A stretch of 56,888 nt of DNA from a virus: positions 1-56,888 of IMG/VR virus record IMGVR_UViG_3300046536_000656. One strand, written 5' to 3'. Under the pieces are notes generated by a model, which was not told where the DNA came from, searched no databases, and saw only the letters and a list, made by a program, of their open reading frames with translations. A program made the position numbers and the translations under genes. Position 1 is the stretch's first letter. Each line of letters begins with the position of its first letter. Shown in pieces: positions 1-56,888 of the stretch.

Positions 1-1622
1 TACTGCGTGCCGCTGATGATCACTCCATCGATGTCATAACTTCCGGACGGCCCGGTCGCACCAGCCCCGTCAACTCGAATAGCCTTATCCGGATGTCCGT
101 TGTTGTTGATGATCTGACCGCCTTTTAAAATCAGGTCCGAGTTGAAGGCATAGACATCGTAAGGCTGGGCAACGGCAGCGTTCCGGACATTATCGATAAA
201 ACTGAACCCCGACAGAGTGACGCTCGAAGCATTGCAAATGAGCGCCTGTCCCTGGTAGGAGTTGGCGATAAAGTTAGAGATGGTTATGTTCGTCGCGTTC
301 AGAGTTGAGATGCCGAATTCTTGAGGCTGAACAGTGAGATTCGTTCCATCGCCGACAACGTTTGAGATTGCCACGCTGTCGATGTCGCCAGGATTGGCAC
401 CGTTAAATTGAATAATTCCTGCGCCGCCATGATTCGAGCGGATATCGCTGATGACAGACTTGTACAGATGGTCGGCGGTGACGCAAAGATTTCCACCGAA
501 GCAGTCGAGATCTGCGATCGTCAGACCTTGCGGTGCGAGCGAGGAACCGCCGGTTCGCGTGACATACACACAGTTTACGACCCCGCCCCCGTTGTTGATC
601 CAGTCGCACTGGTTGTGAATGATCTTTGTCCCGGCCGTATCCACGGTCGCCGTCGATTCGACGAGCACGCCAATGCTGGACAGGAACCAATTGTTTTCAA
701 TGCTGGTTAAGTTCCCTCTTACTCGGATCGCGGCATGTGCCGCATCCTGGCCACTGGAAGTGATCATCATGTGTTTAACGGCTGACGGGCAGGCCCAGTT
801 GAACATCTGGATCAGATCGACGTTTTGATCGCTGAATAGGGTCGTGGTCCCCCTACCCTCCCCGACTAGCGTCAGACAGGCATTGATCACCCCGACTGGC
901 ACGCCTCTACCGACGTCTCCAGGGCACCCGTTGTAATGACAGGTCGACACGGCCTGGGTGATGTAGTACGTGCTTGCCGGAAACTTGACGATCCCGGCCG
1001 GAGCAATCTCGAGGGTATTGCTGACAGACCCGGCGACCACGAAGTCTACGGCCGCCTGGATCGGCGCCCAGTCGTCGGTCACGCCATCACCAACCGCGCC
1101 GAACCACTGTGGATAGATGCAGGCGGCTACCCCGGCCGCTACCGGGGCGGTCGTGCCAGCGAAGATCTTATAGAGGCCGGCAATGATCTGGCCGGCGAAC
1201 GAGAGCGTTACGCTGGACGTCGACAGGATGGACCCGGGCGCGAACGAGATCGATACGTTGAGCGGAACTGTCGTATTGACCGCAACGGTTGTCGTCCCGA
1301 CGCCGAGGTACAGATGCACCGGCTTGGTCGACGACAGTCCGGTAAACGGGTTAGTTGACCATGTTTGAGCACCATGTAAGGACCGCGCATCGACGACCCC
1401 GCCGGTCGATGGCAGGGCCGCGATCGCCGCCGCGATCTTGAGCGAGGCATCGGCCCCCGCGAAATCCGCGGCGCTCAGGTACGCCGGACCGAGCAGCGAA
1501 TGGATCCCGATCAGGTTCAACGTCTCGGTCGACCCGTCCGGCAGCGTAACGCCGGCGATCGGGCCATGGCCGAACGCCAGGTCCTCCTCGAAGTTGGATC
1601 CGAATATAAATGTCTCTGCCAT
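1..1622 (-). CDS. Tailspike with pectate-lyase-like beta-helix (partial, C-terminus outside window)
   Basis: The reading frame starts at ATG 1622 and stays open to the left edge, giving about 540 residues. Residues 173-184 read WFGAVGDGVTDD, the hallmark start of the right-handed beta-helix (Pectate_lyase_3) fold of phage tailspikes. What follows is rich in Asn, Ile, Val and Gly with short repeats, as expected for beta-helix rungs. Residues 1-170 would be the virion-attachment and linker part. Such proteins bind and often cleave host surface polysaccharide; no catalytic residues can be assigned here. The start overlaps the stop of the upstream gene (TAATG), so it is the last visible gene of the adaptor operon. 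Confidence 0.85.
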   Translation of the reverse strand, partial: MAETFIFGSNFEEDLAFGHGPIAGVTLPDGSTETLNLIGIHSLLGPAYLSAADFAGADASLKIAAAIAALPSTGGVVDARSLHGAQTWSTNPFTGLSSTKPVHLYLGVGTTTVAVNTTVPLNVSISFAPGSILSTSSVTLSFAGQIIAGLYKIFAGTTAPVAAGVAACIYPQWFGAVGDGVTDDWAPIQAAVDFVVAGSVSNTLEIAPAGIVKFPASTYYITQAVSTCHYNGCPGDVGRGVPVGVINACLTLVGEGRGTTTLFSDQNVDLIQMFNWACPSAVKHMMITSSGQDAAHAAIRVRGNLTSIENNWFLSSIGVLVESTATVDTAGTKIIHNQCDWINNGGGVVNCVYVTRTGGSSLAPQGLTIADLDCFGGNLCVTADHLYKSVISDIRSNHGGAGIIQFNGANPGDIDSVAISNVVGDGTNLTVQPQEFGISTLNATNITISNFIANSYQGQALICNASSVTLSGFSFIDNVRNAAVAQPYDVYAFNSDLILKGGQIINNNGHPDKAIRVDGAGATGPSGSYDIDGVIISGTQ

Positions 1623-2716
1623 TATTGAGGCGTCCCCTGCGGTTGCGAAACCTTGTCGTGCACGGCGCTGATCAGCCGGCGGAATAGCTGGACCCCGAAA
1701 TCGAATCTCAGCTTGCAGTATTTGGCGCGCGGCAGATCCTGCCCCTCGCCCTGCTTGTTCAGCATCACCATCAGCGTCCAGAACTTAATGTACGGGAGCA
1801 CGAAGTCCGGCACGCGCATCAGATCGTCCAGCCTCGACACGTCATCGATCAGCCGCGTCCCCAGGATCTCGAAGTTCGTCAGACCGGTCAGCATCTGACG
1901 GATGGTCCCCGCGTACGGCCGGCCGTGAGGGAGGACCCCGTTGATTGCCGGGACCCCAATGGAATACCGGAATAAACCGCCCCCGCCGCCGCCTGGCAGC
2001 GTCGCCGAGTAAAAGGTAGTATCGGCCGTCCAGGCCGCGCTCGCGCCTGTAACGGTCACTGTGGCGTTCGCCGTCAACGTTACCTGGTGGGTTGTGTTGA
2101 ATCCGCTGATCGTTGTGATCAGCGCCCCGCCGGCCGGCCCGGCTCCGGCAACCGCGATCCGTTTCCCGATATCGTCAGTCGTGAAGGTCGCGCTCGCGCT
2201 GTTGAGTACGTTCGTTGTCGCGTTGATCGCCGCGTCGGTCACGTTCGTCGTCGCGTGCATCATGTACCGAAGGGTCCCGAGGTTACCGACCGTTCGGTAG
2301 CCTGTTCCGGTCATCACACTCGTCGGCGCCCGGTCCATTTCGAATGTCTTGGTCGACAGTTGATCCTGGTGATACTGCCGCGGGACCCCCGGGAGCGTCC
2401 GCCACTTCGGATTATCGCGATCCAGATTCAGCCGGGTTGTCCGGTAAGTCGCTTTGTTGTTGAAGGCGATCCGGTCCAACTGCATCGTGAAGTACGGGTC
2501 CGCGTAGATCCGCTGGTTTGTCACGCTCTGGACCGCCGCAATCACCTTAATCAACTGTGTTTGCAGCACGAACTCCTTCGCCGCCGCATTCAGGTACCCA
2601 ATGATCTCATCGGGCGACCACAGTCCTGTCGACCAGTCGATGCCTCCACGATTGGAGTAATCCTCCTGCACGAGTACAGCGAGTTGTGAAAGTACGGTCG
2701 CGACGGTTGTGCTCAT
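1622..2716 (-). CDS. Virion structural protein, adaptor/head-completion-like
   Basis: 364 residues. The first about 60 residues are helical, with a 'WSPDEIIGYLNAAAKEF' segment that recalls the N-terminal helical bundle of phage head-tail adaptor proteins (a loop, then Trp-x-x-(D/E)-E-hydrophobics-hydrophobics-x-x-Leu-Asn-x-Ala). A middle Gly/Thr/Val-rich part (about 150-250) looks like beta-structure. It is the third of three consecutive genes with this kind of N-terminus, directly before the tailspike. The neighbours suggest a place at the head-tail junction or tail base; no closer family can be named. Stop and next start overlap (TAATG). Confidence 0.6.
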   Translation of the reverse strand: MSTTVATVLSQLAVLVQEDYSNRGGIDWSTGLWSPDEIIGYLNAAAKEFVLQTQLIKVIAAVQSVTNQRIYADPYFTMQLDRIAFNNKATYRTTRLNLDRDNPKWRTLPGVPRQYHQDQLSTKTFEMDRAPTSVMTGTGYRTVGNLGTLRYMMHATTNVTDAAINATTNVLNSASATFTTDDIGKRIAVAGAGPAGGALITTISGFNTTHQVTLTANATVTVTGASAAWTADTTFYSATLPGGGGGGLFRYSIGVPAINGVLPHGRPYAGTIRQMLTGLTNFEILGTRLIDDVSRLDDLMRVPDFVLPYIKFWTLMVMLNKQGEGQDLPRAKYCKLRFDFGVQLFRRLISAVHDKVSQPQGTPQ

Positions 2717-3372
2717 CAGCTTCTATCGACTGTCGAATACTCGTTGCCCGTATCCGCGTTCGGATCACGACTCCAGATCGTGAACTCGGCTGCGAATGTC
2801 CTCTGCGCTTTGTGGCCGGCGATCAAGCGATACTGATCATAGGCTTCCATCGCCTGCTGCAACTCAGCCCCGCTCTCCTTGAACCGCGCCATGTGATACA
2901 CGTACATGGTCAACGCCTCGATGTACTCCGCCTCTAGATCGATCACCGTGTTCTCATCGATCGCCCCGGGTTCGTCGAGAGTCGTAAGCGTCACGTTGTA
3001 CGCGCCGGTCGGAGTCCGGTCGCAGAACCAGCGGTCGAGGCCGCATGGCGCCCACTTCGTCAGGATCCCGGTCAGGCCGTCCCATAGTGGGTTCGCCCGG
3101 TCAAAATTCTCGATCGAACTCTTTTCGATCTTCTGATTCGAGACCTGAATATTGATGATCGCGATCGCCCCCTCTGGGGTTGACTGGGCCTTCGCTCCGA
3201 TCATCGCGTACGTACGTTCGCTCGTCAGTTGCGAGGCCATCAGCGTGAACTCGAGAAACCCCTCGTTCAGCAAGACCAGCAACTCCGAGCGGGACCAGAA
3301 GATCGGGGTCGCCTCCTCTTCAGCGAGACGGTCCAGCACCTGGTCGAGAATCTGTCCGGCGGTCGCGCTCAT
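2716..3372 (-). CDS. Virion structural protein, adaptor-like
   Basis: 218 residues. Residues 1-50 (AGQILDQVLDRLAEEEATPIF then WSRSELLVLLNEGFLEF) show the same Trp-Ser-x-x-Glu-Leu...Leu-Asn-Glu pattern as its two neighbours and as phage head-tail connector/adaptor proteins. The remainder is mixed alpha/beta without recognisable motifs. It overlaps the upstream gene by 4 bases (ATGA) and abuts the downstream one, so the three are co-translated. Probable role: a ring or completion protein between portal and tail. This is inferred from context and the N-terminal pattern only. Confidence 0.6.
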   Translation of the reverse strand: MSATAGQILDQVLDRLAEEEATPIFWSRSELLVLLNEGFLEFTLMASQLTSERTYAMIGAKAQSTPEGAIAIINIQVSNQKIEKSSIENFDRANPLWDGLTGILTKWAPCGLDRWFCDRTPTGAYNVTLTTLDEPGAIDENTVIDLEAEYIEALTMYVYHMARFKESGAELQQAMEAYDQYRLIAGHKAQRTFAAEFTIWSRDPNADTGNEYSTVDRS

Positions 3373-4532
3373 ACGTTATACGAGTCATAGTCGACGTTAA
3401 ACCAGTCCTGGCCGCCGCCCGGGCCGACGCGGTACCGTTTGTACTGGTAGACCAACTGCATGATCGCCGTACTATCGTCCTCATTCTTCATGAAGTTGAT
3501 ATCCCGCTCCGCTTCCTCGATGTACGCCTTACCGAGCGCCGGGTCGTAATAGATTCCGCCGGCGAGCGCCTTGTGGCCGGGCCAGCGCGCGGCCTCCGCC
3601 TTCGCCAGCTTGATCAGCACGTCCGACCGGATCCCGTTCGGCAGGATATCGAAGTCCTCGGCGAGCGGCGGAAAGGAGCGCACATAGATGTAGGGGAAGG
3701 CTGCGCTCGAGGTTGGCCGCGGCCACATTTCATAGAGCGGGCTGCCGGCCGGGTCCGTCTCGTGGAAGGCCAAGCGCCATGGCATGCTCACGACGTTCCG
3801 ACGCGGGTCCATCCCGTCGAGTAAGGTCTTGGGCGTCGCGATATCGAACGCGTACTGCCGGTCCTGGTTGACCATCGTCAGTAGTTCTTTGACGTCCTGG
3901 CCGAGCGATATATAGACAAGCGTGACCTCGTAACTGTAACCGGTGAGCGCCGCGTACGGCCACGGTACGTTGATCAGCATCCGCGTATCCGACGTGAAGC
4001 CCGTGCAGGTGACGAACGGAGTTAACGCGTTGATCCTAAACTGTCGGCCGGCCATCGAGCTGCCGCCGACCTGGACTCCCGCCGAGTGAGTGAGGGTCGT
4101 GCGTGCACGGAAACTGCTGGAGTTCAGATCGACCGAGATGACGAACACCGCCTCTTCCCCGGCGTTCCGGCCGTCGAGGACCAGCCATCGGCCTGGCGCA
4201 ATCCCGCTCATCGATACCGGCTTGAGGTCGATAACTCCGGTCGTTATCGTGCCCTCCAGTAGCGTCGTGTCCACGACGTCGTTGAACGGCCACACGGTAT
4301 TCGTTCCCGTGACTACACTTGAAAGCGGAGTAACTGTAACCAGCCCAGCGGTATACGTATTCGGTACAGGGAGGATGTTGTACTTGACGAGGCCGGACCA
4401 GGCGCGCCGCGCCATGATCATCCGCAGGCTGTCGTTGATATCCCGGCGGGCGAACGACCGGTCGTACAGCGGGAATTTTTGCATGACCGAGTCGGTCATC
4501 TGCTGAAAGTTTTCGTATTGCGGTGTCGGCAT
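3369..4532 (-). CDS. Virion structural protein, adaptor-like
   Basis: 387 residues. An N-terminal helical part (FQQMTDSVMQKFPLYDRSFA, then RDINDSLRMIMARRAW) is followed by a Val/Thr-rich middle region, probably beta-structured, and a helical C-terminus with KLAKAEAARW. It is the first gene of the three-gene adaptor-like set at 1622-4532. No strong Shine-Dalgarno sequence precedes ATG 4532, only GAAGATGG. Function is inferred from neighbours: structural, head-tail interface. A few repeated-looking beta segments could also make it a tail-tip protein. Confidence 0.55.
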   Translation of the reverse strand: MPTPQYENFQQMTDSVMQKFPLYDRSFARRDINDSLRMIMARRAWSGLVKYNILPVPNTYTAGLVTVTPLSSVVTGTNTVWPFNDVVDTTLLEGTITTGVIDLKPVSMSGIAPGRWLVLDGRNAGEEAVFVISVDLNSSSFRARTTLTHSAGVQVGGSSMAGRQFRINALTPFVTCTGFTSDTRMLINVPWPYAALTGYSYEVTLVYISLGQDVKELLTMVNQDRQYAFDIATPKTLLDGMDPRRNVVSMPWRLAFHETDPAGSPLYEMWPRPTSSAAFPYIYVRSFPPLAEDFDILPNGIRSDVLIKLAKAEAARWPGHKALAGGIYYDPALGKAYIEEAERDINFMKNEDDSTAIMQLVYQYKRYRVGPGGGQDWFNVDYDSYNV

Positions 4533-4582
4533 ACCATCTTCATTTTAGAGGGTATGTAAAGGCGGGTCTGGCTAGAGGATGG

Positions 4583-5206
4583 TTACTTTTGAACGCACTC
4601 GCTGTCCGGCAGGCACCAGACTGTCCAGCCATGCTTCTGCGCGAAGCGGCAGAACCGGACGCCCATCGAACGCTCAGTCTCGTCGTAGTTGAAGATCCAC
4701 CGGGTATCGTTTAAGGACTGAAGGACTTCGGTCTTGATCAACATGCAGCCGACGGCAACCGCCGCACACTCAAAAACGCCGGTCTTCGGATGGTCGTACC
4801 AGACCAATTCGCCAATATCTTGATCCGTATCGAGATAGGACTGGATCGCGCCAATGGGATCAGAAATCTTCGGTTCTCGCCAGACCAGCGGATCACCATT
4901 ATCCCGGTGAACAAGCGCGCCGACAATCGGCTTATCGCATTCCAGCAGTCTGGCCAGGATATCGCGAGGAGTCGTAATGTCGTCGTCCAGGAAGAATAGA
5001 TGCGTGGCCTTTAACTCCAGCGCCTTGCGGATTGCCAGATCTCGAGCACCGCGTATCGCGTGTTTCGGCCCGAGCACGAACGACGCGGTTAGGTATATGT
5101 CATTGTGCTCGTCTTCGTGTATTTCTTTGAGCATCCCGATCCGATTGGAATAAACGTCCGGCTCTATCGCGTGGTAAATCGGTTCGGCGATCAGGACTTT
5201 ATTCAA
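4583..5206 (-). CDS. GT-A fold glycosyltransferase
   Basis: 207 residues, starting at TTG 5206, which overlaps the stop of the upstream zinc-ribbon gene by two bases. Residues about 45-80 (AIRGARDLAIRKALELKATH, then LFFLDDDITTPRDIL) contain the Asp-Asp-Asp metal/nucleotide-sugar motif after a hydrophobic strand, typical of small phage-encoded GT-A glycosyltransferases. A later KTGVFECAAVAVGCMLIKTE segment matches the acceptor-side strand of the same family. It probably transfers a sugar from a nucleotide sugar. It belongs to the glycan gene set that continues to 15 kb. Substrate unknown. Confidence 0.75.
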   Translation of the reverse strand: MNKVLIAEPIYHAIEPDVYSNRIGMLKEIHEDEHNDIYLTASFVLGPKHAIRGARDLAIRKALELKATHLFFLDDDITTPRDILARLLECDKPIVGALVHRDNGDPLVWREPKISDPIGAIQSYLDTDQDIGELVWYDHPKTGVFECAAVAVGCMLIKTEVLQSLNDTRWIFNYDETERSMGVRFCRFAQKHGWTVWCLPDSECVQK

Positions 5207-5382
5207 AACTCACTCGCTTTCCAGCATTCGGTGCTGCAATATTCCATCATCCATGCCGCCCACCAGTGGTGGCCGGACTTAAACGGCAGGCCGCCCCAGT
5301 ACCAGCGACCGCACGCAATGCAGGGCTGAAACGGGAACCATCCGAAGTAACGCCTGTACCAATATCGCCATCCGGTAATCAT
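5203..5382 (-). CDS. Small zinc-ribbon protein
   Basis: 59 residues, from ATG 5382 to a stop that overlaps the next start. It is very aromatic (many Trp, Tyr) and has four cysteines in two groups: C21-x-x-C24 and C49...C54. This suggests a single zinc ribbon. ATG overlaps the end of the upstream gene (ATGA), as is usual in this operon. Function unknown; many small CxxC proteins are scattered through this genome. Confidence 0.6.
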   Translation of the reverse strand: MITGWRYWYRRYFGWFPFQPCIACGRWYWGGLPFKSGHHWWAAWMMEYCSTECWKASEF

Positions 5383-5717
5383 GTGTGTCGCTCACACGTC
5401 CGGCCAGCCACGCACGCGCACGTGCGGAATGTCTCGAGCGTCATCAGCCCGTTGACGAACTTGGCCGCCATCAGCCTCAGCGCCTCGGCCGGCACTTCGT
5501 CCTCATTGAAGACGAGGTTGACCTGGAAGTACGTTCCGTCAGACCGAAGCGCCGCAAGTTTGATGTTCGTCGCGAAGGTCGGCGGATAGTGCGTCCCATC
5601 CTCCATCGTGTGGCCGTACTCGTCGACGGCCGGACCGTACATTTTCAACATGTGCCAGCCGGGCGACTCGACGACCTCCCGGACTTTCGGATGCAGTTCA
5701 GGCTTCTCGGATGACAT
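5379..5717 (-). CDS. Hypothetical protein
   Basis: 112 residues with no recognised domain. The sequence is mixed alpha/beta with a strand (TYFQVNLVFNEDEVP) and a helix (AEALRLMAAKFVNGLMTLE), ending in a Cys-rich tail (TCACVAGRTCERHT) that could bind metal. It overlaps the 3' end of the DegT aminotransferase gene by 20 bases and the downstream zinc-ribbon gene by 4, so it is translated in the same operon. Confidence 0.55.
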   Translation of the reverse strand: MSSEKPELHPKVREVVESPGWHMLKMYGPAVDEYGHTMEDGTHYPPTFATNIKLAALRSDGTYFQVNLVFNEDEVPAEALRLMAAKFVNGLMTLETFRTCACVAGRTCERHT

Positions 5718-6747
5718 TGCAGATCCTTTCTACTTCAGCGTCGGTTAACGCGCTGGAGAGCGGGAGGCATAGGCCGCGCTCGCTGATGGAACGCGCGGCC
5801 CGTCCAGCGAATCCTCTTGGCATTGGGAAGAACGGTCGGCACTCTATATTTTCGCGGTCACACGCATCGATCGCCGCATCCCTATTCGCAGGTATACCCG
5901 CAAATAGCCAAGGTGCACACTCCTCGGTTGGTTCGATGCGCGGATACGTCCAGCGCCCGACTCCCGCATCTCGGTAGCGCTTCAAGATCTCACGGCGCCG
6001 CCTGAGCATCTTCGGCATTCGCTCCAACTGAGCGCACAGCACGGCAGCCTGGAGGTCCGTCATGCGCGCGTTCAGCCCATCCAGTACCGGCACGTAACTC
6101 TTATCGGCGATCCCGTGGTTGACGATCAACCGCATGCGTGTGTACATCTCCTCGCTGTTGCAGAGGATTGCCCCTCCTTCGCCGGCGGTCACGATTTTAT
6201 TCGCGTAGAATGAAACGACGGAAACGCTGCAATAGAAACTGCCGGGGTATCCGCTTCCGGCAGGTCGGCTTTCATAAGAACCGCCGAACGATTCCGCGGC
6301 GTCCTCAATCATCTCGCATCGTACGGACGATCGGAGGTCTAAGTCTGCGGCAACAACTTTCCCGTAGCAAGGCGCGACTACCGCATAGTCAAACGTGCAG
6401 CCTTTCGGCGTATAAGCCTGCCAAGTCGCCGGGTATGCGTCCTGGTGCCAAACATCGCCGCCGGTCAGCCGGATAGCGTTATGGACGGCCGCGAAGGTCA
6501 TTGCGGGTGCCGCGACCAGGCGGTGCGGTTTGATGTTCGTATCCAGCAGGGCTACCATCAGCGCCATCGTCCCGCTCGAGCAGCAGATCGCGTACTTCCG
6601 CCCGGTGATTGCCTTCAGGCGCTCCTCCGCCTCGGCGACGAACTTCCCCTGCGTGATCCAGCCGGAGCGCATGACCTCGTTGACGTTCAGGCGCTCGGCG
6701 CGACCGATGTCCGGGCGGGCGATCGGGATGCGCGACTTAGCCGCCAT
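5698..6747 (-). CDS. DegT/DnrJ/EryC1/StrS-type sugar aminotransferase
   Basis: 349 residues, close to the usual length of about 370 for the family. PLP-dependent enzymes of this family put an amino group on a keto-sugar nucleotide. Visible features: SSGTMAL (57-63, phosphate-binding loop), EDAAESFG (148-155, containing the cofactor-contacting Asp) and the lysine of SFYANKIVTAGEGG (Lys184), which forms the PLP Schiff base. The C-terminal RPFFPMPRGF-like segment resembles the substrate-side loop. The start is supported by GGAG 7 bases upstream. With the epimerase at 43.3 kb and the GNAT at 9.6 kb it could make an (N-acetylated) amino sugar; that pathway is inference. Confidence 0.88.
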   Translation of the reverse strand: MAAKSRIPIARPDIGRAERLNVNEVMRSGWITQGKFVAEAEERLKAITGRKYAICCSSGTMALMVALLDTNIKPHRLVAAPAMTFAAVHNAIRLTGGDVWHQDAYPATWQAYTPKGCTFDYAVVAPCYGKVVAADLDLRSSVRCEMIEDAAESFGGSYESRPAGSGYPGSFYCSVSVVSFYANKIVTAGEGGAILCNSEEMYTRMRLIVNHGIADKSYVPVLDGLNARMTDLQAAVLCAQLERMPKMLRRRREILKRYRDAGVGRWTYPRIEPTEECAPWLFAGIPANRDAAIDACDRENIECRPFFPMPRGFAGRAARSISERGLCLPLSSALTDAEVERICNVIREA

Positions 6748-6937
6748 ACGTCATCTCCGTGATATCTGGGTCACCTATCGGGATGATCTGGTTCTCGTCC
6801 GGGCAGATAAAGCCGCTGCTCGGCGGGTGGACGATAAACGCCCGTACGCCCCCACCTTCCTTCGGTTCCAGATTTATGCCGACATAGGACAGGCATTTCG
6901 TACATTGAAATTGCGGGATAACGTAGACGCTGATCAT
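6737..6937 (-). CDS. Small zinc-ribbon protein
   Basis: 66 residues. ATG 6937 overlaps the stop of the glycosyltransferase gene upstream (ATGA); longer in-frame starts run back through that gene and are less likely. A CTKC pair at 12-15 and a single Cys at 45 are the only metal-binding candidates. The C-terminus overlaps the start of the aminotransferase. Function unknown; it probably rides in the glycan operon. Confidence 0.55.
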   Translation of the reverse strand: MISVYVIPQFQCTKCLSYVGINLEPKEGGGVRAFIVHPPSSGFICPDENQIIPIGDPDITEMTYGG

Positions 6938-7968
6938 ACGCCAATCACCTTCTTCCACCGGTCTCTCAGGACGGACCAGGAATGATCCCGCTCGACGATG
7001 GCGCGGTTGGCCTCCGAGATCGTGCTCATATCGTTCTCGGCACACCAGCGGATCTTTTCCGCCAGATCGTCGATGTCGACCTTGTGCGCCAGACAGTGCG
7101 GATTGACCGTTCCCGCATGCTGGTGTTCGGCGGCCTTCACGCATAGTTGATACCCGGGCGTCCAGAACTCGTTCATCGGCTCGGCATCCGTTGTGATGAC
7201 CGGCAGACCGCTAGCCATCCCCTCGAGGCCGACAAGCGAGTGACCGTCGTAATGCGACGGATAGATCAGGACGTCTCCCTCGTCGTAGAGTTCGGCGCGC
7301 GTATCGCGGGACCCGTAATCGATCTTGACGTTCGACGGCAGGTTCCCATCGAACTCCGGACAGATCCGGCTAAAGACTTCCTGGCAGCGAACAAGCAGCG
7401 TCGCGCCTGGGACGTCCGCCTTGATGAATCCGCGGATGGTCTCACGCGTCCCCTTGCGGCCGTTCATTCCGCCGGATCCTGCATTGTGAATGAAGATCTT
7501 TGCCGGTCCCGATCGCTGGATAAACGGGAACTCGTCCAGGTCGACCGGGTAGGGCAGGAAGATCTTGTTGTCTCGCGGTACCTCCTGGAACGCCTTATAC
7601 GATGGGCAGACATACAGGTCGACGTTCTGATAGGCCGGCAGGTTCGGATTGAACGACTCCCACATGACGATCAGAATCGTCCGCATTCCCAACTCTTTCG
7701 CCGTCTTGAACGTCCGATCGCCGAAACCGGTCTCGATCGAGACCAGCGTGTCGATCTTGTCCGTCGACTGCCAGGCCTCGAGGTCCTGGGGCGCGATCTC
7801 CCACTGCTGCAGGTAGAACTCCTCGCCGTTTGCCCATTCGAGTGAGTACGGCCAGTCCGGACCGTCCGGGATCACGAGTTGACGGTTGATCCCCAGTTGC
7901 TGACGGAGATCGTGGGCCATCGTGCCCAGCCCGCGCTTGGAAAGATATGAGACGATTCCGACTGTCAT
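6934..7968 (-). CDS. GT-B glycosyltransferase, group 1 (GT4-like)
   Basis: 344 residues. It starts with a Rossmann-type strand (VGIVSYLSKRGLGTMA). The C-terminal half has the family signature YPSHYDGHSLVGLEGMASG followed by LPVITTD (236-261), including the Glu-x7-Glu-like nucleotide-sugar contact region (EGMASGLPV). A KIFIHNAGSGGMNGRKGT loop at about 157-174 matches the inter-domain donor phosphate region. It is a retaining GT4-type enzyme by pattern; donor and acceptor are unknown. It overlaps both neighbours by 4 bases. Confidence 0.85.
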   Translation of the reverse strand: MTVGIVSYLSKRGLGTMAHDLRQQLGINRQLVIPDGPDWPYSLEWANGEEFYLQQWEIAPQDLEAWQSTDKIDTLVSIETGFGDRTFKTAKELGMRTILIVMWESFNPNLPAYQNVDLYVCPSYKAFQEVPRDNKIFLPYPVDLDEFPFIQRSGPAKIFIHNAGSGGMNGRKGTRETIRGFIKADVPGATLLVRCQEVFSRICPEFDGNLPSNVKIDYGSRDTRAELYDEGDVLIYPSHYDGHSLVGLEGMASGLPVITTDAEPMNEFWTPGYQLCVKAAEHQHAGTVNPHCLAHKVDIDDLAEKIRWCAENDMSTISEANRAIVERDHSWSVLRDRWKKVIGV

Positions 7969-8180
7969 ACGCGCTCAGGCCACGACCACTGGCAAGGCCC
8001 GGTTCCGAAAACAGCCCAGTCCTGGTGCTGACCTTTAGGTCCAAATACGAAAAGCTGAACCTTGCCTTCTACGGTAGGGTCCAACTCTCTGATGATTGCC
8101 GGCGACGTCGTTGGCGCGTACTTACCGTCCGCGCTGCCGGGGTGATGATAGATCACGATTCGTCCTACGCTTGGTTTCAT
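7965..8180 (-). CDS. Small hypothetical protein
   Basis: 71 residues, preceded by a perfect GGAGG with 4-base spacing (GGAGGACCGATG). The sequence (VGRIVIYHHPGSADGK... AIIRELDP...VQLFVFGPKGQ) has the look of a small SH3-like beta-barrel protein common in phage genomes. No function assigned. The 4-base overlap with the next gene ties it to the glycosyltransferase. A terminator-like hairpin lies just upstream of its ribosome-binding site. Confidence 0.6.
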   Translation of the reverse strand: MKPSVGRIVIYHHPGSADGKYAPTTSPAIIRELDPTVEGKVQLFVFGPKGQHQDWAVFGTGPCQWSWPERV

Positions 8181-8190
8181 CGGTCCTCCG

Positions 8191-8218
8191 AAAAATAAGG
8201 CCGACCGCCGGCCGGCCT
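8191..8218 (-). terminator. Intrinsic terminator-like hairpin
   Basis: Read on the minus strand, AGGCCG and CGGCCT form a 6-bp stem with a 9-base loop, followed by TATTTTT. It lies 62 bases after the stop of the DUF5131 gene (8280-9206), so it would end that transcript. The U-run directly touches the GGAGG of the gene at 7965-8180, so read-through or attenuation is possible. Confidence 0.55.
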
Positions 8219-8279
8219 AGAATAAGCGTCATAAACAGTACGGAAACCGGCCGCACTCCGGACCGCCTGACTCTAACGT

Positions 8280-9206
8280 TCAGGCTGGAAATTGTTGCAC
8301 CTGCAAATCGGCTGGCCACTCGGACGGATCGCCGCCATTCTTATCTTCAAGCGAGACCAGCCGGTAGCAATTCGGTGCGAATTCCATGGGCCGGGACCCT
8401 AGTTGTTTAACAAATACCGGGACGCCGGCCGCACGACACTGACGGACGATCGAGCGCGCCCACCCGATATCAAATACCCGTGCGCCTGGACCACTCTCGC
8501 CGCCGACGATCACCCATCCGATCGCATTGTCGCTCTTGTCGGAGACCATGCAGCTAGTGTCCTCCGAGCACCATTCGCCGCGTAGCGCGTCCATCGAATG
8601 GCCCATGATCTCGAAGTTCGTGAAATCGACCGGGCCGAGCGCCGGTTCGTAACTGACGAATCGGACGGCCGCAGGCGTCTGTATCAGACTCGGGATACGC
8701 TCGTTCGCCGTCTTCTGGTCTTCGACGGACGTTCCCAACCAGACGTTCGGCAGATCCGCGCCATAGCCTTCACGCAGTGTGAGGCCGTCGAGCATCCATT
8801 CCTGCAGGATCGCCGCCATTCGCTGTGGCCGTTTCGTCAACACCTGAAACGTATGCCAGTGGGCGCGCGCCATCACGGAAAAGACCGCGCGGATGAAATC
8901 CTCCGGCACGTCCTTATGAAACAGATCCGACTGGCTGTTGACGAAGATGCGCCGCGGCTTCTTCCAATGCAGCGGGATCTCCAGTCGATCCTCGAGGGTC
9001 CGGACGGCGCCCGTCCAGTTCAGCCGTCCGTTCAGGCTATAGACTAATCCGGAGTACGCACGGTTGACCTTCTCGTTCGGATTGTGGCCCATCCGCCAGC
9101 CGTCGCGGATCGCGTAGCAGTTATCGCAACCGGCGCTCACCTTCTGACAGCCGACGACCGGGTTCCAAGTCGCTGAAGTCCATGAAATATTGGAATGCTC
9201 AGACAT
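8280..9206 (-). CDS. DUF5131 / phage Gp37-Gp68 family protein
   Basis: 308 residues. The N-terminus (ISWTSATWNPVVGC followed by QKVSAGCDNCY) is the diagnostic start of DUF5131 (Gp37/Gp68). It carries the C-x7-C-x2-C triad that resembles a radical-SAM iron-sulfur motif. Further family blocks are IFVNSQSDLFH, the HTFQVLTKRP segment, the NVWLGTSVEDQ segment and a C-terminal GGESGPGARVF segment. Members occur in phages and mobile elements; the reaction is not established as far as I know. The start follows directly after the stop of the upstream gene. Confidence 0.88.
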   Translation of the reverse strand: MSEHSNISWTSATWNPVVGCQKVSAGCDNCYAIRDGWRMGHNPNEKVNRAYSGLVYSLNGRLNWTGAVRTLEDRLEIPLHWKKPRRIFVNSQSDLFHKDVPEDFIRAVFSVMARAHWHTFQVLTKRPQRMAAILQEWMLDGLTLREGYGADLPNVWLGTSVEDQKTANERIPSLIQTPAAVRFVSYEPALGPVDFTNFEIMGHSMDALRGEWCSEDTSCMVSDKSDNAIGWVIVGGESGPGARVFDIGWARSIVRQCRAAGVPVFVKQLGSRPMEFAPNCYRLVSLEDKNGGDPSEWPADLQVQQFPA

Positions 9207-9614
9207 TTATCTTAAGAACTCCTCCTCAACTTCATCGCCTTCATTCGTCACGGTCTCCGGGAGTTGGTACCCATCCGGCAGGCTGAGCAGCATCAGCGGC
9301 CGAGCATACATCCCCTCGACGGCGGCTTTCATCGCCTCTTCGGTGCACGGGTGGAGGCGGAAGACCGCGCCAGGGCCAACGTACTCGGAGCGCGCTTCCG
9401 TTTTCGGTCGGCGCACCTTCGAACCTTTCGGCCGCCAAACATGGTCCACATACTGTGGTTCCGGTAATTCGTATTCGCGCTCCGGAAGTTCCGGCGTATC
9501 GACTCGGAACAGGCAGGCGGTGCCGAACGTCTCCGTCGTCACGTAGCCGGCCGCTTTCGAATGTCCATAAATCTCCACGATCGCGAAGCCTTTAAAACTC
9601 GACTGTTCGTCCAT
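9207..9614 (-). CDS. Hypothetical protein
   Basis: 135 residues from ATG 9614, chosen because AGGAGG lies 4 bases before it. A start 27 bases further up would include that Shine-Dalgarno sequence in the coding region. No domain is recognised. The N-terminal beta-rich half (FKGFAIVEIYGHSKAAGYVT) and the conserved-looking TACLFRVDTPELP resemble small phage proteins often found next to DUF5131 genes, but I cannot name a family. The next gene starts directly after its stop. Confidence 0.6.
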   Translation of the reverse strand: MDEQSSFKGFAIVEIYGHSKAAGYVTTETFGTACLFRVDTPELPEREYELPEPQYVDHVWRPKGSKVRRPKTEARSEYVGPGAVFRLHPCTEEAMKAAVEGMYARPLMLLSLPDGYQLPETVTNEGDEVEEEFLR

Positions 9615-9622
9615 CGGTCCTC

Positions 9623-10057
9623 CTAGTAAGTCTCCACCCATTTCAACTCTCGCTGCATGTATTCAGGCCTGTCCGGTACCGGTTCGAACTCCAGATCGAG
9701 CGCGATCGCCTTCGCCGCATCGTTATCCACCTGAATGACGATTAGCCGGTACCGGTTACGGATTGCCAGATCGACGGCGAAGCGACTCATGAATCGTCCG
9801 ATGCCGAGGCCGCGACGGTCGGGCTTCACGCAGACGTAGGCGGTGACACAGTTCTTATCGATCTCGATCAGCGTGCCGTATGCAATGGCGCCCTGATCGA
9901 TCCGGGCCACCCATTCGCTTATGTGCTCCAACCACCAAGAGTCAGTCTCGCCAATCGAGGCCATGATCTCTCTACGTTCTATCGTCTCCAGTAGCCGGTC
10001 GGTCACAACCACCAGATCGTTCTCGATCTGCATGGTCCCCAACTGTCGGCCGGTCAT
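9623..10057 (-). CDS. GNAT-family N-acetyltransferase
   Basis: 144 residues from ATG 10057, which overlaps the upstream stop (ATGA) and has AGGAGG in front. The core CVKPDRRGLGIGRFM contains the acetyl-CoA pyrophosphate loop R-R-G-L-G-I-G (Q/R-x-x-G-x-G/A). It is followed by a long helix and by LIVIQVDNDAAKAIAL, the strand and helix typical of GNAT motif B. It transfers an acetyl group from acetyl-CoA; within this gene set an amino-sugar N-acetyltransferase role is attractive but unproven. Protein or tRNA substrates are alternatives. Confidence 0.82.
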   Translation of the reverse strand: MTGRQLGTMQIENDLVVVTDRLLETIERREIMASIGETDSWWLEHISEWVARIDQGAIAYGTLIEIDKNCVTAYVCVKPDRRGLGIGRFMSRFAVDLAIRNRYRLIVIQVDNDAAKAIALDLEFEPVPDRPEYMQRELKWVETY

Positions 10058-10563
10058 GCGGGCCTCCTCGCAATGATGATTGCGCACACGTGTAGCCGCC
10101 GCTTCTCCAGGATCTCGAGGCCGAGGAGTTCCAGTACGTATGCCAGTTCGTCCATGTCGAATACCTGATAATGATGGTCCAAGGTGTTTGTTGATTCGCC
10201 GAAGAGTACACGGTTTAACGTTCGGAAGTCGATATCGCGGGCGCAGTAGCGGTCGATAATCGCGTGGATATCCGGCACCTGGATCCGGATTCGCCCGCCA
10301 GGCGCAAGGTATTTAATCCACAGCTTAAGCGCGTCATGCCATCGAGTCAGGGCGCTCTCCCGATACGGAACGTGCTCCAGAATGTCGTTCGCTTCAATCT
10401 CATCGACGGTCCCGAACTCGACGCCCGGGAATGGGAACTCAACACTCCCGACGATATCAGGATGGACGTCCGCGTCGTAATCAACGTTAATCCAGCGGAT
10501 GGATGCGGTTGTCGGCCGGACGTCCCGCCCGCAGCCAAGATTGAGGCCAAGTTTTTGACTCAT
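10054..10563 (-). CDS. SAM-dependent methyltransferase (class I)
   Basis: 169 residues. Motif I is LGLNLGCGRDV (5-15), an acidic residue follows strand 2 (WINVDYDADV), and NDILEHVPY is motif IV/post-II. YLAPGGRIRIQVPD matches strand 5 of small sugar/lipid methyltransferases often found with glycosyltransferases. Substrate unknown; O- or N-methylation of a glycan is a plausible inference. It overlaps both neighbours by 4 bases. Confidence 0.85.
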   Translation of the reverse strand: MSQKLGLNLGCGRDVRPTTASIRWINVDYDADVHPDIVGSVEFPFPGVEFGTVDEIEANDILEHVPYRESALTRWHDALKLWIKYLAPGGRIRIQVPDIHAIIDRYCARDIDFRTLNRVLFGESTNTLDHHYQVFDMDELAYVLELLGLEILEKRRLHVCAIIIARRPA

Positions 10564-10766
10564 CGGGATTGCCTTCCGTATTTAAACGCCGGCGGCCCGG
10601 TCGCGATCGTTCGCCCGGAGTCCGTGTTGCCGAGGTCCGCTTCTCGCGGCTTCTTCTTGCGCCCACGCGTTTCAGGCTTGCCTTTTTCTTTGCGGTCCAG
10701 AATTCTGGAGAACGCGCCTTCAAAGCCGACGCTACGCTTCATGCTTAAACCAACCTTACGTTTCAT
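10560..10766 (-). CDS. Small basic hypothetical protein
   Basis: 68 residues, very rich in Lys and Arg (MKRKVGLSMKRSVGFEG, RGRKKKPRE). It overlaps the upstream gene by 4 bases and the downstream methyltransferase by 4. It could bind nucleic acid or the virion interior; nothing in the sequence decides this. A shorter start at Met9 is possible. Confidence 0.5.
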   Translation of the reverse strand: MKRKVGLSMKRSVGFEGAFSRILDRKEKGKPETRGRKKKPREADLGNTDSGRTIATGPPAFKYGRQSR

Positions 10767-12259
10767 ACGTTTTTCAACTTCCAGTCAATGCGCGCGAAAT
10801 CTTCCTCGAGGAAGAGAATGCGTCCGCCCGGGCGGAGCACGCGCTTCAACTCCGCCTCCACCTTATTTAAGATCGCGGCAAACGAGGACAGGCAGGCGAT
10901 CGCGACCACGAGGTCAAACGCCCCATCTTGGAACGGCAGCGATGTGGCATGCGCTACCAGGAATTCGAGGTCGGGTAGCGATTCACGCGCCTTATCCACC
11001 AACTCTGGTATAAAGTCGGTACCGATGTAGCTTTTCGCAAGACGTGAAATCGGCCAACTCATTCGCCCCCATCCGCAGCCAACCTCAAGCACGTCCTTAT
11101 CCCGCGCGTGCTCCTGCAGGATCGACATATGCTCTGCCGTGAATTCGTTGATCCGCGCCTGCGGGGTCGTCAGGAACGTCGACGCGTGAGCGCCGTGCTG
11201 CTTCACCCGCGTAGACCAGAACTCGAATGTCGATCTGGCCTCCAGGCCGGAGGCCTCGGTCCAGACGGATGGCGGCAAACCTTCCTCGCCGTACATGATC
11301 GGATCGCGAATCAGATCGCGGAAAGGCTTCGGCATGCACGATTGCTCAGATCCTAATGTGAATATCGGCTGGTAATGCTGCCTCATGAAAGTATTGATCG
11401 CGTCCAAGCTAAGACCTTTCTTCGGCAACTGCTCGAGTCCGCCGTGATTCTGCACGTACTTACGTACGCCGTCGATTCCGCCGACCGACTCCCACCAGGC
11501 GTTCCCCTCGTCGCGTACTTTCTTGACCTCCGCGTCGTACTCCGGGTAGTCGTTCGACAGCACCTGATCTTCCTTCAGATTGAGCAACTTCACCGGAACC
11601 TTCGAATACATCGCGAATCGCCAGTCCGAGTACGCCGAGGCTTCCTGAATGTAGGCGCCCCATCCAGAGATCAAGCACCGGTCATCCGGCCCGGCACCGG
11701 GCGCACGCGGGAACTTCTCGAATAGCAGGCCGCGTTCTCTTATCATGGCCATGTTAATCAGGACTCCGGTGCCGAGGCAGGCCGGGTTGAAGTAGAGCGT
11801 ATGCTCACCGAACGGATACTTTGGCATCGCCGCGTACCAATCCACAGCCTTTAGCCCGGGAGGGCGCAGGCAAGTGCCACTCACTGCGCCGATTGGGTTA
11901 TATTTGCCCATCGTGCTTGTCATCACGTCCATCAGGTCCGCCAGCCAGTTATCCGGCAGGATCGTATCGTTATCACATTTGACAACATACGGAGCGCCCG
12001 CATGCCTACGGAAGAACCAGTTCATGGCTGGAGCGAGGCCGACGTTTTTCGGACTAAAGTGGATATGCGGGCCTATCGCATTCCGCTGTTGACGCCAGGA
12101 GATTTCCTCCTTTAGCCACTCGACTGTCCCGTCGGTAGATCCGTTGTCCCAGATCACCAATTCGATCGGCAGGCCCGGGCTGTAGCAGATAGATTCAAGC
12201 GCCTGCTTCGAGTACTCCAGCCGGTTGTAAGTCACAAACAGAACCGGTATCGGATTCAT
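10763..12259 (-). CDS. Fused GT2 glycosyltransferase and SAM methyltransferase
   Basis: 498 residues from ATG 12259, which overlaps the upstream stop (ATGA). Domain 1 (about 1-290) is a GT2 (GT-A fold) enzyme: PVLFVTYNRLEYSKQAL, WDNGSTDGT and the DND metal motif at about 96-98. Domain 2 (about 340-498) is a class I methyltransferase: LEVGCGWGR (391-399), IGTDF, FDLVVAIACLSS and LRPGGRILFLEED. One polypeptide could therefore transfer a sugar and methylate the product (or cap chain growth), as in some O-antigen capping systems. That comparison is inference. Another methyltransferase-containing fusion lies at 19.5 kb. Confidence 0.88.
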   Translation of the reverse strand: MNPIPVLFVTYNRLEYSKQALESICYSPGLPIELVIWDNGSTDGTVEWLKEEISWRQQRNAIGPHIHFSPKNVGLAPAMNWFFRRHAGAPYVVKCDNDTILPDNWLADLMDVMTSTMGKYNPIGAVSGTCLRPPGLKAVDWYAAMPKYPFGEHTLYFNPACLGTGVLINMAMIRERGLLFEKFPRAPGAGPDDRCLISGWGAYIQEASAYSDWRFAMYSKVPVKLLNLKEDQVLSNDYPEYDAEVKKVRDEGNAWWESVGGIDGVRKYVQNHGGLEQLPKKGLSLDAINTFMRQHYQPIFTLGSEQSCMPKPFRDLIRDPIMYGEEGLPPSVWTEASGLEARSTFEFWSTRVKQHGAHASTFLTTPQARINEFTAEHMSILQEHARDKDVLEVGCGWGRMSWPISRLAKSYIGTDFIPELVDKARESLPDLEFLVAHATSLPFQDGAFDLVVAIACLSSFAAILNKVEAELKRVLRPGGRILFLEEDFARIDWKLKNV

Positions 12260-13245
12260 TCCCACCCCCACACTGTCTGCTTGATCTCTCGCGCCTGGAC
12301 GGCCGCGGCCGGAAGATCGTACTGACTGACGCGCTTCATCGCCCGGTCACGGCAATCCTTATAGAAGTCGTCATCCCCCAGGAGTTGGCTAACCAACATG
12401 CGGATTCCGTCCGGATCGTATAGATCATCCAAATATAGATCAGGAAATAATTCCCGCTGTATATCCAATTCGACGTTCCCGACGCACGGGATCCCGAGCG
12501 CCGCGAATGCAATCTGGTCCCGGCCGGCAGCCGCCGCCGGCATCGGGTGCACGGCAATGTAGGCGCCGGAGATCGCGGCTAGCCATTCATACCAGCCGCT
12601 GTGTGGGATTTCCTTTGCGATCCGCGTGTCGCACAGATACGGCATCTCGCGATTCTGCTCCTCGTAGCCGGTCGACCGGTCGTGATGCCAGAGCGGGTAT
12701 CCCATGCCTTTACAGGCGAGCAGCCCGGTAAGACCGTTCGCACGGCTGTTGTAACTGGATCCGCAGAGGATCGCTCGCTGCTTCTCCGCCGGATCGATCG
12801 ACAGCCTGTGCAGTCCACCCAGGTCCAGACAGGTGCGCCACCGTATGGCCGTCCCTTTGCGGCAAAACTGCCCCCATAGCCGAACATCCCGCTCGTTGTG
12901 CGTCAAGAACAGGTGAACCTTGCCAAGTAGTTCGATGAAATCCCTCTGTTCTTCCCACGACCGACCCATCGGCCACGAGGTCTCGGCTTCCTGGAAGAGC
13001 ACGACACGCTTGCCGGCATCGGCTAGACGGTGAGCGACGTCCATCCACCGCGATTCGAAAGACTCTCTGATCTTGAACATTGTGACAAAGATCGCATCGA
13101 ACTCCATCAGGCGGTCGTACGCGAGCGGGCTAATATGCTCGGTCGCCCCGAACGCGCGCGCGGCAATCTGATCGTTGCAGTTGGGGCTGCACATCCGATC
13201 GATCGGGGCGGTCGTCAGGCGGACGCTCGTGCTACACCACTTCAT
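12256..13245 (-). CDS. GT-B fold glycosyltransferase-like protein
   Basis: 329 residues. The C-terminal region (AAISGAYIAVHPMPAAAAG, then RDQIAFAALGIPCVGN...) has the order seen in GT-B enzymes: a strand, a loop where family members have a Glu-rich nucleotide-sugar site, a helix and 'ALGIPCVGN' in place of 'A.G.PVI'. The N-terminal half carries FDAIFVTMFKIRESFE and RVVLFQE, consistent with a first Rossmann domain. The usual Glu-x7-Glu pair is not obvious. Placement between a fused GT2 and small operon genes supports the glycan role. Confidence 0.6.
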   Translation of the reverse strand: MKWCSTSVRLTTAPIDRMCSPNCNDQIAARAFGATEHISPLAYDRLMEFDAIFVTMFKIRESFESRWMDVAHRLADAGKRVVLFQEAETSWPMGRSWEEQRDFIELLGKVHLFLTHNERDVRLWGQFCRKGTAIRWRTCLDLGGLHRLSIDPAEKQRAILCGSSYNSRANGLTGLLACKGMGYPLWHHDRSTGYEEQNREMPYLCDTRIAKEIPHSGWYEWLAAISGAYIAVHPMPAAAAGRDQIAFAALGIPCVGNVELDIQRELFPDLYLDDLYDPDGIRMLVSQLLGDDDFYKDCRDRAMKRVSQYDLPAAAVQAREIKQTVWGWE

Positions 13246-13652
13246 GCTTCTCTCTTTGTGAATTTAGCAGACCGCCACATTTCAGCCGCGCTCAGCATCT
13301 CGCCAACGCCGACCTCCTCCGTGGAGTACGAATACGTCAGCTTGACTTTCACGATTCGCGTCTGGACGCACAACGCATGGAACGGCAGTTCTCCGGAACT
13401 CGGTTCGGACATAAACCAGGTGGCCCGCGCAAGCGCGGCCTCGTAGTTGAGCAACTGGAGTTCATCGGCGATACGGCTATAGGTGAGCGTCTTGATGCCG
13501 ATCGGACTCTCCGGGAAATAAACTCGACGCCATTGGCCGTCAAGAATCATGCCGCAGTGGACTTCAGGCGAAATGTAACTAGTGCGGGCCTCAACAATAT
13601 AGAGATCCTGCGCCCCAGATGCGGCGCCGTAGGTTTTGCCTTCGTTTGTCAT
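13242..13652 (-). CDS. Hypothetical protein
   Basis: 136 residues without a recognised family. The composition is that of a soluble mixed alpha/beta protein; three short beta strands (HCGMILDGQWRRVYFPE, VKLTYSYSTEEVG) are visible. It overlaps the downstream glycosyltransferase by 4 bases. No hint of function beyond operon context. Confidence 0.55.
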   Translation of the reverse strand: MTNEGKTYGAASGAQDLYIVEARTSYISPEVHCGMILDGQWRRVYFPESPIGIKTLTYSRIADELQLLNYEAALARATWFMSEPSSGELPFHALCVQTRIVKVKLTYSYSTEEVGVGEMLSAAEMWRSAKFTKREA

Positions 13653-14083
13653 AAATCTAAATTCTCCGCATTCGGGTCCGAAATGATTGACTGCATGAGT
13701 TCCTTAACTTCATCAACCGCCTTCAGGCCGGACGTCTCATTGGGCGAGAAGTGAATGATGTACGTGCGATTCTCGCCGGTCACGCCGATCACGAGGATGG
13801 TCTCGACGCCGAGCGTCGGGCCGAGCATGCCCTTCAGGAGCGCCCCCAGCGCGTCCCGGTCGGCCTCGAGCGCGAGGTCCAAGGCGGGCCGCGGTTCAAT
13901 CAGCCGGTTCATCGCCGTGTCGATCGACTCGTCCCGCTTCTTCATATCCATCGCCTGCAGGATGTACGACATCATCAGGAATCCGCCGGGAATCAACTGG
14001 GGCTTATCCTTGTGATAGTCGTTGATGAACTGGTGGCCCGCGTTGTTCAGGACAATCGCGAGTTCGGGCATCGTCAGAATCAT
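13649..14083 (-). CDS. Hypothetical protein
   Basis: 144 residues. The start ATG overlaps the upstream stop (ATGA); Met5 is an alternative. The sequence is helical in the first half (FLMMSYILQAMDMKKRDESI) with a Val/Ile-rich strand later (VETILVIGVTGENRTYIIHF). No domain is recognised. Confidence 0.55.
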   Translation of the reverse strand: MILTMPELAIVLNNAGHQFINDYHKDKPQLIPGGFLMMSYILQAMDMKKRDESIDTAMNRLIEPRPALDLALEADRDALGALLKGMLGPTLGVETILVIGVTGENRTYIIHFSPNETSGLKAVDEVKELMQSIISDPNAENLDL

Positions 14084-14343
14084 TCAACTACCCAGCCGAG
14101 CGAGAGTCGTTCCCTTAATCGAGGCAGGTTTATGGGAATGCACCGAGTCTCCTCGATTTCCATCCGATGGAGTTTCGCCAGACAGATAAACGGCTCGCCC
14201 CAGGCGTTTGACACCATTCCGACTGGACATAGATGCTGCGCACATACGCGCAAGTCAAATTCGCTCGCGATCTCGCCGGTCGGTGGACTAACGGTTCTCT
14301 TTGGCATGCGCCGCTCCGCCCATTCCACTTGGTCTGGATTCAT
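14080..14343 (-). CDS. Small hypothetical protein
   Basis: 87 residues, overlapping its neighbours by 4 bases on both sides. Two cysteines (CAQHLC) give one possible metal-binding pair. No family recognised. Confidence 0.5.
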   Translation of the reverse strand: MNPDQVEWAERRMPKRTVSPPTGEIASEFDLRVCAQHLCPVGMVSNAWGEPFICLAKLHRMEIEETRCIPINLPRLRERLSLGWVVE

Positions 14344-15266
14344 AACTTCTCCAACTCTTCGGTCATCCGCTGGATTCGCCGATCGTACGTATGCTCCCGA
14401 TGGACCAGCCGCTGTCCCTCGACCGCGATCGCGCGGCGCTCGGCCTCGCGCGGGAGGTAGTACTCGATCAGCTTATGCAGCCCCTCAAAGTCGTGCCACC
14501 ATACAAGATGTCGGTGATTCTCGAATTCATTCTCGAGGCCTGGCACGTACGCCGCCAGGAAGAATCCGCCGCACGCGAGCGTCAGATACACGCGGTCCGA
14601 CCAGTAGCCAGGGACATTGTTGACGAAGTTATCGCCGATCACGATCTTGGACAGGTGGCAGACGGCCGCGAACTCGTTACCCCATAACTGGTGCCCAGGT
14701 TCGCCCCACTTCCGGAAGCCCTTATATCGTGCAAGTTCGTCGAACAGGCTTTGCCGGCGCTGCGTGTACGAACTCCCGATGAACGCCAGATCGACGCCGT
14801 ATGTCGACAGACCGTAGCGTATCGGCCTGAAGTCCGCCCGCGGGAGACCGTGCAGGCCCGGCACACACCCCTGGTGGAGTTCGACGCGGTTGATCCCGTG
14901 GAACGCATAGAACTTGTCGGCGTCCGTACCGTCCGTCTGAAAGGAGATATCGGCCTCGGTCGCCAGCGGCATGAACCATTCCCAGTTCTGCGGGTGCGCC
15001 ATCCAGTCGAACGACCAGAGGGCGACCTTCATTCGCGTGTGCGCGCGCAGGCTTCGTAGATTTTCAGGTTGGACTTCCGGGGCCTTGGAGATCAGGAGAT
15101 AGTCGGCACCGTACTTGTTCGCGATCTCGATGACCGGCTCTTCCTTGAACTCCCGGCGCCGCTGGATCCGCAGGCAGTGATGCCCATTGCGATCCAGCGC
15201 ATCGGCGATCCAGTTTTCACAGTAGCCGAAATGTTGGAAGTCGCCATAATAAAGGAAGGTCGCCAT
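14340..15266 (-). CDS. CgeB-like GT-B glycosyltransferase (Glyco_trans_1_2)
   Basis: 308 residues. The C-terminal third (NNVPGYWSDRVYLTLACGGF, then FLAAYVPGLENEF...) is the typical block of the Glyco_trans_1_2 family seen in spore-maturation CgeB-like proteins: 'SDRvye.lacGgf.l...pgle..f' and 'dleELhelieyyL...eReaIA..G'. It is the first gene of the downstream glycan operon. It follows a sigma-70-like promoter (15276-15304) so closely that the transcript would start about 3 bases before the ATG, and there is no Shine-Dalgarno sequence. Confidence 0.82.
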   Translation of the reverse strand: MATFLYYGDFQHFGYCENWIADALDRNGHHCLRIQRRREFKEEPVIEIANKYGADYLLISKAPEVQPENLRSLRAHTRMKVALWSFDWMAHPQNWEWFMPLATEADISFQTDGTDADKFYAFHGINRVELHQGCVPGLHGLPRADFRPIRYGLSTYGVDLAFIGSSYTQRRQSLFDELARYKGFRKWGEPGHQLWGNEFAAVCHLSKIVIGDNFVNNVPGYWSDRVYLTLACGGFFLAAYVPGLENEFENHRHLVWWHDFEGLHKLIEYYLPREAERRAIAVEGQRLVHREHTYDRRIQRMTEELEKL

Positions 15267-15275
15267 CGAGCAATG

Positions 15276-15304
15276 GTTTTACGCGAAACCTATCGTAGAG
15301 TCAA
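15276..15304 (-). promoter_or_regulatory. Sigma-70-like promoter of the glycan operon
   Basis: On the minus strand TTGACT (-35) and TAAAAC (-10) are 17 bases apart, with an AT-rich stretch (AAATTAAA) just before the -35 box. The ATG of the CgeB-like gene lies 10 bases after the -10 box, so the mRNA would be nearly leaderless. It sits directly after the terminator of the capsid operon. Confidence 0.5.
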
Positions 15305-15336
15305 TTTAATTTCTTAAAGCAGAATAAACGGGCGAG

Positions 15337-15374
15337 AAAATAGCCAGCGGTCGCGTTCTCACCTACCGCTGGCT
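15337..15374 (-). terminator. Intrinsic terminator after the capsid operon
   Basis: Minus-strand AGCCAGCGGT and ACCGCTGGCT form a perfect 10-bp stem with a 13-base loop, followed by ATTTTC. It starts 5 bases after the stop of the small gene at 15379-15624 and separates the capsid genes from the glycan genes. Confidence 0.8.
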
Positions 15375-15378
15375 GTCT

Positions 15379-15624
15379 TTAGTGGTTGTCTGCGTAGACG
15401 ACGAGATTGCCGGTTAACGTACCACCGCTCTGAAGGGTAATCGTCTTTCCTGAGATCGTCACCCCTGACGATGCGTTGGTCGTTGGCGTGAATTCCGCGT
15501 TGATAACCGCCGCGTATTCACTCACGAACGTATCACCATTGCCCCATGTCACGTTCGTAATCTCGATCGCCGTACGACCGAAAACGTCGACATACCGGTC
15601 CGCATTTTCGACTGCTGCTGGCAT
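15379..15624 (-). CDS. Small virion protein (capsid-associated, hypothetical)
   Basis: 81 residues, with a strong GGAGA ribosome-binding site. The beta-rich sequence (Thr/Ser/Val/Gly, KTITLQSGGTLTGNLVVYAD) and the place two genes after the major capsid protein and just before a terminator suggest a capsid decoration or minor head protein. No family motif is recognised, so this is inferred from position. Confidence 0.6.
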   Translation of the reverse strand: MPAAVENADRYVDVFGRTAIEITNVTWGNGDTFVSEYAAVINAEFTPTTNASSGVTISGKTITLQSGGTLTGNLVVYADNH

Positions 15625-15682
15625 AGATTGTTCTCCTTTCTTTTAAGAGTGTAAGAGCGGCCCGGTTGCCCGGGCCGGATTC

Positions 15683-16243
15683 TTACCAATCCATGTTCAT
15701 TAACAGCGCCGGGACCTGACCGGCGACACACGCACCGACGACGCGAGCCGCCGGAACGTTCGTGACCGTCGATCCGTCCGCGATAACGGCGAACTGGTTG
15801 TCCGTCGTCGACCCGATCAGGATGTTCGACTGGGCCGTGACGCCGGTACCGACGCACTGCGCGACTCCGCCTACCTGAACCCACGTATAGAACGCGACGA
15901 GCGGTAGCGTGATCGTGAACGGACCCATGACGCCCTGAACCTGCAGGGAACTCGTCGCACCCGTACCATCGTAGTCGGTTGCGAGAGTGATGACCGGCAC
16001 GGTCGTGCCCGGTACTCCGCCTGGCGTAAACGTCAGTGCGTACAGCGGGGCGCCTGCGACAGGAACGACCGTCACGTCGATTTTCACGTACCGGATGACG
16101 ATGTTTCCGTAGCGGACTTTACCGCCGATTGGGTTCTTCGGCGTCAGGTCGGCCTGGTTGTACCAACCCAATGGGCTGATCTGCGGCTGGGCAATCGCAA
16201 TATTGCCGTACGTTCCGCCGGGGACTAGACTTGGCTGTGTCAT
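15683..16243 (-). CDS. Virion protein next to major capsid (decoration-like)
   Basis: 186 residues, with GGGGAGG upstream of the ATG (strong translation). It is rich in Thr, Val, Pro and Gly with few charges (TFTPGGVPGTTVPVITLATD), as in beta-sandwich decoration proteins. It lies 16 bases downstream of the major capsid gene. Probable capsid surface or head-completion protein; inferred from position and composition. Confidence 0.6.
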   Translation of the reverse strand: MTQPSLVPGGTYGNIAIAQPQISPLGWYNQADLTPKNPIGGKVRYGNIVIRYVKIDVTVVPVAGAPLYALTFTPGGVPGTTVPVITLATDYDGTGATSSLQVQGVMGPFTITLPLVAFYTWVQVGGVAQCVGTGVTAQSNILIGSTTDNQFAVIADGSTVTNVPAARVVGACVAGQVPALLMNMDW

Positions 16244-16258
16244 TGTTTTATCCTCCCC

Positions 16259-17245
16259 TTAGCTCAGCGTTGGGATGTTGGTAAGACGGAAGTTGTACCG
16301 TGGGTTCGCCACGATAATATTTCCGGCCCAGAGGTACTGACCACTTCGGTCATCCGAATTGTAGATTTCCTTGAAGCCGGTGAACCCAAACTGGTACCGC
16401 TTCAGGGTCGAAGTGAAGAACATCAGGTTCTCCTGCTTCGTGTTCATTCCGTACATGCTGCCGGCAGGGGAATACTGGTCGACAACAACCTGGGCGCCAA
16501 TGAAATTGAACGAGCGGAAGCCGGCTTTCGCCACATCCGAGGACTCCTCGTTGAACCGCTGCATCGGCTGCAGTTTGTTGAAGAACCAGTTCCACGAGTT
16601 CTGATCCGATACCAGCATGTCCACATGCTGCACACCGAACCAGCAACTACCCATCGCGAGTTCGACCGCCTTCAGGGAGAAGCCGCTCGAGAGCGATGCT
16701 ACGTATCCGTTGGCACCCTGGTTGTTCGTGCCGTTCGATACGCCGAGGTCCGTGCGGGTGATACCGCCGACCGTCGTGAAGAGGGATCCGTTGTCGAACC
16801 ACTGATTGAAGCCGTCGACGGATTTCGTGCTGCTGCTCGTACCGAGACCGTCCAAATACATGTCGGTCGCGATCAGCTTCGCCATCTTGCCAGCCGCGTT
16901 GGCCAATTTGCTGCCAACGAACGGGACGGCCTGCATCGGTCCGCGTGCCAGAACGTCGTCCGTGCCGTAGAGCGACACGTTGACGTAATAGAACTTCGGA
17001 TCGACAGCGAATGCTGTGTCAGTCTGAACGTAATCCGTATTGAAGGTTTCCCCGCGTCCGAACGGTCCGCCGTTCAACTCCGCGTAGCCGATGTTCTGGC
17101 GAATTTTGATGCCACCATCGAACTGCTGGCCGTTGTTCGTGCGAATACGAACGAAGACGGGAGAACTCTTGTATACGACGTCCGCTACAGTGGGGATGAT
17201 TTTGTCCTGAACTTTTCCGTTCAAGTCTTCCCACGTTAACGCCAT
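16259..17245 (-). CDS. Major capsid protein
   Basis: 328 residues, the usual size for an HK97-fold capsid protein. Supporting features: the N-terminal VADVVYKSSPVFVRIR segment, a GGIKIRQNIGYAELNGGPFG E-loop-like region, a central helix (KLANAAGKMAKLIATDMYLDG), and the C-terminal FIGAQVVVDQYSP and LMFFTSTLKRYQFG strands common to phage_major_capsid proteins. It follows the scaffold gene and has AAAGGAG before the ATG. It assembles the icosahedral head. An 81-residue and a 186-residue partner follow. Confidence 0.85.
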   Translation of the reverse strand: MALTWEDLNGKVQDKIIPTVADVVYKSSPVFVRIRTNNGQQFDGGIKIRQNIGYAELNGGPFGRGETFNTDYVQTDTAFAVDPKFYYVNVSLYGTDDVLARGPMQAVPFVGSKLANAAGKMAKLIATDMYLDGLGTSSSTKSVDGFNQWFDNGSLFTTVGGITRTDLGVSNGTNNQGANGYVASLSSGFSLKAVELAMGSCWFGVQHVDMLVSDQNSWNWFFNKLQPMQRFNEESSDVAKAGFRSFNFIGAQVVVDQYSPAGSMYGMNTKQENLMFFTSTLKRYQFGFTGFKEIYNSDDRSGQYLWAGNIIVANPRYNFRLTNIPTLS

Positions 17246-17371
17246 AACTTAGTCTCCTTTGAAAAATTTGGGTCTGTCCATGTGACCACTGTCGCTAAAT
17301 CGACGGTCTGACTGACCTTCCGGGCTGGCCGGCCTCGGTTACGGTCGCAAACTAAGTCGTGGCGTTGGTCG

Positions 17372-18253
17372 TTAAAATTTGCCCTCGTTGACAAGTTCCT
17401 GGCCGGCCGCAGCCGCCGCTTCCTGCCACGTGGCGTATCCTTTGTCACCCGTGCCGCCGCTCGTGCGGTTGCGCTCCTGCTCCAGCCGTAACTCGAGCGG
17501 TCCGCGTCCTGGCGCTCCTGGACCACCCGGTCCGCCGCCGCCTGGCACGTTCTGATTCGTGTTGTGCTTTTCAGCCCATTCCTTTTCCCACTGAGCGCGC
17601 TCGAGTTTCTTGAGTTCGTCCGCGTTCTTGGCCGTGTAGGCTTCGGATAGATCGAGGTTCTTACCGAGAGCCGCCTGATCGTTCGTGAACTTGATCAACT
17701 CGGTGATCTCGGCCTTCGTCATGCGCTTGCCGAACTTCTCGATGTGGCTGGCCTGGATTTCGTTGATCGTCAGGATCTGGTCGCCGATAAATCCAATCCC
17801 GTCCTGCCATTTCTTATTCAACTCGTCTGGCGTCACGACGCTCTTCAGCCGCTCCTGGAGACCAGTGATGCCGGCGCTGAGTTTCGCGATTTCCTTGGAT
17901 ACCGCATCCTCTTCAGCGGGCGTCCGCTCGCCACCGCGGCCCGATCCGCCAGCGGCTTCGAGTTCGGCGATTCGTGCCTGGGCTGCCGTGACCGCGTCAT
18001 TCGCCTTCTTGACTTCGTCTTTCCATGCGGTGACAGCGGCATTCGATTTGTCGTAAAAGTCTTTGTTCTTGACGTCCCAATCGGCTTTCTCAGCCTTCAG
18101 GGCATTCGCCTGGCGGGTGTAATCTTCGCGCGACATCCACAGATTCTGAACATCGGCCGGCGCGTCCTCGAGCGTGGCAATCAGGTTCGCTCGGTACTTC
18201 TCGTCCATCTGCGTCTTTTCAAGCTGCTCTTTGAGTTTCGGATTAATTGGCAT
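17372..18253 (-). CDS. Capsid scaffolding protein
   Basis: 293 residues, highly charged and helical. Coiled-coil segments run from about 40 to 200 (KAEKADWDVKNKDFYDKSNA, KKANDAVTAAQARIAELEA, EIAKLSAGITGLQERLKSV). A Gly/Pro-rich linker follows (about 235-250: GGGGPGGPGAPGRG), then a short C-terminal helix. This build and the position directly upstream of the major capsid gene are those of phage scaffolds, which shape the prohead and then leave. The 126-base gap to the capsid gene shows no other gene. Confidence 0.8.
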   Translation of the reverse strand: MPINPKLKEQLEKTQMDEKYRANLIATLEDAPADVQNLWMSREDYTRQANALKAEKADWDVKNKDFYDKSNAAVTAWKDEVKKANDAVTAAQARIAELEAAGGSGRGGERTPAEEDAVSKEIAKLSAGITGLQERLKSVVTPDELNKKWQDGIGFIGDQILTINEIQASHIEKFGKRMTKAEITELIKFTNDQAALGKNLDLSEAYTAKNADELKKLERAQWEKEWAEKHNTNQNVPGGGGPGGPGAPGRGPLELRLEQERNRTSGGTGDKGYATWQEAAAAAGQELVNEGKF

Positions 18254-18339
18254 GGTCCCTCGCTTCCGGATCCTTCGCGGCCATCTCTGGCTAAGCGCTA
18301 CGGACTAACGGCTACGCGTTTAATAAATTAAATTAACGT

Positions 18340-18368
18340 TTGACCGTCGTAAGGGAGGGTGTTAGGCT
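18340..18368 (+). promoter_or_regulatory. Possible plus-strand sigma-70 promoter
   Basis: TTGACC and TAGGCT are 17 bases apart, preceded by the AT-rich stretch TTTAATAAATTAAATTAACG (an UP-element-like run). It reads away from the scaffold gene toward the plus-strand terminator at 18419-18456. The -10 box is weak. Confidence 0.3.
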
Positions 18369-18374
18369 GGGGTT

Positions 18375-18456
18375 CTACTATCGTTCCCTGGCCGATCGCT
18401 CCCACGCGGTCGCCACTGAAAGCGGTCGGCCCGGCAAGGTCGGCCGCTTTTCTTTC
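18375..18456 (+). ncRNA. Candidate small RNA in the scaffold upstream gap
   Basis: The gap 18254-18480 has no open frame worth naming. It does hold a plus-strand promoter-like pair, about 45 bases of sequence and then a strong hairpin with a T-run. A short plus-strand transcript of about 80 nt is therefore possible. This is inference from the arrangement only; the hairpin might instead serve minus-strand transcription. Confidence 0.25.
18419..18456 (+). terminator. Intrinsic terminator-like hairpin
   Basis: A 13-bp stem (AAAGCGGTCGGCC with GGTCGGCCGCTTT, two wobble pairs) has a 6-base loop and is followed by TTCTTTC on the plus strand. The T-run is on the plus side, opposite to the flanking genes. 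On the minus strand it would still be a strong hairpin in the leader of the scaffold transcript. Confidence 0.5.
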
Positions 18457-18461
18457 TACAA

Positions 18462-18484
18462 CTTTAGGCTAATCGGTCTGTCAA
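18462..18484 (-). promoter_or_regulatory. Repeated intergenic element, copy 1
   Basis: On the minus strand it starts with TTGACAG, which includes the TGA stop of the gene at 18481, continues with CCG and TTA, and ends in CTAAAGT. The same order and spacing recur at 33538-33560 after the portal gene. TTGACA is a perfect -35 box but no good -10 box follows, so a phage-specific promoter or processing site is possible. Confidence 0.35.
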
Positions 18485-18675
18485 GAGCGGTTCCAAATCT
18501 CTGTCAAATCCTGCTTGACGCTCAGGTATGTGGGTGTGATTTTGAGGCGTTGGAGTTGCGTGAACGACAGGATGTACGAGCCGTTCCCGACGATGATGCT
18601 CGTCAGACCGCCGGATGACGAGTTCGGGGTCGTGTCACCGAAATAGGTCTGACCGAAATAGAAGGCGCCGAACAT
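18481..18675 (-). CDS. Small virion-type hypothetical protein
   Basis: 64 residues. The start MFGAFYFGQTYFGD is typical of a widespread group of very small phage proteins located among structural genes. The rest has three short beta strands. It lies directly after a glycosyltransferase gene and before the scaffold gap. Function unknown. Confidence 0.6.
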   Translation of the reverse strand: MFGAFYFGQTYFGDTTPNSSSGGLTSIIVGNGSYILSFTQLQRLKITPTYLSVKQDLTEIWNRS

Positions 18676-19404
18676 TTACATACACTCCGATGGGCACTCT
18701 CTGTGGGCGCGCCACTCATCCGCGTACGGCGCGTCCTCATATCCAATGACGTCCGGCACCCCTTCGGTGTAGTGGACGATCGCCGGGTCGAGATCGGGCG
18801 ACGAATGGCCGGCCAGCCAGTTCCACTCCTCCGGCAGCCGTCCGATCTGGCTGTCATCCAACCAGCAGAACCGATGGAGGTCGCGGCCTGGCAGACTGTT
18901 CAGCGCCGTCAGCGTCAGCTTCTGGTGCGCCGGATGCTCGAGATTCCAGAGCATCACCGAACTCCAGTTCTTACGCGCGTACGGCAGTTGAGGGTCTCCG
19001 TCCTTCTTCGTAGGCGTCTGCGGTGTGTAATCGTGCTGGACTACCATCACCGCGTACTGTGGATGCGCCAGTTTGACCAACTCCGCAATCCCGCGACGGA
19101 AGAGCACGTCACCATCGGTAAAGAGCGCCCAGCCCTTGGCCGGCAGCATCTGTGGTATGAAAAACCGTGCGATCGCATGGTCGGTCGACATCGGCGCATC
19201 CGATACGACATCCCAGAGGCGGCCGGACCGTAAAGCCTCGGCCTGCCGCATGACCGTCCGGCGCCAATAAAGGCTTGGGATCATCCGGTAGTAAAGCGGC
19301 TGCACGTCGACCGGCAGTTGCGTGGTGTACAGCAGCGAGTCCTTCGCAACCCTCCAGGCTTCCCGCTCGTGCGCGCTGTATCCGATAAAGACCGGGAAAC
19401 TCAT
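18676..19404 (-). CDS. GT-A fold glycosyltransferase
   Basis: 242 residues. It begins FPVFIGYSAHEREAWRVAKD, and the nucleotide-sugar/metal motif is LFTDGDVLFRRG (Asp-Gly-Asp, about 116-126). YARKNWSSVMLWNLEHPAH and the later DDSQIGRLPEEWNWL segment match phage and bacterial GT8-like enzymes, where the Trp-Asn pair follows the acceptor loop. It probably transfers a hexose. It overlaps the small upstream gene by 4 bases and forms a second glycan cluster with the DUF115-methyltransferase fusion at 19.5-20.9 kb. Confidence 0.8.
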   Translation of the reverse strand: MSFPVFIGYSAHEREAWRVAKDSLLYTTQLPVDVQPLYYRMIPSLYWRRTVMRQAEALRSGRLWDVVSDAPMSTDHAIARFFIPQMLPAKGWALFTDGDVLFRRGIAELVKLAHPQYAVMVVQHDYTPQTPTKKDGDPQLPYARKNWSSVMLWNLEHPAHQKLTLTALNSLPGRDLHRFCWLDDSQIGRLPEEWNWLAGHSSPDLDPAIVHYTEGVPDVIGYEDAPYADEWRAHRECPSECM

Positions 19405-19544
19405 TCCGTCGGCTTGGCTTTGAGTGCCGCCCGGGCTGCCTTTAATTCGCCGAGATGACCTGTCTTAGCCAGGATGTCCGATCGAAGCGCATTGATCAGG
19501 TCGTTCAATTTTGCGAGTTCAGCCTGCTTTTCGTCTGCTGTCAT
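19401..19544 (-). CDS. Small coiled-coil protein
   Basis: 47 residues from ATG 19544, supported by AAGGAG 7 bases before it. It is nearly all helix (AELAKLNDLINALRSDILAK), a short coiled coil. It starts inside the 3' end of the DUF115 fusion gene in another frame and overlaps the next gene by 4 bases. Function unknown; a subunit linker or dimerisation peptide is possible. Confidence 0.5.
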   Translation of the reverse strand: MTADEKQAELAKLNDLINALRSDILAKTGHLGELKAARAALKAKPTE

Positions 19545-20898
19545 GCTTGTTCTCCTTCTTTGACTTTGGTGCGACAACGACATAAAGTTCGGCGCCGCGG
19601 GCGATAATCTGTCCAATCTTGAAAAACTTCTCGAGTTTCTTCCGCCACCAGGCCGCGCCCTTCTGGATCAGGTGCGTATTCCGGCCGTCCGGCAGTGTCT
19701 TGGCCGCCGGTCCGGTATTGATGGTGAAGAATCCCAACTGCCGCACGCAGCGACACAGATCGTCGAGTACGTAGAATAGTTTGTCAGGTTCGACGTGCTC
19801 AAGGACGTCCGTACAAATAACGAGGTCTGCCGATCTGGGCGACTCCTGCTTTCCCGGGATCCCTGGATCGTATTCATAGATGGGAAAGGCTAGCGCCTTC
19901 TGCAGTTGCGACTTCCCGCATCCGTAGTCCAGGACCGAGACCGGCCGGTCACTCTTCTTGGCCAACAGTCCGACCAGTTTCTGTACGGTCTCGGCATGCT
20001 TCCCACCGCCTACCCCGTACGCCAGGTTGTCCCGATGGAGTTGCGCGTTCAATTCTGCGTATTCCGCCGAAATCAATTCTGGCTTGGCGAACCCGATAAC
20101 CGCCGGTGTGGCCGGTGCTCCGGACTTCTGCTGGTAATCCTTGGCCATCGCCTGGACGAGGCCTTCACCATAGAACGTCGCCTTAACATCTGGCATCTGA
20201 TCCAACTCGTGCCAGGTCTCCTGCGCGCAGTGCATCACCGAAGAATTTGTGAAATATTCCTTCCCTTTGTACTCCGTGATGGCCCAGTTCCTAGGTTGAT
20301 TAGGATGAGCGGCGGCATGATTGCCAACGTCTTTGCGGAAACAGCCGTCCATGCCAAAGATATGAAGTTCAGTGAATCCCATAAAGCGGGCGATCGTAAG
20401 CGCCCTCAGCCCAACACTCGAACCGCCTGTGAGCGCCCACTCGCCAGCCGGCAGCACCCGATGCACGTCCTCGTGTGGCGAGAATACGTGCCACAGTTTG
20501 ACATTGGCGCCGTGCTCCATAAGGTGTTCGATGTATTTGGGATGGCACGTCGAGGACGGCAGGTATTCGACCTCGGCATGTGGAAGCCCAAGCAATTCAA
20601 CTTTATGATCGCGCGGATCTACTTCGACATGCCAACTTGGGACGATCCCGCGCTCGAGTAAGAACTTGTGAGCGCCCGAACAGGAGATGATGAACGGGAA
20701 GCCCCGGACCTGTTCCCAGGTCTCGTTGAGAGATGGCCCGTAACAGACGATAGCTACAGGGTCCTGGCGCTTGTCGTAATTCGGCTGGATACGTCCAGGC
20801 ACTCGCGCGGAATTAACGCGCACCTGTTCATCGCGTAGCCAGAGAGGTACCGCGTATTGGACGTCCTGCTTTTCGTTGATATCGAGTCGCTTGCTCAT
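19519..20898 (-). CDS. DUF115/MptE-like domain fused to SAM methyltransferase
   Basis: 459 residues. Domain 1 (about 30-290) has the DUF115/MptE-like opening VAIVCYGPSLNETWEQV (48-64), then FPFIISCSGAHKFLL and IVPSWHVEVDP, plus the FTELHIFGMDG segment. This fold occurs in 6-hydroxymethylpterin pyrophosphokinase-like proteins and in motility-associated (Maf) glycosyltransferases. Domain 2 (about 315-445) is a methyltransferase: VLDYGCGKS (322-330), LVICTDVLEHVEPD and FFTINTGPA. The neighbours make sugar transfer plus methylation the likely role; the DUF115 activity is not proven here. Confidence 0.75.
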   Translation of the reverse strand: MSKRLDINEKQDVQYAVPLWLRDEQVRVNSARVPGRIQPNYDKRQDPVAIVCYGPSLNETWEQVRGFPFIISCSGAHKFLLERGIVPSWHVEVDPRDHKVELLGLPHAEVEYLPSSTCHPKYIEHLMEHGANVKLWHVFSPHEDVHRVLPAGEWALTGGSSVGLRALTIARFMGFTELHIFGMDGCFRKDVGNHAAAHPNQPRNWAITEYKGKEYFTNSSVMHCAQETWHELDQMPDVKATFYGEGLVQAMAKDYQQKSGAPATPAVIGFAKPELISAEYAELNAQLHRDNLAYGVGGGKHAETVQKLVGLLAKKSDRPVSVLDYGCGKSQLQKALAFPIYEYDPGIPGKQESPRSADLVICTDVLEHVEPDKLFYVLDDLCRCVRQLGFFTINTGPAAKTLPDGRNTHLIQKGAAWWRKKLEKFFKIGQIIARGAELYVVVAPKSKKENKHDSRRKAG

Positions 20899-21947
20899 GC
20901 GTTGAATACTCCAGGCCGCGCTGCCATTTTTTGTGGCGTGAAAGACGCCGGGACCAGTGTGCCTTTCGTCCAGAAGTTGCCCAAGTTTACCTGATTATTG
21001 TATTCCGTCGTAATCCAACTTGCCGATCTGGCGATGTTTGATAAATGGACTTCGTCGATCAGCCCGTTCCATTCACGGCCCGCTGTCCCAGGATCACGCC
21101 CGATCGTGGTGATGACCGTGCCTGAAACGATGGTCCCGTTTGCTGCGAACGTGCCGTCCGAGGCCGAATTTACATATACCACCAGTCCGGACACGCTGTC
21201 GTAGGTCATGGCGATATGAGTCAAAGTTCCCGTACTCACCGTGTGGCTGCCTGGATCAACAAGCACCGTCCCGGAATTCAGCGTCGTATTGACATAGCAC
21301 GCCATCTTACCCGTGCTCTTGACATGGAGGGCGGCGAAAATAGTATTCGCGGCGTCTTGACTGGTGAGCGGCGTATTGTAAGTAGCACTGAGCGTCGTGG
21401 GGTTAATCCAGCCACTCATCGTGATCGCGGCCGGCTGCGACACGGCAGTCTTATCCATGTATTGAGTGCTGGCGCTGGCAAAACTACCGGCATTACCGAT
21501 CTGGCCGGATGCTGATGATGACACGCTATTGTGATTCGTCAGGGTGTTGCCGCCCTGTGATGCGTCGGTACCGGTCGATGGGTCGTGGTATACGCCGTAA
21601 AAATTAGAATCCCAGACCGACGTGCTGCTGCCGTCTGTGGACACTGCGTTGTCGCCGACAGCCATGTAGACAGTAACTCCGTCCTGGGCCGTCGGCAGAA
21701 GAACCCACATTTCAAAAGCGCCGGTCGCCGCGCTGTACGAAACCAGTTGGAAGGTGAGTGCAACAGTTAGGCCGGAATCTGCGTAAGGACGGATATCAAA
21801 TCCGTCAGTGCGCGCTTTTCCGCCGTTCGCCACAGAGGCGAAATCGGCATCGCCAGCCAGGAAGGGGACCAGCGCCGGGAAATTGGTTTGAGCAGTCCCC
21901 GCCTGGCCTGTCTGGATCCGCACGCCCTTGTAGAAACCGAATGCCAT
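20895..21947 (-). CDS. DUF2341 + LamG/concanavalin-like tail adhesin
   Basis: 350 residues. The N-terminal part (about 20-130: DADFASVANGGKARTDGFDI, ATGAFEMWVLLP) matches DUF2341. About 150-320 is a LamG/concanavalin A-like domain (MSGWINPTTL, THIAMTYDSVSGLVVYVNSA, NGLIDEVHLSNIARSASWI). Such pairs bind carbohydrates in secreted and phage tail proteins. It lies downstream of the long tail fibre and is likely part of the receptor-binding apparatus. It overlaps the next gene by 4 bases. Confidence 0.78.
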   Translation of the reverse strand: MAFGFYKGVRIQTGQAGTAQTNFPALVPFLAGDADFASVANGGKARTDGFDIRPYADSGLTVALTFQLVSYSAATGAFEMWVLLPTAQDGVTVYMAVGDNAVSTDGSSTSVWDSNFYGVYHDPSTGTDASQGGNTLTNHNSVSSSASGQIGNAGSFASASTQYMDKTAVSQPAAITMSGWINPTTLSATYNTPLTSQDAANTIFAALHVKSTGKMACYVNTTLNSGTVLVDPGSHTVSTGTLTHIAMTYDSVSGLVVYVNSASDGTFAANGTIVSGTVITTIGRDPGTAGREWNGLIDEVHLSNIARSASWITTEYNNQVNLGNFWTKGTLVPASFTPQKMAARPGVFNA

Positions 21948-21951
21948 GAGG

Positions 21952-24354
21952 CTACCCGATGCGGAATAGCCGCATGTAACTGCCGCGCTGGATCACCATT
22001 GCCGCGGTCGTCGTGCTGGCCGCCGCCTGCAATTGGACAACCCCGTTCGTCGAGACGACGAATATACCCTCGTATGTCGCGAAAGTACTCAAGTACGTTA
22101 CGGACGCCGGCGCGTTCGACAGGGTCGTCGAACCGGAAGCGGAATCGCCCTTCCATGGTGCGAATACGCCGACGGCCGAGATCGTTGGAGCCGCCGCGGC
22201 TGCGCTCGTCGGCATGAAGATGTAGCCGCGGGTCTGCGCCATCGCCGGGAACGTCAGCCCGAACTTCGTCGGCGCCGAGGTCGTTCCGCGGTTGAACATG
22301 ATAAGCGCTTCAATGCGGTATATCTTAGCGGCGTCCACCGAAAGACTCATCCCGCTGATATTCGTCAGTCCTGTCGCGGATATCGTCTGCACCGTGCTCA
22401 CAATCACCGTCCGGACCGTGTCCAGGACGGAAACCGTCTGCGAGATGACAGATACGGCCTGCGACAGGACGGACACCGCCTGCGACAAAACGGACACCTG
22501 CTGCGAGAGGACCGACACAGCCTGGCTTACGATCGATGCCGCATTTGACGCGGCATTAGCGACGGACAGCGCGTTTGAAGCCGCCGTCGAGACAACCGAG
22601 ACCGCCTGACTGACGATCGAAGCGGCATTCGATGCGGCATTCGCTACCGACAGCGCATTCGACGCGGCCGTAGAGACGATGGAAACGGCCTGCGACACGA
22701 TCGACGCCGCATTTGACGCCGCGTTCGCTACCGACAGCGCATTTGACGCGGCCGTCGAGACGATCGATACTCCCTGCGAAAGCACTGAGATCTGCTGGGA
22801 ATGAAGAGAAAGCGCCTGCGATATGATGCTGATCGCATTCGATGTGACGGTCGCGCTCCCGCTGCCGCCAGTTGCATCGGCAGCCCACGCCCAATCGTAG
22901 TCCGTATTCGTATTCTTCTTGAGGACCTGGCCTGTCAGCCCTCCGGCTAACGTGCTCATCCGCTGGCTGAGAACCGAGTGGGCCTGAGATAAGACCGAAA
23001 CCTGCTGCGAGAGAACGGATACTTGCTGGGAGATAATCGAAGCTGCGTTGCTGACGACGTTGATCGCGGATCCACGATTCGAGATCTCATTCGACAGGGC
23101 GTTCGATACGATCGAAGCGGCATTCGATGCGGCATTCGCCACAGATAGTGCGTTCGAGGCTGCATTTGATACGATCGACGCGGCGTTCGACGCGGCGTTG
23201 GCGACGGATAGCGCGTTTGAGGCCGCTGTCGATACGATGGAAACAGCGTTCGATACGACGTTGATCGCGGATCCGCGGTTCGAGATCTCATTCGACACGG
23301 TCTGCGAGAGAACGGAGTGGGCCTGCGAGAGGACCGAATGCGCCTGCGATAAGACCGATACCTGCTGAGACAGGATCGAGATGGCGTTGGACAGCGCGTT
23401 GGCTATCGAAATCCGATTGGACGTCTCATTCGACAGTGCGTTCGAAACGATCGATGCAGCGTTGGATGCAGCATTCGCGACCGACAGGGCATTCGAGGCC
23501 GCTGTGGATACGATGGAAACTGCTTGGCTGACGATCGATGCCGCGTTTGATGCGGCATTCGCCACTGACAGCGCGTTTGAGGCGGCCGTCGAAACGATCG
23601 AAACCGCCTGACTGACGATCGATACGGCGTTTGAAATGACGTTGTCCGCCGAGACTCGATTAGATATCTCATTGGAAACCGCTTGCGAGATCAGCGAGAC
23701 CTGCTGGGAGATCACCGAAATCGCGTTCGAGAGGACGTTGTCGGCAGATATCCTATTCGAGGTCTCGTTCGACAGGGCATTGGATACGACAGAAACGCCC
23801 TGCGACAGCACGGAGACAGCCTGGGATAGGATAGACACGGCATTCGAAAGCGTGTCGGCCTGGGCGATCCTGGCGGCCGTTTCGACCGACAGCGCCTGGC
23901 TGACGACAGAAACCCCCTGGCTGATCGTGTTGTCGGCCGCGACCCGAGCAGCCGTCTCTACAGATAAGGCCTGCGATACGATGCTGACACCCTGCGAGAG
24001 GACGTTGTCGGCCGCCGCTCGAACGCTGAGTTCGTTCGAAATCGCATCCTCGACGTCCGTGAGGACCTTGGCGGTTATCGAGTTATCGATGACGTCGCCG
24101 ACCAGGATCGTGCGGGCGAACGTGCCTTCCTGCGCGCGGATGATCGTGAATATACCGCCAGACGTATCGGTAACCCGAACGATCTCGCTATTGGCCTTCG
24201 TCGGTGCCGTGTTGGCTGGAGCGATCGTACAGTTAAACGGGGCAGCCGGGAAGCTGGTCGGGTCGACAGGCGTGAGCGTTGTCCCGCTCGAGGCCGGCGA
24301 CGGAGCCGTCCCTACAGTGCTTTGCCCTAAATTCGCATGATTGTCGAACGACAT
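21952..24354 (-). CDS. Long tail fibre with Ser-rich heptad coiled coil
   Basis: 800 residues. The N-terminal domain (about 1-110) is Thr/Pro-rich. Residues about 110-460 and about 505-650 are uninterrupted 7-residue repeats of the type AVSIVSQ / TAASNAL / SVANAAS, with hydrophobics at positions a and d and Ser or Asn elsewhere. This predicts a long trimeric coiled coil. Between them lies a LTGQVLKKNTNTDYDWAWA segment common in fibre proteins. The C-terminal head (about 650-800) is beta-rich and ends SYMRLFRIG; it probably binds the host. The neighbours are other receptor-binding proteins. Confidence 0.82.
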   Translation of the reverse strand: MSFDNHANLGQSTVGTAPSPASSGTTLTPVDPTSFPAAPFNCTIAPANTAPTKANSEIVRVTDTSGGIFTIIRAQEGTFARTILVGDVIDNSITAKVLTDVEDAISNELSVRAAADNVLSQGVSIVSQALSVETAARVAADNTISQGVSVVSQALSVETAARIAQADTLSNAVSILSQAVSVLSQGVSVVSNALSNETSNRISADNVLSNAISVISQQVSLISQAVSNEISNRVSADNVISNAVSIVSQAVSIVSTAASNALSVANAASNAASIVSQAVSIVSTAASNALSVANAASNAASIVSNALSNETSNRISIANALSNAISILSQQVSVLSQAHSVLSQAHSVLSQTVSNEISNRGSAINVVSNAVSIVSTAASNALSVANAASNAASIVSNAASNALSVANAASNAASIVSNALSNEISNRGSAINVVSNAASIISQQVSVLSQQVSVLSQAHSVLSQRMSTLAGGLTGQVLKKNTNTDYDWAWAADATGGSGSATVTSNAISIISQALSLHSQQISVLSQGVSIVSTAASNALSVANAASNAASIVSQAVSIVSTAASNALSVANAASNAASIVSQAVSVVSTAASNALSVANAASNAASIVSQAVSVLSQQVSVLSQAVSVLSQAVSVISQTVSVLDTVRTVIVSTVQTISATGLTNISGMSLSVDAAKIYRIEALIMFNRGTTSAPTKFGLTFPAMAQTRGYIFMPTSAAAAAPTISAVGVFAPWKGDSASGSTTLSNAPASVTYLSTFATYEGIFVVSTNGVVQLQAAASTTTAAMVIQRGSYMRLFRIG
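22420..23990 (-). repeat. Degenerate 21-bp repeats encoding the fibre heptads
   Basis: The DNA repeats in 21-base (7-codon) steps, with blocks of about 84 bases (for instance the stretch encoding AASNALSVANAASN) reappearing at about 22550-22760, 23110-23230 and 23450-23610. Synonymous differences show that the copies are old. This is a good site for recombinational length change. Confidence 0.75.
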
Positions 24355-24855
24355 CTACGCGTGCACCTTTATTAACCCGTTTGTCTGGTCGAAGGAAATC
24401 GCGAAAGACTGGCCGTTTCCTATACTTACGCTAGCACCGCAGTCAATCCAGGAGATGAGCGGTCCGGCCGTCGGAGTCGAGTTGTAGACCACGAGATATC
24501 GGAACGGTCCGACCGTCCCTCCCGAGGCGGTGAGCGAGATCGGCGCGAGGACCAATCGATACAGCCCGTTGGACTGTTTGGACGAAACGACAGTCAGCAG
24601 CCTCGAGGAACAATTGACGTACGAAATCTCTGAGATGTCAGACAGGACCGCATTCGTGTTGACCGGCGACGTGGCAGTTAGGGCAAACTTCAGAGCGTCG
24701 GCCGCGAGGTCGTGCACCTTGTTCGCCAGATCCGCCACAAACTGGTTGAACGCGTTGTACTTCCCAACCGGAGGACCGGGAGTCGTACCGCTCGATGGTA
24801 TGTATCCCCCGGGGAAATACCCCCCGGGGAATCCTGGGAGATGGCTTCTCGACAT
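24355..24855 (-). CDS. Small tail-region protein, paralogue of 32032-32451
   Basis: 166 residues from ATG 24855, overlapping the upstream stop (TAATG). After a Gly/Pro-rich leader (FPGGYFPGGYIP) it contains KYNAFNQFVADLANKVHDL, LKFALTATSP, LSDISEISY and PFRYLVVYNSTP. This is the same series as in the 139-residue protein at 32032-32451. The pair brackets the two long signal-peptide proteins. Homologous small proteins occur in many phages among tail genes; function unknown. Confidence 0.7.
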   Translation of the reverse strand: MSRSHLPGFPGGYFPGGYIPSSGTTPGPPVGKYNAFNQFVADLANKVHDLAADALKFALTATSPVNTNAVLSDISEISYVNCSSRLLTVVSSKQSNGLYRLVLAPISLTASGGTVGPFRYLVVYNSTPTAGPLISWIDCGASVSIGNGQSFAISFDQTNGLIKVHA

Positions 24856-27479
24856 TAGTTCAAGGTCAGCGTGCAGGTTGTCCGGTTGCCGTTGACGTCG
24901 ACCGTGCAACTAATCACGTTCTTCGTATCGGCCGGGTCGCGGAAAACAATCGTCGAGGTCCCGCTGCCGGACGTTTTACCTCCAAGGGCGGATGCGATTA
25001 ACCTCATAGCCTGGCGAAGGGTTTCATCGGCCCCGCTCGCCCGATCTAGTAAAGCGTCGGCCGCGCTGTTGTTACCAGCCGTCGAGAGCGAATAGCCGGC
25101 CTTGTCGTTATTGGTTCCGACCTTTACCTGTCCGGTCGTCAGATCGACCTGCCCGACGCCGGTTCCCTGGCTGACCTTCATCGTGTCTCCGGCCTGGGCT
25201 GCAGTCTTTGCCTGATCGTAGGCGGCCGTCAGAGCGTAGCCCGTCTTGTCGTTGTTGGTCGTGACGGTGACCCCGCCAGAAGCCAGACGCGAGGAGATAG
25301 CCACGTCGATATTGTCCTTCAGGAGTTTGCCGACCGAACTGGCGGTCGCGAAGTCGCTCGAGGCTAGCAGGTCCTGCCAGACGGTAGCCGCTACCTGTGC
25401 GGCCGTCGGTGCCGTCGCACCCGGGATCGCATCGTACGGCAAGATCGCGAACGTGCTCGTGTTGTCTGGATTCGTCACCCAGGTCGCGACCGTCGCAATC
25501 TTCGTGCTGCCGACGTATGAGGTAATGAACTTCGCCTGCCCGGCGCCGGTTCCGCCCGTGATCAGAAGAAGATCGTTGCTGTAAAAATTATCAGTTGCCG
25601 AGGCCGATGCGTCGAGAGTGATCGTCGTCGCGGCTCCCGCCTGCGCGGTATTGCTACGAACGGTCTGCAGTCCCGTGTCTGCGGCGAAGGTCGCGCGATC
25701 GATCGCGCCGTCGGCGATCACGCTCGCGTTCACGCTATTGGCCGCGAGCGATGCGACCTTGACCTGACCGGTCACAAGATCAATCTGGCCGGCGGCCGTG
25801 CCCTGGCTGACCTTCATCGTATCGCCAGCCTGAGCTGCTGTCTTTGCCGGGTCGTAAGCCGAGGTTAGAGCATAACCAGTCTTGTCGAGGTTCGTCGCGA
25901 CCGTGACGTTCCCGCTCGCCAAACGACTCGAGATCGCCGCGTCGATGTTGTCGTGCAGCAGCTTGCCGATCGAAGCAGACGTCGAGAAGTCCGCCGAAGC
26001 AAGTAGGTCCTGCCAGACGGCCGTTGAAATCTGGCCGACCGTTGGGGCGCTCGCTCCAGGTACGACGTCGAATGGAAGGATGGCGAACGTGCTCGTGTTG
26101 TCCGGGTTCGTCGCCCATGTGCCGACGGTCGCGATCTTGGTCGCGCCAACATAGGCCGTGATGAACTTCGCCTGCCCGGCGCCGGTCCCGCCCGTGATCA
26201 AGATCATGTCGTTGACGTAGAAGCTATTCGTCGCCGAAGCCCCGGCATCGAGCGTGATCGTCGTGGCCGCGCCAGCCGCCGCCGTATTCGACCGGATTGT
26301 CTGCAGCCCAGTGTCGGCCGCGAAAGTCGCTCGATCGATCGCCCCGTCTGCGATCGCGGCGGCCGTCACGCTATTCGCCGCCAGAGATGCGACGGCGACC
26401 GCTCCGCTCGACAGGTTGATCTGGTTCGCGCCCGTTCCCGAGCTGACCTTCATGATGTCGCCGGCTTGCGACGCTGTCTTTGCCGGATCGTAAGCGCTCG
26501 TCAGAGCATAGCCCGTCTTATCCAGGTTGGTCGCTACCGTCACATTGCCGGACGCCATTCGGGAGGAGATTGCCGCATCGATGTCGTCATGCAGCAGCTT
26601 ACCTATCGAAGCGGCTGTTGAGAAATCGCTCGAGGCGAGCAGATCCTGCCAGACTGCCGTCGAGATCTGGCCGACTGTCGGGACGCTCGCGCCCGGGACG
26701 GAGTCGAATGGGAGGATAGCGAATGTGCTTGCCGCGGCTGGGTTTGTGGCCCAGGTCGCGACGGTCGCGACTTTCGTGCTGCCGACATACCCCGTTATAA
26801 ATCGCGCCTGCCCGGCGCCGGTCCCACCCGTAATGAGAATGATGTCATTGTTGTAGAAGTTGTTTGTTGCCGACGCTCCGGCGTCGAGCGTAATCGTTGT
26901 AGCGGCTCCCGCCGTCGCGGTATTCGAACGGATCGACTGAAGCCCCGTGTCGGCGTTAAGGGCTGCGCGGTTGATCGCACCAGCCGACGCGCTGACCGTA
27001 TTCACGCCCAATTGAGCGGTCGCCGTGTTGACGGCCGCGCCAACAATCTGCCGGACGTCCACCTGGGCGTTCGTGATGTACCCGGTTGCGCTCGCTCCGT
27101 AGAAGGCGTCGTAAACGGCCGGCGTCACGACATAGCAGGGCTTGAAGACGTACAGAGCGCCCGCAACGTGAACGTTGATCTCGAGCGTCCCGACCGTCGA
27201 TGTATCTGTCGCATCGAGGGTTATATAATAATTGCCAGCCTCTTTGAAGGTCGCCCCTCCCGAGTTTTTGGCCACCGGATCAGCGCTTGCCTTCGCCAGG
27301 CGGATATCGCTCGCGTTGATCGTCAGCGCGTTCTTTTCGGTATTCCCGTCTGACGGATCCAGGAACGGACCGATCAGATGGGTCTGAGCGCCAGTCGATT
27401 GCCGCAAGAAACACTGAGACCATGCTGGCGTCGAGACGGCGCAGAACAAAAGAATCCAGAGTAGCCGCAGTCGTTTCAT
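24855..27479 (-). CDS. Sec-exported protein with three 212-residue repeats
   Basis: 874 residues. Residues 1-21 are a classical signal peptide (Lys-Arg, then LLWILLFCAVSTPAW, cut likely after AWS). Residues about 40-130 are a beta-rich domain. Three copies of a 212-residue unit begin at about 168, 380 and 592 (each AIxRAxxxADTGLQ...; inside: TITLDAxASAT, LITGGTGAGQAxFIT, ISTAVWQDLLAS). The unit has no family I can name. It lies between the beta-helix protein and a small tail protein and overlaps both, so it belongs to the adhesion block. A signal peptide on a virion protein is odd: it may act outside the host cell or the virion. Confidence 0.75.
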   Translation of the reverse strand: MKRLRLLWILLFCAVSTPAWSQCFLRQSTGAQTHLIGPFLDPSDGNTEKNALTINASDIRLAKASADPVAKNSGGATFKEAGNYYITLDATDTSTVGTLEINVHVAGALYVFKPCYVVTPAVYDAFYGASATGYITNAQVDVRQIVGAAVNTATAQLGVNTVSASAGAINRAALNADTGLQSIRSNTATAGAATTITLDAGASATNNFYNNDIILITGGTGAGQARFITGYVGSTKVATVATWATNPAAASTFAILPFDSVPGASVPTVGQISTAVWQDLLASSDFSTAASIGKLLHDDIDAAISSRMASGNVTVATNLDKTGYALTSAYDPAKTASQAGDIMKVSSGTGANQINLSSGAVAVASLAANSVTAAAIADGAIDRATFAADTGLQTIRSNTAAAGAATTITLDAGASATNSFYVNDMILITGGTGAGQAKFITAYVGATKIATVGTWATNPDNTSTFAILPFDVVPGASAPTVGQISTAVWQDLLASADFSTSASIGKLLHDNIDAAISSRLASGNVTVATNLDKTGYALTSAYDPAKTAAQAGDTMKVSQGTAAGQIDLVTGQVKVASLAANSVNASVIADGAIDRATFAADTGLQTVRSNTAQAGAATTITLDASASATDNFYSNDLLLITGGTGAGQAKFITSYVGSTKIATVATWVTNPDNTSTFAILPYDAIPGATAPTAAQVAATVWQDLLASSDFATASSVGKLLKDNIDVAISSRLASGGVTVTTNNDKTGYALTAAYDQAKTAAQAGDTMKVSQGTGVGQVDLTTGQVKVGTNNDKAGYSLSTAGNNSAADALLDRASGADETLRQAMRLIASALGGKTSGSGTSTIVFRDPADTKNVISCTVDVNGNRTTCTLTLN
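25071..26978 (-). repeat. Three tandem 636-bp in-frame repeats
   Basis: Three copies of about 636 bases (212 codons) inside the 874-residue gene, starting near 26978, 26342 and 25706 and reading leftwards. Long identical stretches (for instance around the ADTGLQ and GTGAGQA codons) point to recent duplication or ongoing gene conversion. Confidence 0.8.
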
Positions 27480-30400
27480 TGTCGGTGTCTCCTGAAGAGT
27501 TCCATTAAAATAGGTGCGATCGGGTTGGTAGCTCCGGCTGGTTTAAACGTCGCGACGTTCGCCAGCCAAGGACCGCTGTTGGAAGTCCAGGTCGCGGTCG
27601 CGGTGCCGCTCGACATCGCTATCTCGTATTGATTCCGCGCATCCTGCATTTGATTGAATCCAGCGCCGATCACTTCGCCACCGTTAATGTTCGCGCCAAA
27701 ACCGAGGACGAGGTCACCCGTTGTGGCCGTTGCCGATGCCGATAAGGACGTGCCCGTCCCGTTGTTCGTCCCGGTATGGTCCAGCGGCGCCGTCTTGTCC
27801 GCGCCAACCCACTCGCTGACGTTGACCGTCAGGTAGTAGGGCGTGCTGATACCAGCCGTGTTCACCGTGATCGTGTTGGCGCCACCGGTGATATTTTTCG
27901 CGTAGTTCACGCATCCGATGACCCCGGTAGTCCCGAGATTGAGAATCGCTGACGGGTAGCTGTTTAATTGGCTGTCGGTGATGCTGCACGATCCGCCGGC
28001 ATTGCTCAGGACGCAAGAGGCGTCCGGGCAATAGGTGATGGTGATGATATTCAGGTTCCCTGTAGTCTCAGGGATCGTGAGAGTCTGGCTTAGCGTCCCT
28101 CCAGGGCCGAGAATGATGCTCGACTGCAATTGGACCAGGCAGATCTGGTTGATCACGCAACTCTGGATATACGCGCCGATGCTCCACGGCGTCGTCCGGG
28201 GGTTACCATCCGCGTCCGTCGTGAACGTTGCGGATAGATCTAAGCCGGTGCCTGCCGCAGGGCTGCCTGGGCGAATATGGAAGTTGCCGGCCGCCGCATT
28301 AACAAAGAGCGGATCGGTCATGCCTTCCGCTGTGCCGCATGGGGTGACGCTGCCGGCGTTCAGGTTGTTGCTGCACGTCTGTCCCGCCGTAGCATCGTTA
28401 ATCGCATGACCATCCATATAGAAAATGTTGTTTTTAGCAATGACGCCGCTAGGAAGACCAGAGCCAAAGTTGTCAAAGGAGAGCGCATAGCCGGAGTTAT
28501 TGAAAAGCGTATTGTTGTAGATAAAGGCTGAAGTGACCGGAGTAGAAGAAACATCAATGCCGTTGAAGTTACCGTAAACAACGTTGTTATATGCGGAGTT
28601 TCCTGCCCCAAGGCTGATAAGGATTCCGACGCACGTATCGCCTGTCACCGTGTTGTTGCGGATTACGTTCGCATGGTTGGAATGGTAAAGAACGATCGAC
28701 TGGCAATAGGTATTCGTGATTCGGTTGCCGTCTATTATCGTATTGTGAGAATCCGTCGTATCGTCGCCTACATAAACGGCATGGTCGAACGCTGAAGAAT
28801 TCGCTCGCCCTGTATCGATGATGTCGTTGTTCAGAATTGAACTGTTGCTAAGATCTCCTTCAATGGCGCTCCCTTCACTGACGTTCGTTCCATCGCCACC
28901 CGCCTTGTAGACCGTCCCATTTTTGACCGTCACGTCAGTCAACGCACTCCCCGGAGGAGCTAGGACGCCACCGCACTGGGCAACGAAATGAGCGTTGCAG
29001 TCGATATAGAAACCATCAATCGTGATGTGACTGTGGGTCAACAGAAACCCGTAGTGCGTGTTGGCTGGACGGATCTTGGCGGCGTTACGGTTCGCCGCTT
29101 GGATGATCGTCGGCGCACCCATTGAACCAACTGGCGGATTGATGTCCTGTTCGTCGTAGTTTCCATCGCCGACGATGAGCGTGTTACCGCCGACAAGGCA
29201 GCCAACTCCTCCACCAATCGTCTGCCGCGCGTGCGCGTCATCGTTTACTGTCGCCAGCGCGCACGGGTGCGTATCGTCGCCGGTCGTCCGCACGTAGTAG
29301 GTCGTCGCATTCGCAATGAAAGCCCCGGCATCCCAGGCGCCCATGCTCGGACGTGGGTTACCATCGAAGTCCGTGCAAAACGTTCCACAGAGATTCGTGC
29401 CGAACCCGGCGGCCGGGCTGCCTGGATTAACGTGGAAATCGCCAGATCCGGCGGCGGCGAAGAGTGGGTCAGTCATCCCTTCTGTTGGATTGCATCCTGG
29501 GGCTATATTGAAATTGTTGCTGCAGGTCTCGCCGGAGAAAGAGGTCATCCCATCAGTGTTGATGCCAACACCATTATTCATATAGCAGAGGTTGTTTTCG
29601 ATGGTGTTCCCTACTTGAGTGCTTCCTGAAGAACTTCTATAGATGCAACCCCCAGTATTTCCATAGATGGTATTATTCGCGAATAAAACATTTGCAGGGT
29701 CGGCATAGAAATTTACCCCGTATCCCCCATTGGTCACACCGGTGATGGTTACGTTGTAAACTTGGGTACCGCTTGTGCAATTTGCTATGAAAATCCCAAC
29801 GCGAGGACTGCCATTTATGGAGCTATTGCGCAGAATGTTATTGAGGCCAGCACCAGCGTCGCAGGAACCATTTCTGAACTGGACCGCCCCTTCTGCGATG
29901 TTGACAAACGTGTTGCCGTCGATAGTGTTATCTGATTCCTGAATGTAATAGCCTAGACCTTCATAGTTGTTGTCGAGACCGGCGCAAAATCCTCCAATGT
30001 CGTGAATATAGTTATTGGTGAATTGGTCGAAGGTAGAACCGTGCGTTCCTGGCCCAAGGTTGTCTGTGACTTCAACCGCATTTGAAGTGCTGGAGCAGTT
30101 CGAATTATCGATGTGTTGAAAATGATGTATCTCTGAATTGACGATATCGATGTGATCGCTGTGGTTCAACCGGAACCCGTCATTCGTTGCTGGCGTATTC
30201 GCCCCATCTTCCGCTATCCCGTCGAATCTGATGTAGGATCTGCTCAACATCCAAATGACGCCAACTCCGCCGGCTGGAAGATTGATCGTCGGCTTGATGA
30301 CAGCCATCCGATTATTAACAGCCTTGATGGTGGTTGGGGCACCCATCGAGCCGGACGGAATCGTGTCCGGAATGAGGGTATCGTACGTTCCGTCGTTCAG

Positions 30401-32029
30401 CATCAACGTGTCGCCGGCAAGTGCTGTCAAGCACGCAATCCCGCCCGCAACCGTCTTCTTCGCGTGCGCGTCGTCGTTCGTCGTCGCCGAGGCGCAGGAC
30501 CCTGCGTCGGAGGCGGCGGTCGTGCGAACGTAGTACGTCGCTCCCGTATAACCGGCTGGAAACGAGCAGCCGCCGGTATTGACATGCAAACGATTTTGCA
30601 CGTCGAAAGCCGACTGTCCGGCGACATCATTTAATCCGCCAACGGCTGCTCCATGGGGAAATGCGCCAGTTGACGCGTCCCACAACCTGGCAGTCGTCAA
30701 TATTCCATTGACATATTCATAAAGAACGTTAGCCCCAATATCAGATCCGCCCAATCCAGCGCCGTGAAGATTAGACGCTGCCGGGATCCAGGCATAGCAT
30801 GTACCGAGTCCTGTCGGAGCGGATGTGGATGCGTTCGTAATGTTCGCATTCGGCGGCGCTGGACTATAGTTGGTTCCATTGCCGCTGGCCACCGTGTAGT
30901 TCAGGGTCCAGGTCGTCGTGGCCGTTATCTCAAATCCAAAACTTGACGAGTTGTTAATCGAGAGGCACCCCGTGCAGAAGAATGAAGGCGACGGCGCCGG
31001 GTTCGTACCGGCCGGCGCATCTGCCACAATTCCAATGCTGGTTCCGCTGCCAAACACCGACACGTTCGAGACCTGGGTATTAAGTGCCCCTCGTGGATAG
31101 ATCCCCGCTTGATTTGGGTTGATGACGACCGCGTTTTTGATCGTGGTATTGGTCGGGAATGTTCCAGGATTTCGCGAGGCCTCCGTAGCCCCGTAATAAT
31201 CGTTCAGCGAAATGTTTCCCAACTCCTGGTTGCTGTCGGATGTGGCCGTCGCTTGAATATCGATCCCGTCATCATTATTCTCCGAGATGTTGTTTTCAAG
31301 GATGTCGCCGCTTTCCGGGTACGGATTGAACGCCGCATCGCCACGCAACACGTTACTGGAGACGAAGCCACTGGGGATATCCGCATACAACCTGGAATTC
31401 GCGTAGTTCCTCCTGTACGTGTTGTTCGACCCATTCTTTGTGACCACCGCGCTCCGGTGAAAGTAATAAAACTCGTTCTCCTCGATCAGAGAGTTCGTGA
31501 TCGCAATGAACAGCAAGTGCTCACAATTGCAATACCGGTTATTGTGGTCGAAAATGTTTCGTCGGACCGTGATGTGGTCCCCGGTATTGAACGCCAGTAG
31601 GTCATCGAACAGCCCGACTCCTGGCTGATCCGCGCTTTGAAAGTGCAAGCCGAGCACGCTCCAGTAGGAGCAGTGAGTCGCGAACATCGCAAACGTCGAG
31701 TTCATTGCAGTCGCGTCGATCAGCGCCTGCCGTTCGTTCTCTGCAACGATTGTCACGGGGTTGCCTGCCGTCCCGTTATGAGCCGTCCCACTACAGTCAG
31801 CCGAAAGGAACCCGCTATTGCTCCCGTTGTAAGTCCCGTTCCGAAGAGTCAGGGTGTCGCCTGCGGTGATGATTGGGACTGCGTGAGCAAACGTCTTCCA
31901 TGGAGACCCTGAAGACGTGCCCGGATTGGCGTCAGAACCGGTGGGCGAGATCCAGTATGTCGTGGCCGAGACTGTCCCCGGCAGCGCGATTAAAAACAGG
32001 CAAAGTAGAAAGATGATTTTCTTAAACAC
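27476..32029 (-). CDS. Giant Sec-exported parallel beta-helix protein
   Basis: 1517 residues from GTG 32029 (GGGGTAG in front). The start is chosen because it gives a perfect signal peptide (VFKKIIFLLCLFLIALPG, then TVSA). There are three beta-helix modules. They begin near residues 24 (TYWISPTGSDANPG), 496 (TYYVRTTAASDAGSC) and 913 (TYYVRTTGDDTHPC), each followed by a 'GDTL.L.dGtY' rung and many Asn-rich NNxxxxN turns, as in DUF1565/NosD-type right-handed helices. A C-terminal beta domain runs from about 1295. These folds bind or cut polysaccharide. It overlaps the next gene by 4 bases. Confidence 0.8.
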   Translation of the reverse strand: MFKKIIFLLCLFLIALPGTVSATTYWISPTGSDANPGTSSGSPWKTFAHAVPIITAGDTLTLRNGTYNGSNSGFLSADCSGTAHNGTAGNPVTIVAENERQALIDATAMNSTFAMFATHCSYWSVLGLHFQSADQPGVGLFDDLLAFNTGDHITVRRNIFDHNNRYCNCEHLLFIAITNSLIEENEFYYFHRSAVVTKNGSNNTYRRNYANSRLYADIPSGFVSSNVLRGDAAFNPYPESGDILENNISENNDDGIDIQATATSDSNQELGNISLNDYYGATEASRNPGTFPTNTTIKNAVVINPNQAGIYPRGALNTQVSNVSVFGSGTSIGIVADAPAGTNPAPSPSFFCTGCLSINNSSSFGFEITATTTWTLNYTVASGNGTNYSPAPPNANITNASTSAPTGLGTCYAWIPAASNLHGAGLGGSDIGANVLYEYVNGILTTARLWDASTGAFPHGAAVGGLNDVAGQSAFDVQNRLHVNTGGCSFPAGYTGATYYVRTTAASDAGSCASATTNDDAHAKKTVAGGIACLTALAGDTLMLNDGTYDTLIPDTIPSGSMGAPTTIKAVNNRMAVIKPTINLPAGGVGVIWMLSRSYIRFDGIAEDGANTPATNDGFRLNHSDHIDIVNSEIHHFQHIDNSNCSSTSNAVEVTDNLGPGTHGSTFDQFTNNYIHDIGGFCAGLDNNYEGLGYYIQESDNTIDGNTFVNIAEGAVQFRNGSCDAGAGLNNILRNSSINGSPRVGIFIANCTSGTQVYNVTITGVTNGGYGVNFYADPANVLFANNTIYGNTGGCIYRSSSGSTQVGNTIENNLCYMNNGVGINTDGMTSFSGETCSNNFNIAPGCNPTEGMTDPLFAAAGSGDFHVNPGSPAAGFGTNLCGTFCTDFDGNPRPSMGAWDAGAFIANATTYYVRTTGDDTHPCALATVNDDAHARQTIGGGVGCLVGGNTLIVGDGNYDEQDINPPVGSMGAPTIIQAANRNAAKIRPANTHYGFLLTHSHITIDGFYIDCNAHFVAQCGGVLAPPGSALTDVTVKNGTVYKAGGDGTNVSEGSAIEGDLSNSSILNNDIIDTGRANSSAFDHAVYVGDDTTDSHNTIIDGNRITNTYCQSIVLYHSNHANVIRNNTVTGDTCVGILISLGAGNSAYNNVVYGNFNGIDVSSTPVTSAFIYNNTLFNNSGYALSFDNFGSGLPSGVIAKNNIFYMDGHAINDATAGQTCSNNLNAGSVTPCGTAEGMTDPLFVNAAAGNFHIRPGSPAAGTGLDLSATFTTDADGNPRTTPWSIGAYIQSCVINQICLVQLQSSIILGPGGTLSQTLTIPETTGNLNIITITYCPDASCVLSNAGGSCSITDSQLNSYPSAILNLGTTGVIGCVNYAKNITGGANTITVNTAGISTPYYLTVNVSEWVGADKTAPLDHTGTNNGTGTSLSASATATTGDLVLGFGANINGGEVIGAGFNQMQDARNQYEIAMSSGTATATWTSNSGPWLANVATFKPAGATNPIAPILMELFRRHRQ

Positions 32030-32031
32030 AC

Positions 32032-32451
32032 CTACCCCAATTGCAGTTGAATCAATCCGGTCGGGCCGTTGAACGTCAGCGGCCACGACTCAGACTCGTT
32101 AAGAAAGACGGATGCCCCGTAATCAAACCAGGCGATCAGCGGATGATTGCTCGGCGTCGCGTTATAAATCACGATGTACCGGTATGGGCCGACGGACCCG
32201 TGTGACGCCTGGAGCGCAAGATCCTTGCACACCAGTTTGTACAGGCCGGCGGTCTGAGTCGATGAGATGACCGTGATATCGCGCGCGCTGCAGTGCCTGT
32301 AGCGGACTTCGTGGATGCTCGAGAGTACCCGATTTAACGGGCTGGGCTGGGTATTGGTGAGCGCGACCTTAAGGTCGTCGGACCCGAGGTTGTGAACCCC
32401 ATTGGCGAGATCCGCCACGAACTGCTGGAACAGATTGTAGACGGCCGTCAT
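32032..32451 (-). CDS. Small tail-region protein, paralogue of 24355-24855
   Basis: 139 residues. It shares the series YNLFQQFVADLANGVHNL, LKVALTNTQPS, LSSIHEVRY, PYRYIVIYNATP and LIAWFDYGAS with the protein at 24355-24855. It is the first gene of the adhesion block, directly before the 1517-residue protein (2 bases between stop and start). Function unknown, probably virion. Confidence 0.7.
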   Translation of the reverse strand: MTAVYNLFQQFVADLANGVHNLGSDDLKVALTNTQPSPLNRVLSSIHEVRYRHCSARDITVISSTQTAGLYKLVCKDLALQASHGSVGPYRYIVIYNATPSNHPLIAWFDYGASVFLNESESWPLTFNGPTGLIQLQLG

Positions 32452-32463
32452 TCATCGTCATCC

Positions 32464-33090
32464 TCAGTACGTTACTGGAATCTTGCTCAACATCGAATCG
32501 TTCGGCGCTACCTGGGGCGGCGGAGACACGGCTTCCGTGTCTCCCTGGACAACTTTCGGGACTTCCTCACGCATGCGCGCGATAAAGCCCTGAATGAATG
32601 GCATAAGCGTCGGATCTTCTTTTCCGATCGGCGGCAACTGCATTTCGATCTGCATTGCCGTATCCATTGCCCCGCCCGTCGATGGGGCGGCTGGCATCGA
32701 TGGCGGCCCCGGAGGTGGCGATCCCCCGGGACCGACTGGGCCGGCTGCAGGGACGGGAGGACCGGCGCCCGCAGACGCTGCTGGAGGGGGTGGACCTCCA
32801 GCTAGACCCGCAAGAGCGGCCGGCAAGCCGCCCATGCGTGATTGCAATTCGACGTTGAGACGATCGACGTCCGGGCCGAGAGCCGGCACCTGGCGCGCGA
32901 CCGTCGTGAGTAGCGGCTGCACCTGCTGAATCTTCTGAGTCAGATCCGGGTTGGTTGCGGCAGGTGGTGCTCCACCGCCGAGGCCGGCCAGGATAGAACT
33001 CAGATCCAACGGTCCGCCGCCCGCAGGCTTCATCTGGGCCTGGACGTCCGGCGGTGGTGGAGGCGCTAGACCAACGTCAGGGATGGGCAT
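32464..33090 (-). CDS. Pro/Gly/Ala-rich structural-region protein
   Basis: 208 residues. Low-complexity Pro/Ala/Gly runs at about 7-50 and 95-135 flank a helical part (QKIQQVQPLLTTVARQVPAL). A C-terminal helical segment (LMPFIQGFIARMREEVPKVV) follows. No domain recognised. It sits directly downstream of the portal block. It could be a virion linker or an internal head protein. Confidence 0.55.
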   Translation of the reverse strand: MPIPDVGLAPPPPPDVQAQMKPAGGGPLDLSSILAGLGGGAPPAATNPDLTQKIQQVQPLLTTVARQVPALGPDVDRLNVELQSRMGGLPAALAGLAGGPPPPAASAGAGPPVPAAGPVGPGGSPPPGPPSMPAAPSTGGAMDTAMQIEMQLPPIGKEDPTLMPFIQGFIARMREEVPKVVQGDTEAVSPPPQVAPNDSMLSKIPVTY

Positions 33091-33093
33091 GAA

Positions 33094-33288
33094 TTAGCGA
33101 CCGCCGCCCTCCGGAATACCGGTCTCGCCGTACTTCGTGCGGACATTCAGACCGTCCGCGCCAGTCTGCAGCGGAGCGTGTGTCCCCGGAGAATCAAGGA
33201 ACGGTGCGCGCGGTGCTTCGACCGTGCCCTCTTCGTGGCCCACGAATGCGCCACCGCTTGTCGGAAACTGTACTTTACCGTCAGCCAT
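33094..33288 (-). CDS. Small hypothetical protein
   Basis: 64 residues with a perfect AGGAGG ribosome-binding site. It is Gly-rich and without hydrophobic runs, so probably small and flexible. No domain recognised. Its place between portal and tail genes suggests a structural role. Confidence 0.55.
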   Translation of the reverse strand: MADGKVQFPTSGGAFVGHEEGTVEAPRAPFLDSPGTHAPLQTGADGLNVRTKYGETGIPEGGGR

Positions 33289-33311
33289 GAGAACCTCCTG
33301 AATTAGTGAAC

Positions 33312-33524
33312 TTACCGACCGGCCGATCGGCCAGGCCGACGACCACTCTTTTTGGCGAAGCGATTGGCTGTGCTGTGGAGTCGCCCGACGGCTCTGCCGA
33401 GGCGCTTCGGATCCGCATGGATTTCGTCCGTGCGCATCAGATTCTGCACGTCATCCCGAGTCTGCCATTCGTCATGGTCGGGATCCAGTGATGACGGCAT
33501 CGCCACATTGCCCTTCTTCGCCAT
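33312..33524 (-). CDS. Small basic hypothetical protein
   Basis: 70 residues, GAGAGG before ATG 33524. The core DPDHDEWQTRDDVQNLMRTD, then PKRLGRAVGRLHSTANRFA, has a conserved look known from small proteins near phage portal genes; the tail is Lys/Arg-rich. It might bind DNA or act as a head-completion peptide. Function not known. Confidence 0.6.
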   Translation of the reverse strand: MAKKGNVAMPSSLDPDHDEWQTRDDVQNLMRTDEIHADPKRLGRAVGRLHSTANRFAKKSGRRPGRSAGR

Positions 33525-33537
33525 AGAACCTCTCAGA

Positions 33538-33560
33538 CTTTAGAGTAAGCGGACTGTCAA
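33538..33560 (-). promoter_or_regulatory. Repeated intergenic element, copy 2
   Basis: Minus-strand TTGACAG (including the TGA stop of the portal gene), CCG, TTA and CTAAAGT occur in the same order and spacing as at 18462-18484. It stands between the portal gene and the 70-residue gene. A phage promoter or RNA-processing signal is possible. Confidence 0.35.
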
Positions 33561-35521
33561 GACGGCTTTAACAGACTCATCGGGTTGTCCGACCCCTTCC
33601 CTTTATGGGCTGGCGGGCCGCCGGCTGGAGAGGCGCTCCCGGGTGGAGGCGGCAACTCCGGCATGCCACCGGGCGCGCCACCGCCGGTCAGTGCCTGCCC
33701 AGCCTGGGCGGCCATCAGCCGCTGCGCCTGCTTGTCCTGCTCCTGGTCGAGTTCCTTCTCGACGTTGTCGTACAGGCTTTCCATGTCCATTTCCTTGTAC
33801 AGGGTCTTGCGACTCATGTCGCCAGTCCGGCGCAAGGCCATGGCAATCATCTGGTTGTTCTGCTGGTTGACGTTCAGCATCGTCCCACCACCACCGATAT
33901 CGAAGAAGAAGTTTTGCGCGTGATCCTCGGCTCGTCGCCCGGTCGGTACCATCGTGCTCGTGTTTGCATCGAATACGTCCTGGGAGGTCACACCCGCGCG
34001 CCCGTACATCCACATACGTCGCGACAGCGTGTAGAACTGCATCTCGTTCGGCACCATCTGGTCGCCGATATCCCGGACGCCGATCTCCATGTACCGGCCG
34101 CGCAGTCTCATGATCGTCTGCTGGGTTTCCTTCAGCCCCTGTAGGGTGTCGCCCGCTGGCGTGACTTTCTTACGCGCCAACCCATTGACGTCCAGAAGCC
34201 CTGAATCGTCGTCCATTTCGTTCTGGGCGTACATCCCCATGTTCGAAACGTAGTTCGGGAGCATCGGCGGATTCTGCCATGCCGGCGGTGACGGTGACAT
34301 CGGGTTGTATCCGATCTTCGCGTTCGGCATGTTCGGATCCAGCGCATTCTTGATCGCGTCGGAGAACGCGCTATCCGGGAACAGGAATGGCGGGTTCACC
34401 GCCTTTTTAATCATATCGAGGGTCCCGGCCAGGACGGTGTTGACGATGTCCTGAAGCGGGATCTTCGACCGCAACTCGGATATTCCATGGAACTGCCACG
34501 GTACCGGCTTCAGCCGGAGCGCGACGAACGGGAATTTCCCATGCCAGAAGAAGTTCGGACCGTCATACAGCGGATAGAGTTCGGTCCCTCCGGTGATGAT
34601 CAGCCGGCCGCGAGGATAGAGCGGGGCGCCGGGCTTCACTTCGTAGTACCAGTTGGTTCCGGGCGTCCCCATCTTCACGATGTTCTGGCTGGTGTTGATC
34701 GAATAATCCTTGATCCAGAATTCTCGATACCATGCCTGAGCAACCGCAGACTCCCCGAATTCTCGAGGACTGCCGACCCACCGCTGCATCTGCGGGCTGA
34801 GCATGTCGAAGTTCATGGCGCCCGCCTGGCGTGGCCGTTGGAACGGCTTCGCGTAACGGGAGAGCGAATCGTCTGGCTGGACGAACGAACCGGGGCCAGG
34901 GAAGTTCCGACGGAACCAACTGATGTTCCGGACAGACTCGTATATGCAGCCTTCCCAGTCCTGCAGGTTATGCGCCGGGCCGATCGGGATCAGATCGTAC
35001 GGGCTGAGCGGGTAAAGCTGGAAGTCGCCACGGCCGCCACATAGCTGCTTGTTCCAGGCGATCCGCAGGTATCCGGTCGTCAAATAGGCGTAAATGACGG
35101 CCATCGACAGTTGGAAGTCGATGTCGTTCTTCACCCACCAGGATTTCGTGATCTTTGTCAGGAGTTCGGCCTGGTCGTCCCACGTATCCTCGTGGGCCTT
35201 GACCTCGTAGATCGGCCGGATATCCGTCAGGATCGCGACCGTCTGCTCCATCGAACGCAGGAGGCGGTTATTGACCGGGCTGGCTTTGTAACTCGGGCGC
35301 CGGTTCGGCCACTGGTCGCCCATCAGGTAGACGATATCCTGTGGCAGGTTCTGGATTTCCTTCGAATCGCGCATCCATGCCGACCCCTCATCGAGCGCCG
35401 CACGTAGCCACGCGCGGCGCCGGGCCGACTGCTGATCGGCAGTCAGATTCGGGTTGAAGTCCAGGAACTCGTAAGGGTGACCTTGGGCGCTAGGACCCGC
35501 CCACGATTGAACGGTTGACAG
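33557..35521 (-). CDS. Portal protein
   Basis: About 655 residues. The frame is open up to 35587, but the first ATG (35374) would cut off the conserved-looking helix ADQQSARRRAWLRAALDEG. No ATG, GTG or TTG lies upstream in frame. CTG 35521, with GGAGG 4 bases before it, is the best start. Portal features: an N-terminal helical region, the wing-type WVKNDIDFQLSMAVIYAYLT segment, GYLRIAWN, LSPYDLIPIGP, a stem/clip-like central helix pair and the C-terminal Gln-rich crown (DQEQDKQAQRLMAAQ) with a Pro/Gly tail. It forms the dodecameric DNA gate. Zinc-ribbon genes separate it from the terminase. Confidence 0.85.
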   Translation of the reverse strand: MSTVQSWAGPSAQGHPYEFLDFNPNLTADQQSARRRAWLRAALDEGSAWMRDSKEIQNLPQDIVYLMGDQWPNRRPSYKASPVNNRLLRSMEQTVAILTDIRPIYEVKAHEDTWDDQAELLTKITKSWWVKNDIDFQLSMAVIYAYLTTGYLRIAWNKQLCGGRGDFQLYPLSPYDLIPIGPAHNLQDWEGCIYESVRNISWFRRNFPGPGSFVQPDDSLSRYAKPFQRPRQAGAMNFDMLSPQMQRWVGSPREFGESAVAQAWYREFWIKDYSINTSQNIVKMGTPGTNWYYEVKPGAPLYPRGRLIITGGTELYPLYDGPNFFWHGKFPFVALRLKPVPWQFHGISELRSKIPLQDIVNTVLAGTLDMIKKAVNPPFLFPDSAFSDAIKNALDPNMPNAKIGYNPMSPSPPAWQNPPMLPNYVSNMGMYAQNEMDDDSGLLDVNGLARKKVTPAGDTLQGLKETQQTIMRLRGRYMEIGVRDIGDQMVPNEMQFYTLSRRMWMYGRAGVTSQDVFDANTSTMVPTGRRAEDHAQNFFFDIGGGGTMLNVNQQNNQMIAMALRRTGDMSRKTLYKEMDMESLYDNVEKELDQEQDKQAQRLMAAQAGQALTGGGAPGGMPELPPPPGSASPAGGPPAHKGKGSDNPMSLLKPS

Positions 35522-35852
35522 AAGGCCTCCGCGCCGGCTCGTCCGACAGGATGATTCGTTTTGCGACGTACGGTCGCGTGACTTCGATCAGCCGCCGGCA
35601 GATCCGGCAGCGGAACGGGATTCGATCTTCGCCCGGTGTATGGTAATTTTCGGCCTCGTACATCGATTGCCGATTCCGATGGCCACACTTGGGGCTGGGG
35701 CAGACGAATACGATGTAATCGGTGCCCGTGTCCTTCTTCTCCATCGCCCGCAGTTTGGACGGGTCGTCCTCGACCGGCACCCACCGCCGCATCGTCCCGC
35801 CGCCCTTGTTCACGATCTTTAGCGCGGTCGTCCGCAGAATGATCTCGCTCAT
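35490..35852 (-). CDS. Zinc-ribbon protein
   Basis: 120 residues. Two metal pairs: C-x4-C (CPSPKCGH, about 51-56) and CRIC (about 82-85). Between them is a short strand pair, the order of a treble-clef or rubredoxin-like ribbon. It is the first of four consecutive zinc-ribbon proteins between portal and terminase. The C-terminus overlaps the probable start of the portal gene. Function unknown. Confidence 0.65.
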   Translation of the reverse strand: MSEIILRTTALKIVNKGGGTMRRWVPVEDDPSKLRAMEKKDTGTDYIVFVCPSPKCGHRNRQSMYEAENYHTPGEDRIPFRCRICRRLIEVTRPYVAKRIILSDEPARRPSVNRSIVGGS

Positions 35853-36196
35853 CGGCGGCCTCCCATGTCAAAGACCTTGCCGATCTTAGGCGTCTTCTTT
35901 CGGATCTCGCCGCCGACGGCCTCGAGGTCGGGGTCATCATAGTCATGACGTACCCCGTACTCGCGAGCGATGAACTCCAGGTCTCCCTTTGAGGCTATTT
36001 TCATCGGCTGCCCATCCGGGCGCACGTGCCGGGTTTCGAACGCTTCGAATACCTTGACGGAGATTTTCAGTCCTCCGAGTACCCGGAACATCTTCGCTCC
36101 ACAGCACGACGGATCGTCGTCATGATTCTGCGAGGAGCAGACGGTGTTTGGCTGGATGGCCCCGCATGTTTCACATTCAAAATCGTGGATTATCAT
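35849..36196 (-). CDS. FmdB-like zinc-ribbon protein
   Basis: 115 residues from ATG 36196, which overlaps the upstream stop (ATGA). The N-terminus MIIHDFECETCGAIQ, with CCGAKMFRV further on, is the FmdB/'CxxC...CC' regulatory zinc-ribbon pattern frequent in phages next to terminase and portal genes. The C-terminal half is charged. Its role is not known; a structural or regulatory metal protein is likely. Confidence 0.7.
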   Translation of the reverse strand: MIIHDFECETCGAIQPNTVCSSQNHDDDPSCCGAKMFRVLGGLKISVKVFEAFETRHVRPDGQPMKIASKGDLEFIAREYGVRHDYDDPDLEAVGGEIRKKTPKIGKVFDMGGRR

Positions 36197-36786
36197 GCGC
36201 GTTGCGGCGCCCTGTTGAAGTACGTTTCGATGTAGGCAGAGAATTCTTCCTGACACCATTCCTGCACGGTCTTGTCCGAGTACTCCGCGGCCTCGGCAAG
36301 GCCGCCCTCGAGCGCCCATTCCGGCAGGTCGATGACAACCTGCGTACCAGTCGGCTGGACGCCGCCCGGGCGCAGCGGCGCGCGCGAGCGAACGGTCGCG
36401 ATCTGTGCGCGTAACGAACGGATTTCCGCTTCCTTGTCTTTGTTGTCCGTCACGTACGCGAAGATTGCCCCCTTCAGGTCCGGGCCGCCGGTAAGCACGG
36501 TCCCCGTGATTTCCTCGATCGCCTTCTTGGTCTCCGGGTCGATCACGATGTTCATGGCGGCGCGGGCAGCCGGATCCATCACGACCGGCGCATCAGGCGC
36601 CTTATAGAAGTTCGGGTATTTCGTTCGCGCCTGTGCGCGCAACATGTTGAGTTCTTCCGTATCCTCAAACTTGTGGCCGGCGCGACAGTTCGTGAAGAAC
36701 TGCCCCGGACGGTCCATCAACGGGTTGACTACCCCGTTATTCAGACAGATCGGGCACGGGTCTTTTGTTGTGATATCGGTCGACAT
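36193..36786 (-). CDS. Zinc-ribbon protein with coiled coil
   Basis: 197 residues with GGAGAGAG before the ATG. An N-terminal CPIC pair (11-14) and C34 with H38 form a ribbon. A helical segment (EAEIRSLRAQIATVRSRA) at about 118-136 may coil. The C-terminus is acidic and amphipathic. It is flanked by other zinc-ribbon genes. Function unknown; possibly an assembly chaperone. Confidence 0.6.
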   Translation of the reverse strand: MSTDITTKDPCPICLNNGVVNPLMDRPGQFFTNCRAGHKFEDTEELNMLRAQARTKYPNFYKAPDAPVVMDPAARAAMNIVIDPETKKAIEEITGTVLTGGPDLKGAIFAYVTDNKDKEAEIRSLRAQIATVRSRAPLRPGGVQPTGTQVVIDLPEWALEGGLAEAAEYSDKTVQEWCQEEFSAYIETYFNRAPQRA

Positions 36787-36795
36787 GTCTCTCTC

Positions 36796-37413
36796 CTATT
36801 CTGATTTGGCCGTCAAGGGCAGGTCGGAGAATTCAAGGAAGACGACCGGCGGTTTGAATTTCCGGCCGATGTATTTGCACTGAACGCCTCCCAGTTGCGG
36901 AGAGGTCGCGAACGGATGCTCGTACCGGCCGCCCTTCATTCCGGTCAGGGACGGGCTGTCCAGGCGTAGCCCGCAGGCGGGGCAATTGAAGACACCGCCG
37001 ACCATCTGGAGACTCAGCCCGCGGTCGCTGATTTCCGAGCGGATCTGGTCGCGGACGTGCGCGATCTCGGCGATCATCTCAGCGCGGAGCGCGGAATCCA
37101 TCTCCTTCGCAGTTCCAACTGCAAGGCCAACTGCAGCGTCTGCGTTGAAAGTTACGCCGTCGCCGACATACGAAACGCCTTCGTCCAGGCCAAGCCCCAT
37201 TGCCGACATTTTCGCCATGTTCTCCTGGCTGGTCGGAACCTCAATGTCGGGCTTCGCTCCGGCGATGAACTTACGGGCGCCCGTCTCGTCCTGAACCCAT
37301 TGGCCATCTTTCTCCTCCGGCAATTCGGTCCCCGGCAGTATCATCTCGGCGACTGGCGGGCCTCCCGCGGTCCCGCCTTCCTGACTGTGCTTCTCGTGAT
37401 CTTTCTTCGGCAT
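36796..37413 (-). CDS. Zinc-ribbon protein near terminase
   Basis: 205 residues, AAGGAGAG before the ATG. The first 60 residues are charged and probably disordered, a helix follows (AEMIAEIAHVRDQIRSEISD), and then NCPACGLRLDSPS with C178 gives a zinc ribbon. It is the gene directly after the large terminase. Function unknown. Confidence 0.6.
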   Translation of the reverse strand: MPKKDHEKHSQEGGTAGGPPVAEMILPGTELPEEKDGQWVQDETGARKFIAGAKPDIEVPTSQENMAKMSAMGLGLDEGVSYVGDGVTFNADAAVGLAVGTAKEMDSALRAEMIAEIAHVRDQIRSEISDRGLSLQMVGGVFNCPACGLRLDSPSLTGMKGGRYEHPFATSPQLGGVQCKYIGRKFKPPVVFLEFSDLPLTAKSE

Positions 37414-37422
37414 GGTCTCTCC

Positions 37423-39453
37423 TTAAAGGTGGTTGTATTCCGGAGTTCCGGAATTCTCCTGTTTGTCAAATAGTGAAAAGTCGGTGTTGTGGGCGCCGCG
37501 GCCGTCATCCGGGAGCGGCGCCTCGTCGAGCATCGTGAACAGGCGTGGATCGAGTTCCATCAGGCAGTAGCAGCAGATCATCGCGCCAAACAGCGCGTCG
37601 TCGTGCTCACCGCCTGCCGCCTCGAAACGGTCTGTCTGGTCCGGGTTTTCGTTGATGAATGCCTGGCATTCAGAATGGAGTCGAGAACTCCGGATCTCTA
37701 CCGAATCGTCGATCAGGAGCGTGCGGAAGCGCGTGATCAGATCGTTCCGCGCTTTCTCGGTACCCGTGTCCCATCCCCAGAAGTTCGTAAACCGCGACTT
37801 CGCAGTCTTATCCTGCCGGCGCCACCGGTAGACCTTCGGGTACCGATGCACATGCAGGATGTTTCCGATGTGCTCGGTCATGTTGTTCGACTCGGGCGAA
37901 ATCTCGCACGTGTTGTACATGTGCCCGAGCGCACAGACCATCTGAGCCAATTCCTTCGGGTTCGCGTACCCGCGGTACTCGACGCACTGGCGGATCCGTT
38001 CGCCCTTACGGCGGGGGACCCGAAAGAACTGGGCTGCCGAGAAGTCCAGTCCGGGAATACCCTTCGCCGGGTCGGATGCCCCGTAATAGATCTCCTTGGT
38101 TGTCGGCCATTCCCAGATCCAGAGCGGTGCCTGGTTGAGCATGCTCAACTGCTCGTTCGTCAACGGGCCGGTCGCGCTCGCGCTACGGGCGAAGTACCGG
38201 ACGAGTAGTGGCTTATCTTCCTTGAAAATCAACTCGCCGGCCCATATCGGGTACCGGACGTCCCGGACTTCGATCTGCGCCAGTTTCTTTAACGGGAACG
38301 CCGGAATGCCCTTAGAGCGGAACGCCGATCGCGCAAACGACGGGTATTCCTGTTCAACCTTCTCGGCATCTCCTTCGGTCGCTTCGAACTGCTCGGCCTG
38401 CTCTCTCCGCCAGGCCATCTGTTCCTTCGAGATTTCGAACGCATATTGATCGCGGACCTTCGAGGCCAACTCGGTTTCTTCTTTGGTGAAGTAGAACTGC
38501 GACTTCTCGACCTCCGAAGTGAACGGCTTCGAGTACGTCTTTTCCTTCCACCATCCGGCGAATACCGGTTTGAACTGCCCGCGCCCGCGCATGGCCGCAT
38601 CCCACATCTTGAGGAACGCGTACTTTTCGCCCGACCCCTTGGCTGTCCCCTCGACCACACAGATGACGTACGGGTTCTTCTTTGGCAGCGACGGCAGGAT
38701 GTCCGACGTCAGAATCTCCGGGTGTGTCCAGAGACCGAACTCGGTCGCGTGCACGTTGTGGAGGGTGAAACCTCGAGAGGAACCGCTCGGCTTGTTCGCC
38801 GCGTCGACGAAGAATGCGCTATTCAGACCGGGGTTGCGCATCTGCTCTTCTTTGTCCTTGCGGTTGAATCGAAGGATACCGTCCCCGTGGTTATTGACCT
38901 CGATCTCCGGGCGCATCCACCACGGCAAAAAGCTGTAGGCGAGCACGCTCATATTGAAGATCTGTTTGGAGCGCTTCATCTCGTCGGCGATCACGAGCGA
39001 GTTCGTCAGACGGTTACATGTCGTTTCCTGGAATAGCGCGCCCTGAACGAGCGTCGACCAGCGGATCTGGCGGGCCTTCAGCAGGAGGAACCACGGCGGA
39101 AGTCCGGCTTCCCAGGCGGCAACGAATTCGGCCCACAGGATCTCCTGGGTTTCGGTGAACGGGCTGACGGTCTGCAGGCGGGGCGCCTGCCAATCCTCAC
39201 CCTTCGTGTTGATGACGAAGTAGTTTTCGAGGTAGTAGCGCTTGCACTGGTGGGTCCGGCCGGTCGCGCGCGCGAGTTCGATCTGGATCGCGCCGATCTC
39301 CTTCTCGGACAGCCGGGCGAGCGTCGCCCGTCGGTCGCCCTTGTTCTCGGCAAGACGGGCGTCCAGGAGTTCGATCAGATCCGAAACGTATGCGTCTCGG
39401 CGTGGGATCCGCTGTGCTATCGTTCCGCCCTTTAGGGGGGAAGGTCTTACATA
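37423..39453 (-). CDS. terL: Terminase large subunit (start unresolved)
   Basis: The frame is open from 39453 to the stop at 37423 (677 codons); the true start lies a little inside. The first GTG (38994) cannot be right, because the ATPase P-loop lies upstream of it: LLLKARQIRWSTL (about 39092-39054). Other motifs: NVHATEFGLW (ATPase motif II region), and the nuclease residues YYGASDPAKGIPGLDFS, CEISPESNNMTEHI and GGEHDDALFG (the RNase H-like DNA-cutting site). No ATG, GTG or TTG precedes the P-loop in frame; ATA 39420 or ACG 39423 after GGGCGG, or CTG 39378, are candidates. It packages DNA through the portal. Confidence 0.85.
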   Translation of the reverse strand, partial: YVRPSPLKGGTIAQRIPRRDAYVSDLIELLDARLAENKGDRRATLARLSEKEIGAIQIELARATGRTHQCKRYYLENYFVINTKGEDWQAPRLQTVSPFTETQEILWAEFVAAWEAGLPPWFLLLKARQIRWSTLVQGALFQETTCNRLTNSLVIADEMKRSKQIFNMSVLAYSFLPWWMRPEIEVNNHGDGILRFNRKDKEEQMRNPGLNSAFFVDAANKPSGSSRGFTLHNVHATEFGLWTHPEILTSDILPSLPKKNPYVICVVEGTAKGSGEKYAFLKMWDAAMRGRGQFKPVFAGWWKEKTYSKPFTSEVEKSQFYFTKEETELASKVRDQYAFEISKEQMAWRREQAEQFEATEGDAEKVEQEYPSFARSAFRSKGIPAFPLKKLAQIEVRDVRYPIWAGELIFKEDKPLLVRYFARSASATGPLTNEQLSMLNQAPLWIWEWPTTKEIYYGASDPAKGIPGLDFSAAQFFRVPRRKGERIRQCVEYRGYANPKELAQMVCALGHMYNTCEISPESNNMTEHIGNILHVHRYPKVYRWRRQDKTAKSRFTNFWGWDTGTEKARNDLITRFRTLLIDDSVEIRSSRLHSECQAFINENPDQTDRFEAAGGEHDDALFGAMICCYCLMELDPRLFTMLDEAPLPDDGRGAHNTDFSLFDKQENSGTPEYNHL

Positions 39454-39480
39454 TCAGCCGGCGGCAACCGGCGTACGAAG

Positions 39481-39930
39481 CTATTGGGCTTCCAGGCGGT
39501 CAATCAATGCGTACATTCTAAACAAGCCTTCTTCGAAGTGCTGCTCTCGCTCTGACTCTGGCGTCAACTCTGTCACGAGCATTTCCTCGCCGATATCAAA
39601 CATTTGACCGCGCTGGTACTCACAGTCAAACTTGGCTAGTGCCCCGACCATGACAGCCGCGTGACGTTCATTAGGTGCACGACGATCTTTGGCGGCAAGC
39701 CATTGGGCGACCAGTCTTTCGGGGCGGTTATCTGGATAGACGCATGTCCAGTGGCTGTCGCCGGCCGCGAAATTACGAAATACGAAATCGCCAGTATGGA
39801 TCTCGCGGTTGCATGTATGGCACGGATCACCATCAAACCCAGCCTCGATCTTGACCTTTTGACCCTTCCAGCCCGTCCACTTCCAGATCTCCCAACCTCG
39901 ATAGATAATCGGCAGCGCTGGCGTGCTCAT
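39481..39930 (-). CDS. Hypothetical protein with CxxC
   Basis: 149 residues with GGGAGGACCGA before the ATG. It contains YRGWEIWKWTGWKGQK and a CHTC pair (37-40) with a later Cys, resembling small PARP-type or treble-clef metal sites seen in phage proteins ('CHTCNREI..GDFVFR'). The C-terminal half is helical and acidic. It lies just upstream of the large terminase gene. Function unknown. Confidence 0.6.
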   Translation of the reverse strand: MSTPALPIIYRGWEIWKWTGWKGQKVKIEAGFDGDPCHTCNREIHTGDFVFRNFAAGDSHWTCVYPDNRPERLVAQWLAAKDRRAPNERHAAVMVGALAKFDCEYQRGQMFDIGEEMLVTELTPESEREQHFEEGLFRMYALIDRLEAQ

Positions 39931-40448
39931 TCGGTCCTCCCGCGTTCTTTCAGGATCGTCTTCAGGCCGATCTCCTTCGCCATCGTCTCGAGGTCCATCG
40001 TATCGGTATCGGTTAGAAATCCTTGTTTCTTCAGCAGTTCAAACTGCTCGCGCATATAGAGCGCCTCGTCACTGTTCGGGATGAACGAACCGCCGGTCGC
40101 AGTCAGCGGCGTCTGCGGATTCACCGGGAGCGCCGGCATCAGCCCGGGCATTGTCCCGGCGACCGACCGCCGCTCGATCTGAACGACCCGCACGATCAGC
40201 ACTCCGCACACGTAGAGGAAGGCGGTGGCGACCAGCAGGAATATCGTGGCGACGAAGATCAGGAGCAGGGCCGAGAATGGCGCGCTCGGGACCGGCGATA
40301 GCCTGAGCACCCAATAGCGCTCGACCGGGGGGAAGGTTAGAACGATGATCAGTGCAAGCATCGCCAGGCGCACATACGGCCAGACGGCTCGACCAGTCCC
40401 CCAGACAACCGATCCCACGCGCGCGCCAGCTAACCAGAATTTATTCAA
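39927..40448 (-). CDS. Membrane protein, two transmembrane segments
   Basis: 173 residues. Two hydrophobic segments (about 26-42, YVRLAMLALIIVLTF; about 60-85, FSALLLIFVATIFLL then VATAFLYVCGVL) are followed by a soluble C-terminal helical region (ALYMREQFELLKKQG). Position next to the terminase does not reveal a role; a holin would normally be shorter. It could anchor a phage function at the inner membrane. Confidence 0.6.
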   Translation of the reverse strand: MNKFWLAGARVGSVVWGTGRAVWPYVRLAMLALIIVLTFPPVERYWVLRLSPVPSAPFSALLLIFVATIFLLVATAFLYVCGVLIVRVVQIERRSVAGTMPGLMPALPVNPQTPLTATGGSFIPNSDEALYMREQFELLKKQGFLTDTDTMDLETMAKEIGLKTILKERGRTE

Positions 40449-40644
40449 TGAAACCCCTTAGATGACAGTTCCGTATCTCTACGCCAACAACGCCAGCAGG
40501 AACCACGATCATCGGAGAATGCTTAAAAATAAAGCGGCCTCGCGTCGATCCGGTGCGTTCAATTCTCACGCCGTCCAATATCTGTCCGTCGCTCATCACG
40601 TAAGATGGCGGGTCTGTAACATGCTGATATTTAACATCTGCCAT
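40441..40644 (-). CDS. Small hypothetical protein
   Basis: 67 residues from ATG 40644 (TGATG overlap with the upstream stop). Beta-rich, with the ending VVPAGVVGVEIRNCHLRGFI. It overlaps the membrane-protein gene by 8 bases. No family recognised. Confidence 0.5.
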   Translation of the reverse strand: MADVKYQHVTDPPSYVMSDGQILDGVRIERTGSTRGRFIFKHSPMIVVPAGVVGVEIRNCHLRGFIE

Positions 40645-41273
40645 CAAAACATCTCCTCGTTTTCTTCCGTGACTTCCGTCGCCTGGGTTTCGATGATCTG
40701 ACGAGAGGCCGGAATCGGGGCACCGCGCTGGCGCTCGTGAATCCGGTCGATCATATCCTCGTACGTCAGTTCGCCCGCTCGAGACCCGTCGTTGTTATTG
40801 ATCTGCGTATTCATGTTGATCGCCACCTGCGTGCTTGCCGGCTTCTCGTTCAGCCCCAGGATCTTACTCGCCGCCTCGATTCCCATCGCAAGGGTTTCCG
40901 GGTCGATGATCTTTTCCGTGTGGATCTCGCCCGTCTTTGGGTCGATTCCGACGACAATCTTTTCGCCAGTCAGTAGCGCATCAATGGCTTCCTCGAGTTG
41001 GTTCTTGTCGAGTTTCTTGCGCAGCCGCTTTCTCAGCTTCTCGTTCTCGAGCGCGCTTTCAAACCGCGCGTCCCGCAACGCCATTTGCTGCTCGACCTCG
41101 CAGATCGCGCGACCCCGCTTGACGCTCTCCTGGACGACCGCTGGCGTCACCTGGTCGATCGTCGCAACCTCAACGATCGTCATCTCGTGATCGCGCACCA
41201 TCTTGTACCGGCGCACGTCCACCGACGCCTCGTCGATCTTGGCCGGCAAGTTAGTCTCGTCTTTTCGCCGCGT
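40644..41273 (-). CDS. Possible small terminase subunit
   Basis: About 209 residues if it starts at ACG 41273, which stands 6 bases after AGGAG; the only standard start is TTG 41249, with no good ribosome-binding site. Helical and charged: EQQMALRDARFESALENEKL, KRLRKKLDKNQLEEAID. Then AASKILGLNEKPASTQVAIN, a phrase frequent near the C-terminus of small terminase subunits ('lLGLdaP.k.ei'). An N-terminal helix-turn-helix is not obvious. Position before the large terminase supports the call; a replication or DNA-binding accessory is the alternative. Confidence 0.5.
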   Translation of the reverse strand, partial: TRRKDETNLPAKIDEASVDVRRYKMVRDHEMTIVEVATIDQVTPAVVQESVKRGRAICEVEQQMALRDARFESALENEKLRKRLRKKLDKNQLEEAIDALLTGEKIVVGIDPKTGEIHTEKIIDPETLAMGIEAASKILGLNEKPASTQVAINMNTQINNNDGSRAGELTYEDMIDRIHERQRGAPIPASRQIIETQATEVTEENEEMF

Positions 41274-41285
41274 ACCCCACTCCTA

Positions 41286-41693
41286 TTACAACTTGGAGTT
41301 CTTCTTTAACTGTACATGGTACGCCAGTTCGATGAACCGACGTATTGAATCGGGAGACCGATCCTTAAGCCGCCTCGACTGCAGGTACGACCTAACCTGC
41401 ACGACGCTAACGCCAATCAGCCGGGCCGTCAACTCGACAGGTAACTCCTGATCGACTGACGTTATGAAAGCCCTTAGCCGGCCTGATCTACGCCGGCGTT
41501 CGGCAATGAACGTGTCGAGGTCGGAGACTTTAAACCGGACGGTACACCCCATCTTGACGTACGGCAGGTACCCGCGGCGCTGCCAATTCTTGACCGCGTG
41601 GAACGTCACGTCCATATAGGCCGCCGCATGATGGACATCGAACAGGCGGGAGTCCATCATGACGATCTCCTCGAGAGACCCCTTCTCGATCAT
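41286..41693 (-). CDS. Helix-turn-helix DNA-binding protein (excisionase/MerR-like)
   Basis: 135 residues. About 18-60 reads LFDVHHAAAYMDVTFHAVKN then WQRRGYLPYVKMGCTVRFK, a winged HTH_17 domain as in excisionases and MerR-type proteins: helix, recognition helix, then the 'G.LP..r.G...r' wing. The C-terminal half has a second possible HTH (LTARLIGVSVVQVRSYLQSR). It might be a transcription switch or a terminase DNA-recognition factor. It overlaps the RRM gene by 4 bases. Confidence 0.72.
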   Translation of the reverse strand: MIEKGSLEEIVMMDSRLFDVHHAAAYMDVTFHAVKNWQRRGYLPYVKMGCTVRFKVSDLDTFIAERRRRSGRLRAFITSVDQELPVELTARLIGVSVVQVRSYLQSRRLKDRSPDSIRRFIELAYHVQLKKNSKL

Positions 41694-41950
41694 GCACGCT
41701 TCGCCGGCTGCTGCGCCATCTCAACCCGGATCTTCCGGCCGAGCACGGGACAATCCCGCATCTGCTCGATCGCTTTATCCGCGTCCACCCCGTCCTTCAG
41801 GGTGACGAAGCCGAAGCCGCGGGATACCGATTCCTCGTCCCGCATGATCTTGACGGCCGCGACCCCGAAGCCGTCCGATTCAAACGCGGCCTTGAGGTTG
41901 TCCTCTGTCGCGTCGTAATTAATATTTCCGATAAACAACTGCTTTCCCAC
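41690..41950 (-). CDS. RRM-type RNA-binding protein
   Basis: 86 residues, from GTG 41950 with AGGAGG 5 bases upstream. A full RNA-recognition motif: RNP2 is LFIGNI (5-10) and RNP1 is RGFGFVTL (about 44-51), with the aromatic residues needed for RNA stacking present. The C-terminus is short and basic. Single-domain RRM proteins are known from some bacteria (for instance cyanobacteria); one in a phage operon is unusual. It may bind phage mRNA or the tRNA precursors (inference). Confidence 0.85.
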   Translation of the reverse strand: MGKQLFIGNINYDATEDNLKAAFESDGFGVAAVKIMRDEESVSRGFGFVTLKDGVDADKAIEQMRDCPVLGRKIRVEMAQQPAKRA

Positions 41951-41958
41951 TGGTCCTC

Positions 41959-42228
41959 CTAAGTTTTCTCAACCTTGTCTTCCCGTACCCGCTTGATATC
42001 CTTGAACGCGTTCAGGATCAGCCTCAACTCGCCCGTACCCGAATAATCTTCGATGTCGGCCAGCAAGACCGTGATCTGCTCGACGATCAGCCGCCCGGCG
42101 ATCACCCATTTCTGGACCTCGGATTCGTTCGCTGCGTTCGTCTTCGCCCAGGTCTCGCGCATCGCCTGGTACATGCGCATCAGTTGTAGCAGCCTGCCTT
42201 CGAACTCCTGATCGTCCTTAATGGCCAT
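41959..42228 (-). CDS. Small helical hypothetical protein
   Basis: 89 residues from ATG 42228; an in-frame GTG at 42267 would add 13 residues. All-helical with a repeated hydrophobic pattern (QEFEGRLLQLMRMYQAM, VIAGRLIVEQITVLLADI). It is the first gene of the leftward operon behind the divergent promoter region 42229-42303. Function unknown. Confidence 0.55.
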   Translation of the reverse strand: MAIKDDQEFEGRLLQLMRMYQAMRETWAKTNAANESEVQKWVIAGRLIVEQITVLLADIEDYSGTGELRLILNAFKDIKRVREDKVEKT

Positions 42229-42267
42229 GTCCGTTAGGTTTATAGAATACTTCGGCCTAAATTGCAC

Positions 42268-42296
42268 TTGAAATAATTAAACTTAGCGCGTATCGT
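42268..42296 (+). promoter_or_regulatory. Rightward promoter in the divergent region
   Basis: TTGAAA and TATCGT are 17 bases apart, and the ATG of the next gene (42304) lies 8 bases after the -10 box, so the mRNA would be leaderless; no Shine-Dalgarno sequence is present. The spacer holds ATTAAACTTAG, an AT-rich block also found near 51090 and 54640. The transcripts to the left must start in the same 75-base region. Confidence 0.4.
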
Positions 42297-42303
42297 GCTC
42301 GCC

Positions 42304-42507
42304 ATGTCTGTCAAATACGACGAACCGAAAGCCGGCCAATGGGTACAGCCGGTGAGGAAGGGCTACAAGTTGTCCTGCTGCGATTGCGGACTCGTCCACC
42401 GTATGGATTTCAGAATCCACGAGGGGCGCATCCAATTCCGCGTATTCCGGCACAATCGCGCGACCGGACAAATGCGTCGGCACATGAGGAAGAGGGGCGG
42501 GTTATGA
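42304..42507 (+). CDS. Zinc-ribbon protein
   Basis: 67 residues. SCCDCGLVHRMDF gives a CC-x-C-x3-H metal site, typical of a small phage zinc-ribbon family; the C-terminus is very basic (RRHMRKRGG). First gene of the rightward operon. GTG 42295 would add three residues. Confidence 0.65.
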   Translation: MSVKYDEPKAGQWVQPVRKGYKLSCCDCGLVHRMDFRIHEGRIQFRVFRHNRATGQMRRHMRKRGGL

Positions 42508-42707
42508 GCGCAGAATTTAAGCCGACGAAGAAATATCAGATCTGGTACTACACCGGCGAAGGGTATTCGTTCGAGGAATTCGACACCCAGGAAGAGGTCG
42601 CCCGATATCTCGAAAGTGGCGTTACGTTTGGCCGATGGTTCGCCACGAGACTCCAGGAGTTCGACGTCTATCTCCGTGATTGGGTTCCACCGAAGGCGGC
42701 CGAGTGA
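42504..42707 (+). CDS. Small hypothetical protein
   Basis: 67 residues, ATG overlapping the previous stop (ATGA) and preceded by AGGGGCGGG. The sequence (YQIWYYTGEGYSFEEFDTQE, EVARYL) suggests a compact beta-beta-alpha fold. No family known. Confidence 0.55.
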   Translation: MSAEFKPTKKYQIWYYTGEGYSFEEFDTQEEVARYLESGVTFGRWFATRLQEFDVYLRDWVPPKAAE

Positions 42708-43249
42708 TTACGCGATCGCTCAAGCTGGGGCGCCGGGAACACGAGAGTCAGGCCGAGTGGCGGGAGGCCGCTTACTCCGATGACGAGATCTACCGGTACC
42801 GCCTGGATATAACGTTCGACCCGGAAAATCCACGGACGCTCGTGACGATCGGCCTCAACCCGTCGACCGCGACCGAGAACAAAGACGATCCGACGATCCG
42901 CGTATGCAAGCGCATGGCAAAGGATCTGGACTGCGGGACCTACCGGATGCTCAACGCCTTCGCCTTCCGGTCGACCGACTACAAGGCGCTGTTCCGGAAC
43001 CCGGATCCGATCGGGCCGGAGAATACCCTCGAGTACCTGCGATACTGGTGTGACGGCGCGACCGTCGTCGCCTGCTGGGGCGCTCACATTACTGAGCGGC
43101 CATGGCGCCACTTCTACCGCGGGAGAGAGATCGCTGCGGCGATTCCAAACCTCCAGGCGTTGAAGGTTACGCAGAGCGGCCACCCGCATCATCCGCTTTA
43201 TCTTCCGGTCGACATCCGCCTCCAGCCATTCGCTTATGCTATCGATTGA
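42704..43249 (+). CDS. DUF1643 family protein
   Basis: 181 residues from GTG 42704, which overlaps the previous stop (GTGA). The series GLNPSTATENKDDPTIRVCK, then NAFAFRSTDY, PIGPENTLEYL and VVACWGAH is the DUF1643 pattern. Members occur in phages and bacteria; their reaction is unknown to me. Context: start of the rightward accessory operon. Confidence 0.85.
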   Translation: MITRSLKLGRREHESQAEWREAAYSDDEIYRYRLDITFDPENPRTLVTIGLNPSTATENKDDPTIRVCKRMAKDLDCGTYRMLNAFAFRSTDYKALFRNPDPIGPENTLEYLRYWCDGATVVACWGAHITERPWRHFYRGREIAAAIPNLQALKVTQSGHPHHPLYLPVDIRLQPFAYAID

Positions 43250-43283
43250 CCAGTCTGTCAGTATGAGAAACAGAGGTAGCACA

Positions 43284-44228
43284 ATGCGCGCGATCGTGAC
43301 CGGCGGCTGCGGTTTCATAGGTTCACACCTAACAGAACTACTGCTCGAGCGCGGCTGGTCGGTCGATGTGGTCGACGATCTATCAAATCCGGTAGCCCTC
43401 CGATTCGACGGTCCGGCGAGCGTTTATCGGCGATCCGCAAGCGACCGCGGGCTGATGGGGACACTCGTACCCGGCGCTCGGGCGATCTTTCACCTGGCAG
43501 CCACCGTCGGGGTCGCGCGCGTGCTCAAGCATCCCGCTAATGTCATCCTGGGAAACATGGCCGCGACTCAGAGCGTCCTGGCCGAAGCGTTCCGCCATAA
43601 CGTGCCGGTCTTCATTGCCTCCAGCTCGGAGGTCTATGGCCGGTCGATCATCCCGCTCCTGTCCGAGGAACAGGATACCCAGACGAGTCCGAACGTTCGG
43701 TGGGGTTACGCGGCTGCTAAGGCTGTCGATGAGCATCTGGCGCTCGGCTACGCGCATGACGGCCTGAAGGTCGTGATCGGCCGGTTCTTCAACATCTGCG
43801 GACCGCGCCAGTCAATGACCCACGTCCTCCCGCGGTTTATCGCGCAGGCGCAGGCCGGCGAGCCGCTGACCGTCTTTGGCGATGGCCATCAGCGCCGCTC
43901 GTTCACCTGGGTCCACGATGCGGTTCGCGCGATCGTCGACCTGATGGACTGCCCGGCGGCGGCCGGCCAGATCGTAAACATTGGCCACACAAGTTCTATC
44001 TCGATGAGCAGCCTCGCCCAACTCGTTATCGACATCGCAGGCAGTCGGAGCGAAATCCAGTACATGCCGATCCGAGATGCCTACGGCCTGGAATTCCGGG
44101 ATATCGAACACCGGCTGGCCGATCTGACGAAGATCCGCCGGCTGATCCACTACAGCCCGACGGTCGAACTGGACGATATGATCCGGCTGACGATCGCCCG
44201 CACGGAGGCCCATGCAGCACATCCGTAA
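43284..44228 (+). CDS. NAD-dependent sugar epimerase/dehydratase (extended SDR)
   Basis: 314 residues from ATG 43284, chosen because AGAGGT lies 7 bases before it. NAD-binding GGCGFIGSH (7-15), the catalytic triad region SSSEVYG with the later GYAAAK (Tyr-x3-Lys), then GRFFNICGPRQS and VFGDGHQRRSFTWVHDAV, as in UDP-glucose 4-epimerase and dTDP-glucose/UDP-glucuronate dehydratase-type enzymes. It probably converts a nucleotide sugar. With the DegT aminotransferase it could give an amino sugar (inference). Confidence 0.88.
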   Translation: MRAIVTGGCGFIGSHLTELLLERGWSVDVVDDLSNPVALRFDGPASVYRRSASDRGLMGTLVPGARAIFHLAATVGVARVLKHPANVILGNMAATQSVLAEAFRHNVPVFIASSSEVYGRSIIPLLSEEQDTQTSPNVRWGYAAAKAVDEHLALGYAHDGLKVVIGRFFNICGPRQSMTHVLPRFIAQAQAGEPLTVFGDGHQRRSFTWVHDAVRAIVDLMDCPAAAGQIVNIGHTSSISMSSLAQLVIDIAGSRSEIQYMPIRDAYGLEFRDIEHRLADLTKIRRLIHYSPTVELDDMIRLTIARTEAHAAHP

Positions 44229-44385
44229 GATCGAACCGGAAAGCCGGGCAACCCACATGCTGTGTCCGGGCTGCAACCTCAAGAGAACGCTCGCCGAGTT
44301 CATGCGGGCCGGTCTCGTGTACGCCTATTGCGCCGTCTGCCGCGCGCGTCAGCCTAAACTTCGCAAACCGATGAAGGTGAATTAA
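44212..44385 (+). CDS. Small zinc-ribbon protein
   Basis: 57 residues; the ATG is preceded by CGGAGG (5 bases) and lies inside the end of the epimerase gene. Two CxxC pairs, CPGC (18-21) and CAVC (40-43), form a classical ribbon; the rest is Lys/Arg-rich. The stop abuts the next ATG. Confidence 0.65.
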   Translation: MQHIRKIEPESRATHMLCPGCNLKRTLAEFMRAGLVYAYCAVCRARQPKLRKPMKVN

Positions 44386-44607
44386 ATGAAAGCTGTTGAA
44401 TTCTGTTACTGGCTACAGGGCTATTTTGAAATACAAGGTAAGGCGGAGCAGCGCGGCACAACCCTGGTACAGGCGCAAGTGGAGGACATCCAGAAGCATC
44501 TCGCGCTCGTCTTCAAGCACGAGATTGACCCGTCTTACCCGGATCAGCAATCGCTGAATAATATTCATCACGGTGGCATCATTAACGATGGGATGATCCG
44601 ATGCTGA
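44386..44607 (+). CDS. Small hypothetical phage protein
   Basis: 73 residues. The start MKAVEFCYWLQGYFEIQG is found in many small phage proteins of unknown function. The central helix (LVQAQVEDIQKHLALVFKHE) is amphipathic. It begins right after the zinc-ribbon gene. Confidence 0.65.
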   Translation: MKAVEFCYWLQGYFEIQGKAEQRGTTLVQAQVEDIQKHLALVFKHEIDPSYPDQQSLNNIHHGGIINDGMIRC

Positions 44608-44921
44608 CGTTTATAGAGCCGGCCGACCGGCCAGTCGTCGAAGGACTTGAAGCGCATGAAGTCGTGTACGCGAAGAACCAGCCCGAGTACAATCCGTTGC
44701 GTGTTATCCGGTCCAGCGATAAAAGTTGTCGCGTGCTAAGTCGTTGGACACTCACGCCGCAGCAGCGCGCCGAGGTCATGGGCGGCGCCGATATCTACCT
44801 CGAGTTATCCACATTCAAGCATCCGCTCCAGCCCGTCCGTATGGCCGTCGGTGATGACGTCGACCCGGACTATGTCCGTATGGAGTATGGACTTCCGGAC
44901 ATCACGCCGATTCCAATTTGA
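44601..44921 (+). CDS. Hypothetical protein
   Basis: 106 residues; the start overlaps the previous gene by 7 bases. Mixed alpha/beta (LEAHEVVYAKNQPEYNPLRV, ADIYLELSTFKHPLQPV); similar short proteins with a 'Q..ygPL.vi....vlsRw.ltp.ER' theme occur in phages. Function unknown. Confidence 0.6.
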   Translation: MLTFIEPADRPVVEGLEAHEVVYAKNQPEYNPLRVIRSSDKSCRVLSRWTLTPQQRAEVMGGADIYLELSTFKHPLQPVRMAVGDDVDPDYVRMEYGLPDITPIPI

Positions 44922-44942
44922 CGTTCTACCTACAATAGAACC

Positions 44943-45281
44943 ATGCAGGCAACTGACGCCGTCCAGCACTACAGCGAGATTGACGTCGTTCTCAGTGGCC
45001 TGGTCACCGGGATCATGGCGCTCGGTGCGATCGTCGGATTCTTCATGAAAGAGCGATTTAAGCGCTACGACGCCCATCTGATCCAGGCGGCGCTCGAGGA
45101 TCAGAAACTCGCTCTCCTGCAGCAGGCGGTCACCGCCCACGCAGCCGAGGATGACAAACGCTTTACCGACTTGAAGGACTCGCTCGCCTATAACACGAAG
45201 ACCACGACATGGGTTGGAGACTGCGTGATCGCCATGAGAACGGGCGACCCTATTCCACCCAGGCCACAGCAATTCCCATGA
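44943..45281 (+). CDS. Small membrane-anchored coiled-coil protein
   Basis: 112 residues. One transmembrane segment (about 14-34, IDVVLSGLVTGIMALGAIVG) is followed by a helical region (AALEDQKLALLQQAVTAHAA). The build resembles spanin or anchor proteins but lacks a lipobox. Role unknown. The 57 bases after it hold a ribosome-binding site for the next gene and no other feature. Confidence 0.55.
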   Translation: MQATDAVQHYSEIDVVLSGLVTGIMALGAIVGFFMKERFKRYDAHLIQAALEDQKLALLQQAVTAHAAEDDKRFTDLKDSLAYNTKTTTWVGDCVIAMRTGDPIPPRPQQFP

Positions 45282-45338
45282 CACCTGGATATCGGAGAAT
45301 TCTGAAAAAGCCTATGTAGGCGCCGGCAGGAGGTTGCC

Positions 45339-46916
45339 TTGAAGGGCCGACCACTCACCGACGGATTGAAAGAGAAGATCGGACAACTGCGGCGCAACGG
45401 ACTCACGACGCGTGAAATCAGCGCTAAGGTTGCCATTTCTTTCGGCGCGATCGCCAAGTACTTACGTAAAGCCGGAATTGATCCTCCAGACCCCTCGCCC
45501 ATTTCCTCCACCATCACCGAGATTTTCGACGCGGAATTTGGCGATGACGAGACGTTAGTCGTCACCTGGGCGCAGAATGCGACTCCACCACACCATGGCT
45601 TCCTACGGGCGCTCCGGGCTTACTGTAAGCACAATCGTGCACGCCTCGTCATTATCCCCGGACGCTATAAGAATCCGACCAGCACCTGGACCGCCAGTCA
45701 GCAGAATGAGCAATGGTGGAGCGCTGAATTGGTACCCTACCTGTATAACCGGCGCGTGAAGCTGGGTCCGAATATCGCGCTACTCGCCGACATCTGCGTG
45801 CAGCCTACGGCCGTTAGCCCACTCTCCGGGATGGAAACCCTGTCTCACGGCGAAAGCAGTGTCATCGGGCATCCGAAACTCCAGTTAAAGACGGTCCCAA
45901 CTCCCCATCAACGCTCGCCCAAGATCATCACGACGACCGGGTCGGTCACGCGCGCGAACTACACGGACACGAAGGCCGGCAAGAAAGGGGACTTTAACCA
46001 CGTCTACGGGGCGGTCGTGCTCGAGCGGTCGGGAAAGAAGTTCTATCTCCGGCACATCAACGCGCGCTCCGACGGCGCTTTCTGCGACCTCGACAAAGCG
46101 TACTTTGCGGACGGGAAAGTTAGAAACGCCGGGCCATACGCCGGCCTGGTCTTCGGGGACGTCCACGTCGATGCGTGCGATCCGGTCGTGCTCGACGCGA
46201 CGTTCAACAAACTCGTCAAGCGGCTAAACCCGAAAGTACTCGTGCTGCACGATCTACTGGACGCCTATTCGGTTAATCCCCACCATGCCGGTAACCCGTT
46301 CATCGCGGTCTCGAAACGCCAGAACGATCTCGATAATCTCCAGGACGAGGTCAATCGGGTCATCGGCTGGCTCCAGCAATACACAGGCATCCGGGAGACC
46401 GTGATCGTTCCATCGAACCACGACGATATGTTCTCCCGATGGATGTCCCGGCAGGACTGGCGAGACGATCCGACGAACGCCGAGTACTATCTCGAGACCG
46501 CGCTATTTATGGTCCGCGGGATTAAGCATGGAATCAATGGGACGTCGACGCCAGACCCCCTCCAGTACTGGATTGGGCGCGCAAAGCTGCCGAACGTCCG
46601 ATGTCTGAAAGCGCTGGAAAGTTTCATCATCAAGGGGATTGAATGCGGACTCCACGGCCATCAGGGACCGAACGGCGCCCGCGGCAGCCTGCTCAACCTG
46701 AGCCGCCTGGGCGTGAAGGTCATCACTGGGCATTCGCATACGCCAGGCATCGAGGCCGGGCACTACAAGACCGGAACGATGACGCCACTGAGTCTCGAAT
46801 ATACGGGGCCGGTTAGTGGCTGGCTCAATGCACATGTGGCGATCACACCGATGGGCAAACGGGTAATTTTTGTCTGCGTTGACGGGCATTTCTGGAAGGA
46901 TAGAAAAGTTGCTTAA
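45339..46916 (+). CDS. T5 A1-like metallophosphoesterase (predicted nuclease) with HTH
   Basis: 525 residues from TTG 45339 with AGGAGG 5 bases upstream. About 8-46 is a helix-turn-helix (LKEKIGQLRRNGLTTREISA). The C-terminal half carries all calcineurin/Mre11-type motifs: GDVHVD (273-278), HDLLD (304-308), SNHDD (359-363), HGHQG (439-443) and GHSHTPG (464-470). The block TTTGSVTRANYTDTKAGKKG is, to my knowledge, shared with phage T5 A1 and its relatives, an early protein tied to host DNA breakdown. It probably needs two metal ions. Its place near the tRNA array recalls T5-like gene sets, but the rest of this genome is not T5-like. Confidence 0.75.
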   Translation: MKGRPLTDGLKEKIGQLRRNGLTTREISAKVAISFGAIAKYLRKAGIDPPDPSPISSTITEIFDAEFGDDETLVVTWAQNATPPHHGFLRALRAYCKHNRARLVIIPGRYKNPTSTWTASQQNEQWWSAELVPYLYNRRVKLGPNIALLADICVQPTAVSPLSGMETLSHGESSVIGHPKLQLKTVPTPHQRSPKIITTTGSVTRANYTDTKAGKKGDFNHVYGAVVLERSGKKFYLRHINARSDGAFCDLDKAYFADGKVRNAGPYAGLVFGDVHVDACDPVVLDATFNKLVKRLNPKVLVLHDLLDAYSVNPHHAGNPFIAVSKRQNDLDNLQDEVNRVIGWLQQYTGIRETVIVPSNHDDMFSRWMSRQDWRDDPTNAEYYLETALFMVRGIKHGINGTSTPDPLQYWIGRAKLPNVRCLKALESFIIKGIECGLHGHQGPNGARGSLLNLSRLGVKVITGHSHTPGIEAGHYKTGTMTPLSLEYTGPVSGWLNAHVAITPMGKRVIFVCVDGHFWKDRKVA

Positions 46917-46928
46917 CCAGTAATTCTC

Positions 46929-47168
46929 GTGGCTTTGGCCAGTCTCGAGATGCGGGTTACTGTTGGCCCGGCATTTGTTATGACCGGCCTATTCGATCTA
47001 CTCGACGATCCTTCGCCATACCCTTTTCTTGGGAGCATGTTTGACGAGCAAGCGTATGATGCCTTATTCCCCGCCGGGATGTGGATCCCGCGGTTACCAT
47101 CGGCAGATAGTAACGGACGTTCACTATCTACGGGTAGTTCACGGAACATGAACAACTGTGAATTGTGA
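46929..47168 (+). CDS. Doubtful small protein
   Basis: 79 codons from GTG 46929. The middle part (MTGLFDLLDDPSPYPFLGSM) looks protein-like but no ribosome-binding site or family supports it. A minus-strand frame of 80 codons covers the same DNA and looks less natural. It fills the gap between the A1-like gene and the next zinc-ribbon gene. Confidence 0.35.
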   Translation: MALASLEMRVTVGPAFVMTGLFDLLDDPSPYPFLGSMFDEQAYDALFPAGMWIPRLPSADSNGRSLSTGSSRNMNNCEL

Positions 47169-47185
47169 ACACTGGCTGTGAATTT

Positions 47186-47371
47186 ATGAAATGTATCTGC
47201 TGCGATAAAACATTTGGCGACTACGCGCTCAAAACAGGATGCCTTATCCCGATCACGAGCAAACTCAACCTATTCCCGGGTATCGTCTACTGCTGCCTCA
47301 AGTGCAACCGCGAGATCCTCGAGGACTGGGTCTACAAGAAGCGGGAGATCGCCGACCTGAAGGTCTCGTAA
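47186..47371 (+). CDS. Small zinc-ribbon protein
   Basis: 61 residues from ATG 47186 (an in-frame GTG at 47165 adds seven). CICC (3-6) and CCLKC (about 38-42) make a four-cysteine ribbon. It is the last plus-strand gene and ends at the 3' end of the first tRNA of the opposite strand. Confidence 0.6.
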   Translation: MKCICCDKTFGDYALKTGCLIPITSKLNLFPGIVYCCLKCNREILEDWVYKKREIADLKVS

Positions 47372-47442
47372 CTGCCCCGGCAGGAATCGGACCTGCGCTT
47401 CCGGATTCAAAGTCCGGCGCCTCACCATTCGGCCACAGGGCA
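47372..47442 (-). tRNA. tRNA-Gln(TTG)
   Basis: Cloverleaf visible; anticodon loop CTTTGAA. T-loop TCCGATT has C instead of U at position 55. Last gene of the leftward tRNA array. CCA not encoded. Confidence 0.88.
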
Positions 47443-47446
47443 AAAG

Positions 47447-47531
47447 CGGAAGAGCGGGGGATCGAACCCCGATGACGCTCACGCGCCGCCGCATTAGCAG
47501 TGCGGACCCTTACCATTCGGGCCACTCTTCC
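47447..47531 (-). tRNA. tRNA-Ser(GCT)
   Basis: Anticodon loop CTGCTAA, long variable arm, T-loop TTCGATC, acceptor GGAAGAG with CTCTTCC, discriminator G. Confidence 0.9.
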
Positions 47532-47534
47532 AAG

Positions 47535-47606
47535 AGTCCACGGCCGGAATCGGACCGGCGATAATGGTTTTGCAGACCATCCCCTTAGCCATTTGGGTAC
47601 GTGGAC
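47535..47606 (-). tRNA. tRNA-Cys(GCA)
   Basis: Anticodon loop CTGCAAA, acceptor GTCCACG with CGTGGAC, discriminator U as usual for Cys. T-loop TCCGATT (C55). Confidence 0.9.
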
Positions 47607-47609
47607 AAG

Positions 47610-47688
47610 TAGCCCCTGAGAGATTTGAACTCTCACCCTTTCGGATCCGGGTCTAAGCCGGACGTGTATGCCATTTCACCAAGGGGCC
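47610..47688 (-). tRNA. tRNA-Leu(TAG)
   Basis: Anticodon loop CTTAGAC, stem CCGG paired, class II variable arm (11 bases), T-loop TTCAAAT, discriminator A. First acceptor pair is G-U. Confidence 0.85.
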
Positions 47689-47692
47689 AAAG

Positions 47693-47772
47693 TGCCGGCC
47701 ACGAGAGTTGAACTCGTACCCTTTCGGATCCGCTCTTAAGGCGGATGCGTCTGCCTGTTCCGCCAGGCCGGC
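47693..47772 (-). tRNA. tRNA-Leu(TAA)
   Basis: Anticodon loop CTTAAGA in stem TCCGC/GCGGA, class II variable arm, T-loop TTCAACT, discriminator A. Confidence 0.88.
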
Positions 47773-47776
47773 AAAG

Positions 47777-47867
47777 AGGAAGCGGTGAGATTCGAACTCA
47801 CGAGATAGCCTTTCAACTACCCGCCGGGTTTCGGGTCCGGTGTCTTAAACCACTCGACCACGCTTCC
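47777..47867 (-). tRNA. tRNA-Ser(CGA), non-canonical
   Basis: Long variable arm and Ser-type D-arm. The anticodon loop CCCGAAA has C at position 33 instead of the near-universal U. The 31-39 pair is A-C, and the discriminator is U instead of G. It may be decayed or need editing. Confidence 0.75.
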
Positions 47868-47870
47868 AAG

Positions 47871-47955
47871 TGCGAACGGAAGGATTTGAACCTTCGTAGC
47901 CCCAAGGGGCAACAGTTTTACAGACTGCCGTCGTTGGCCGCTTGACTACGTTCGC
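47871..47955 (-). tRNA. tRNA-Tyr(GTA)
   Basis: Anticodon loop CTGTAAA, long variable arm as in bacterial Tyr tRNAs, acceptor GCGAACG with CGTTCGC, discriminator A, T-loop TTCAAAT. Confidence 0.9.
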
Positions 47956-47958
47956 AAA

Positions 47959-48042
47959 TCCCGAACAACAGACTTGAACTGTTACGCCTTGAAGGGGCAC
48001 CGGGTTTTGAGTCCGGCGTGTCTACCGTTCCACCAGTTCGGG
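47959..48042 (-). tRNA. tRNA-Leu(CAA)
   Basis: Anticodon loop CTCAAAA, class II variable arm, discriminator A. The 31-39 pair is an A-C mismatch, as in two other tRNAs of the array. Confidence 0.87.
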
Positions 48043-48184
48043 TGATTTTTGATTTACAGGGATTGACAATAACTGAGGCGTAATGAGGGTCGCAAGCGGA
48101 GTGAGCGCAGGAAACGGTCGATCATGTGGCGAACTGTAATCTTTCGCATGGGGGCCACTTTAAATCCTTTTGTCCAGGATGTCA
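48043..48184. other. Spacer inside the tRNA array
   Basis: 142 bases without a tRNA. A basic 31-codon frame (minus strand, ATG 48149 to 48054) has no ribosome-binding site and is not supported. Short inverted repeats (TGTGGC/GGCCAC) are present. No function seen. Confidence 0.4.
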
Positions 48185-48257
48185 AGCGCCTGCGGAGAAT
48201 CGAACTCCGGATCGTCGTCTTAGGAGGACGCTGCTCTGTCCGCTGAGCTACAGGCGC
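48185..48257 (-). tRNA. tRNA-Arg(CCT)
   Basis: Anticodon loop CTCCTAA; acceptor GCGCCTG with CAGGCGC perfect; T-loop TTCGATT. Pair 27-43 is mismatched. Confidence 0.88.
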
Positions 48258-48259
48258 GA

Positions 48260-48330
48260 TACCGAGGCTGGGAATCGGACCCAAATATCTGGATACACAG
48301 GCCAGCATTCTGCCATTGAATTACCTCGGC
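48260..48330 (-). tRNA. tRNA-His(GTG)
   Basis: Anticodon loop CTGTGTA, T-loop TCCGATT (C55). The first base G faces U, or is an extra G before a six-pair stem, as the G-1 of His tRNAs. Pair 31-39 (C-U) is broken. Confidence 0.75.
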
Positions 48331-48333
48331 GCA

Positions 48334-48407
48334 TGCCAGCGGTGGGGTATGATCCCACAGCCCTCCGCTTAAAAGGCGGTTACTCTGTCCGTTTGAGTTA
48401 CGCTGGC
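48334..48407 (-). tRNA. tRNA-Lys(TTT)
   Basis: Anticodon loop CTTTTAA, acceptor GCCAGCG with CGCTGGC, discriminator A. T-loop ATCATAC has A54 and U58 in place of U54 and A58. Confidence 0.86.
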
Positions 48408-48409
48408 GA

Positions 48410-48481
48410 TGCCACGGGTGGGGATTGGACCCACGACGCCCGGCTTTTCAGACCGGCGCTCTACCACTGAGCTACCGCGGC
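48410..48481 (-). tRNA. tRNA-Phe(GAA)
   Basis: Anticodon loop CTGAAAA, acceptor GCCGCGG with CCGTGGC, discriminator A, T-loop TCCAATC (C55). Confidence 0.9.
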
Positions 48482-48514
48482 AAGCAGATCGCGCGGTCAT
48501 AGACCGCGTCTACA

Positions 48515-48587
48515 TGCTCGAGGGGAGAATCGGACTCCCGACACCCGGCTTATCAGACCGGAACTCTGACCACTGAGTTACTCGAGC
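48515..48587 (-). tRNA. tRNA-Ile(GAT)
   Basis: Anticodon loop CTGATAA, acceptor GCTCGAG with CTCGAGC perfect, discriminator A, T-loop TCCGATT (C55). Confidence 0.9.
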
Positions 48588-48589
48588 GA

Positions 48590-48661
48590 CAGGGTGTAGC
48601 GGATTCGAACCGCTGATCTTCCGTTAGAGAGACGGAGGACTTGCCGCTAGTCGAACACCCC
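48590..48661 (-). tRNA. tRNA-Glu(CTC)
   Basis: Anticodon loop CTCTCTA in stem TCCGT/ACGGA, T-loop TTCGAAT, discriminator G. Confidence 0.87.
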
Positions 48662-48664
48662 AAG

Positions 48665-48735
48665 TAGCGCCGCGGAGAATCGGACTCCGATCATCGGGTT
48701 GAAAGCCCGATTGCTTACCCTTGGCATACGGCGCC
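48665..48735 (-). tRNA. tRNA-Glu(TTC)
   Basis: Anticodon loop CTTTCAA in stem TCGGG/CCCGA, acceptor GGCGCCG paired, T-loop TCCGATT (C55), discriminator A. Confidence 0.88.
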
Positions 48736-48880
48736 AAAATTATTCCAAAATTATTCCCACGGTGAAGGTTAGCATCGCTCCTAATCCCTCATCCCCCCGT
48801 CAGCGATGATCGGGGTGCCCTTAACGGAGGCGCCTTGTCAGGCTGACACTTGACTCGTGTCTTGCCGTGGGAACTTCAAG
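48736..48880 (-). ncRNA. Structured spacer, candidate RNA within the tRNA array
   Basis: 145 bases with no gene but much pairing. TTCCCACGG (48754-48762) and CCGTGGGAA (48865-48873) form a perfect 9-bp closing stem. Inside are CATCGCT/AGCGATG and GACAC/GTGTC. Next to the closing stem is a direct repeat AAAATTATTCC (twice). Read on the minus strand a U-rich tail (TAATTTTGG) follows the closing stem. A stable co-transcribed RNA is possible; nothing proves it. Confidence 0.35.
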
Positions 48881-48954
48881 CGGAGATGACCGGATTCGAA
48901 CCGGCGATATCCTCATCGACAGTGAGGTGCCTTGAGCCGCTAGGCGACATCTCC
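48881..48954 (-). tRNA. tRNA-Asp(GTC)
   Basis: Anticodon loop CTGTCGA in stem CCTCA/TGAGG, acceptor GGAGATG with CATCTCC, discriminator G, T-loop TTCGAAT. Confidence 0.92.
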
Positions 48955-48957
48955 AAG

Positions 48958-49029
48958 TGCGGTAGACGGGAATCGGACCCGCAATCTCTTCGTTGGCAAC
49001 GAAGCGCCTTGCCGTTGGGCCACTACCGC
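48958..49029 (-). tRNA. tRNA-Gly(GCC)
   Basis: Anticodon loop TTGCCAA in stem CTTCG/CGAAG, acceptor GCGGTAG with CTACCGC, T-loop TCCGATT (C55). Confidence 0.9.
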
Positions 49030-49057
49030 AAACATGTCTAATCGTACATACTTCAAA

Positions 49058-49128
49058 TGCCTCGAGCGGGAATCGGACCCGCAGTCTCTGGTTGGAAGCC
49101 AGACGGTTTACCACTAACCGACCGAGGC
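49058..49128 (-). tRNA. tRNA-Gly(TCC)
   Basis: Anticodon loop CTTCCAA in stem TCTGG/CCAGA, T-loop TCCGATT (C55), discriminator A. Confidence 0.9.
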
Positions 49129-49132
49129 GAAG

Positions 49133-49204
49133 TACCCGCGAGGCGACTCGAACGCCTATCATCCTGATTCGTAGTCAGGTGCCTATCCGTTAGACTACGC
49201 GGGC
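49133..49204 (-). tRNA. tRNA-Arg(ACG)
   Basis: Anticodon loop CTACGAA in stem CCTGA/TCAGG, T-loop TTCGAGT, discriminator A. A34 would need deamination to inosine to read all CGN. Confidence 0.9.
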
Positions 49205-49208
49205 AAAG

Positions 49209-49284
49209 CTGGCAGGGTGGGTTTCGAACCCACATCTATTCCGGTTAACAGCCGGACGCATTACCGAATGTTTGCTACCTGCCA
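49209..49284 (-). tRNA. tRNA-Asn(GTT)
   Basis: Anticodon loop CTGTTAA in stem TCCGG/CCGGA, acceptor TGGCAGG with CCTGCCA, discriminator G, T-loop TTCGAAA. Confidence 0.9.
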
Positions 49285-49285
49285 A

Positions 49286-49359
49286 TCGATCCGGTGGGAG
49301 TCGGACCCACAACATTCCGCTTTCGGAGAGCGGTGCCCTGTCCATTAGGCGACGGATCG
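49286..49359 (-). tRNA. tRNA-Arg(CCG)
   Basis: Anticodon loop CTCCGAA in stem CCGCT/AGCGG, acceptor CGATCCG with CGGATCG, T-loop TCCGACT (C55), discriminator A. Confidence 0.9.
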
Positions 49360-49362
49360 CAA

Positions 49363-49435
49363 CTGGGTCATCAGGCTTCGAACCTGAAACATCCGCTTTC
49401 AGAGAGCGGCGCTCTGCCAGTTGAGCTATGACCCA
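49363..49435 (-). tRNA. tRNA-Gln(CTG)
   Basis: Anticodon loop CTCTGAA in stem CCGCT/AGCGG, acceptor TGGGTCA with TGACCCA, discriminator G, T-loop TTCGAAG. Confidence 0.9.
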
Positions 49436-49436
49436 A

Positions 49437-49509
49437 TGCTGTCCCGGGGCAACGATCCCCGAACCTACCGGGTAAGAGCCGGTTGCTCTGCCAGTTGAGC
49501 TAGGACAGC
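49437..49509 (-). tRNA. tRNA-Lys(CTT)
   Basis: Anticodon loop CTCTTAC in stem ACCGG/CCGGT, acceptor GCTGTCC with GGACAGC, discriminator A. T-loop ATCGTTG (A54, U58), identical to the Val and Thr(TGT) genes nearby. Confidence 0.88.
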
Positions 49510-49725
49510 TTATTCAATATATCCAGCAAGTTCGGCCGTGCAGAACGGACGGTCCGTTCTCTCCAGTTGATACCGGTCGAAAACATCTAACAATTTCCGA
49601 AAGGCAGTACCATTTTCCCTGTCTTCCAATGAGGCAGTAACGAAAATCATAACCGCCGATTCTACACTCTTCCTGAGTAACCGCCGGTGGCGGCGCCTTT
49701 CCGCTCGCGGCTTCTTCTTTCTCAT
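49510..49725 (-). CDS. Small basic protein wedged between two tRNAs
   Basis: 71 codons. ATG 49725 lies one base after the 3' end of tRNA-Val, and the TAA stop touches the 5' end of tRNA-Lys(CTT). The only ribosome-binding-like bases (AGGGG) are the 3' acceptor strand of tRNA-Val. The first 20 residues are very basic (MRKKKPRAERRRHRRLLRKS); the rest is mixed (VMIFVTASLEDREN). Translation would compete with tRNA processing. The exact fit into the gap argues for a real gene, though it could be chance. Confidence 0.5.
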   Translation of the reverse strand: MRKKKPRAERRRHRRLLRKSVESAVMIFVTASLEDRENGTAFRKLLDVFDRYQLERTDRPFCTAELAGYIE

Positions 49726-49726
49726 A

Positions 49727-49799
49727 TAGCCCCTGGAGGCAACGATCCCCCAACCTCCCGGGTGTAGGCCGGGCGCTCTGCCGGTTGAGCTAAGGAGCC
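49727..49799 (-). tRNA. tRNA-Val(TAC), non-canonical
   Basis: Stem CCCGG/CCGGG is perfect; the loop is CCTACAC, so the anticodon is TAC with C at position 33 instead of U. T-loop ATCGTTG (A54, U58). Acceptor GGCTCCT with AGGGGCT (two wobbles). Confidence 0.78.
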
Positions 49800-49806
49800 A
49801 TGTCAA

Positions 49807-49879
49807 AGCCAACGGCCGGCAACGATCCGGCAACATCCGGTTTACAGGACCGGCGTTCTGCCTATTGAACTACGTCGGC
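49807..49879 (-). tRNA. tRNA-Thr(TGT), non-canonical
   Basis: Stem CCGGT/ACCGG with loop CCTGTAA: anticodon TGT, C at position 33. T-loop ATCGTTG (A54, U58). Acceptor GCCGACG with CGTTGGC. Confidence 0.8.
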
Positions 49880-49882
49880 GAA

Positions 49883-49947
49883 GGTCCAGCCAGTCTCCAG
49901 TAACTACCGTCCTAGGACGGCGCTCTACCAGTACATGGGGCCAGACC
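49883..49947 (-). pseudogene. Truncated tRNA-like sequence (65 nt)
   Basis: Spaced like a member of the array. Acceptor GGTCTGG pairs with CTGGACC and the 5' part contains ACTGGTAGAGCG. The D-stem 5' half cannot pair, the anticodon region is a palindrome (CCGTCCTAGGACGG) with no proper 7-base loop, and there is no T-loop consensus. Read as a decayed tRNA; the anticodon cannot be assigned. Confidence 0.55.
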
Positions 49948-49949
49948 AA

Positions 49950-50020
49950 AGCCACAGCCGGGAATTGAACCCGAGTATCTCGCTTACCAAGCGAGTGCCT
50001 TACCACTCGGCCACTGCGGC
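49950..50020 (-). tRNA. tRNA-Thr(GGT)
   Basis: Anticodon loop TTGGTAA in stem CTCGC/GCGAG, acceptor GCCGCAG with CTGTGGC, T-loop TTCAATT. Confidence 0.9.
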
Positions 50021-50023
50021 GAA

Positions 50024-50096
50024 AGCCAGCGGGGAGAATCGGACTCCCGACCTGTGCGTTACGAGTGCACTGCTCTACCAATTGAGCTACGCCGGC
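50024..50096 (-). tRNA. tRNA-Thr(CGT)
   Basis: Anticodon loop CTCGTAA; pair 31-39 is A-C. Acceptor GCCGGCG with CGCTGGC, T-loop TCCGATT (C55). Confidence 0.87.
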
Positions 50097-50099
50097 AAA

Positions 50100-50171
50100 T
50101 TGCCCCGGGGAGAATTGGACTCCCGACCCTTGGCTTATGAGACCAGTGCTCTACCTCTGAGCTACGGGGCG
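50100..50171 (-). tRNA. tRNA-Met(CAT), initiator-like acceptor
   Basis: Anticodon loop CTCATAA. First base C faces A72 (unpaired), the mark of bacterial initiator tRNAs, with A73. It lacks the three G-C pairs of the initiator anticodon stem and has an elongator-like C11-G24 pair. T-loop TCCAATT (C55). First tRNA of the long cluster. Confidence 0.82.
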
Positions 50172-50173
50172 AC

Positions 50174-50210
50174 AAAAAGAAAGGCCGAAACCTTGTTCGG
50201 GTTTCGGCCT
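50174..50210 (-). terminator. Terminator-like hairpin directly before the tRNA cluster
   Basis: Minus-strand AGGCCGAAACC and GGTTTCGGCCT make a perfect 11-bp stem with a 7-base loop, then TTCTTTTTG, ending 2 bases before tRNA-Met. It lies between the promoter at 50399-50426 and the tRNAs, so it must be read through or act as an attenuator or leader-RNA terminator. Confidence 0.75.
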
Positions 50211-50398
50211 GGACTTTCCGGATTTTGCTGTCTGCTTATCCGGTAACCCCAGGCACGCGCGTACCCATGATATTTCGATCATGAGTGCGTTCGACCTGGT
50301 GTTTAAAAGACATAAGTATCTCGTATAATTGCCGACGGCCAGCGGTCTGACCGTCAGAGCAGAAAGGCATTTCAGAACATCAACACAAGTAGATTCTG
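50211..50398 (-). ncRNA. Leader of the long tRNA cluster / candidate small RNA
   Basis: About 190 bases between promoter and terminator hairpin, without a credible open frame. Contains CATGAT...ATCATG and GACGGTC...GACCGTC-type inverted repeats. It could be a short RNA of about 190-220 nt ended by the hairpin or an attenuating leader of the tRNA operon. It is supported only by the order of promoter, structured stretch and terminator. Confidence 0.35.
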
Positions 50399-50426
50399 AT
50401 TATCCACAACTCGTGCTGGCTGTCAA
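50399..50426 (-). promoter_or_regulatory. Sigma-70 promoter of the long tRNA cluster
   Basis: TTGACA (perfect -35) and GATAAT (-10) are 16 bases apart on the minus strand. The bases around the -10 box (TGGATAATCAGA) are the same as in the promoter at 51695-51722, in front of the second tRNA cluster. Confidence 0.7.
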
Positions 50427-50428
50427 GC

Positions 50429-50450
50429 GCTTCCTAATATTTTAGGAAGC
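50429..50450 (-). repeat. Inverted repeat after gene 50450-51070
   Basis: GCTTCCTAA and TTAGGAAGC, 9 bp each, with a 4-base loop. It starts at the stop codon and is directly followed by the -35 box of the tRNA promoter. No T-run, so an RNA-stabilising hairpin or an operator is as likely as a terminator. Confidence 0.5.
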
Positions 50451-51070
50451 TACGCTGCTTCCGGCAACGCGGCTCCCGCTTTCTTCCCGTACTTCCGAAT
50501 GATCAACTTCTCGATGACCGCGCGTTCATCGTCCTTCGCGACCTCGAGCAGCCCGGCCAGAAACATCTTGGTCGTCCGCGGCAGGTATTCGGTCACCCGC
50601 TTCTTCCGCTTGGCCTTCCGGATCCCCGCCCGTTCTTCGTACGCCCGGATGGCGGCGGTTATCCGCTTGCCGGCGCGGGAGTCGTACTTGCCGCCTCCAT
50701 CTTCAATGTCATCCGGGTTGCGTCCACAGAGCGCGACGATCAGACGCCGACGGGGCGTCAACGACGGATCCGGAATCTCCAGTTGGTTTCGGCCGGCCAT
50801 CAGTTCGACAAACTTGGCCTGGATCTCCGACTCCGCCTGGAAATACAGCCAATAGATTTCGCCGGCCAGCCACTGCCCGCCCTCGTGCTCCCGGTCGGCC
50901 GCAACCCAACGCTCGACGAATGTCAGGACATTCGGGTCGACGATCCGGTGCGCGTCCGGCTTTCGCGCCCCTAGTTTCTGAACTAAGCGTACGACCTTCT
51001 GATCGCCAAGAATGATCTGCTGTTTCGGCAGATGGATCGCCCTCGGCCGTACTCCCTCTTTAGTACTCAT
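50450..51070 (-). CDS. Hypothetical protein between the two tRNA clusters
   Basis: 206 residues from ATG 51070 with GGAGG 5 bases before it. Charged and helical; basic region RAGIRKAKRKKRVTEYLPRT at about 150-170 and SLTPRRRLIVAL earlier. No family recognised. A perfect 18-bp palindrome lies just upstream of its ribosome-binding site, so it may be autoregulated. Gap 51100-51219 holds an 8-bp hairpin (TCTGTCGG/CCGACAGA) and two AAATAGGG copies, no gene. Confidence 0.6.
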   Translation of the reverse strand: MSTKEGVRPRAIHLPKQQIILGDQKVVRLVQKLGARKPDAHRIVDPNVLTFVERWVAADREHEGGQWLAGEIYWLYFQAESEIQAKFVELMAGRNQLEIPDPSLTPRRRLIVALCGRNPDDIEDGGGKYDSRAGKRITAAIRAYEERAGIRKAKRKKRVTEYLPRTTKMFLAGLLEVAKDDERAVIEKLIIRKYGKKAGAALPEAA

Positions 51071-51081
51071 ATGGTCCTCCA

Positions 51082-51099
51082 AGTTTAATTAATTAAACT
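51082..51099. promoter_or_regulatory. Perfect AT-rich palindrome (operator candidate)
   Basis: AGTTTAATTAATTAAACT, 18 bp, perfectly symmetric, between a TATAGT -10-like box and the GGAGG of gene 50450-51070. Similar half-sites (AGTTTA...TAAACT) occur at 54630-54651, and AATTAAACTT at 42276. Confidence 0.5.
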
Positions 51100-51219
51100 A
51101 TACTAAAAGGCTAGAACGGAAGACATAGGCGTGTCTGTCGGTCTGTGTCCGACAGAGTACTTAGGGCGGAGTAGGGCAGAAACGTGGTTGAAATAGGGTC
51201 AAATAGGGCTGAAACGCGA

Positions 51220-51308
51220 CACGGACGGCGCGATTCGAACGCGCAGCGCGACCATTACGGTCAACCGGTTTTGGAGACCGGTGCTTTCAACCATTCAGCC
51301 ACGTCCGT
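51220..51308 (-). tRNA. Class II tRNA with CCA anticodon (Trp/Ser chimera)
   Basis: 89 nt. Acceptor ACGGACG with CGTCCGT (A1-U72), discriminator G. The D-arm GCTGAATGGTTGAAAGC is serine-like. The anticodon arm CCGGT-CTCCAAA-ACCGG is the same as in bacterial tRNA-Trp. The variable arm is long (20 nt, TGACC...GGTC paired) as in Ser, where Trp tRNAs have 5 nt. T-arm GCGCG-TTCGAAT-CGCGC. Anticodon CCA reads UGG. Trp identity elements (CCA, G73, A1-U72) and the Ser element (long variable arm) are both present. Confidence 0.85.
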
Positions 51309-51312
51309 AAAG

Positions 51313-51385
51313 TACCCTCGGCACGACTTGAACGCGCAACCCTGCCGGTAGAAACGGCTCGCTCTTTCCGTTGAGCTACGAGGGC
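51313..51385 (-). tRNA. tRNA-Arg(TCT)
   Basis: Loop TTTCTAC, stem of four pairs plus an A-A, T-loop TTCAAGT, acceptor GCCCTCG with CGAGGGT, discriminator A. Confidence 0.83.
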
Positions 51386-51389
51386 AAAG

Positions 51390-51462
51390 TAGACCTCCCG
51401 AGAGTCGAACTCGGCGCCTCCGCATTGCAAGTGCGGCGCTCTCCCAGATGAGCTAGAGGCCC
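51390..51462 (-). tRNA. tRNA-Ala(TGC)
   Basis: Anticodon loop CTTGCAA in stem CCGCA/TGCGG, T-loop TTCGACT, acceptor GGGCCTC with GAGGTCT (two wobbles), discriminator A. Confidence 0.88.
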
Positions 51463-51469
51463 AGACAAG

Positions 51470-51541
51470 TAGGGATGTGGAGAATCGAACTCCAGAAAGC
51501 CGGTGCCCAAGACCGGAGCCATACCACTTGGCGACATCCCT
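51470..51541 (-). tRNA. tRNA-Pro(TGG)
   Basis: Anticodon loop CTTGGGC in stem CCGGT/ACCGG, acceptor AGGGATG with CATCCCT, T-loop TTCGATT. First tRNA of the short cluster. Confidence 0.9.
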
Positions 51542-51546
51542 AAAGC

Positions 51547-51573
51547 AAAAAAAAGACCAGCGGTTTCCGCTGG
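51547..51573 (-). terminator. Terminator-like hairpin directly before the short tRNA cluster
   Basis: CCAGCGG and CCGCTGG with a 3-base loop, then T-C and eight T on the minus strand: a textbook intrinsic terminator. It ends 5 bases before tRNA-Pro and lies downstream of the promoter at 51695-51722, the same layout as at 50174-50210. Confidence 0.8.
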
Positions 51574-51690
51574 CCTGGGCGATCGTTTTGTAGGGGCAGC
51601 CTACATAACGCCTCCCTGGCTAACGGTCGGCCACGGTCTCGCGGCTGCCGCTGGTACTGTCTGAGTGGAGAATGATGTGAACATGTCGGA
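51574..51690 (-). ncRNA. Leader of the short tRNA cluster / candidate small RNA
   Basis: About 115 bases between promoter and terminator with the hairpin GTAGG...CCTAC and a GC-rich GCGGCAGCCGC stem. No credible open frame. Either an attenuating leader or an independent RNA ending at the hairpin. Confidence 0.35.
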
Positions 51691-51694
51691 TCTG

Positions 51695-51722
51695 ATTATC
51701 CATAAGTGGAGAGGAAGTGCAA
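51695..51722 (-). promoter_or_regulatory. Sigma-70 promoter of the short tRNA cluster
   Basis: TTGCAC and GATAAT 16 bases apart on the minus strand; TGGATAATCAGA is shared with the promoter at 50399-50426. Confidence 0.65.
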
Positions 51723-51725
51723 GCC

Positions 51726-51764
51726 AAAAGCAAACGGCGACCCGGGTTTCCCCGGATCGCCGTT
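51726..51764 (-). terminator. Intrinsic terminator
   Basis: A 14-bp stem around AACGGCGA.CCGGG, loop GAAA, with one position that pairs only as G-U on the minus strand, then TTTGCTTTT. It ends the transcript from 51887-55892 or from the promoter at 51878-51906, just before the next promoter. Confidence 0.8.
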
Positions 51765-51871
51765 CCCAGTCGACTGTTTACTCTAGCGTGGTTTTAAATT
51801 GCGGCGGCGTTAATTGAAAACGCTATCTTCTGGTTATGAGCCAGACGGGCTACCGGCACCCTCCAGCCGCG
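51765..51871 (-). ncRNA. Candidate small RNA after gene 51887
   Basis: A third promoter, short stretch and terminator set: TTGACA/TAAATT (51878-51906), about 105 bases with a GGCT...AGCC stem, then the 51726-51764 hairpin. No credible open frame. The stretch could equally be the 3' untranslated end of the operon. Confidence 0.3.
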
Positions 51872-51877
51872 ATTAAA

Positions 51878-51906
51878 AATTTAACATCAAGTGTTCCGGC
51901 TGTCAA
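51878..51906 (-). promoter_or_regulatory. Possible sigma-70 promoter
   Basis: Perfect TTGACA and TAAATT with 17-base spacing on the minus strand; the -35 box lies inside the 3' end of gene 51887-52108. Confidence 0.35.
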
Positions 51907-52108
51907 CAGTCGGAATGATAGTCACCGCTCCAGCCTTGTCGTACGAAAGCCGCAGAAGGCGGTAAGGTTCATCGCGGCGCCCATCATTACCCTCAAAGCA
52001 GTACAGACACCACAACTCGTAGCGCTTATTCCCGTCGATCACCTGATGGAAGATTTCCTTCGGATGAATCGCGTAATGCGCGCCGCACTGAGGACAGAAG
52101 AAATTCAT
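51887..52108 (-). CDS. Small zinc-ribbon protein
   Basis: 73 residues: CPQC (5-8) and CLYC (34-37) form a ribbon; 'CPQCGAHYAIHPKEIFHQVI' resembles small phage zinc proteins. ATG overlaps the upstream stop. Last gene of the leftward operon 51.9-55.9 kb. Confidence 0.65.
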   Translation of the reverse strand: MNFFCPQCGAHYAIHPKEIFHQVIDGNKRYELWCLYCFEGNDGRRDEPYRLLRLSYDKAGAVTIIPTVDSRNT

Positions 52109-52326
52109 CGATCGTGCTTGTCATGCCAGTCGAGGTTAGCCGGCTGTGGCGACGAACTACAGAGCGTCATCACGGATCCTGGACCAGTCGGCCCTGTTAT
52201 CATCGGCTGTCCGTATTTACATTCACTGCAGATAAATTGATCTCCCTCACGAAAGAGATGGATAGTCTTCGTATGGCATTTCGGACATCTAGTTGCGTTG
52301 TCTTTACGCCTCTTGCCTCTTTTCAC
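52105..52326 (-). CDS. Small zinc-ribbon protein
   Basis: 73 residues from GTG 52326, which overlaps the stop of the HNH gene (GTGA); longer frames run through that gene. Basic start (KRGKRRKDN), then CPKC and CSEC as a ribbon (TRCPKCHTKTIHLF... FICSECKYG). Function unknown. Confidence 0.65.
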   Translation of the reverse strand: MKRGKRRKDNATRCPKCHTKTIHLFREGDQFICSECKYGQPMITGPTGPGSVMTLCSSSPQPANLDWHDKHDR

Positions 52327-52697
52327 CGCGGCAACCTCGCGGGATCCAACTCGCCAGAACGTACCTGATCGAGCGACGCCCAGCGCGCGCGCAGCCCGTC
52401 GACCGACAGATCGTCCTCGTCCTCGAGCAACAACGGCCCCTTCTTGTGATTGCAATTCCAGCAGGCGAGGACGGTATTCAGGATCGTCCGGCGCCCGCCG
52501 TGCACGAGCGGGACAACTTCATCGATCGTCGCCTGGTCGAACTTCAAGAGTTTCCCGCAGTACCGGCACATCCCGTTGTCGCGGCGATACAGCCGCTGCT
52601 TCAGCCGGCGCTGACTCGTCCGCGGTCGCCGAGTGCCCTTAACCTGGCGCTCGAACGCCCAGAGTTCTAAGACTGCGTTAGTGAAAAATCCAAACAT
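52323..52697 (-). CDS. HNH endonuclease
   Basis: 124 residues from ATG 52697 (CGGAG 5 bases upstream). The HNH core is LYRRDNGMCRYCGKLL, then IDEVVPLVHGG and NTVLACWNCNHKKG: both structural CxxC pairs and the Asn/His-containing end are present, while the first catalytic His of 'DHV' is replaced by Glu-Val-Val. Either a variant active site or an inactive member. The N-terminus overlaps the upstream PD-(D/E)XK gene by 31 bases. HNH proteins near terminases aid packaging; here it sits in an accessory operon. Confidence 0.78.
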   Translation of the reverse strand: MFGFFTNAVLELWAFERQVKGTRRPRTSQRRLKQRLYRRDNGMCRYCGKLLKFDQATIDEVVPLVHGGRRTILNTVLACWNCNHKKGPLLLEDEDDLSVDGLRARWASLDQVRSGELDPARLPR

Positions 52698-53209
52698 GCC
52701 AACTCCGATATCTCGCGAACCAGTTTGCCGCGGCCAGTAGGGAAGGGTCTCATCATCGCCTGAGTGACCGCCGGCTGATCGTTGTACCTTGCGGGGTGCA
52801 TGTAATGCTTCGCATCCCAGTTTGCCCGGGAAATCCAGCAACGGACCTCAACCCCTCGAGGGCCGACGATCGTCAGAGCACCGTAGTCCGCCTTCAGCGT
52901 CGATTCAGGTTTGAGGCCGAAGTACCCAGTCCAATACTTCGTTCCCTTAACCTCCCAGTGTAGGCCGGTCGGTCCAACGATATCCCATCCTGGATCCGGT
53001 ACCTTCTTCCCGTTGTAGCGATCTTCCAGCCAGACGCCACCAAGGAATTGCCAGGCAGCCCATTCCCCGCGGACACCCTCTTGGTTCACCTGGAGATTCG
53101 TGCGAGACTTATCTTTCTTCATACTGTTTTCTTCAGTATGCGACTGGTCGCGTAGGAATGCGCGGCGGTCCAGATACTCCAACCATTCCGGCGTGTATTC
53201 GTAGAACAT
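52667..53209 (-). CDS. PD-(D/E)XK nuclease-like protein
   Basis: 180 residues. The core VPDPGWDIVGPTGLHWEVKG has the Asp...Glu-x-Lys arrangement of the PD-(D/E)XK fold (D-I-V... W-E-V-K-G-T), with a preceding helix (VRGEWAAWQFLGG) that would carry the usual upstream Glu. An internal start at Met30 (53122) coincides with an inverted repeat CATACTG...CAGTATG. Possible restriction or host-DNA nuclease; substrate unknown. Confidence 0.6.
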   Translation of the reverse strand: MFYEYTPEWLEYLDRRAFLRDQSHTEENSMKKDKSRTNLQVNQEGVRGEWAAWQFLGGVWLEDRYNGKKVPDPGWDIVGPTGLHWEVKGTKYWTGYFGLKPESTLKADYGALTIVGPRGVEVRCWISRANWDAKHYMHPARYNDQPAVTQAMMRPFPTGRGKLVREISELACLDFSLTQS

Positions 53210-53230
53210 GACTACGCTGTAGCCGCGCGC

Positions 53231-53623
53231 TCAGAACGGCATCCGGGTTGGAAGTTCGACAATCCACGCCCATGCCCGTCGGTACCACCGGGACTCCCGG
53301 CGGCGAGTTCGCTCGTTCAGGTCGGCGATCAGGCGATCCAGGTCTCCCTGCATGGCCCTCTGTGTGGCGCGTTGCTCTTTAGCTACCGCGGTTGCATGTG
53401 CGGACAGCGCGAGCATCTTCCCCTCCAGCCCGACAACGATCGTGGCCATCCGGCCATTCTGCGCGTTGATGAACTGCATCAGGTCGTCGCGTACGAAGAT
53501 GATTCGCTCGCCCAGCGCAATCCCATCATCGGCCGCGCTCGTGCTGCCCTTGCGCGCTTCCCAGTCGAGCGGGACCTTCGATGCGACTACTTCCTCTTTC
53601 GTCTTTTTTTTCCGTTCAGCCAT
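53231..53623 (-). CDS. Helical hypothetical protein
   Basis: 130 residues from ATG 53623 (GTG 53626 possible). Basic start (AERKKKTKEEVV), a long amphipathic helix (AKEQRATQRAMQGDLDRLIA, DLNERTRRRES) and a Trp-rich C-terminus (RWYRRAWAWIVELP) that may touch a membrane. No family recognised. Confidence 0.55.
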   Translation of the reverse strand: MAERKKKTKEEVVASKVPLDWEARKGSTSAADDGIALGERIIFVRDDLMQFINAQNGRMATIVVGLEGKMLALSAHATAVAKEQRATQRAMQGDLDRLIADLNERTRRRESRWYRRAWAWIVELPTRMPF

Positions 53624-53970
53624 CACTTTACCTCGTATTCAGTTTCTGCCGCGTACCGGTCATGGAAATACGATCCGACTTTCCCTAGATCGATCCGCTT
53701 CGAGCCGGCCGAGGAGCAGCAGGCGCAGCCGACCATACCGGAATCTTTCTCGGTCGCCCAGCAGCACGACGGTAACGGTTCGTCCTCGTGCTTACAAAAC
53801 TCCTCGTCCGAGTGCCAGTGCAGGCAGGTGTAGCCATGGCCATTGCCTGGCTGGTTCCCACACCAGTTTGCGCTTCCCTCTTTGGACGTGCAGTACTTCG
53901 GGGCGCGATAGCCAGCGGCCGGGCCGACGACGACGAGTGCAATCCAGGCGAGGAAGAGCAGTCGTCTCAT
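53623..53970 (-). CDS. Sec-exported cysteine-rich protein
   Basis: 115 residues. Signal peptide MRRLLFLAWIALVVVGPAAG, cut near residue 20. The mature part has about ten cysteines (YCTSKEGSANWC, TCLHWHSDEEFC, SCCWATEKDS, GCACCSS), suggesting disulfide bonding or metal binding in the periplasm or outside. No family known. Its gene overlaps both neighbours by a few bases (TGATG, ATGA). Confidence 0.65.
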   Translation of the reverse strand: MRRLLFLAWIALVVVGPAAGYRAPKYCTSKEGSANWCGNQPGNGHGYTCLHWHSDEEFCKHEDEPLPSCCWATEKDSGMVGCACCSSAGSKRIDLGKVGSYFHDRYAAETEYEVK

Positions 53971-54344
53971 GATGTAATTCCTCCATCAAGTAAGTCACGT
54001 CTTCGGACGTATGAACCAAGGTATGGGTAGTTAACCAGGTAACCAGTTCGCCAATTCATACGCCGCCACTCCGCAAGCCATTCGGCTGTCGCGCGATGTA
54101 GTGAGTGCAGGCTGACAAAGCATGGCCCATCGGAATGCTCCTTCTCCACGTGCTCGATCATACCGCGCAGACTCATCGTCTTGTATCTCCAGTCGCCGCG
54201 GAGGTACGGAATCAATACGTTTGTTTTCAGAATTCCAGGGTCCTGATTAAACTTATACTGGCAGAGTCGGCAGACGAGGGTCACGCGCGACGTATAGAAG
54301 GCTGCAACTCCGTCCGGTTCCTGATACTGGAACCAACGCTTCAC
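53967..54344 (-). CDS. C2H2-type zinc-binding hypothetical protein
   Basis: 125 residues. CRLC (25-28) plus MIEHVEKEH (His-x4-His, about 63-70) form a likely C2H2 site. The rest is aromatic and basic. Probably a small DNA- or RNA-binding protein; unproven. Confidence 0.55.
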   Translation of the reverse strand: MKRWFQYQEPDGVAAFYTSRVTLVCRLCQYKFNQDPGILKTNVLIPYLRGDWRYKTMSLRGMIEHVEKEHSDGPCFVSLHSLHRATAEWLAEWRRMNWRTGYLVNYPYLGSYVRRRDLLDGGITS

Positions 54345-54586
54345 GAGACGCTCCCGCGATTCTCAACCAACGCCCAGATCTGGCGGATCGTCGGGTCGTC
54401 ACCCAGGTCGTGCCACTCCTCATCCGAGATCTCCGTCTTACTCGCTTCCTCGAGCGCGAGTACCAACTCGACAAAGTCCAGGCTGTCGGCGCCGAGGTCG
54501 CTATCCAAACGCAGGTCGAGGCTGGCCGGTAGTTCGTCCAGACCGAGCGTGTTCTGCACGACGGCAAGAAAATTTGCGTATTCCAT
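54341..54586 (-). CDS. Acyl carrier protein
   Basis: 81 residues. LGADSLDFVELVLALEE (about 32-48) contains the Gly-Ala-Asp-Ser-Leu-Asp phosphopantetheine site (Ser35). The acidic helices before and after it, and the overall length, match bacterial AcpP. Loading needs the host's phosphopantetheinyl transferase; none is seen here. No fatty-acid or polyketide enzyme is near, so it may act on host acyl metabolism or on lipid or toxin acylation. Promoter at 54602-54630. Confidence 0.88.
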   Translation of the reverse strand: MEYANFLAVVQNTLGLDELPASLDLRLDSDLGADSLDFVELVLALEEASKTEISDEEWHDLGDDPTIRQIWALVENRGSVS

Positions 54587-54601
54587 CAGACCCCCGCGCG
54601 C

Positions 54602-54630
54602 ATTTTCTAACCAAACGCGCGGGAGGTCAA
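54602..54630 (-). promoter_or_regulatory. Sigma-70-like promoter of the acyl carrier gene
   Basis: TTGACC and GAAAAT 17 bases apart on the minus strand; GGGGGT ribosome-binding bases precede ATG 54586. The inverted repeat AGTTTA...TAAACT (54630-54651) lies directly upstream of the -35 box. Confidence 0.5.
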
Positions 54631-54651
54631 GTTTATTTAAGGATTTAAACT
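54630..54651. promoter_or_regulatory. AT-rich inverted repeat (operator or UP element)
   Basis: AGTTTA and TAAACT, 10 bases apart, overlapping the stop of the gene at 54650. Same half-site as in the palindrome at 51082-51099. Confidence 0.4.
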
Positions 54652-54979
54652 AGAGAGAAGCGGCGACCCATGGGCAAGTAGGGGCGTGTTCACGGTTGTT
54701 CAACTGGCGTGTTCCGGTCCCGCAGAATTGGCAGACCCAGAGCGTGTACTTGTCGTCGTGGTCAACCTCGAGGCCCGTCCATGGTTCGACCTCCCGGACG
54801 ATCGAACGCCAGTAGGCCTCGGCCACAATAACGCGCGCGATCGCGCAGTTTCGGCAGTTACAGTGAGGATGATCAACCGGCAGCCCGTTCTCAACATTAG
54901 CCAGTCGTGTCATCTCAGCAAGCAACACATCCACGCCCTTACGATCTTCCTTCAGTAGTGGTTTCAGAATTCTATCCAT
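54650..54979 (-). CDS. Zinc-binding hypothetical protein
   Basis: 109 residues with AGGAGGACCA before the ATG. CNCRNC (about 40-45), CQFC (about 83-86) and a last CPW give a possible zinc site; 'HCNCRNCAIARVIVAEAYWR' looks like a small phage family without known role. The stop overlaps the AT-rich repeat upstream of the acyl carrier promoter. Confidence 0.6.
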   Translation of the reverse strand: MDRILKPLLKEDRKGVDVLLAEMTRLANVENGLPVDHPHCNCRNCAIARVIVAEAYWRSIVREVEPWTGLEVDHDDKYTLWVCQFCGTGTRQLNNREHAPTCPWVAASL

Positions 54980-54987
54980 TGGTCCTC

Positions 54988-55194
54988 CTATAATTTAAAA
55001 AACCAGAGAGTCAGGACAACCAGCGCCGCTGGGACGATTATCATAAGAGGGATCGCGATCGGGATTCGCCACCAACCGCCGGCGTCCGCACACCAGTCGA
55101 TCATCCAACTATCCCAGAAAAAGATGGCGACACCGTCCGCCGCGCAGGCGACTACCATCTTCAGAGCGTGCGGGATTGTTAGAACGTCAGCCAT
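54988..55194 (-). CDS. Small membrane protein
   Basis: 68 residues, GAGGAGG before the ATG. Two hydrophobic segments (about 11-28 and about 43-66: IPIAIPLMIIVPAALVVLTL) predict two membrane passes. Size and topology fit a small holin or membrane effector, but no lysis genes surround it, so this stays open. Confidence 0.55.
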   Translation of the reverse strand: MADVLTIPHALKMVVACAADGVAIFFWDSWMIDWCADAGGWWRIPIAIPLMIIVPAALVVLTLWFFKL

Positions 55195-55892
55195 TCATCC
55201 TCCTCTGGATCGTCATGTTTTTCAACCCCGTGATCGGTCTCGCCATCTGCCGGGCACGCCTCGGGCGCGCGCGTCTCGGGAACCACACTCTCGCTCTCTC
55301 GGGGAGCAAGCGCGGGTGCCGCAGGTTCGCTGCAGGGACACCAGTCCGACCCGACGTGCATGACACGCCCACACTTCGGACATACTTTATTTACCGTCGG
55401 CGGTCCGGACCGACGCTCCGCCTCCGCTCGAGCGCGCCCATCCAGTTGCTCCCGGTCGGCCGCCGGCCGCGGACCCATCTCCGGTTCATAATTGACCGCC
55501 CGCAAAATCTTATGCCAGGTATCCTCCCGCATCATAATCGACCGGTCCTCGCTCTCGATCAACCGGATCTGCTTCGACGTACAGCAACACCACTTCGCCA
55601 TCTTCAAGACCGACCACTCATTCGACAGCCGGTAATTCCGTACGATCGCCCGCGGTCCAGGCGCCGGACTCGCGAACTTCCAGGTCTTCTCTCCCAACTC
55701 CGATTTCAGCGCCGATATGTGCGCCTGCATCAACGCGCGCTCCCGTCCGATCGCCCGGCGATAGCGCTCAACCCGCTTCTCAAACCGATCCCGCTCGATC
55801 AATTCCTGCAACTCCCGCGCCGCACGCGCCCGCTCTTTTCGCTCGCGCGCCGCCTCTTGCCGCTGCTCCAGCGTGTATTTTGCTCTCGACAT
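55179..55892 (-). CDS. Putative regulator: coiled coil, HTH and zinc ribbon
   Basis: 237 residues from ATG 55892 (GGAGGG 6 bases upstream). About 5-60 is a highly charged coiled coil (RQEAARERKERARAARELQE). About 90-150 has a helix-turn-helix-like segment (SVLKMAKWCCCTSKQIRLIE, then TWHKILRAV). About 170-190 is a zinc ribbon (CPKCGRVMHVGSDWCPC). The tail is acidic and disordered. First gene of the leftward operon, with an inverted repeat over its promoter, so an autoregulator is plausible. Confidence 0.6.
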   Translation of the reverse strand: MSRAKYTLEQRQEAARERKERARAARELQELIERDRFEKRVERYRRAIGRERALMQAHISALKSELGEKTWKFASPAPGPRAIVRNYRLSNEWSVLKMAKWCCCTSKQIRLIESEDRSIMMREDTWHKILRAVNYEPEMGPRPAADREQLDGRARAEAERRSGPPTVNKVCPKCGRVMHVGSDWCPCSEPAAPALAPRESESVVPETRAPEACPADGETDHGVEKHDDPEEDEWLTF

Positions 55893-55908
55893 CGTCACCC
55901 TCCAGTTA

Positions 55909-55943
55909 TCTGGTAAGGCTACCAGAAGATAATAATCTGTCAA
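55909..55943 (-). promoter_or_regulatory. Promoter with operator-like inverted repeat
   Basis: Minus-strand TTGACA (55938-55943) is preceded by the AT-rich TTAAATA. TCTGGTA...TACCAGA (7 bp, 4-base loop, 55909-55926) covers the expected -10/+1 position. The -10 box is weak (TAGCCT). Confidence 0.45.
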
Positions 55944-56073
55944 TATTTAACTCCTAAGAGCACCTGTTTGGCGAAGCGTAGAGGCGTAATTTTCAAGAGT
56001 TTCCTAACTTAGCGCTATACGCGGGGGCGGGCGTGCGCGCGCTCAGGTCGCGTGCGCTCCCTATACTCCCCTC

Positions 56074-56099
56074 TATATATATACTCACGTATATATATA
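56074..56099. repeat. AT-rich palindrome
   Basis: TATATATATAC and GTATATATATA around TCAC: 11-bp arms, in a GC-rich genome. Easily melted; could be an origin unwinding element or a cruciform. Confidence 0.6.
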
Positions 56100-56449
56100 T
56101 TGTATTAAGGGGAGATAGGTCCAAGCCATTAGTAGGGAAGGTGTTAACCGGAGACGGAGGAGCGATTGTATGGTGCGCTACTCAGTGATGCTTGTAAGTC
56201 GTTGATTCTTGGTAAAAGCGCTGAAAATTTTGAAAATTTTGATAGCTAGCGTTTTTGGGGTTTGAACCCCGGATCCAGGATGGGACTCCCAGTCCAGCTA
56301 CGGAATTGAGATGCCGGCGCACACCAGGCCCATGACCTGGACGTCGATCGAGCTGGCGCGGCGGCTCTCGATCCTCGAGCGTTCGAGCGGACCGAGATCG
56401 GTCGGTCGATCGGGCATCACATATAAGAATGAAGAGAACCCCGGTCGGA

Positions 56450-56491
56450 TGACGTCCCGGGGAATCAATGTGACATCCTGGGGAATCATTG
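56450..56491. repeat. Two tandem 21-bp repeats (iteron-like)
   Basis: Copies at 56450-56470 and 56471-56491 differ at 3 of 21 positions; both contain TGGGGAATCA or CGGGGAATCA. Direct repeats of about one DNA turn times two are typical of protein-binding iterons. Confidence 0.6.
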
Positions 56492-56586
56492 GGGAAAGAA
56501 TAGGTGCGCACAAAACCGTTTGGCAATCGGCTGGAGACCGCGCCAACAAAGGCTTTGCTATCAACACGCGGTATTCAACAAGATAG

Positions 56587-56616
56587 ATGCTCACAAAACG
56601 ACCGTTATGTGAGCAT
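56587..56616. repeat. Inverted repeat (operator candidate)
   Basis: ATGCTCACA and TGTGAGCAT, perfect 9-bp arms 12 bases apart, CRP-like in outline (TGTGA...TCACA reversed). Upstream of the plus-strand gene at 56766. Confidence 0.5.
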
Positions 56617-56665
56617 ACTCTCATTTGTCTACAAGACGCTGTGACCGTTGACGTTGCGGCCGGAC

Positions 56666-56682
56666 GTGACAAAAAGTGTCAC
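56666..56682. repeat. Inverted repeat (operator candidate)
   Basis: GTGACA and TGTCAC, 5 bases apart, perfect. 84 bases upstream of the gene start at 56766. Confidence 0.45.
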
Positions 56683-56765
56683 TTGGATAAGGAAAACGAA
56701 TACATAGAATGAGTAGCTTAGAAGCAACACTAATGCGACTGCCGTAAATTGTCATCGAGCTGGAT

Positions 56766-56888
56766 GTGAGTGTAGTCAAGTCAGATAAAATAGTTTACGC
56801 CGTAGAACCAGGCACTTACAGACACGTGTTGTTTAAGGAATTAAACGGTATTACAGTGACGGCATGGTTCGTATTCACAAGCCGAACG
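56766..56888 (+). CDS. Start of a plus-strand gene (runs off the right end)
   Basis: 41 codons from GTG 56766, open to the end of the window (SVVKSDKIVYAVEPGTYRHV, then LFKELNGITV). The amino-acid pattern looks like a real protein. No clear ribosome-binding site; a 12-codon frame (ATG 56709 to TAA 56747) ends just before it and could be a leader peptide. Function unknown. Confidence 0.45.
   Translation, partial: MSVVKSDKIVYAVEPGTYRHVLFKELNGITVTAWFVFTSRT

Follow-up and report, generated by a model that had tools for sequence, protein, structure and literature searches.

A phage tRNA with a tryptophan anticodon in a serine-type body: a probable class II tRNA-Trp

The long variable arm is a textbook marker of the tRNAs for serine, leucine, tyrosine and selenocysteine, and it is the main identity element for seryl-tRNA synthetase (SerRS). 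A tRNA that joins such an arm to the anticodon of tRNA-Trp raises the question of which amino acid it delivers to UGG codons. The gene for such a tRNA lies on the minus strand of the viral stretch analysed here (the window, 56,888 nt), and the initial annotation had left an even choice between tryptophan and serine.

A class II tRNA gene with a tryptophan anticodon

ARAGORN called a tRNA-Trp(cca) at 51218–51309(−), and the Rfam model RF00005 matched 51220–51308(−) over positions 1–71 of its 71 with 60.3 bits, against a gathering score of 29. The gene (51220–51308, minus strand, as are all its parts) comprises 89 nt from A1 to G73, the 3′ CCA not being encoded in the DNA, and folds into a cloverleaf in which the acceptor has seven pairs, the D stem three, and the anticodon and T stems five each. 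The 5′ side of the acceptor stem, ACGGACG (51302–51308), forms A1–U72, C2–G71, G3–C70 and G4–C69 with the 3′ side, CGTCCGT, which together with the discriminator G73 occupies 51220–51227. After a linking TG comes a serine-type D arm (51283–51299), with a GCT/AGC stem closing the 11-nt loop GAATGGTTGAA in both the cloverleaf and the alignment with the relative described below, and a single A leads on to the anticodon arm CCGGT-CTCCAAA-ACCGG (51265–51281), with the anticodon CCA at 51272–51274. The 20-nt paired variable region TTGACCGTAATGGTCGCGCT (51245–51264) and the T arm GCGCG-TTCGAAT-CGCGC (51228–51244) complete the molecule. The tryptophan-type anticodon arm and the serine-type D and variable arms that had been proposed for this gene are thus confirmed by the ARAGORN call and the cloverleaf, and the long arm is also kept in the relative.

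With 20 nt, the variable region lacks the shortness of class I bacterial tRNA-Trp and has the paired stretch of at least 10 nt that marks class II. It forms a six-pair hairpin including two G·T pairs, which taken alone is not significant (shuffle p = 0.10); among the copies described below the variable-arm stems gave p values from 0.002 to 0.59 per sequence, mostly not significant singly, and one copy (L145) has just three pairs by the pairing measure of the shuffle test. An intron or insertion in the variable loop was rejected, as ARAGORN with introns allowed returned the same 92-base intron-free gene. Neither of the outcomes named beforehand as refuting a long arm appeared, since the call is intron-free and the arm is kept in relatives. 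The window gene is a well-formed class II tRNA with a tryptophan anticodon.

The gene belongs to an array of 32 tRNA genes called by ARAGORN at 47371–51541(−), with every one of the 20 amino acids represented among the anticodons; most of the array is set apart from the gene by a 210-aa reading frame (50450–51082) that has no PHROG match. Two true class II serine tRNAs are present, tRNA-Ser(CGA) at 47776–47867(−), with G1–C72, G2–C71 and U73, and tRNA-Ser(GCU) at 47446–47531(−), with G1–C72, G2–C71 and G73, and both recur with the same sequence at another locus (L038). The tRNA-Ser(CGA) of the window and that of the relative (L037:9722–9813) carry C at position 33 in place of the near-universal U, together with U73. 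A viral contig of 109,586 bases (G001) has the same tRNA array and a portal gene 100% identical to that of the window over 605 residues, and all 33 RF00005 matches in the whole contig fall within the array. One weak additional match at 104497–104567 of G001, apparently with a CAT anticodon (36.8 bits), corresponds by offset to about 51800–51870(−) of the window and was not called in the window scans. By ARAGORN, the long-arm gene is the sole tRNA-Trp in the window, in the G001 pieces scanned and, as its counterpart, in all of the relative G002, which agrees with its earlier description as the only tRNA-Trp of the array.

This relative (G002, 107,420 bases; locus L037) has a portal 67% identical to that of the window phage, with 57% protein identity between the two phages, and carries a long-arm tRNA-Trp(CCA) amid the same Ala, Pro and Arg neighbours. 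In the alignment of the two copies the acceptor stem is identical throughout, as is the hairpin core GACCGTAATGGTC; by eye, the T-stem pairs 50–64, 51–63 and 52–62 and the D-stem pair 12–23 are changed on both sides, and the tertiary 15–48 pair is A–U in the window copy and G–C in the relative. The shared neighbours and the covariation point to vertical inheritance of a molecule that is folded and used. Only four of the five anticodon-stem pairs form in L037:6667–6755 (A31·C39, with G37), in L050 (A31·C39) and in L099:10144–10230 (A·G at 27–43); excerpts of one paper tie 4-bp anticodon stems in tRNA-Trp to UGA reading (PMC13092985). Just before its tRNA array, G002 also encodes a GGQ-motif protein with a release-factor-1-like part (L037:5686–6336); the window showed no GGQ frame resembling a release factor.

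The acceptor end and the use of UGG

We compared the acceptor ends of 21 distinct long-arm Trp sequences, drawn from 24 loci (22 viral loci plus the Erwinia phages Hena1 and IT22) after removal of three exact duplicates, with those of 29 distinct serine tRNAs from the same loci and one further phage record (L147). Base 73 is G in all 21 Trp copies, pair 1–72 is A–U in 12, U–A in 8 and G–C in 1, pair 2–71 is C–G in 15, G–C in 5 and U–A in 1, and pair 3–70 is G–C in 19 and A–U in 2. The serine tRNAs have G–C at 1–72 in 28 cases (A–U in 1), G–C at 2–71 in all 29 and A–U at 3–70 in 27 (U–A in 2), with G, U and A at base 73 in 18, 7 and 4. The combined G1–C72 and G2–C71 start, conserved in most bacterial tRNA-Ser (PMC9976931), is found in 0 of 21 Trp copies versus 28 of 29 serine tRNAs. 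Fisher tests gave p = 2e-5 for A1–U72 and 2e-8 for C2–G71, values that overstate the evidence because the copies are related.

As a cellular yardstick, ordinary tRNA-Trp(CCA) genes were taken from four phyla, with a maximum of 30 loci per phylum; the 120 loci yielded 99 calls. All 99 have A1–U72 and G73, so that the reading of these two features as fitting tryptophan holds, and none exceeds 78 nt. U1–A72 occurs in none of the 99, which speaks against the tryptophan reading for the eight long-arm copies that carry it, all of them related sequences. C2–G71 is present in 28/28 Bacteroidota and in 1/71 of the other three phyla; a smaller set of ordinary Trp tRNAs, found by the anticodon loop CTCCAAA, has A1–U72 in 12/12 and C2–G71 in 10/12. 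The 5′ end of the window copy, ACGG, matches 10 of the 28 Bacteroidota tRNAs in its first four bases and 27 in its first three, and its A1–U72, C2–G71, G3–C70, G4–C69 and G73 form a Trp end of the Bacteroidota type. Copies from the Erwinia phages start with AGGGA and have A1–U72, G2–C71 and G3–C70; in the phylum sample built around a gammaproteobacterial genome, G2–C71 is found in 26/27 Trp tRNAs and an AGGG start in 7/27. The acceptor end thus seems to follow the tRNA-Trp of the host group. Shine–Dalgarno-like motifs precede 10 of 22 window genes (4.1 in shuffles), and frequent motifs of this kind are atypical of Bacteroidota. The capsid protein has four matching records, from Myxococcus and Microcystis phages at 23–25%, and the 9.9-kb end of the window has no near phage record at the DNA level.

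According to excerpts of PMC9976931, bacterial tryptophan identity lies in G73, the anticodon and the first acceptor pair (Escherichia coli and Bacillus subtilis), with strong contributions from G2–C71, G3–C70 and G4–C69 in B. subtilis, where tryptophanyl-tRNA synthetase (TrpRS) needs G2–C71; serine identity lies mainly in the long arm, and SerRS ignores the anticodon. The same source describes C2–G71 of E. coli tRNA-Leu as an antideterminant against E. coli SerRS, and G73 of E. coli tRNA-Ser as one against LeuRS and TyrRS. The window copy has G3–C70 and G4–C69 with C–G at 2–71. It lacks the G1–C72 and G2–C71 pairs of tRNA-Ser, having A1–U72 and C2–G71 instead, as well as a serine anticodon; by eye, it keeps the long variable arm, C11–G24, G30–C40 and G73. 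The last base also departs from the A73 that is a feature of tRNA-Leu and is found in 17 of 20 phage Leu tRNAs of the studied loci. A73 is likewise a feature of bacterial tRNA-Tyr (PMC9976931). By the published identity rules, the window copy should be a substrate of TrpRS and a poorer one of SerRS. Two caveats apply to this prediction. The C2–G71 of the window copy is at odds with the B. subtilis need for G2–C71, and fits the Trp tRNAs of Bacteroidota, which the Shine–Dalgarno-like motifs do not; and the antideterminant role of C2–G71 is known from E. coli tRNA-Leu, while the window copy keeps other serine elements.

To see how UGG is used, 68 non-overlapping homologous reading frames of the two phages were aligned (17,767 codons, 57% identity). 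Tryptophan is kept at 258 of 323 aligned sites (80%), the highest share of the 20 amino acids; its main replacements are Tyr (14) and Phe (14), and one Ser stands opposite a G002 Trp. In the window alone (37 genes), 135 of 170 Trp are kept, 2 are opposite Ser and 1 is found in the reverse direction; a count that took in antisense shadow frames (171/281 kept, 12 opposite Ser) was set aside. UGG thus behaves as a tryptophan codon in this phage family. A host tRNA could also supply this decoding, so the count argues against a strong serine inserter and is not proof of charging with tryptophan. Together with the absent serine signature, the tryptophan-type end and C2–G71, it shifts the choice mostly towards tryptophan: the two amino acids no longer appear as equals, although some serylation may occur.

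A reassignment of TGA to tryptophan was rejected, as TGA is the terminator in 33 of the 66 aligned frames whose stop codon is complete. Tentative signs of TAG recoding were met elsewhere: CTA-anticodon tRNAs, called tRNA-Pyl by ARAGORN, occur in the class II tRNA-Trp loci L051, L086, L099 and L113, possibly from TAG-recoded phages. The Hena1 array that holds the class II tRNA-Trp also contains a 108-base tRNA annotated tRNA-sup(tca) (L180:12339–12446). A gene of the TrpRS/TyrRS family (PF00579) is present in 9 of 21 long-arm Trp contigs, a count that leaves out the contig of L050, and none was found in G001 or G002. The idea that a phage TrpRS specifically serves the long-arm tRNA was dropped, because the PF00579 genes tested are tyrosyl-tRNA synthetases: L157 and L159, from class II tRNA-Trp contigs, by TIGR00234, and L158 and L160–L163 by the same sequence features by eye, with L164 and L165 outside the comparison.

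Occurrence and possible origin of the long-arm tRNA-Trp

Viral contigs were scanned with a pattern combining a serine-type D loop, the CCA anticodon loop and a long variable region, leaving the acceptor stem and base 73 unconstrained. The pattern matched 81 stretches on contigs of 6.9 to 412 kb, and ARAGORN called a tRNA in 23 of these, 22 of them long-arm tRNA-Trp(CCA) and one (L054) an ordinary class I gene. One of the copies, L063, is matched at 100% by six Erwinia phage records, which represent four phages including Hena1, two being entered twice, and at 93% by a seventh record, that of phage IT22; all seven label the gene plain tRNA-Trp. Of the two named phages, Hena1 is assigned to Vequintavirinae, IT22 to Straboviridae. 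The search for the same tRNA in related phages, which the initial annotation had proposed, thus found it in G002, in other viral contigs and in named Erwinia phages. Another 18 phage-collection records labelled tRNA-Trp (16 Gordonia and 2 Streptomyces phages) were rejected, with less than half of the window query aligned, and the one examined is a 74-nt class I gene. Among the literature matches listed (titles and the starts of abstracts, covering few subscription journals), none describes a long-arm tRNA-Trp in phages.

A slightly stricter pattern, which recovers 20 of the 22 viral copies, was run on the genome contigs of 84,980 prokaryote species and gave 24 matches, in none of which ARAGORN called a tRNA. 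This result, along with the limit of 78 nt in all 99 cellular tRNA-Trp(CCA), upholds within the test the earlier statement that long-arm Trp tRNAs are not normal in bacteria. Long-arm tRNA-Trp of the scanned form was found here in viral sequences only; other forms could escape the pattern. In two contigs an ordinary class I tRNA-Trp(CCA) lies directly beside the class II one (L073:6410–6580 and L113:2911–3080), so that filling in for a missing tRNA would not be a full account there.

We then compared the window tRNA with known systems. It shares the anticodon, the loop CTCCAAA, A1–U72 and G73 with bacterial class I tRNA-Trp(CCA), and C2–G71 and mostly G3–C70 with that of Bacteroidota, and differs from the class I form (at most 78 nt in 99/99) in its 20-nt paired variable region and 3-bp D stem. 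With class II tRNA-Ser of bacteria and phages it shares the D arm, the long variable arm and the body (0.73 to the Ser(GCU) of the relative), but tRNA-Ser has G1–C72, G2–C71 and A3–U70 where the phage tRNA has A1–U72, C2–G71 and G3–C70, with CCA as its anticodon. As described in excerpts of PMC7609411, the allo-tRNAs of Clostridia, Proteobacteria and Acidobacteria likewise combine a long variable arm with mostly non-serine anticodons, but have 8/4 or 9/3 acceptor/T stems and serine (in some cases alanine) identity, in contrast to the 7/5 stems and Trp-type end seen here. The selC* tRNA-Cys of the same source is also a long-armed tRNA served by a synthetase other than those for Ser, Leu and Tyr; however, it resembles tRNA-Sec, has an 8-bp acceptor stem and is paired with a special CysRS*, whereas the phage tRNA has 7/5 stems and G001 and G002 carry no PF00579 gene. 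The 7-bp acceptor and 5-bp T stems rule out both identities. Alloacceptor anticodon shifts in eukaryotes include, in the extracts of PMC3923123, one shift only with a Ser/Sec anticodon, compared with many phage cases of a serine-type body with a Trp anticodon. The best reading of the window gene is a class II tRNA-Trp that would work like tRNA-Trp and is built like tRNA-Ser.

When bodies are compared without the acceptor, 17 of the 21 copies are closest to a serine tRNA, counting ties. The window copy is among them, with the relative's Ser(GCU) and a long-arm Cys tRNA sharing first place; for the other four, a family that includes the Erwinia phage copies, the closest body is a long-arm Thr tRNA of a T5-type phage. 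The tRNA of L074 matches four phage-collection records labelled Ser or Tyr at about 76%. A tree of 59 class II bodies (71 columns, acceptor left out and anticodon masked) needs seven changes of the Trp label, or eight with every row counted; it does not reject a single Trp origin (p-AU 0.116), leaves 28 of 56 inner branches open and gave long-branch warnings. The tree suggests several switches, and does not by itself establish descent from tRNA-Ser or the number of events.

Charging, alternatives and a possible wider use of the long arm

The explanation we favour, at a probability of about 0.83, is a serine-type body converted to tryptophan identity, giving a working elongator tRNA charged by TrpRS; the charging, the descent from tRNA-Ser and the order of events are what we infer from the features above. 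A tRNA-Ser-like gene in a phage array would have gained a CCA anticodon, and this change may have made it a TrpRS substrate, because TrpRS recognizes its tRNA chiefly by the anticodon, G73 and the first pairs of the acceptor. The acceptor would then have shifted from G1–C72, G2–C71 and A3–U70 to the start of the host-group tRNA-Trp (here A1–U72, C2–G71 and G3–C70), favouring TrpRS and disfavouring SerRS, and the long arm could have been kept because TrpRS needs no short one. TyrRS, the sister enzyme of TrpRS, binds the long-arm tRNA-Tyr, which makes acceptance of such an arm by TrpRS plausible. The tRNA would read UGG as tryptophan and serve this codon in a phage equipped with a tRNA set for the full 20 amino acids.

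Body swaps of this kind may extend beyond tryptophan. In the sequences of the long-arm Trp loci and of one T5-type record, distinct tRNAs of at least 80 nt (bases 1–72) also occur with anticodons other than those of Ser, Leu and Tyr: Thr 6, Asn 4, Met 2, Cys 1 and Lys 1. The six Thr tRNAs, at L144:292–378 (Escherichia phage EASG3, a T5-type phage of E. coli), L051:7680–7763, L073:8209–8293, L099:8930–9015 and L114:10585–10669 and 11217–11299, all have G1–C72 and C2–G71. Base 73 is U in the Cys tRNA (L099:9531–9614), A in the Lys tRNA (L073:9570–9652), G in two Asn tRNAs (L063:2976–3061 and L045:1166–1256) and A in one Met tRNA (L109:11681–11770), and the other Met tRNA (L074) has an unpaired end. 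U73 fits cysteine and A73 fits methionine. G73 for Asn, A73 for Lys and G1–C72 with C2–G71 for Thr are listed as bacterial identity features in excerpts of PMC9976931. In these tRNAs, too, base 73 appears to suit the amino acid of the anticodon, which makes body swapping beyond tryptophan a candidate for a general phenomenon.

An alternative that is compatible with charging by TrpRS sees the body swap as a counter-defence, in which the long arm, whether retained or newly acquired, shields the tRNA from host nucleases that cut tRNA-Trp; we consider it unlikely, if the best placed of the alternatives. Phages escape tRNA-targeting defences by means of tRNAs (PMC11555353 and PMC10264068, in excerpt; a term search of the latter found no words for Trp or the variable loop), a bacterial toxin cleaves a phage tRNA-Trp(CCA) in vitro (PMC13273310), and phage tRNAs for Thr, Cys, Lys, Asn and Met are body-swapped as well. 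However, the loop CTCCAAA of the window copy is that of the ordinary Trp tRNAs compared, a set gathered by this very loop, so a nuclease that acts on the anticodon loop would still find its target there, and the same toxin study reports a cut in the variable loop of a tRNA-Ser, meaning that a long arm can itself be a target (PMC13273310).

Charging by both TrpRS and SerRS, with a regulated or tolerated minority of serine at UGG, would account for the meeting of serine features (long arm, G73) and tryptophan features (CCA, A1–U72, G73) in one molecule. We judge it distinctly improbable, since the acceptor end lies away from serine and the arguments against serine charging apply here also. Improbable to a still greater degree is charging mainly by SerRS through the long arm, by which a share of UGG would be mistranslated as serine, as allo-tRNAs do at their codons. 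SerRS does read the long arm and ignore the anticodon (PMC9976931), body identity elements outweigh the anticodon in E. coli (PMC7609411, in excerpt), and C11–G24, G30–C40 and G73 are retained in the window copy. Against this, none of the Trp copies has the serine start that is nearly invariant in the serine tRNAs of the same loci, 15 of 21 carry the SerRS antideterminant C2–G71, and Trp sites are the most conserved of all and hardly ever stand opposite Ser, whereas strong mistranslation of Trp codons as Ser would affect conserved positions by the hundred. A decaying or non-functional gene or an assembly artefact, for which no supporting evidence was found, is scarcely credible given the compensatory D- and T-stem changes, the changed 15–48 pair, the intact cloverleaf and the recurrence in other contigs and named phage genomes.

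If conversion to tryptophan identity is the true explanation, a serine-type body would be movable to a new amino acid by the anticodon and a few acceptor pairs. We tentatively raise the possibility that phages use the long-arm frame as a general chassis, switched repeatedly to Trp, Thr, Cys, Lys, Asn and Met, each time with the acceptor end proper to the new amino acid and in a way not used by cells, and that with their altered body these tRNAs may go unrecognized by host nucleases, toxins or modification enzymes that act on ordinary tRNAs; the Thr case of EASG3 is accessible in the laboratory. For annotation, the finding means that a class II body lies hidden under the plain label tRNA-Trp in seven Erwinia phage records. 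Such tRNAs would also offer natural templates for long-armed tRNAs served by synthetases other than SerRS, and a natural long-arm tRNA-Trp in very different phages would be a direct test of the rules of tRNA identity.
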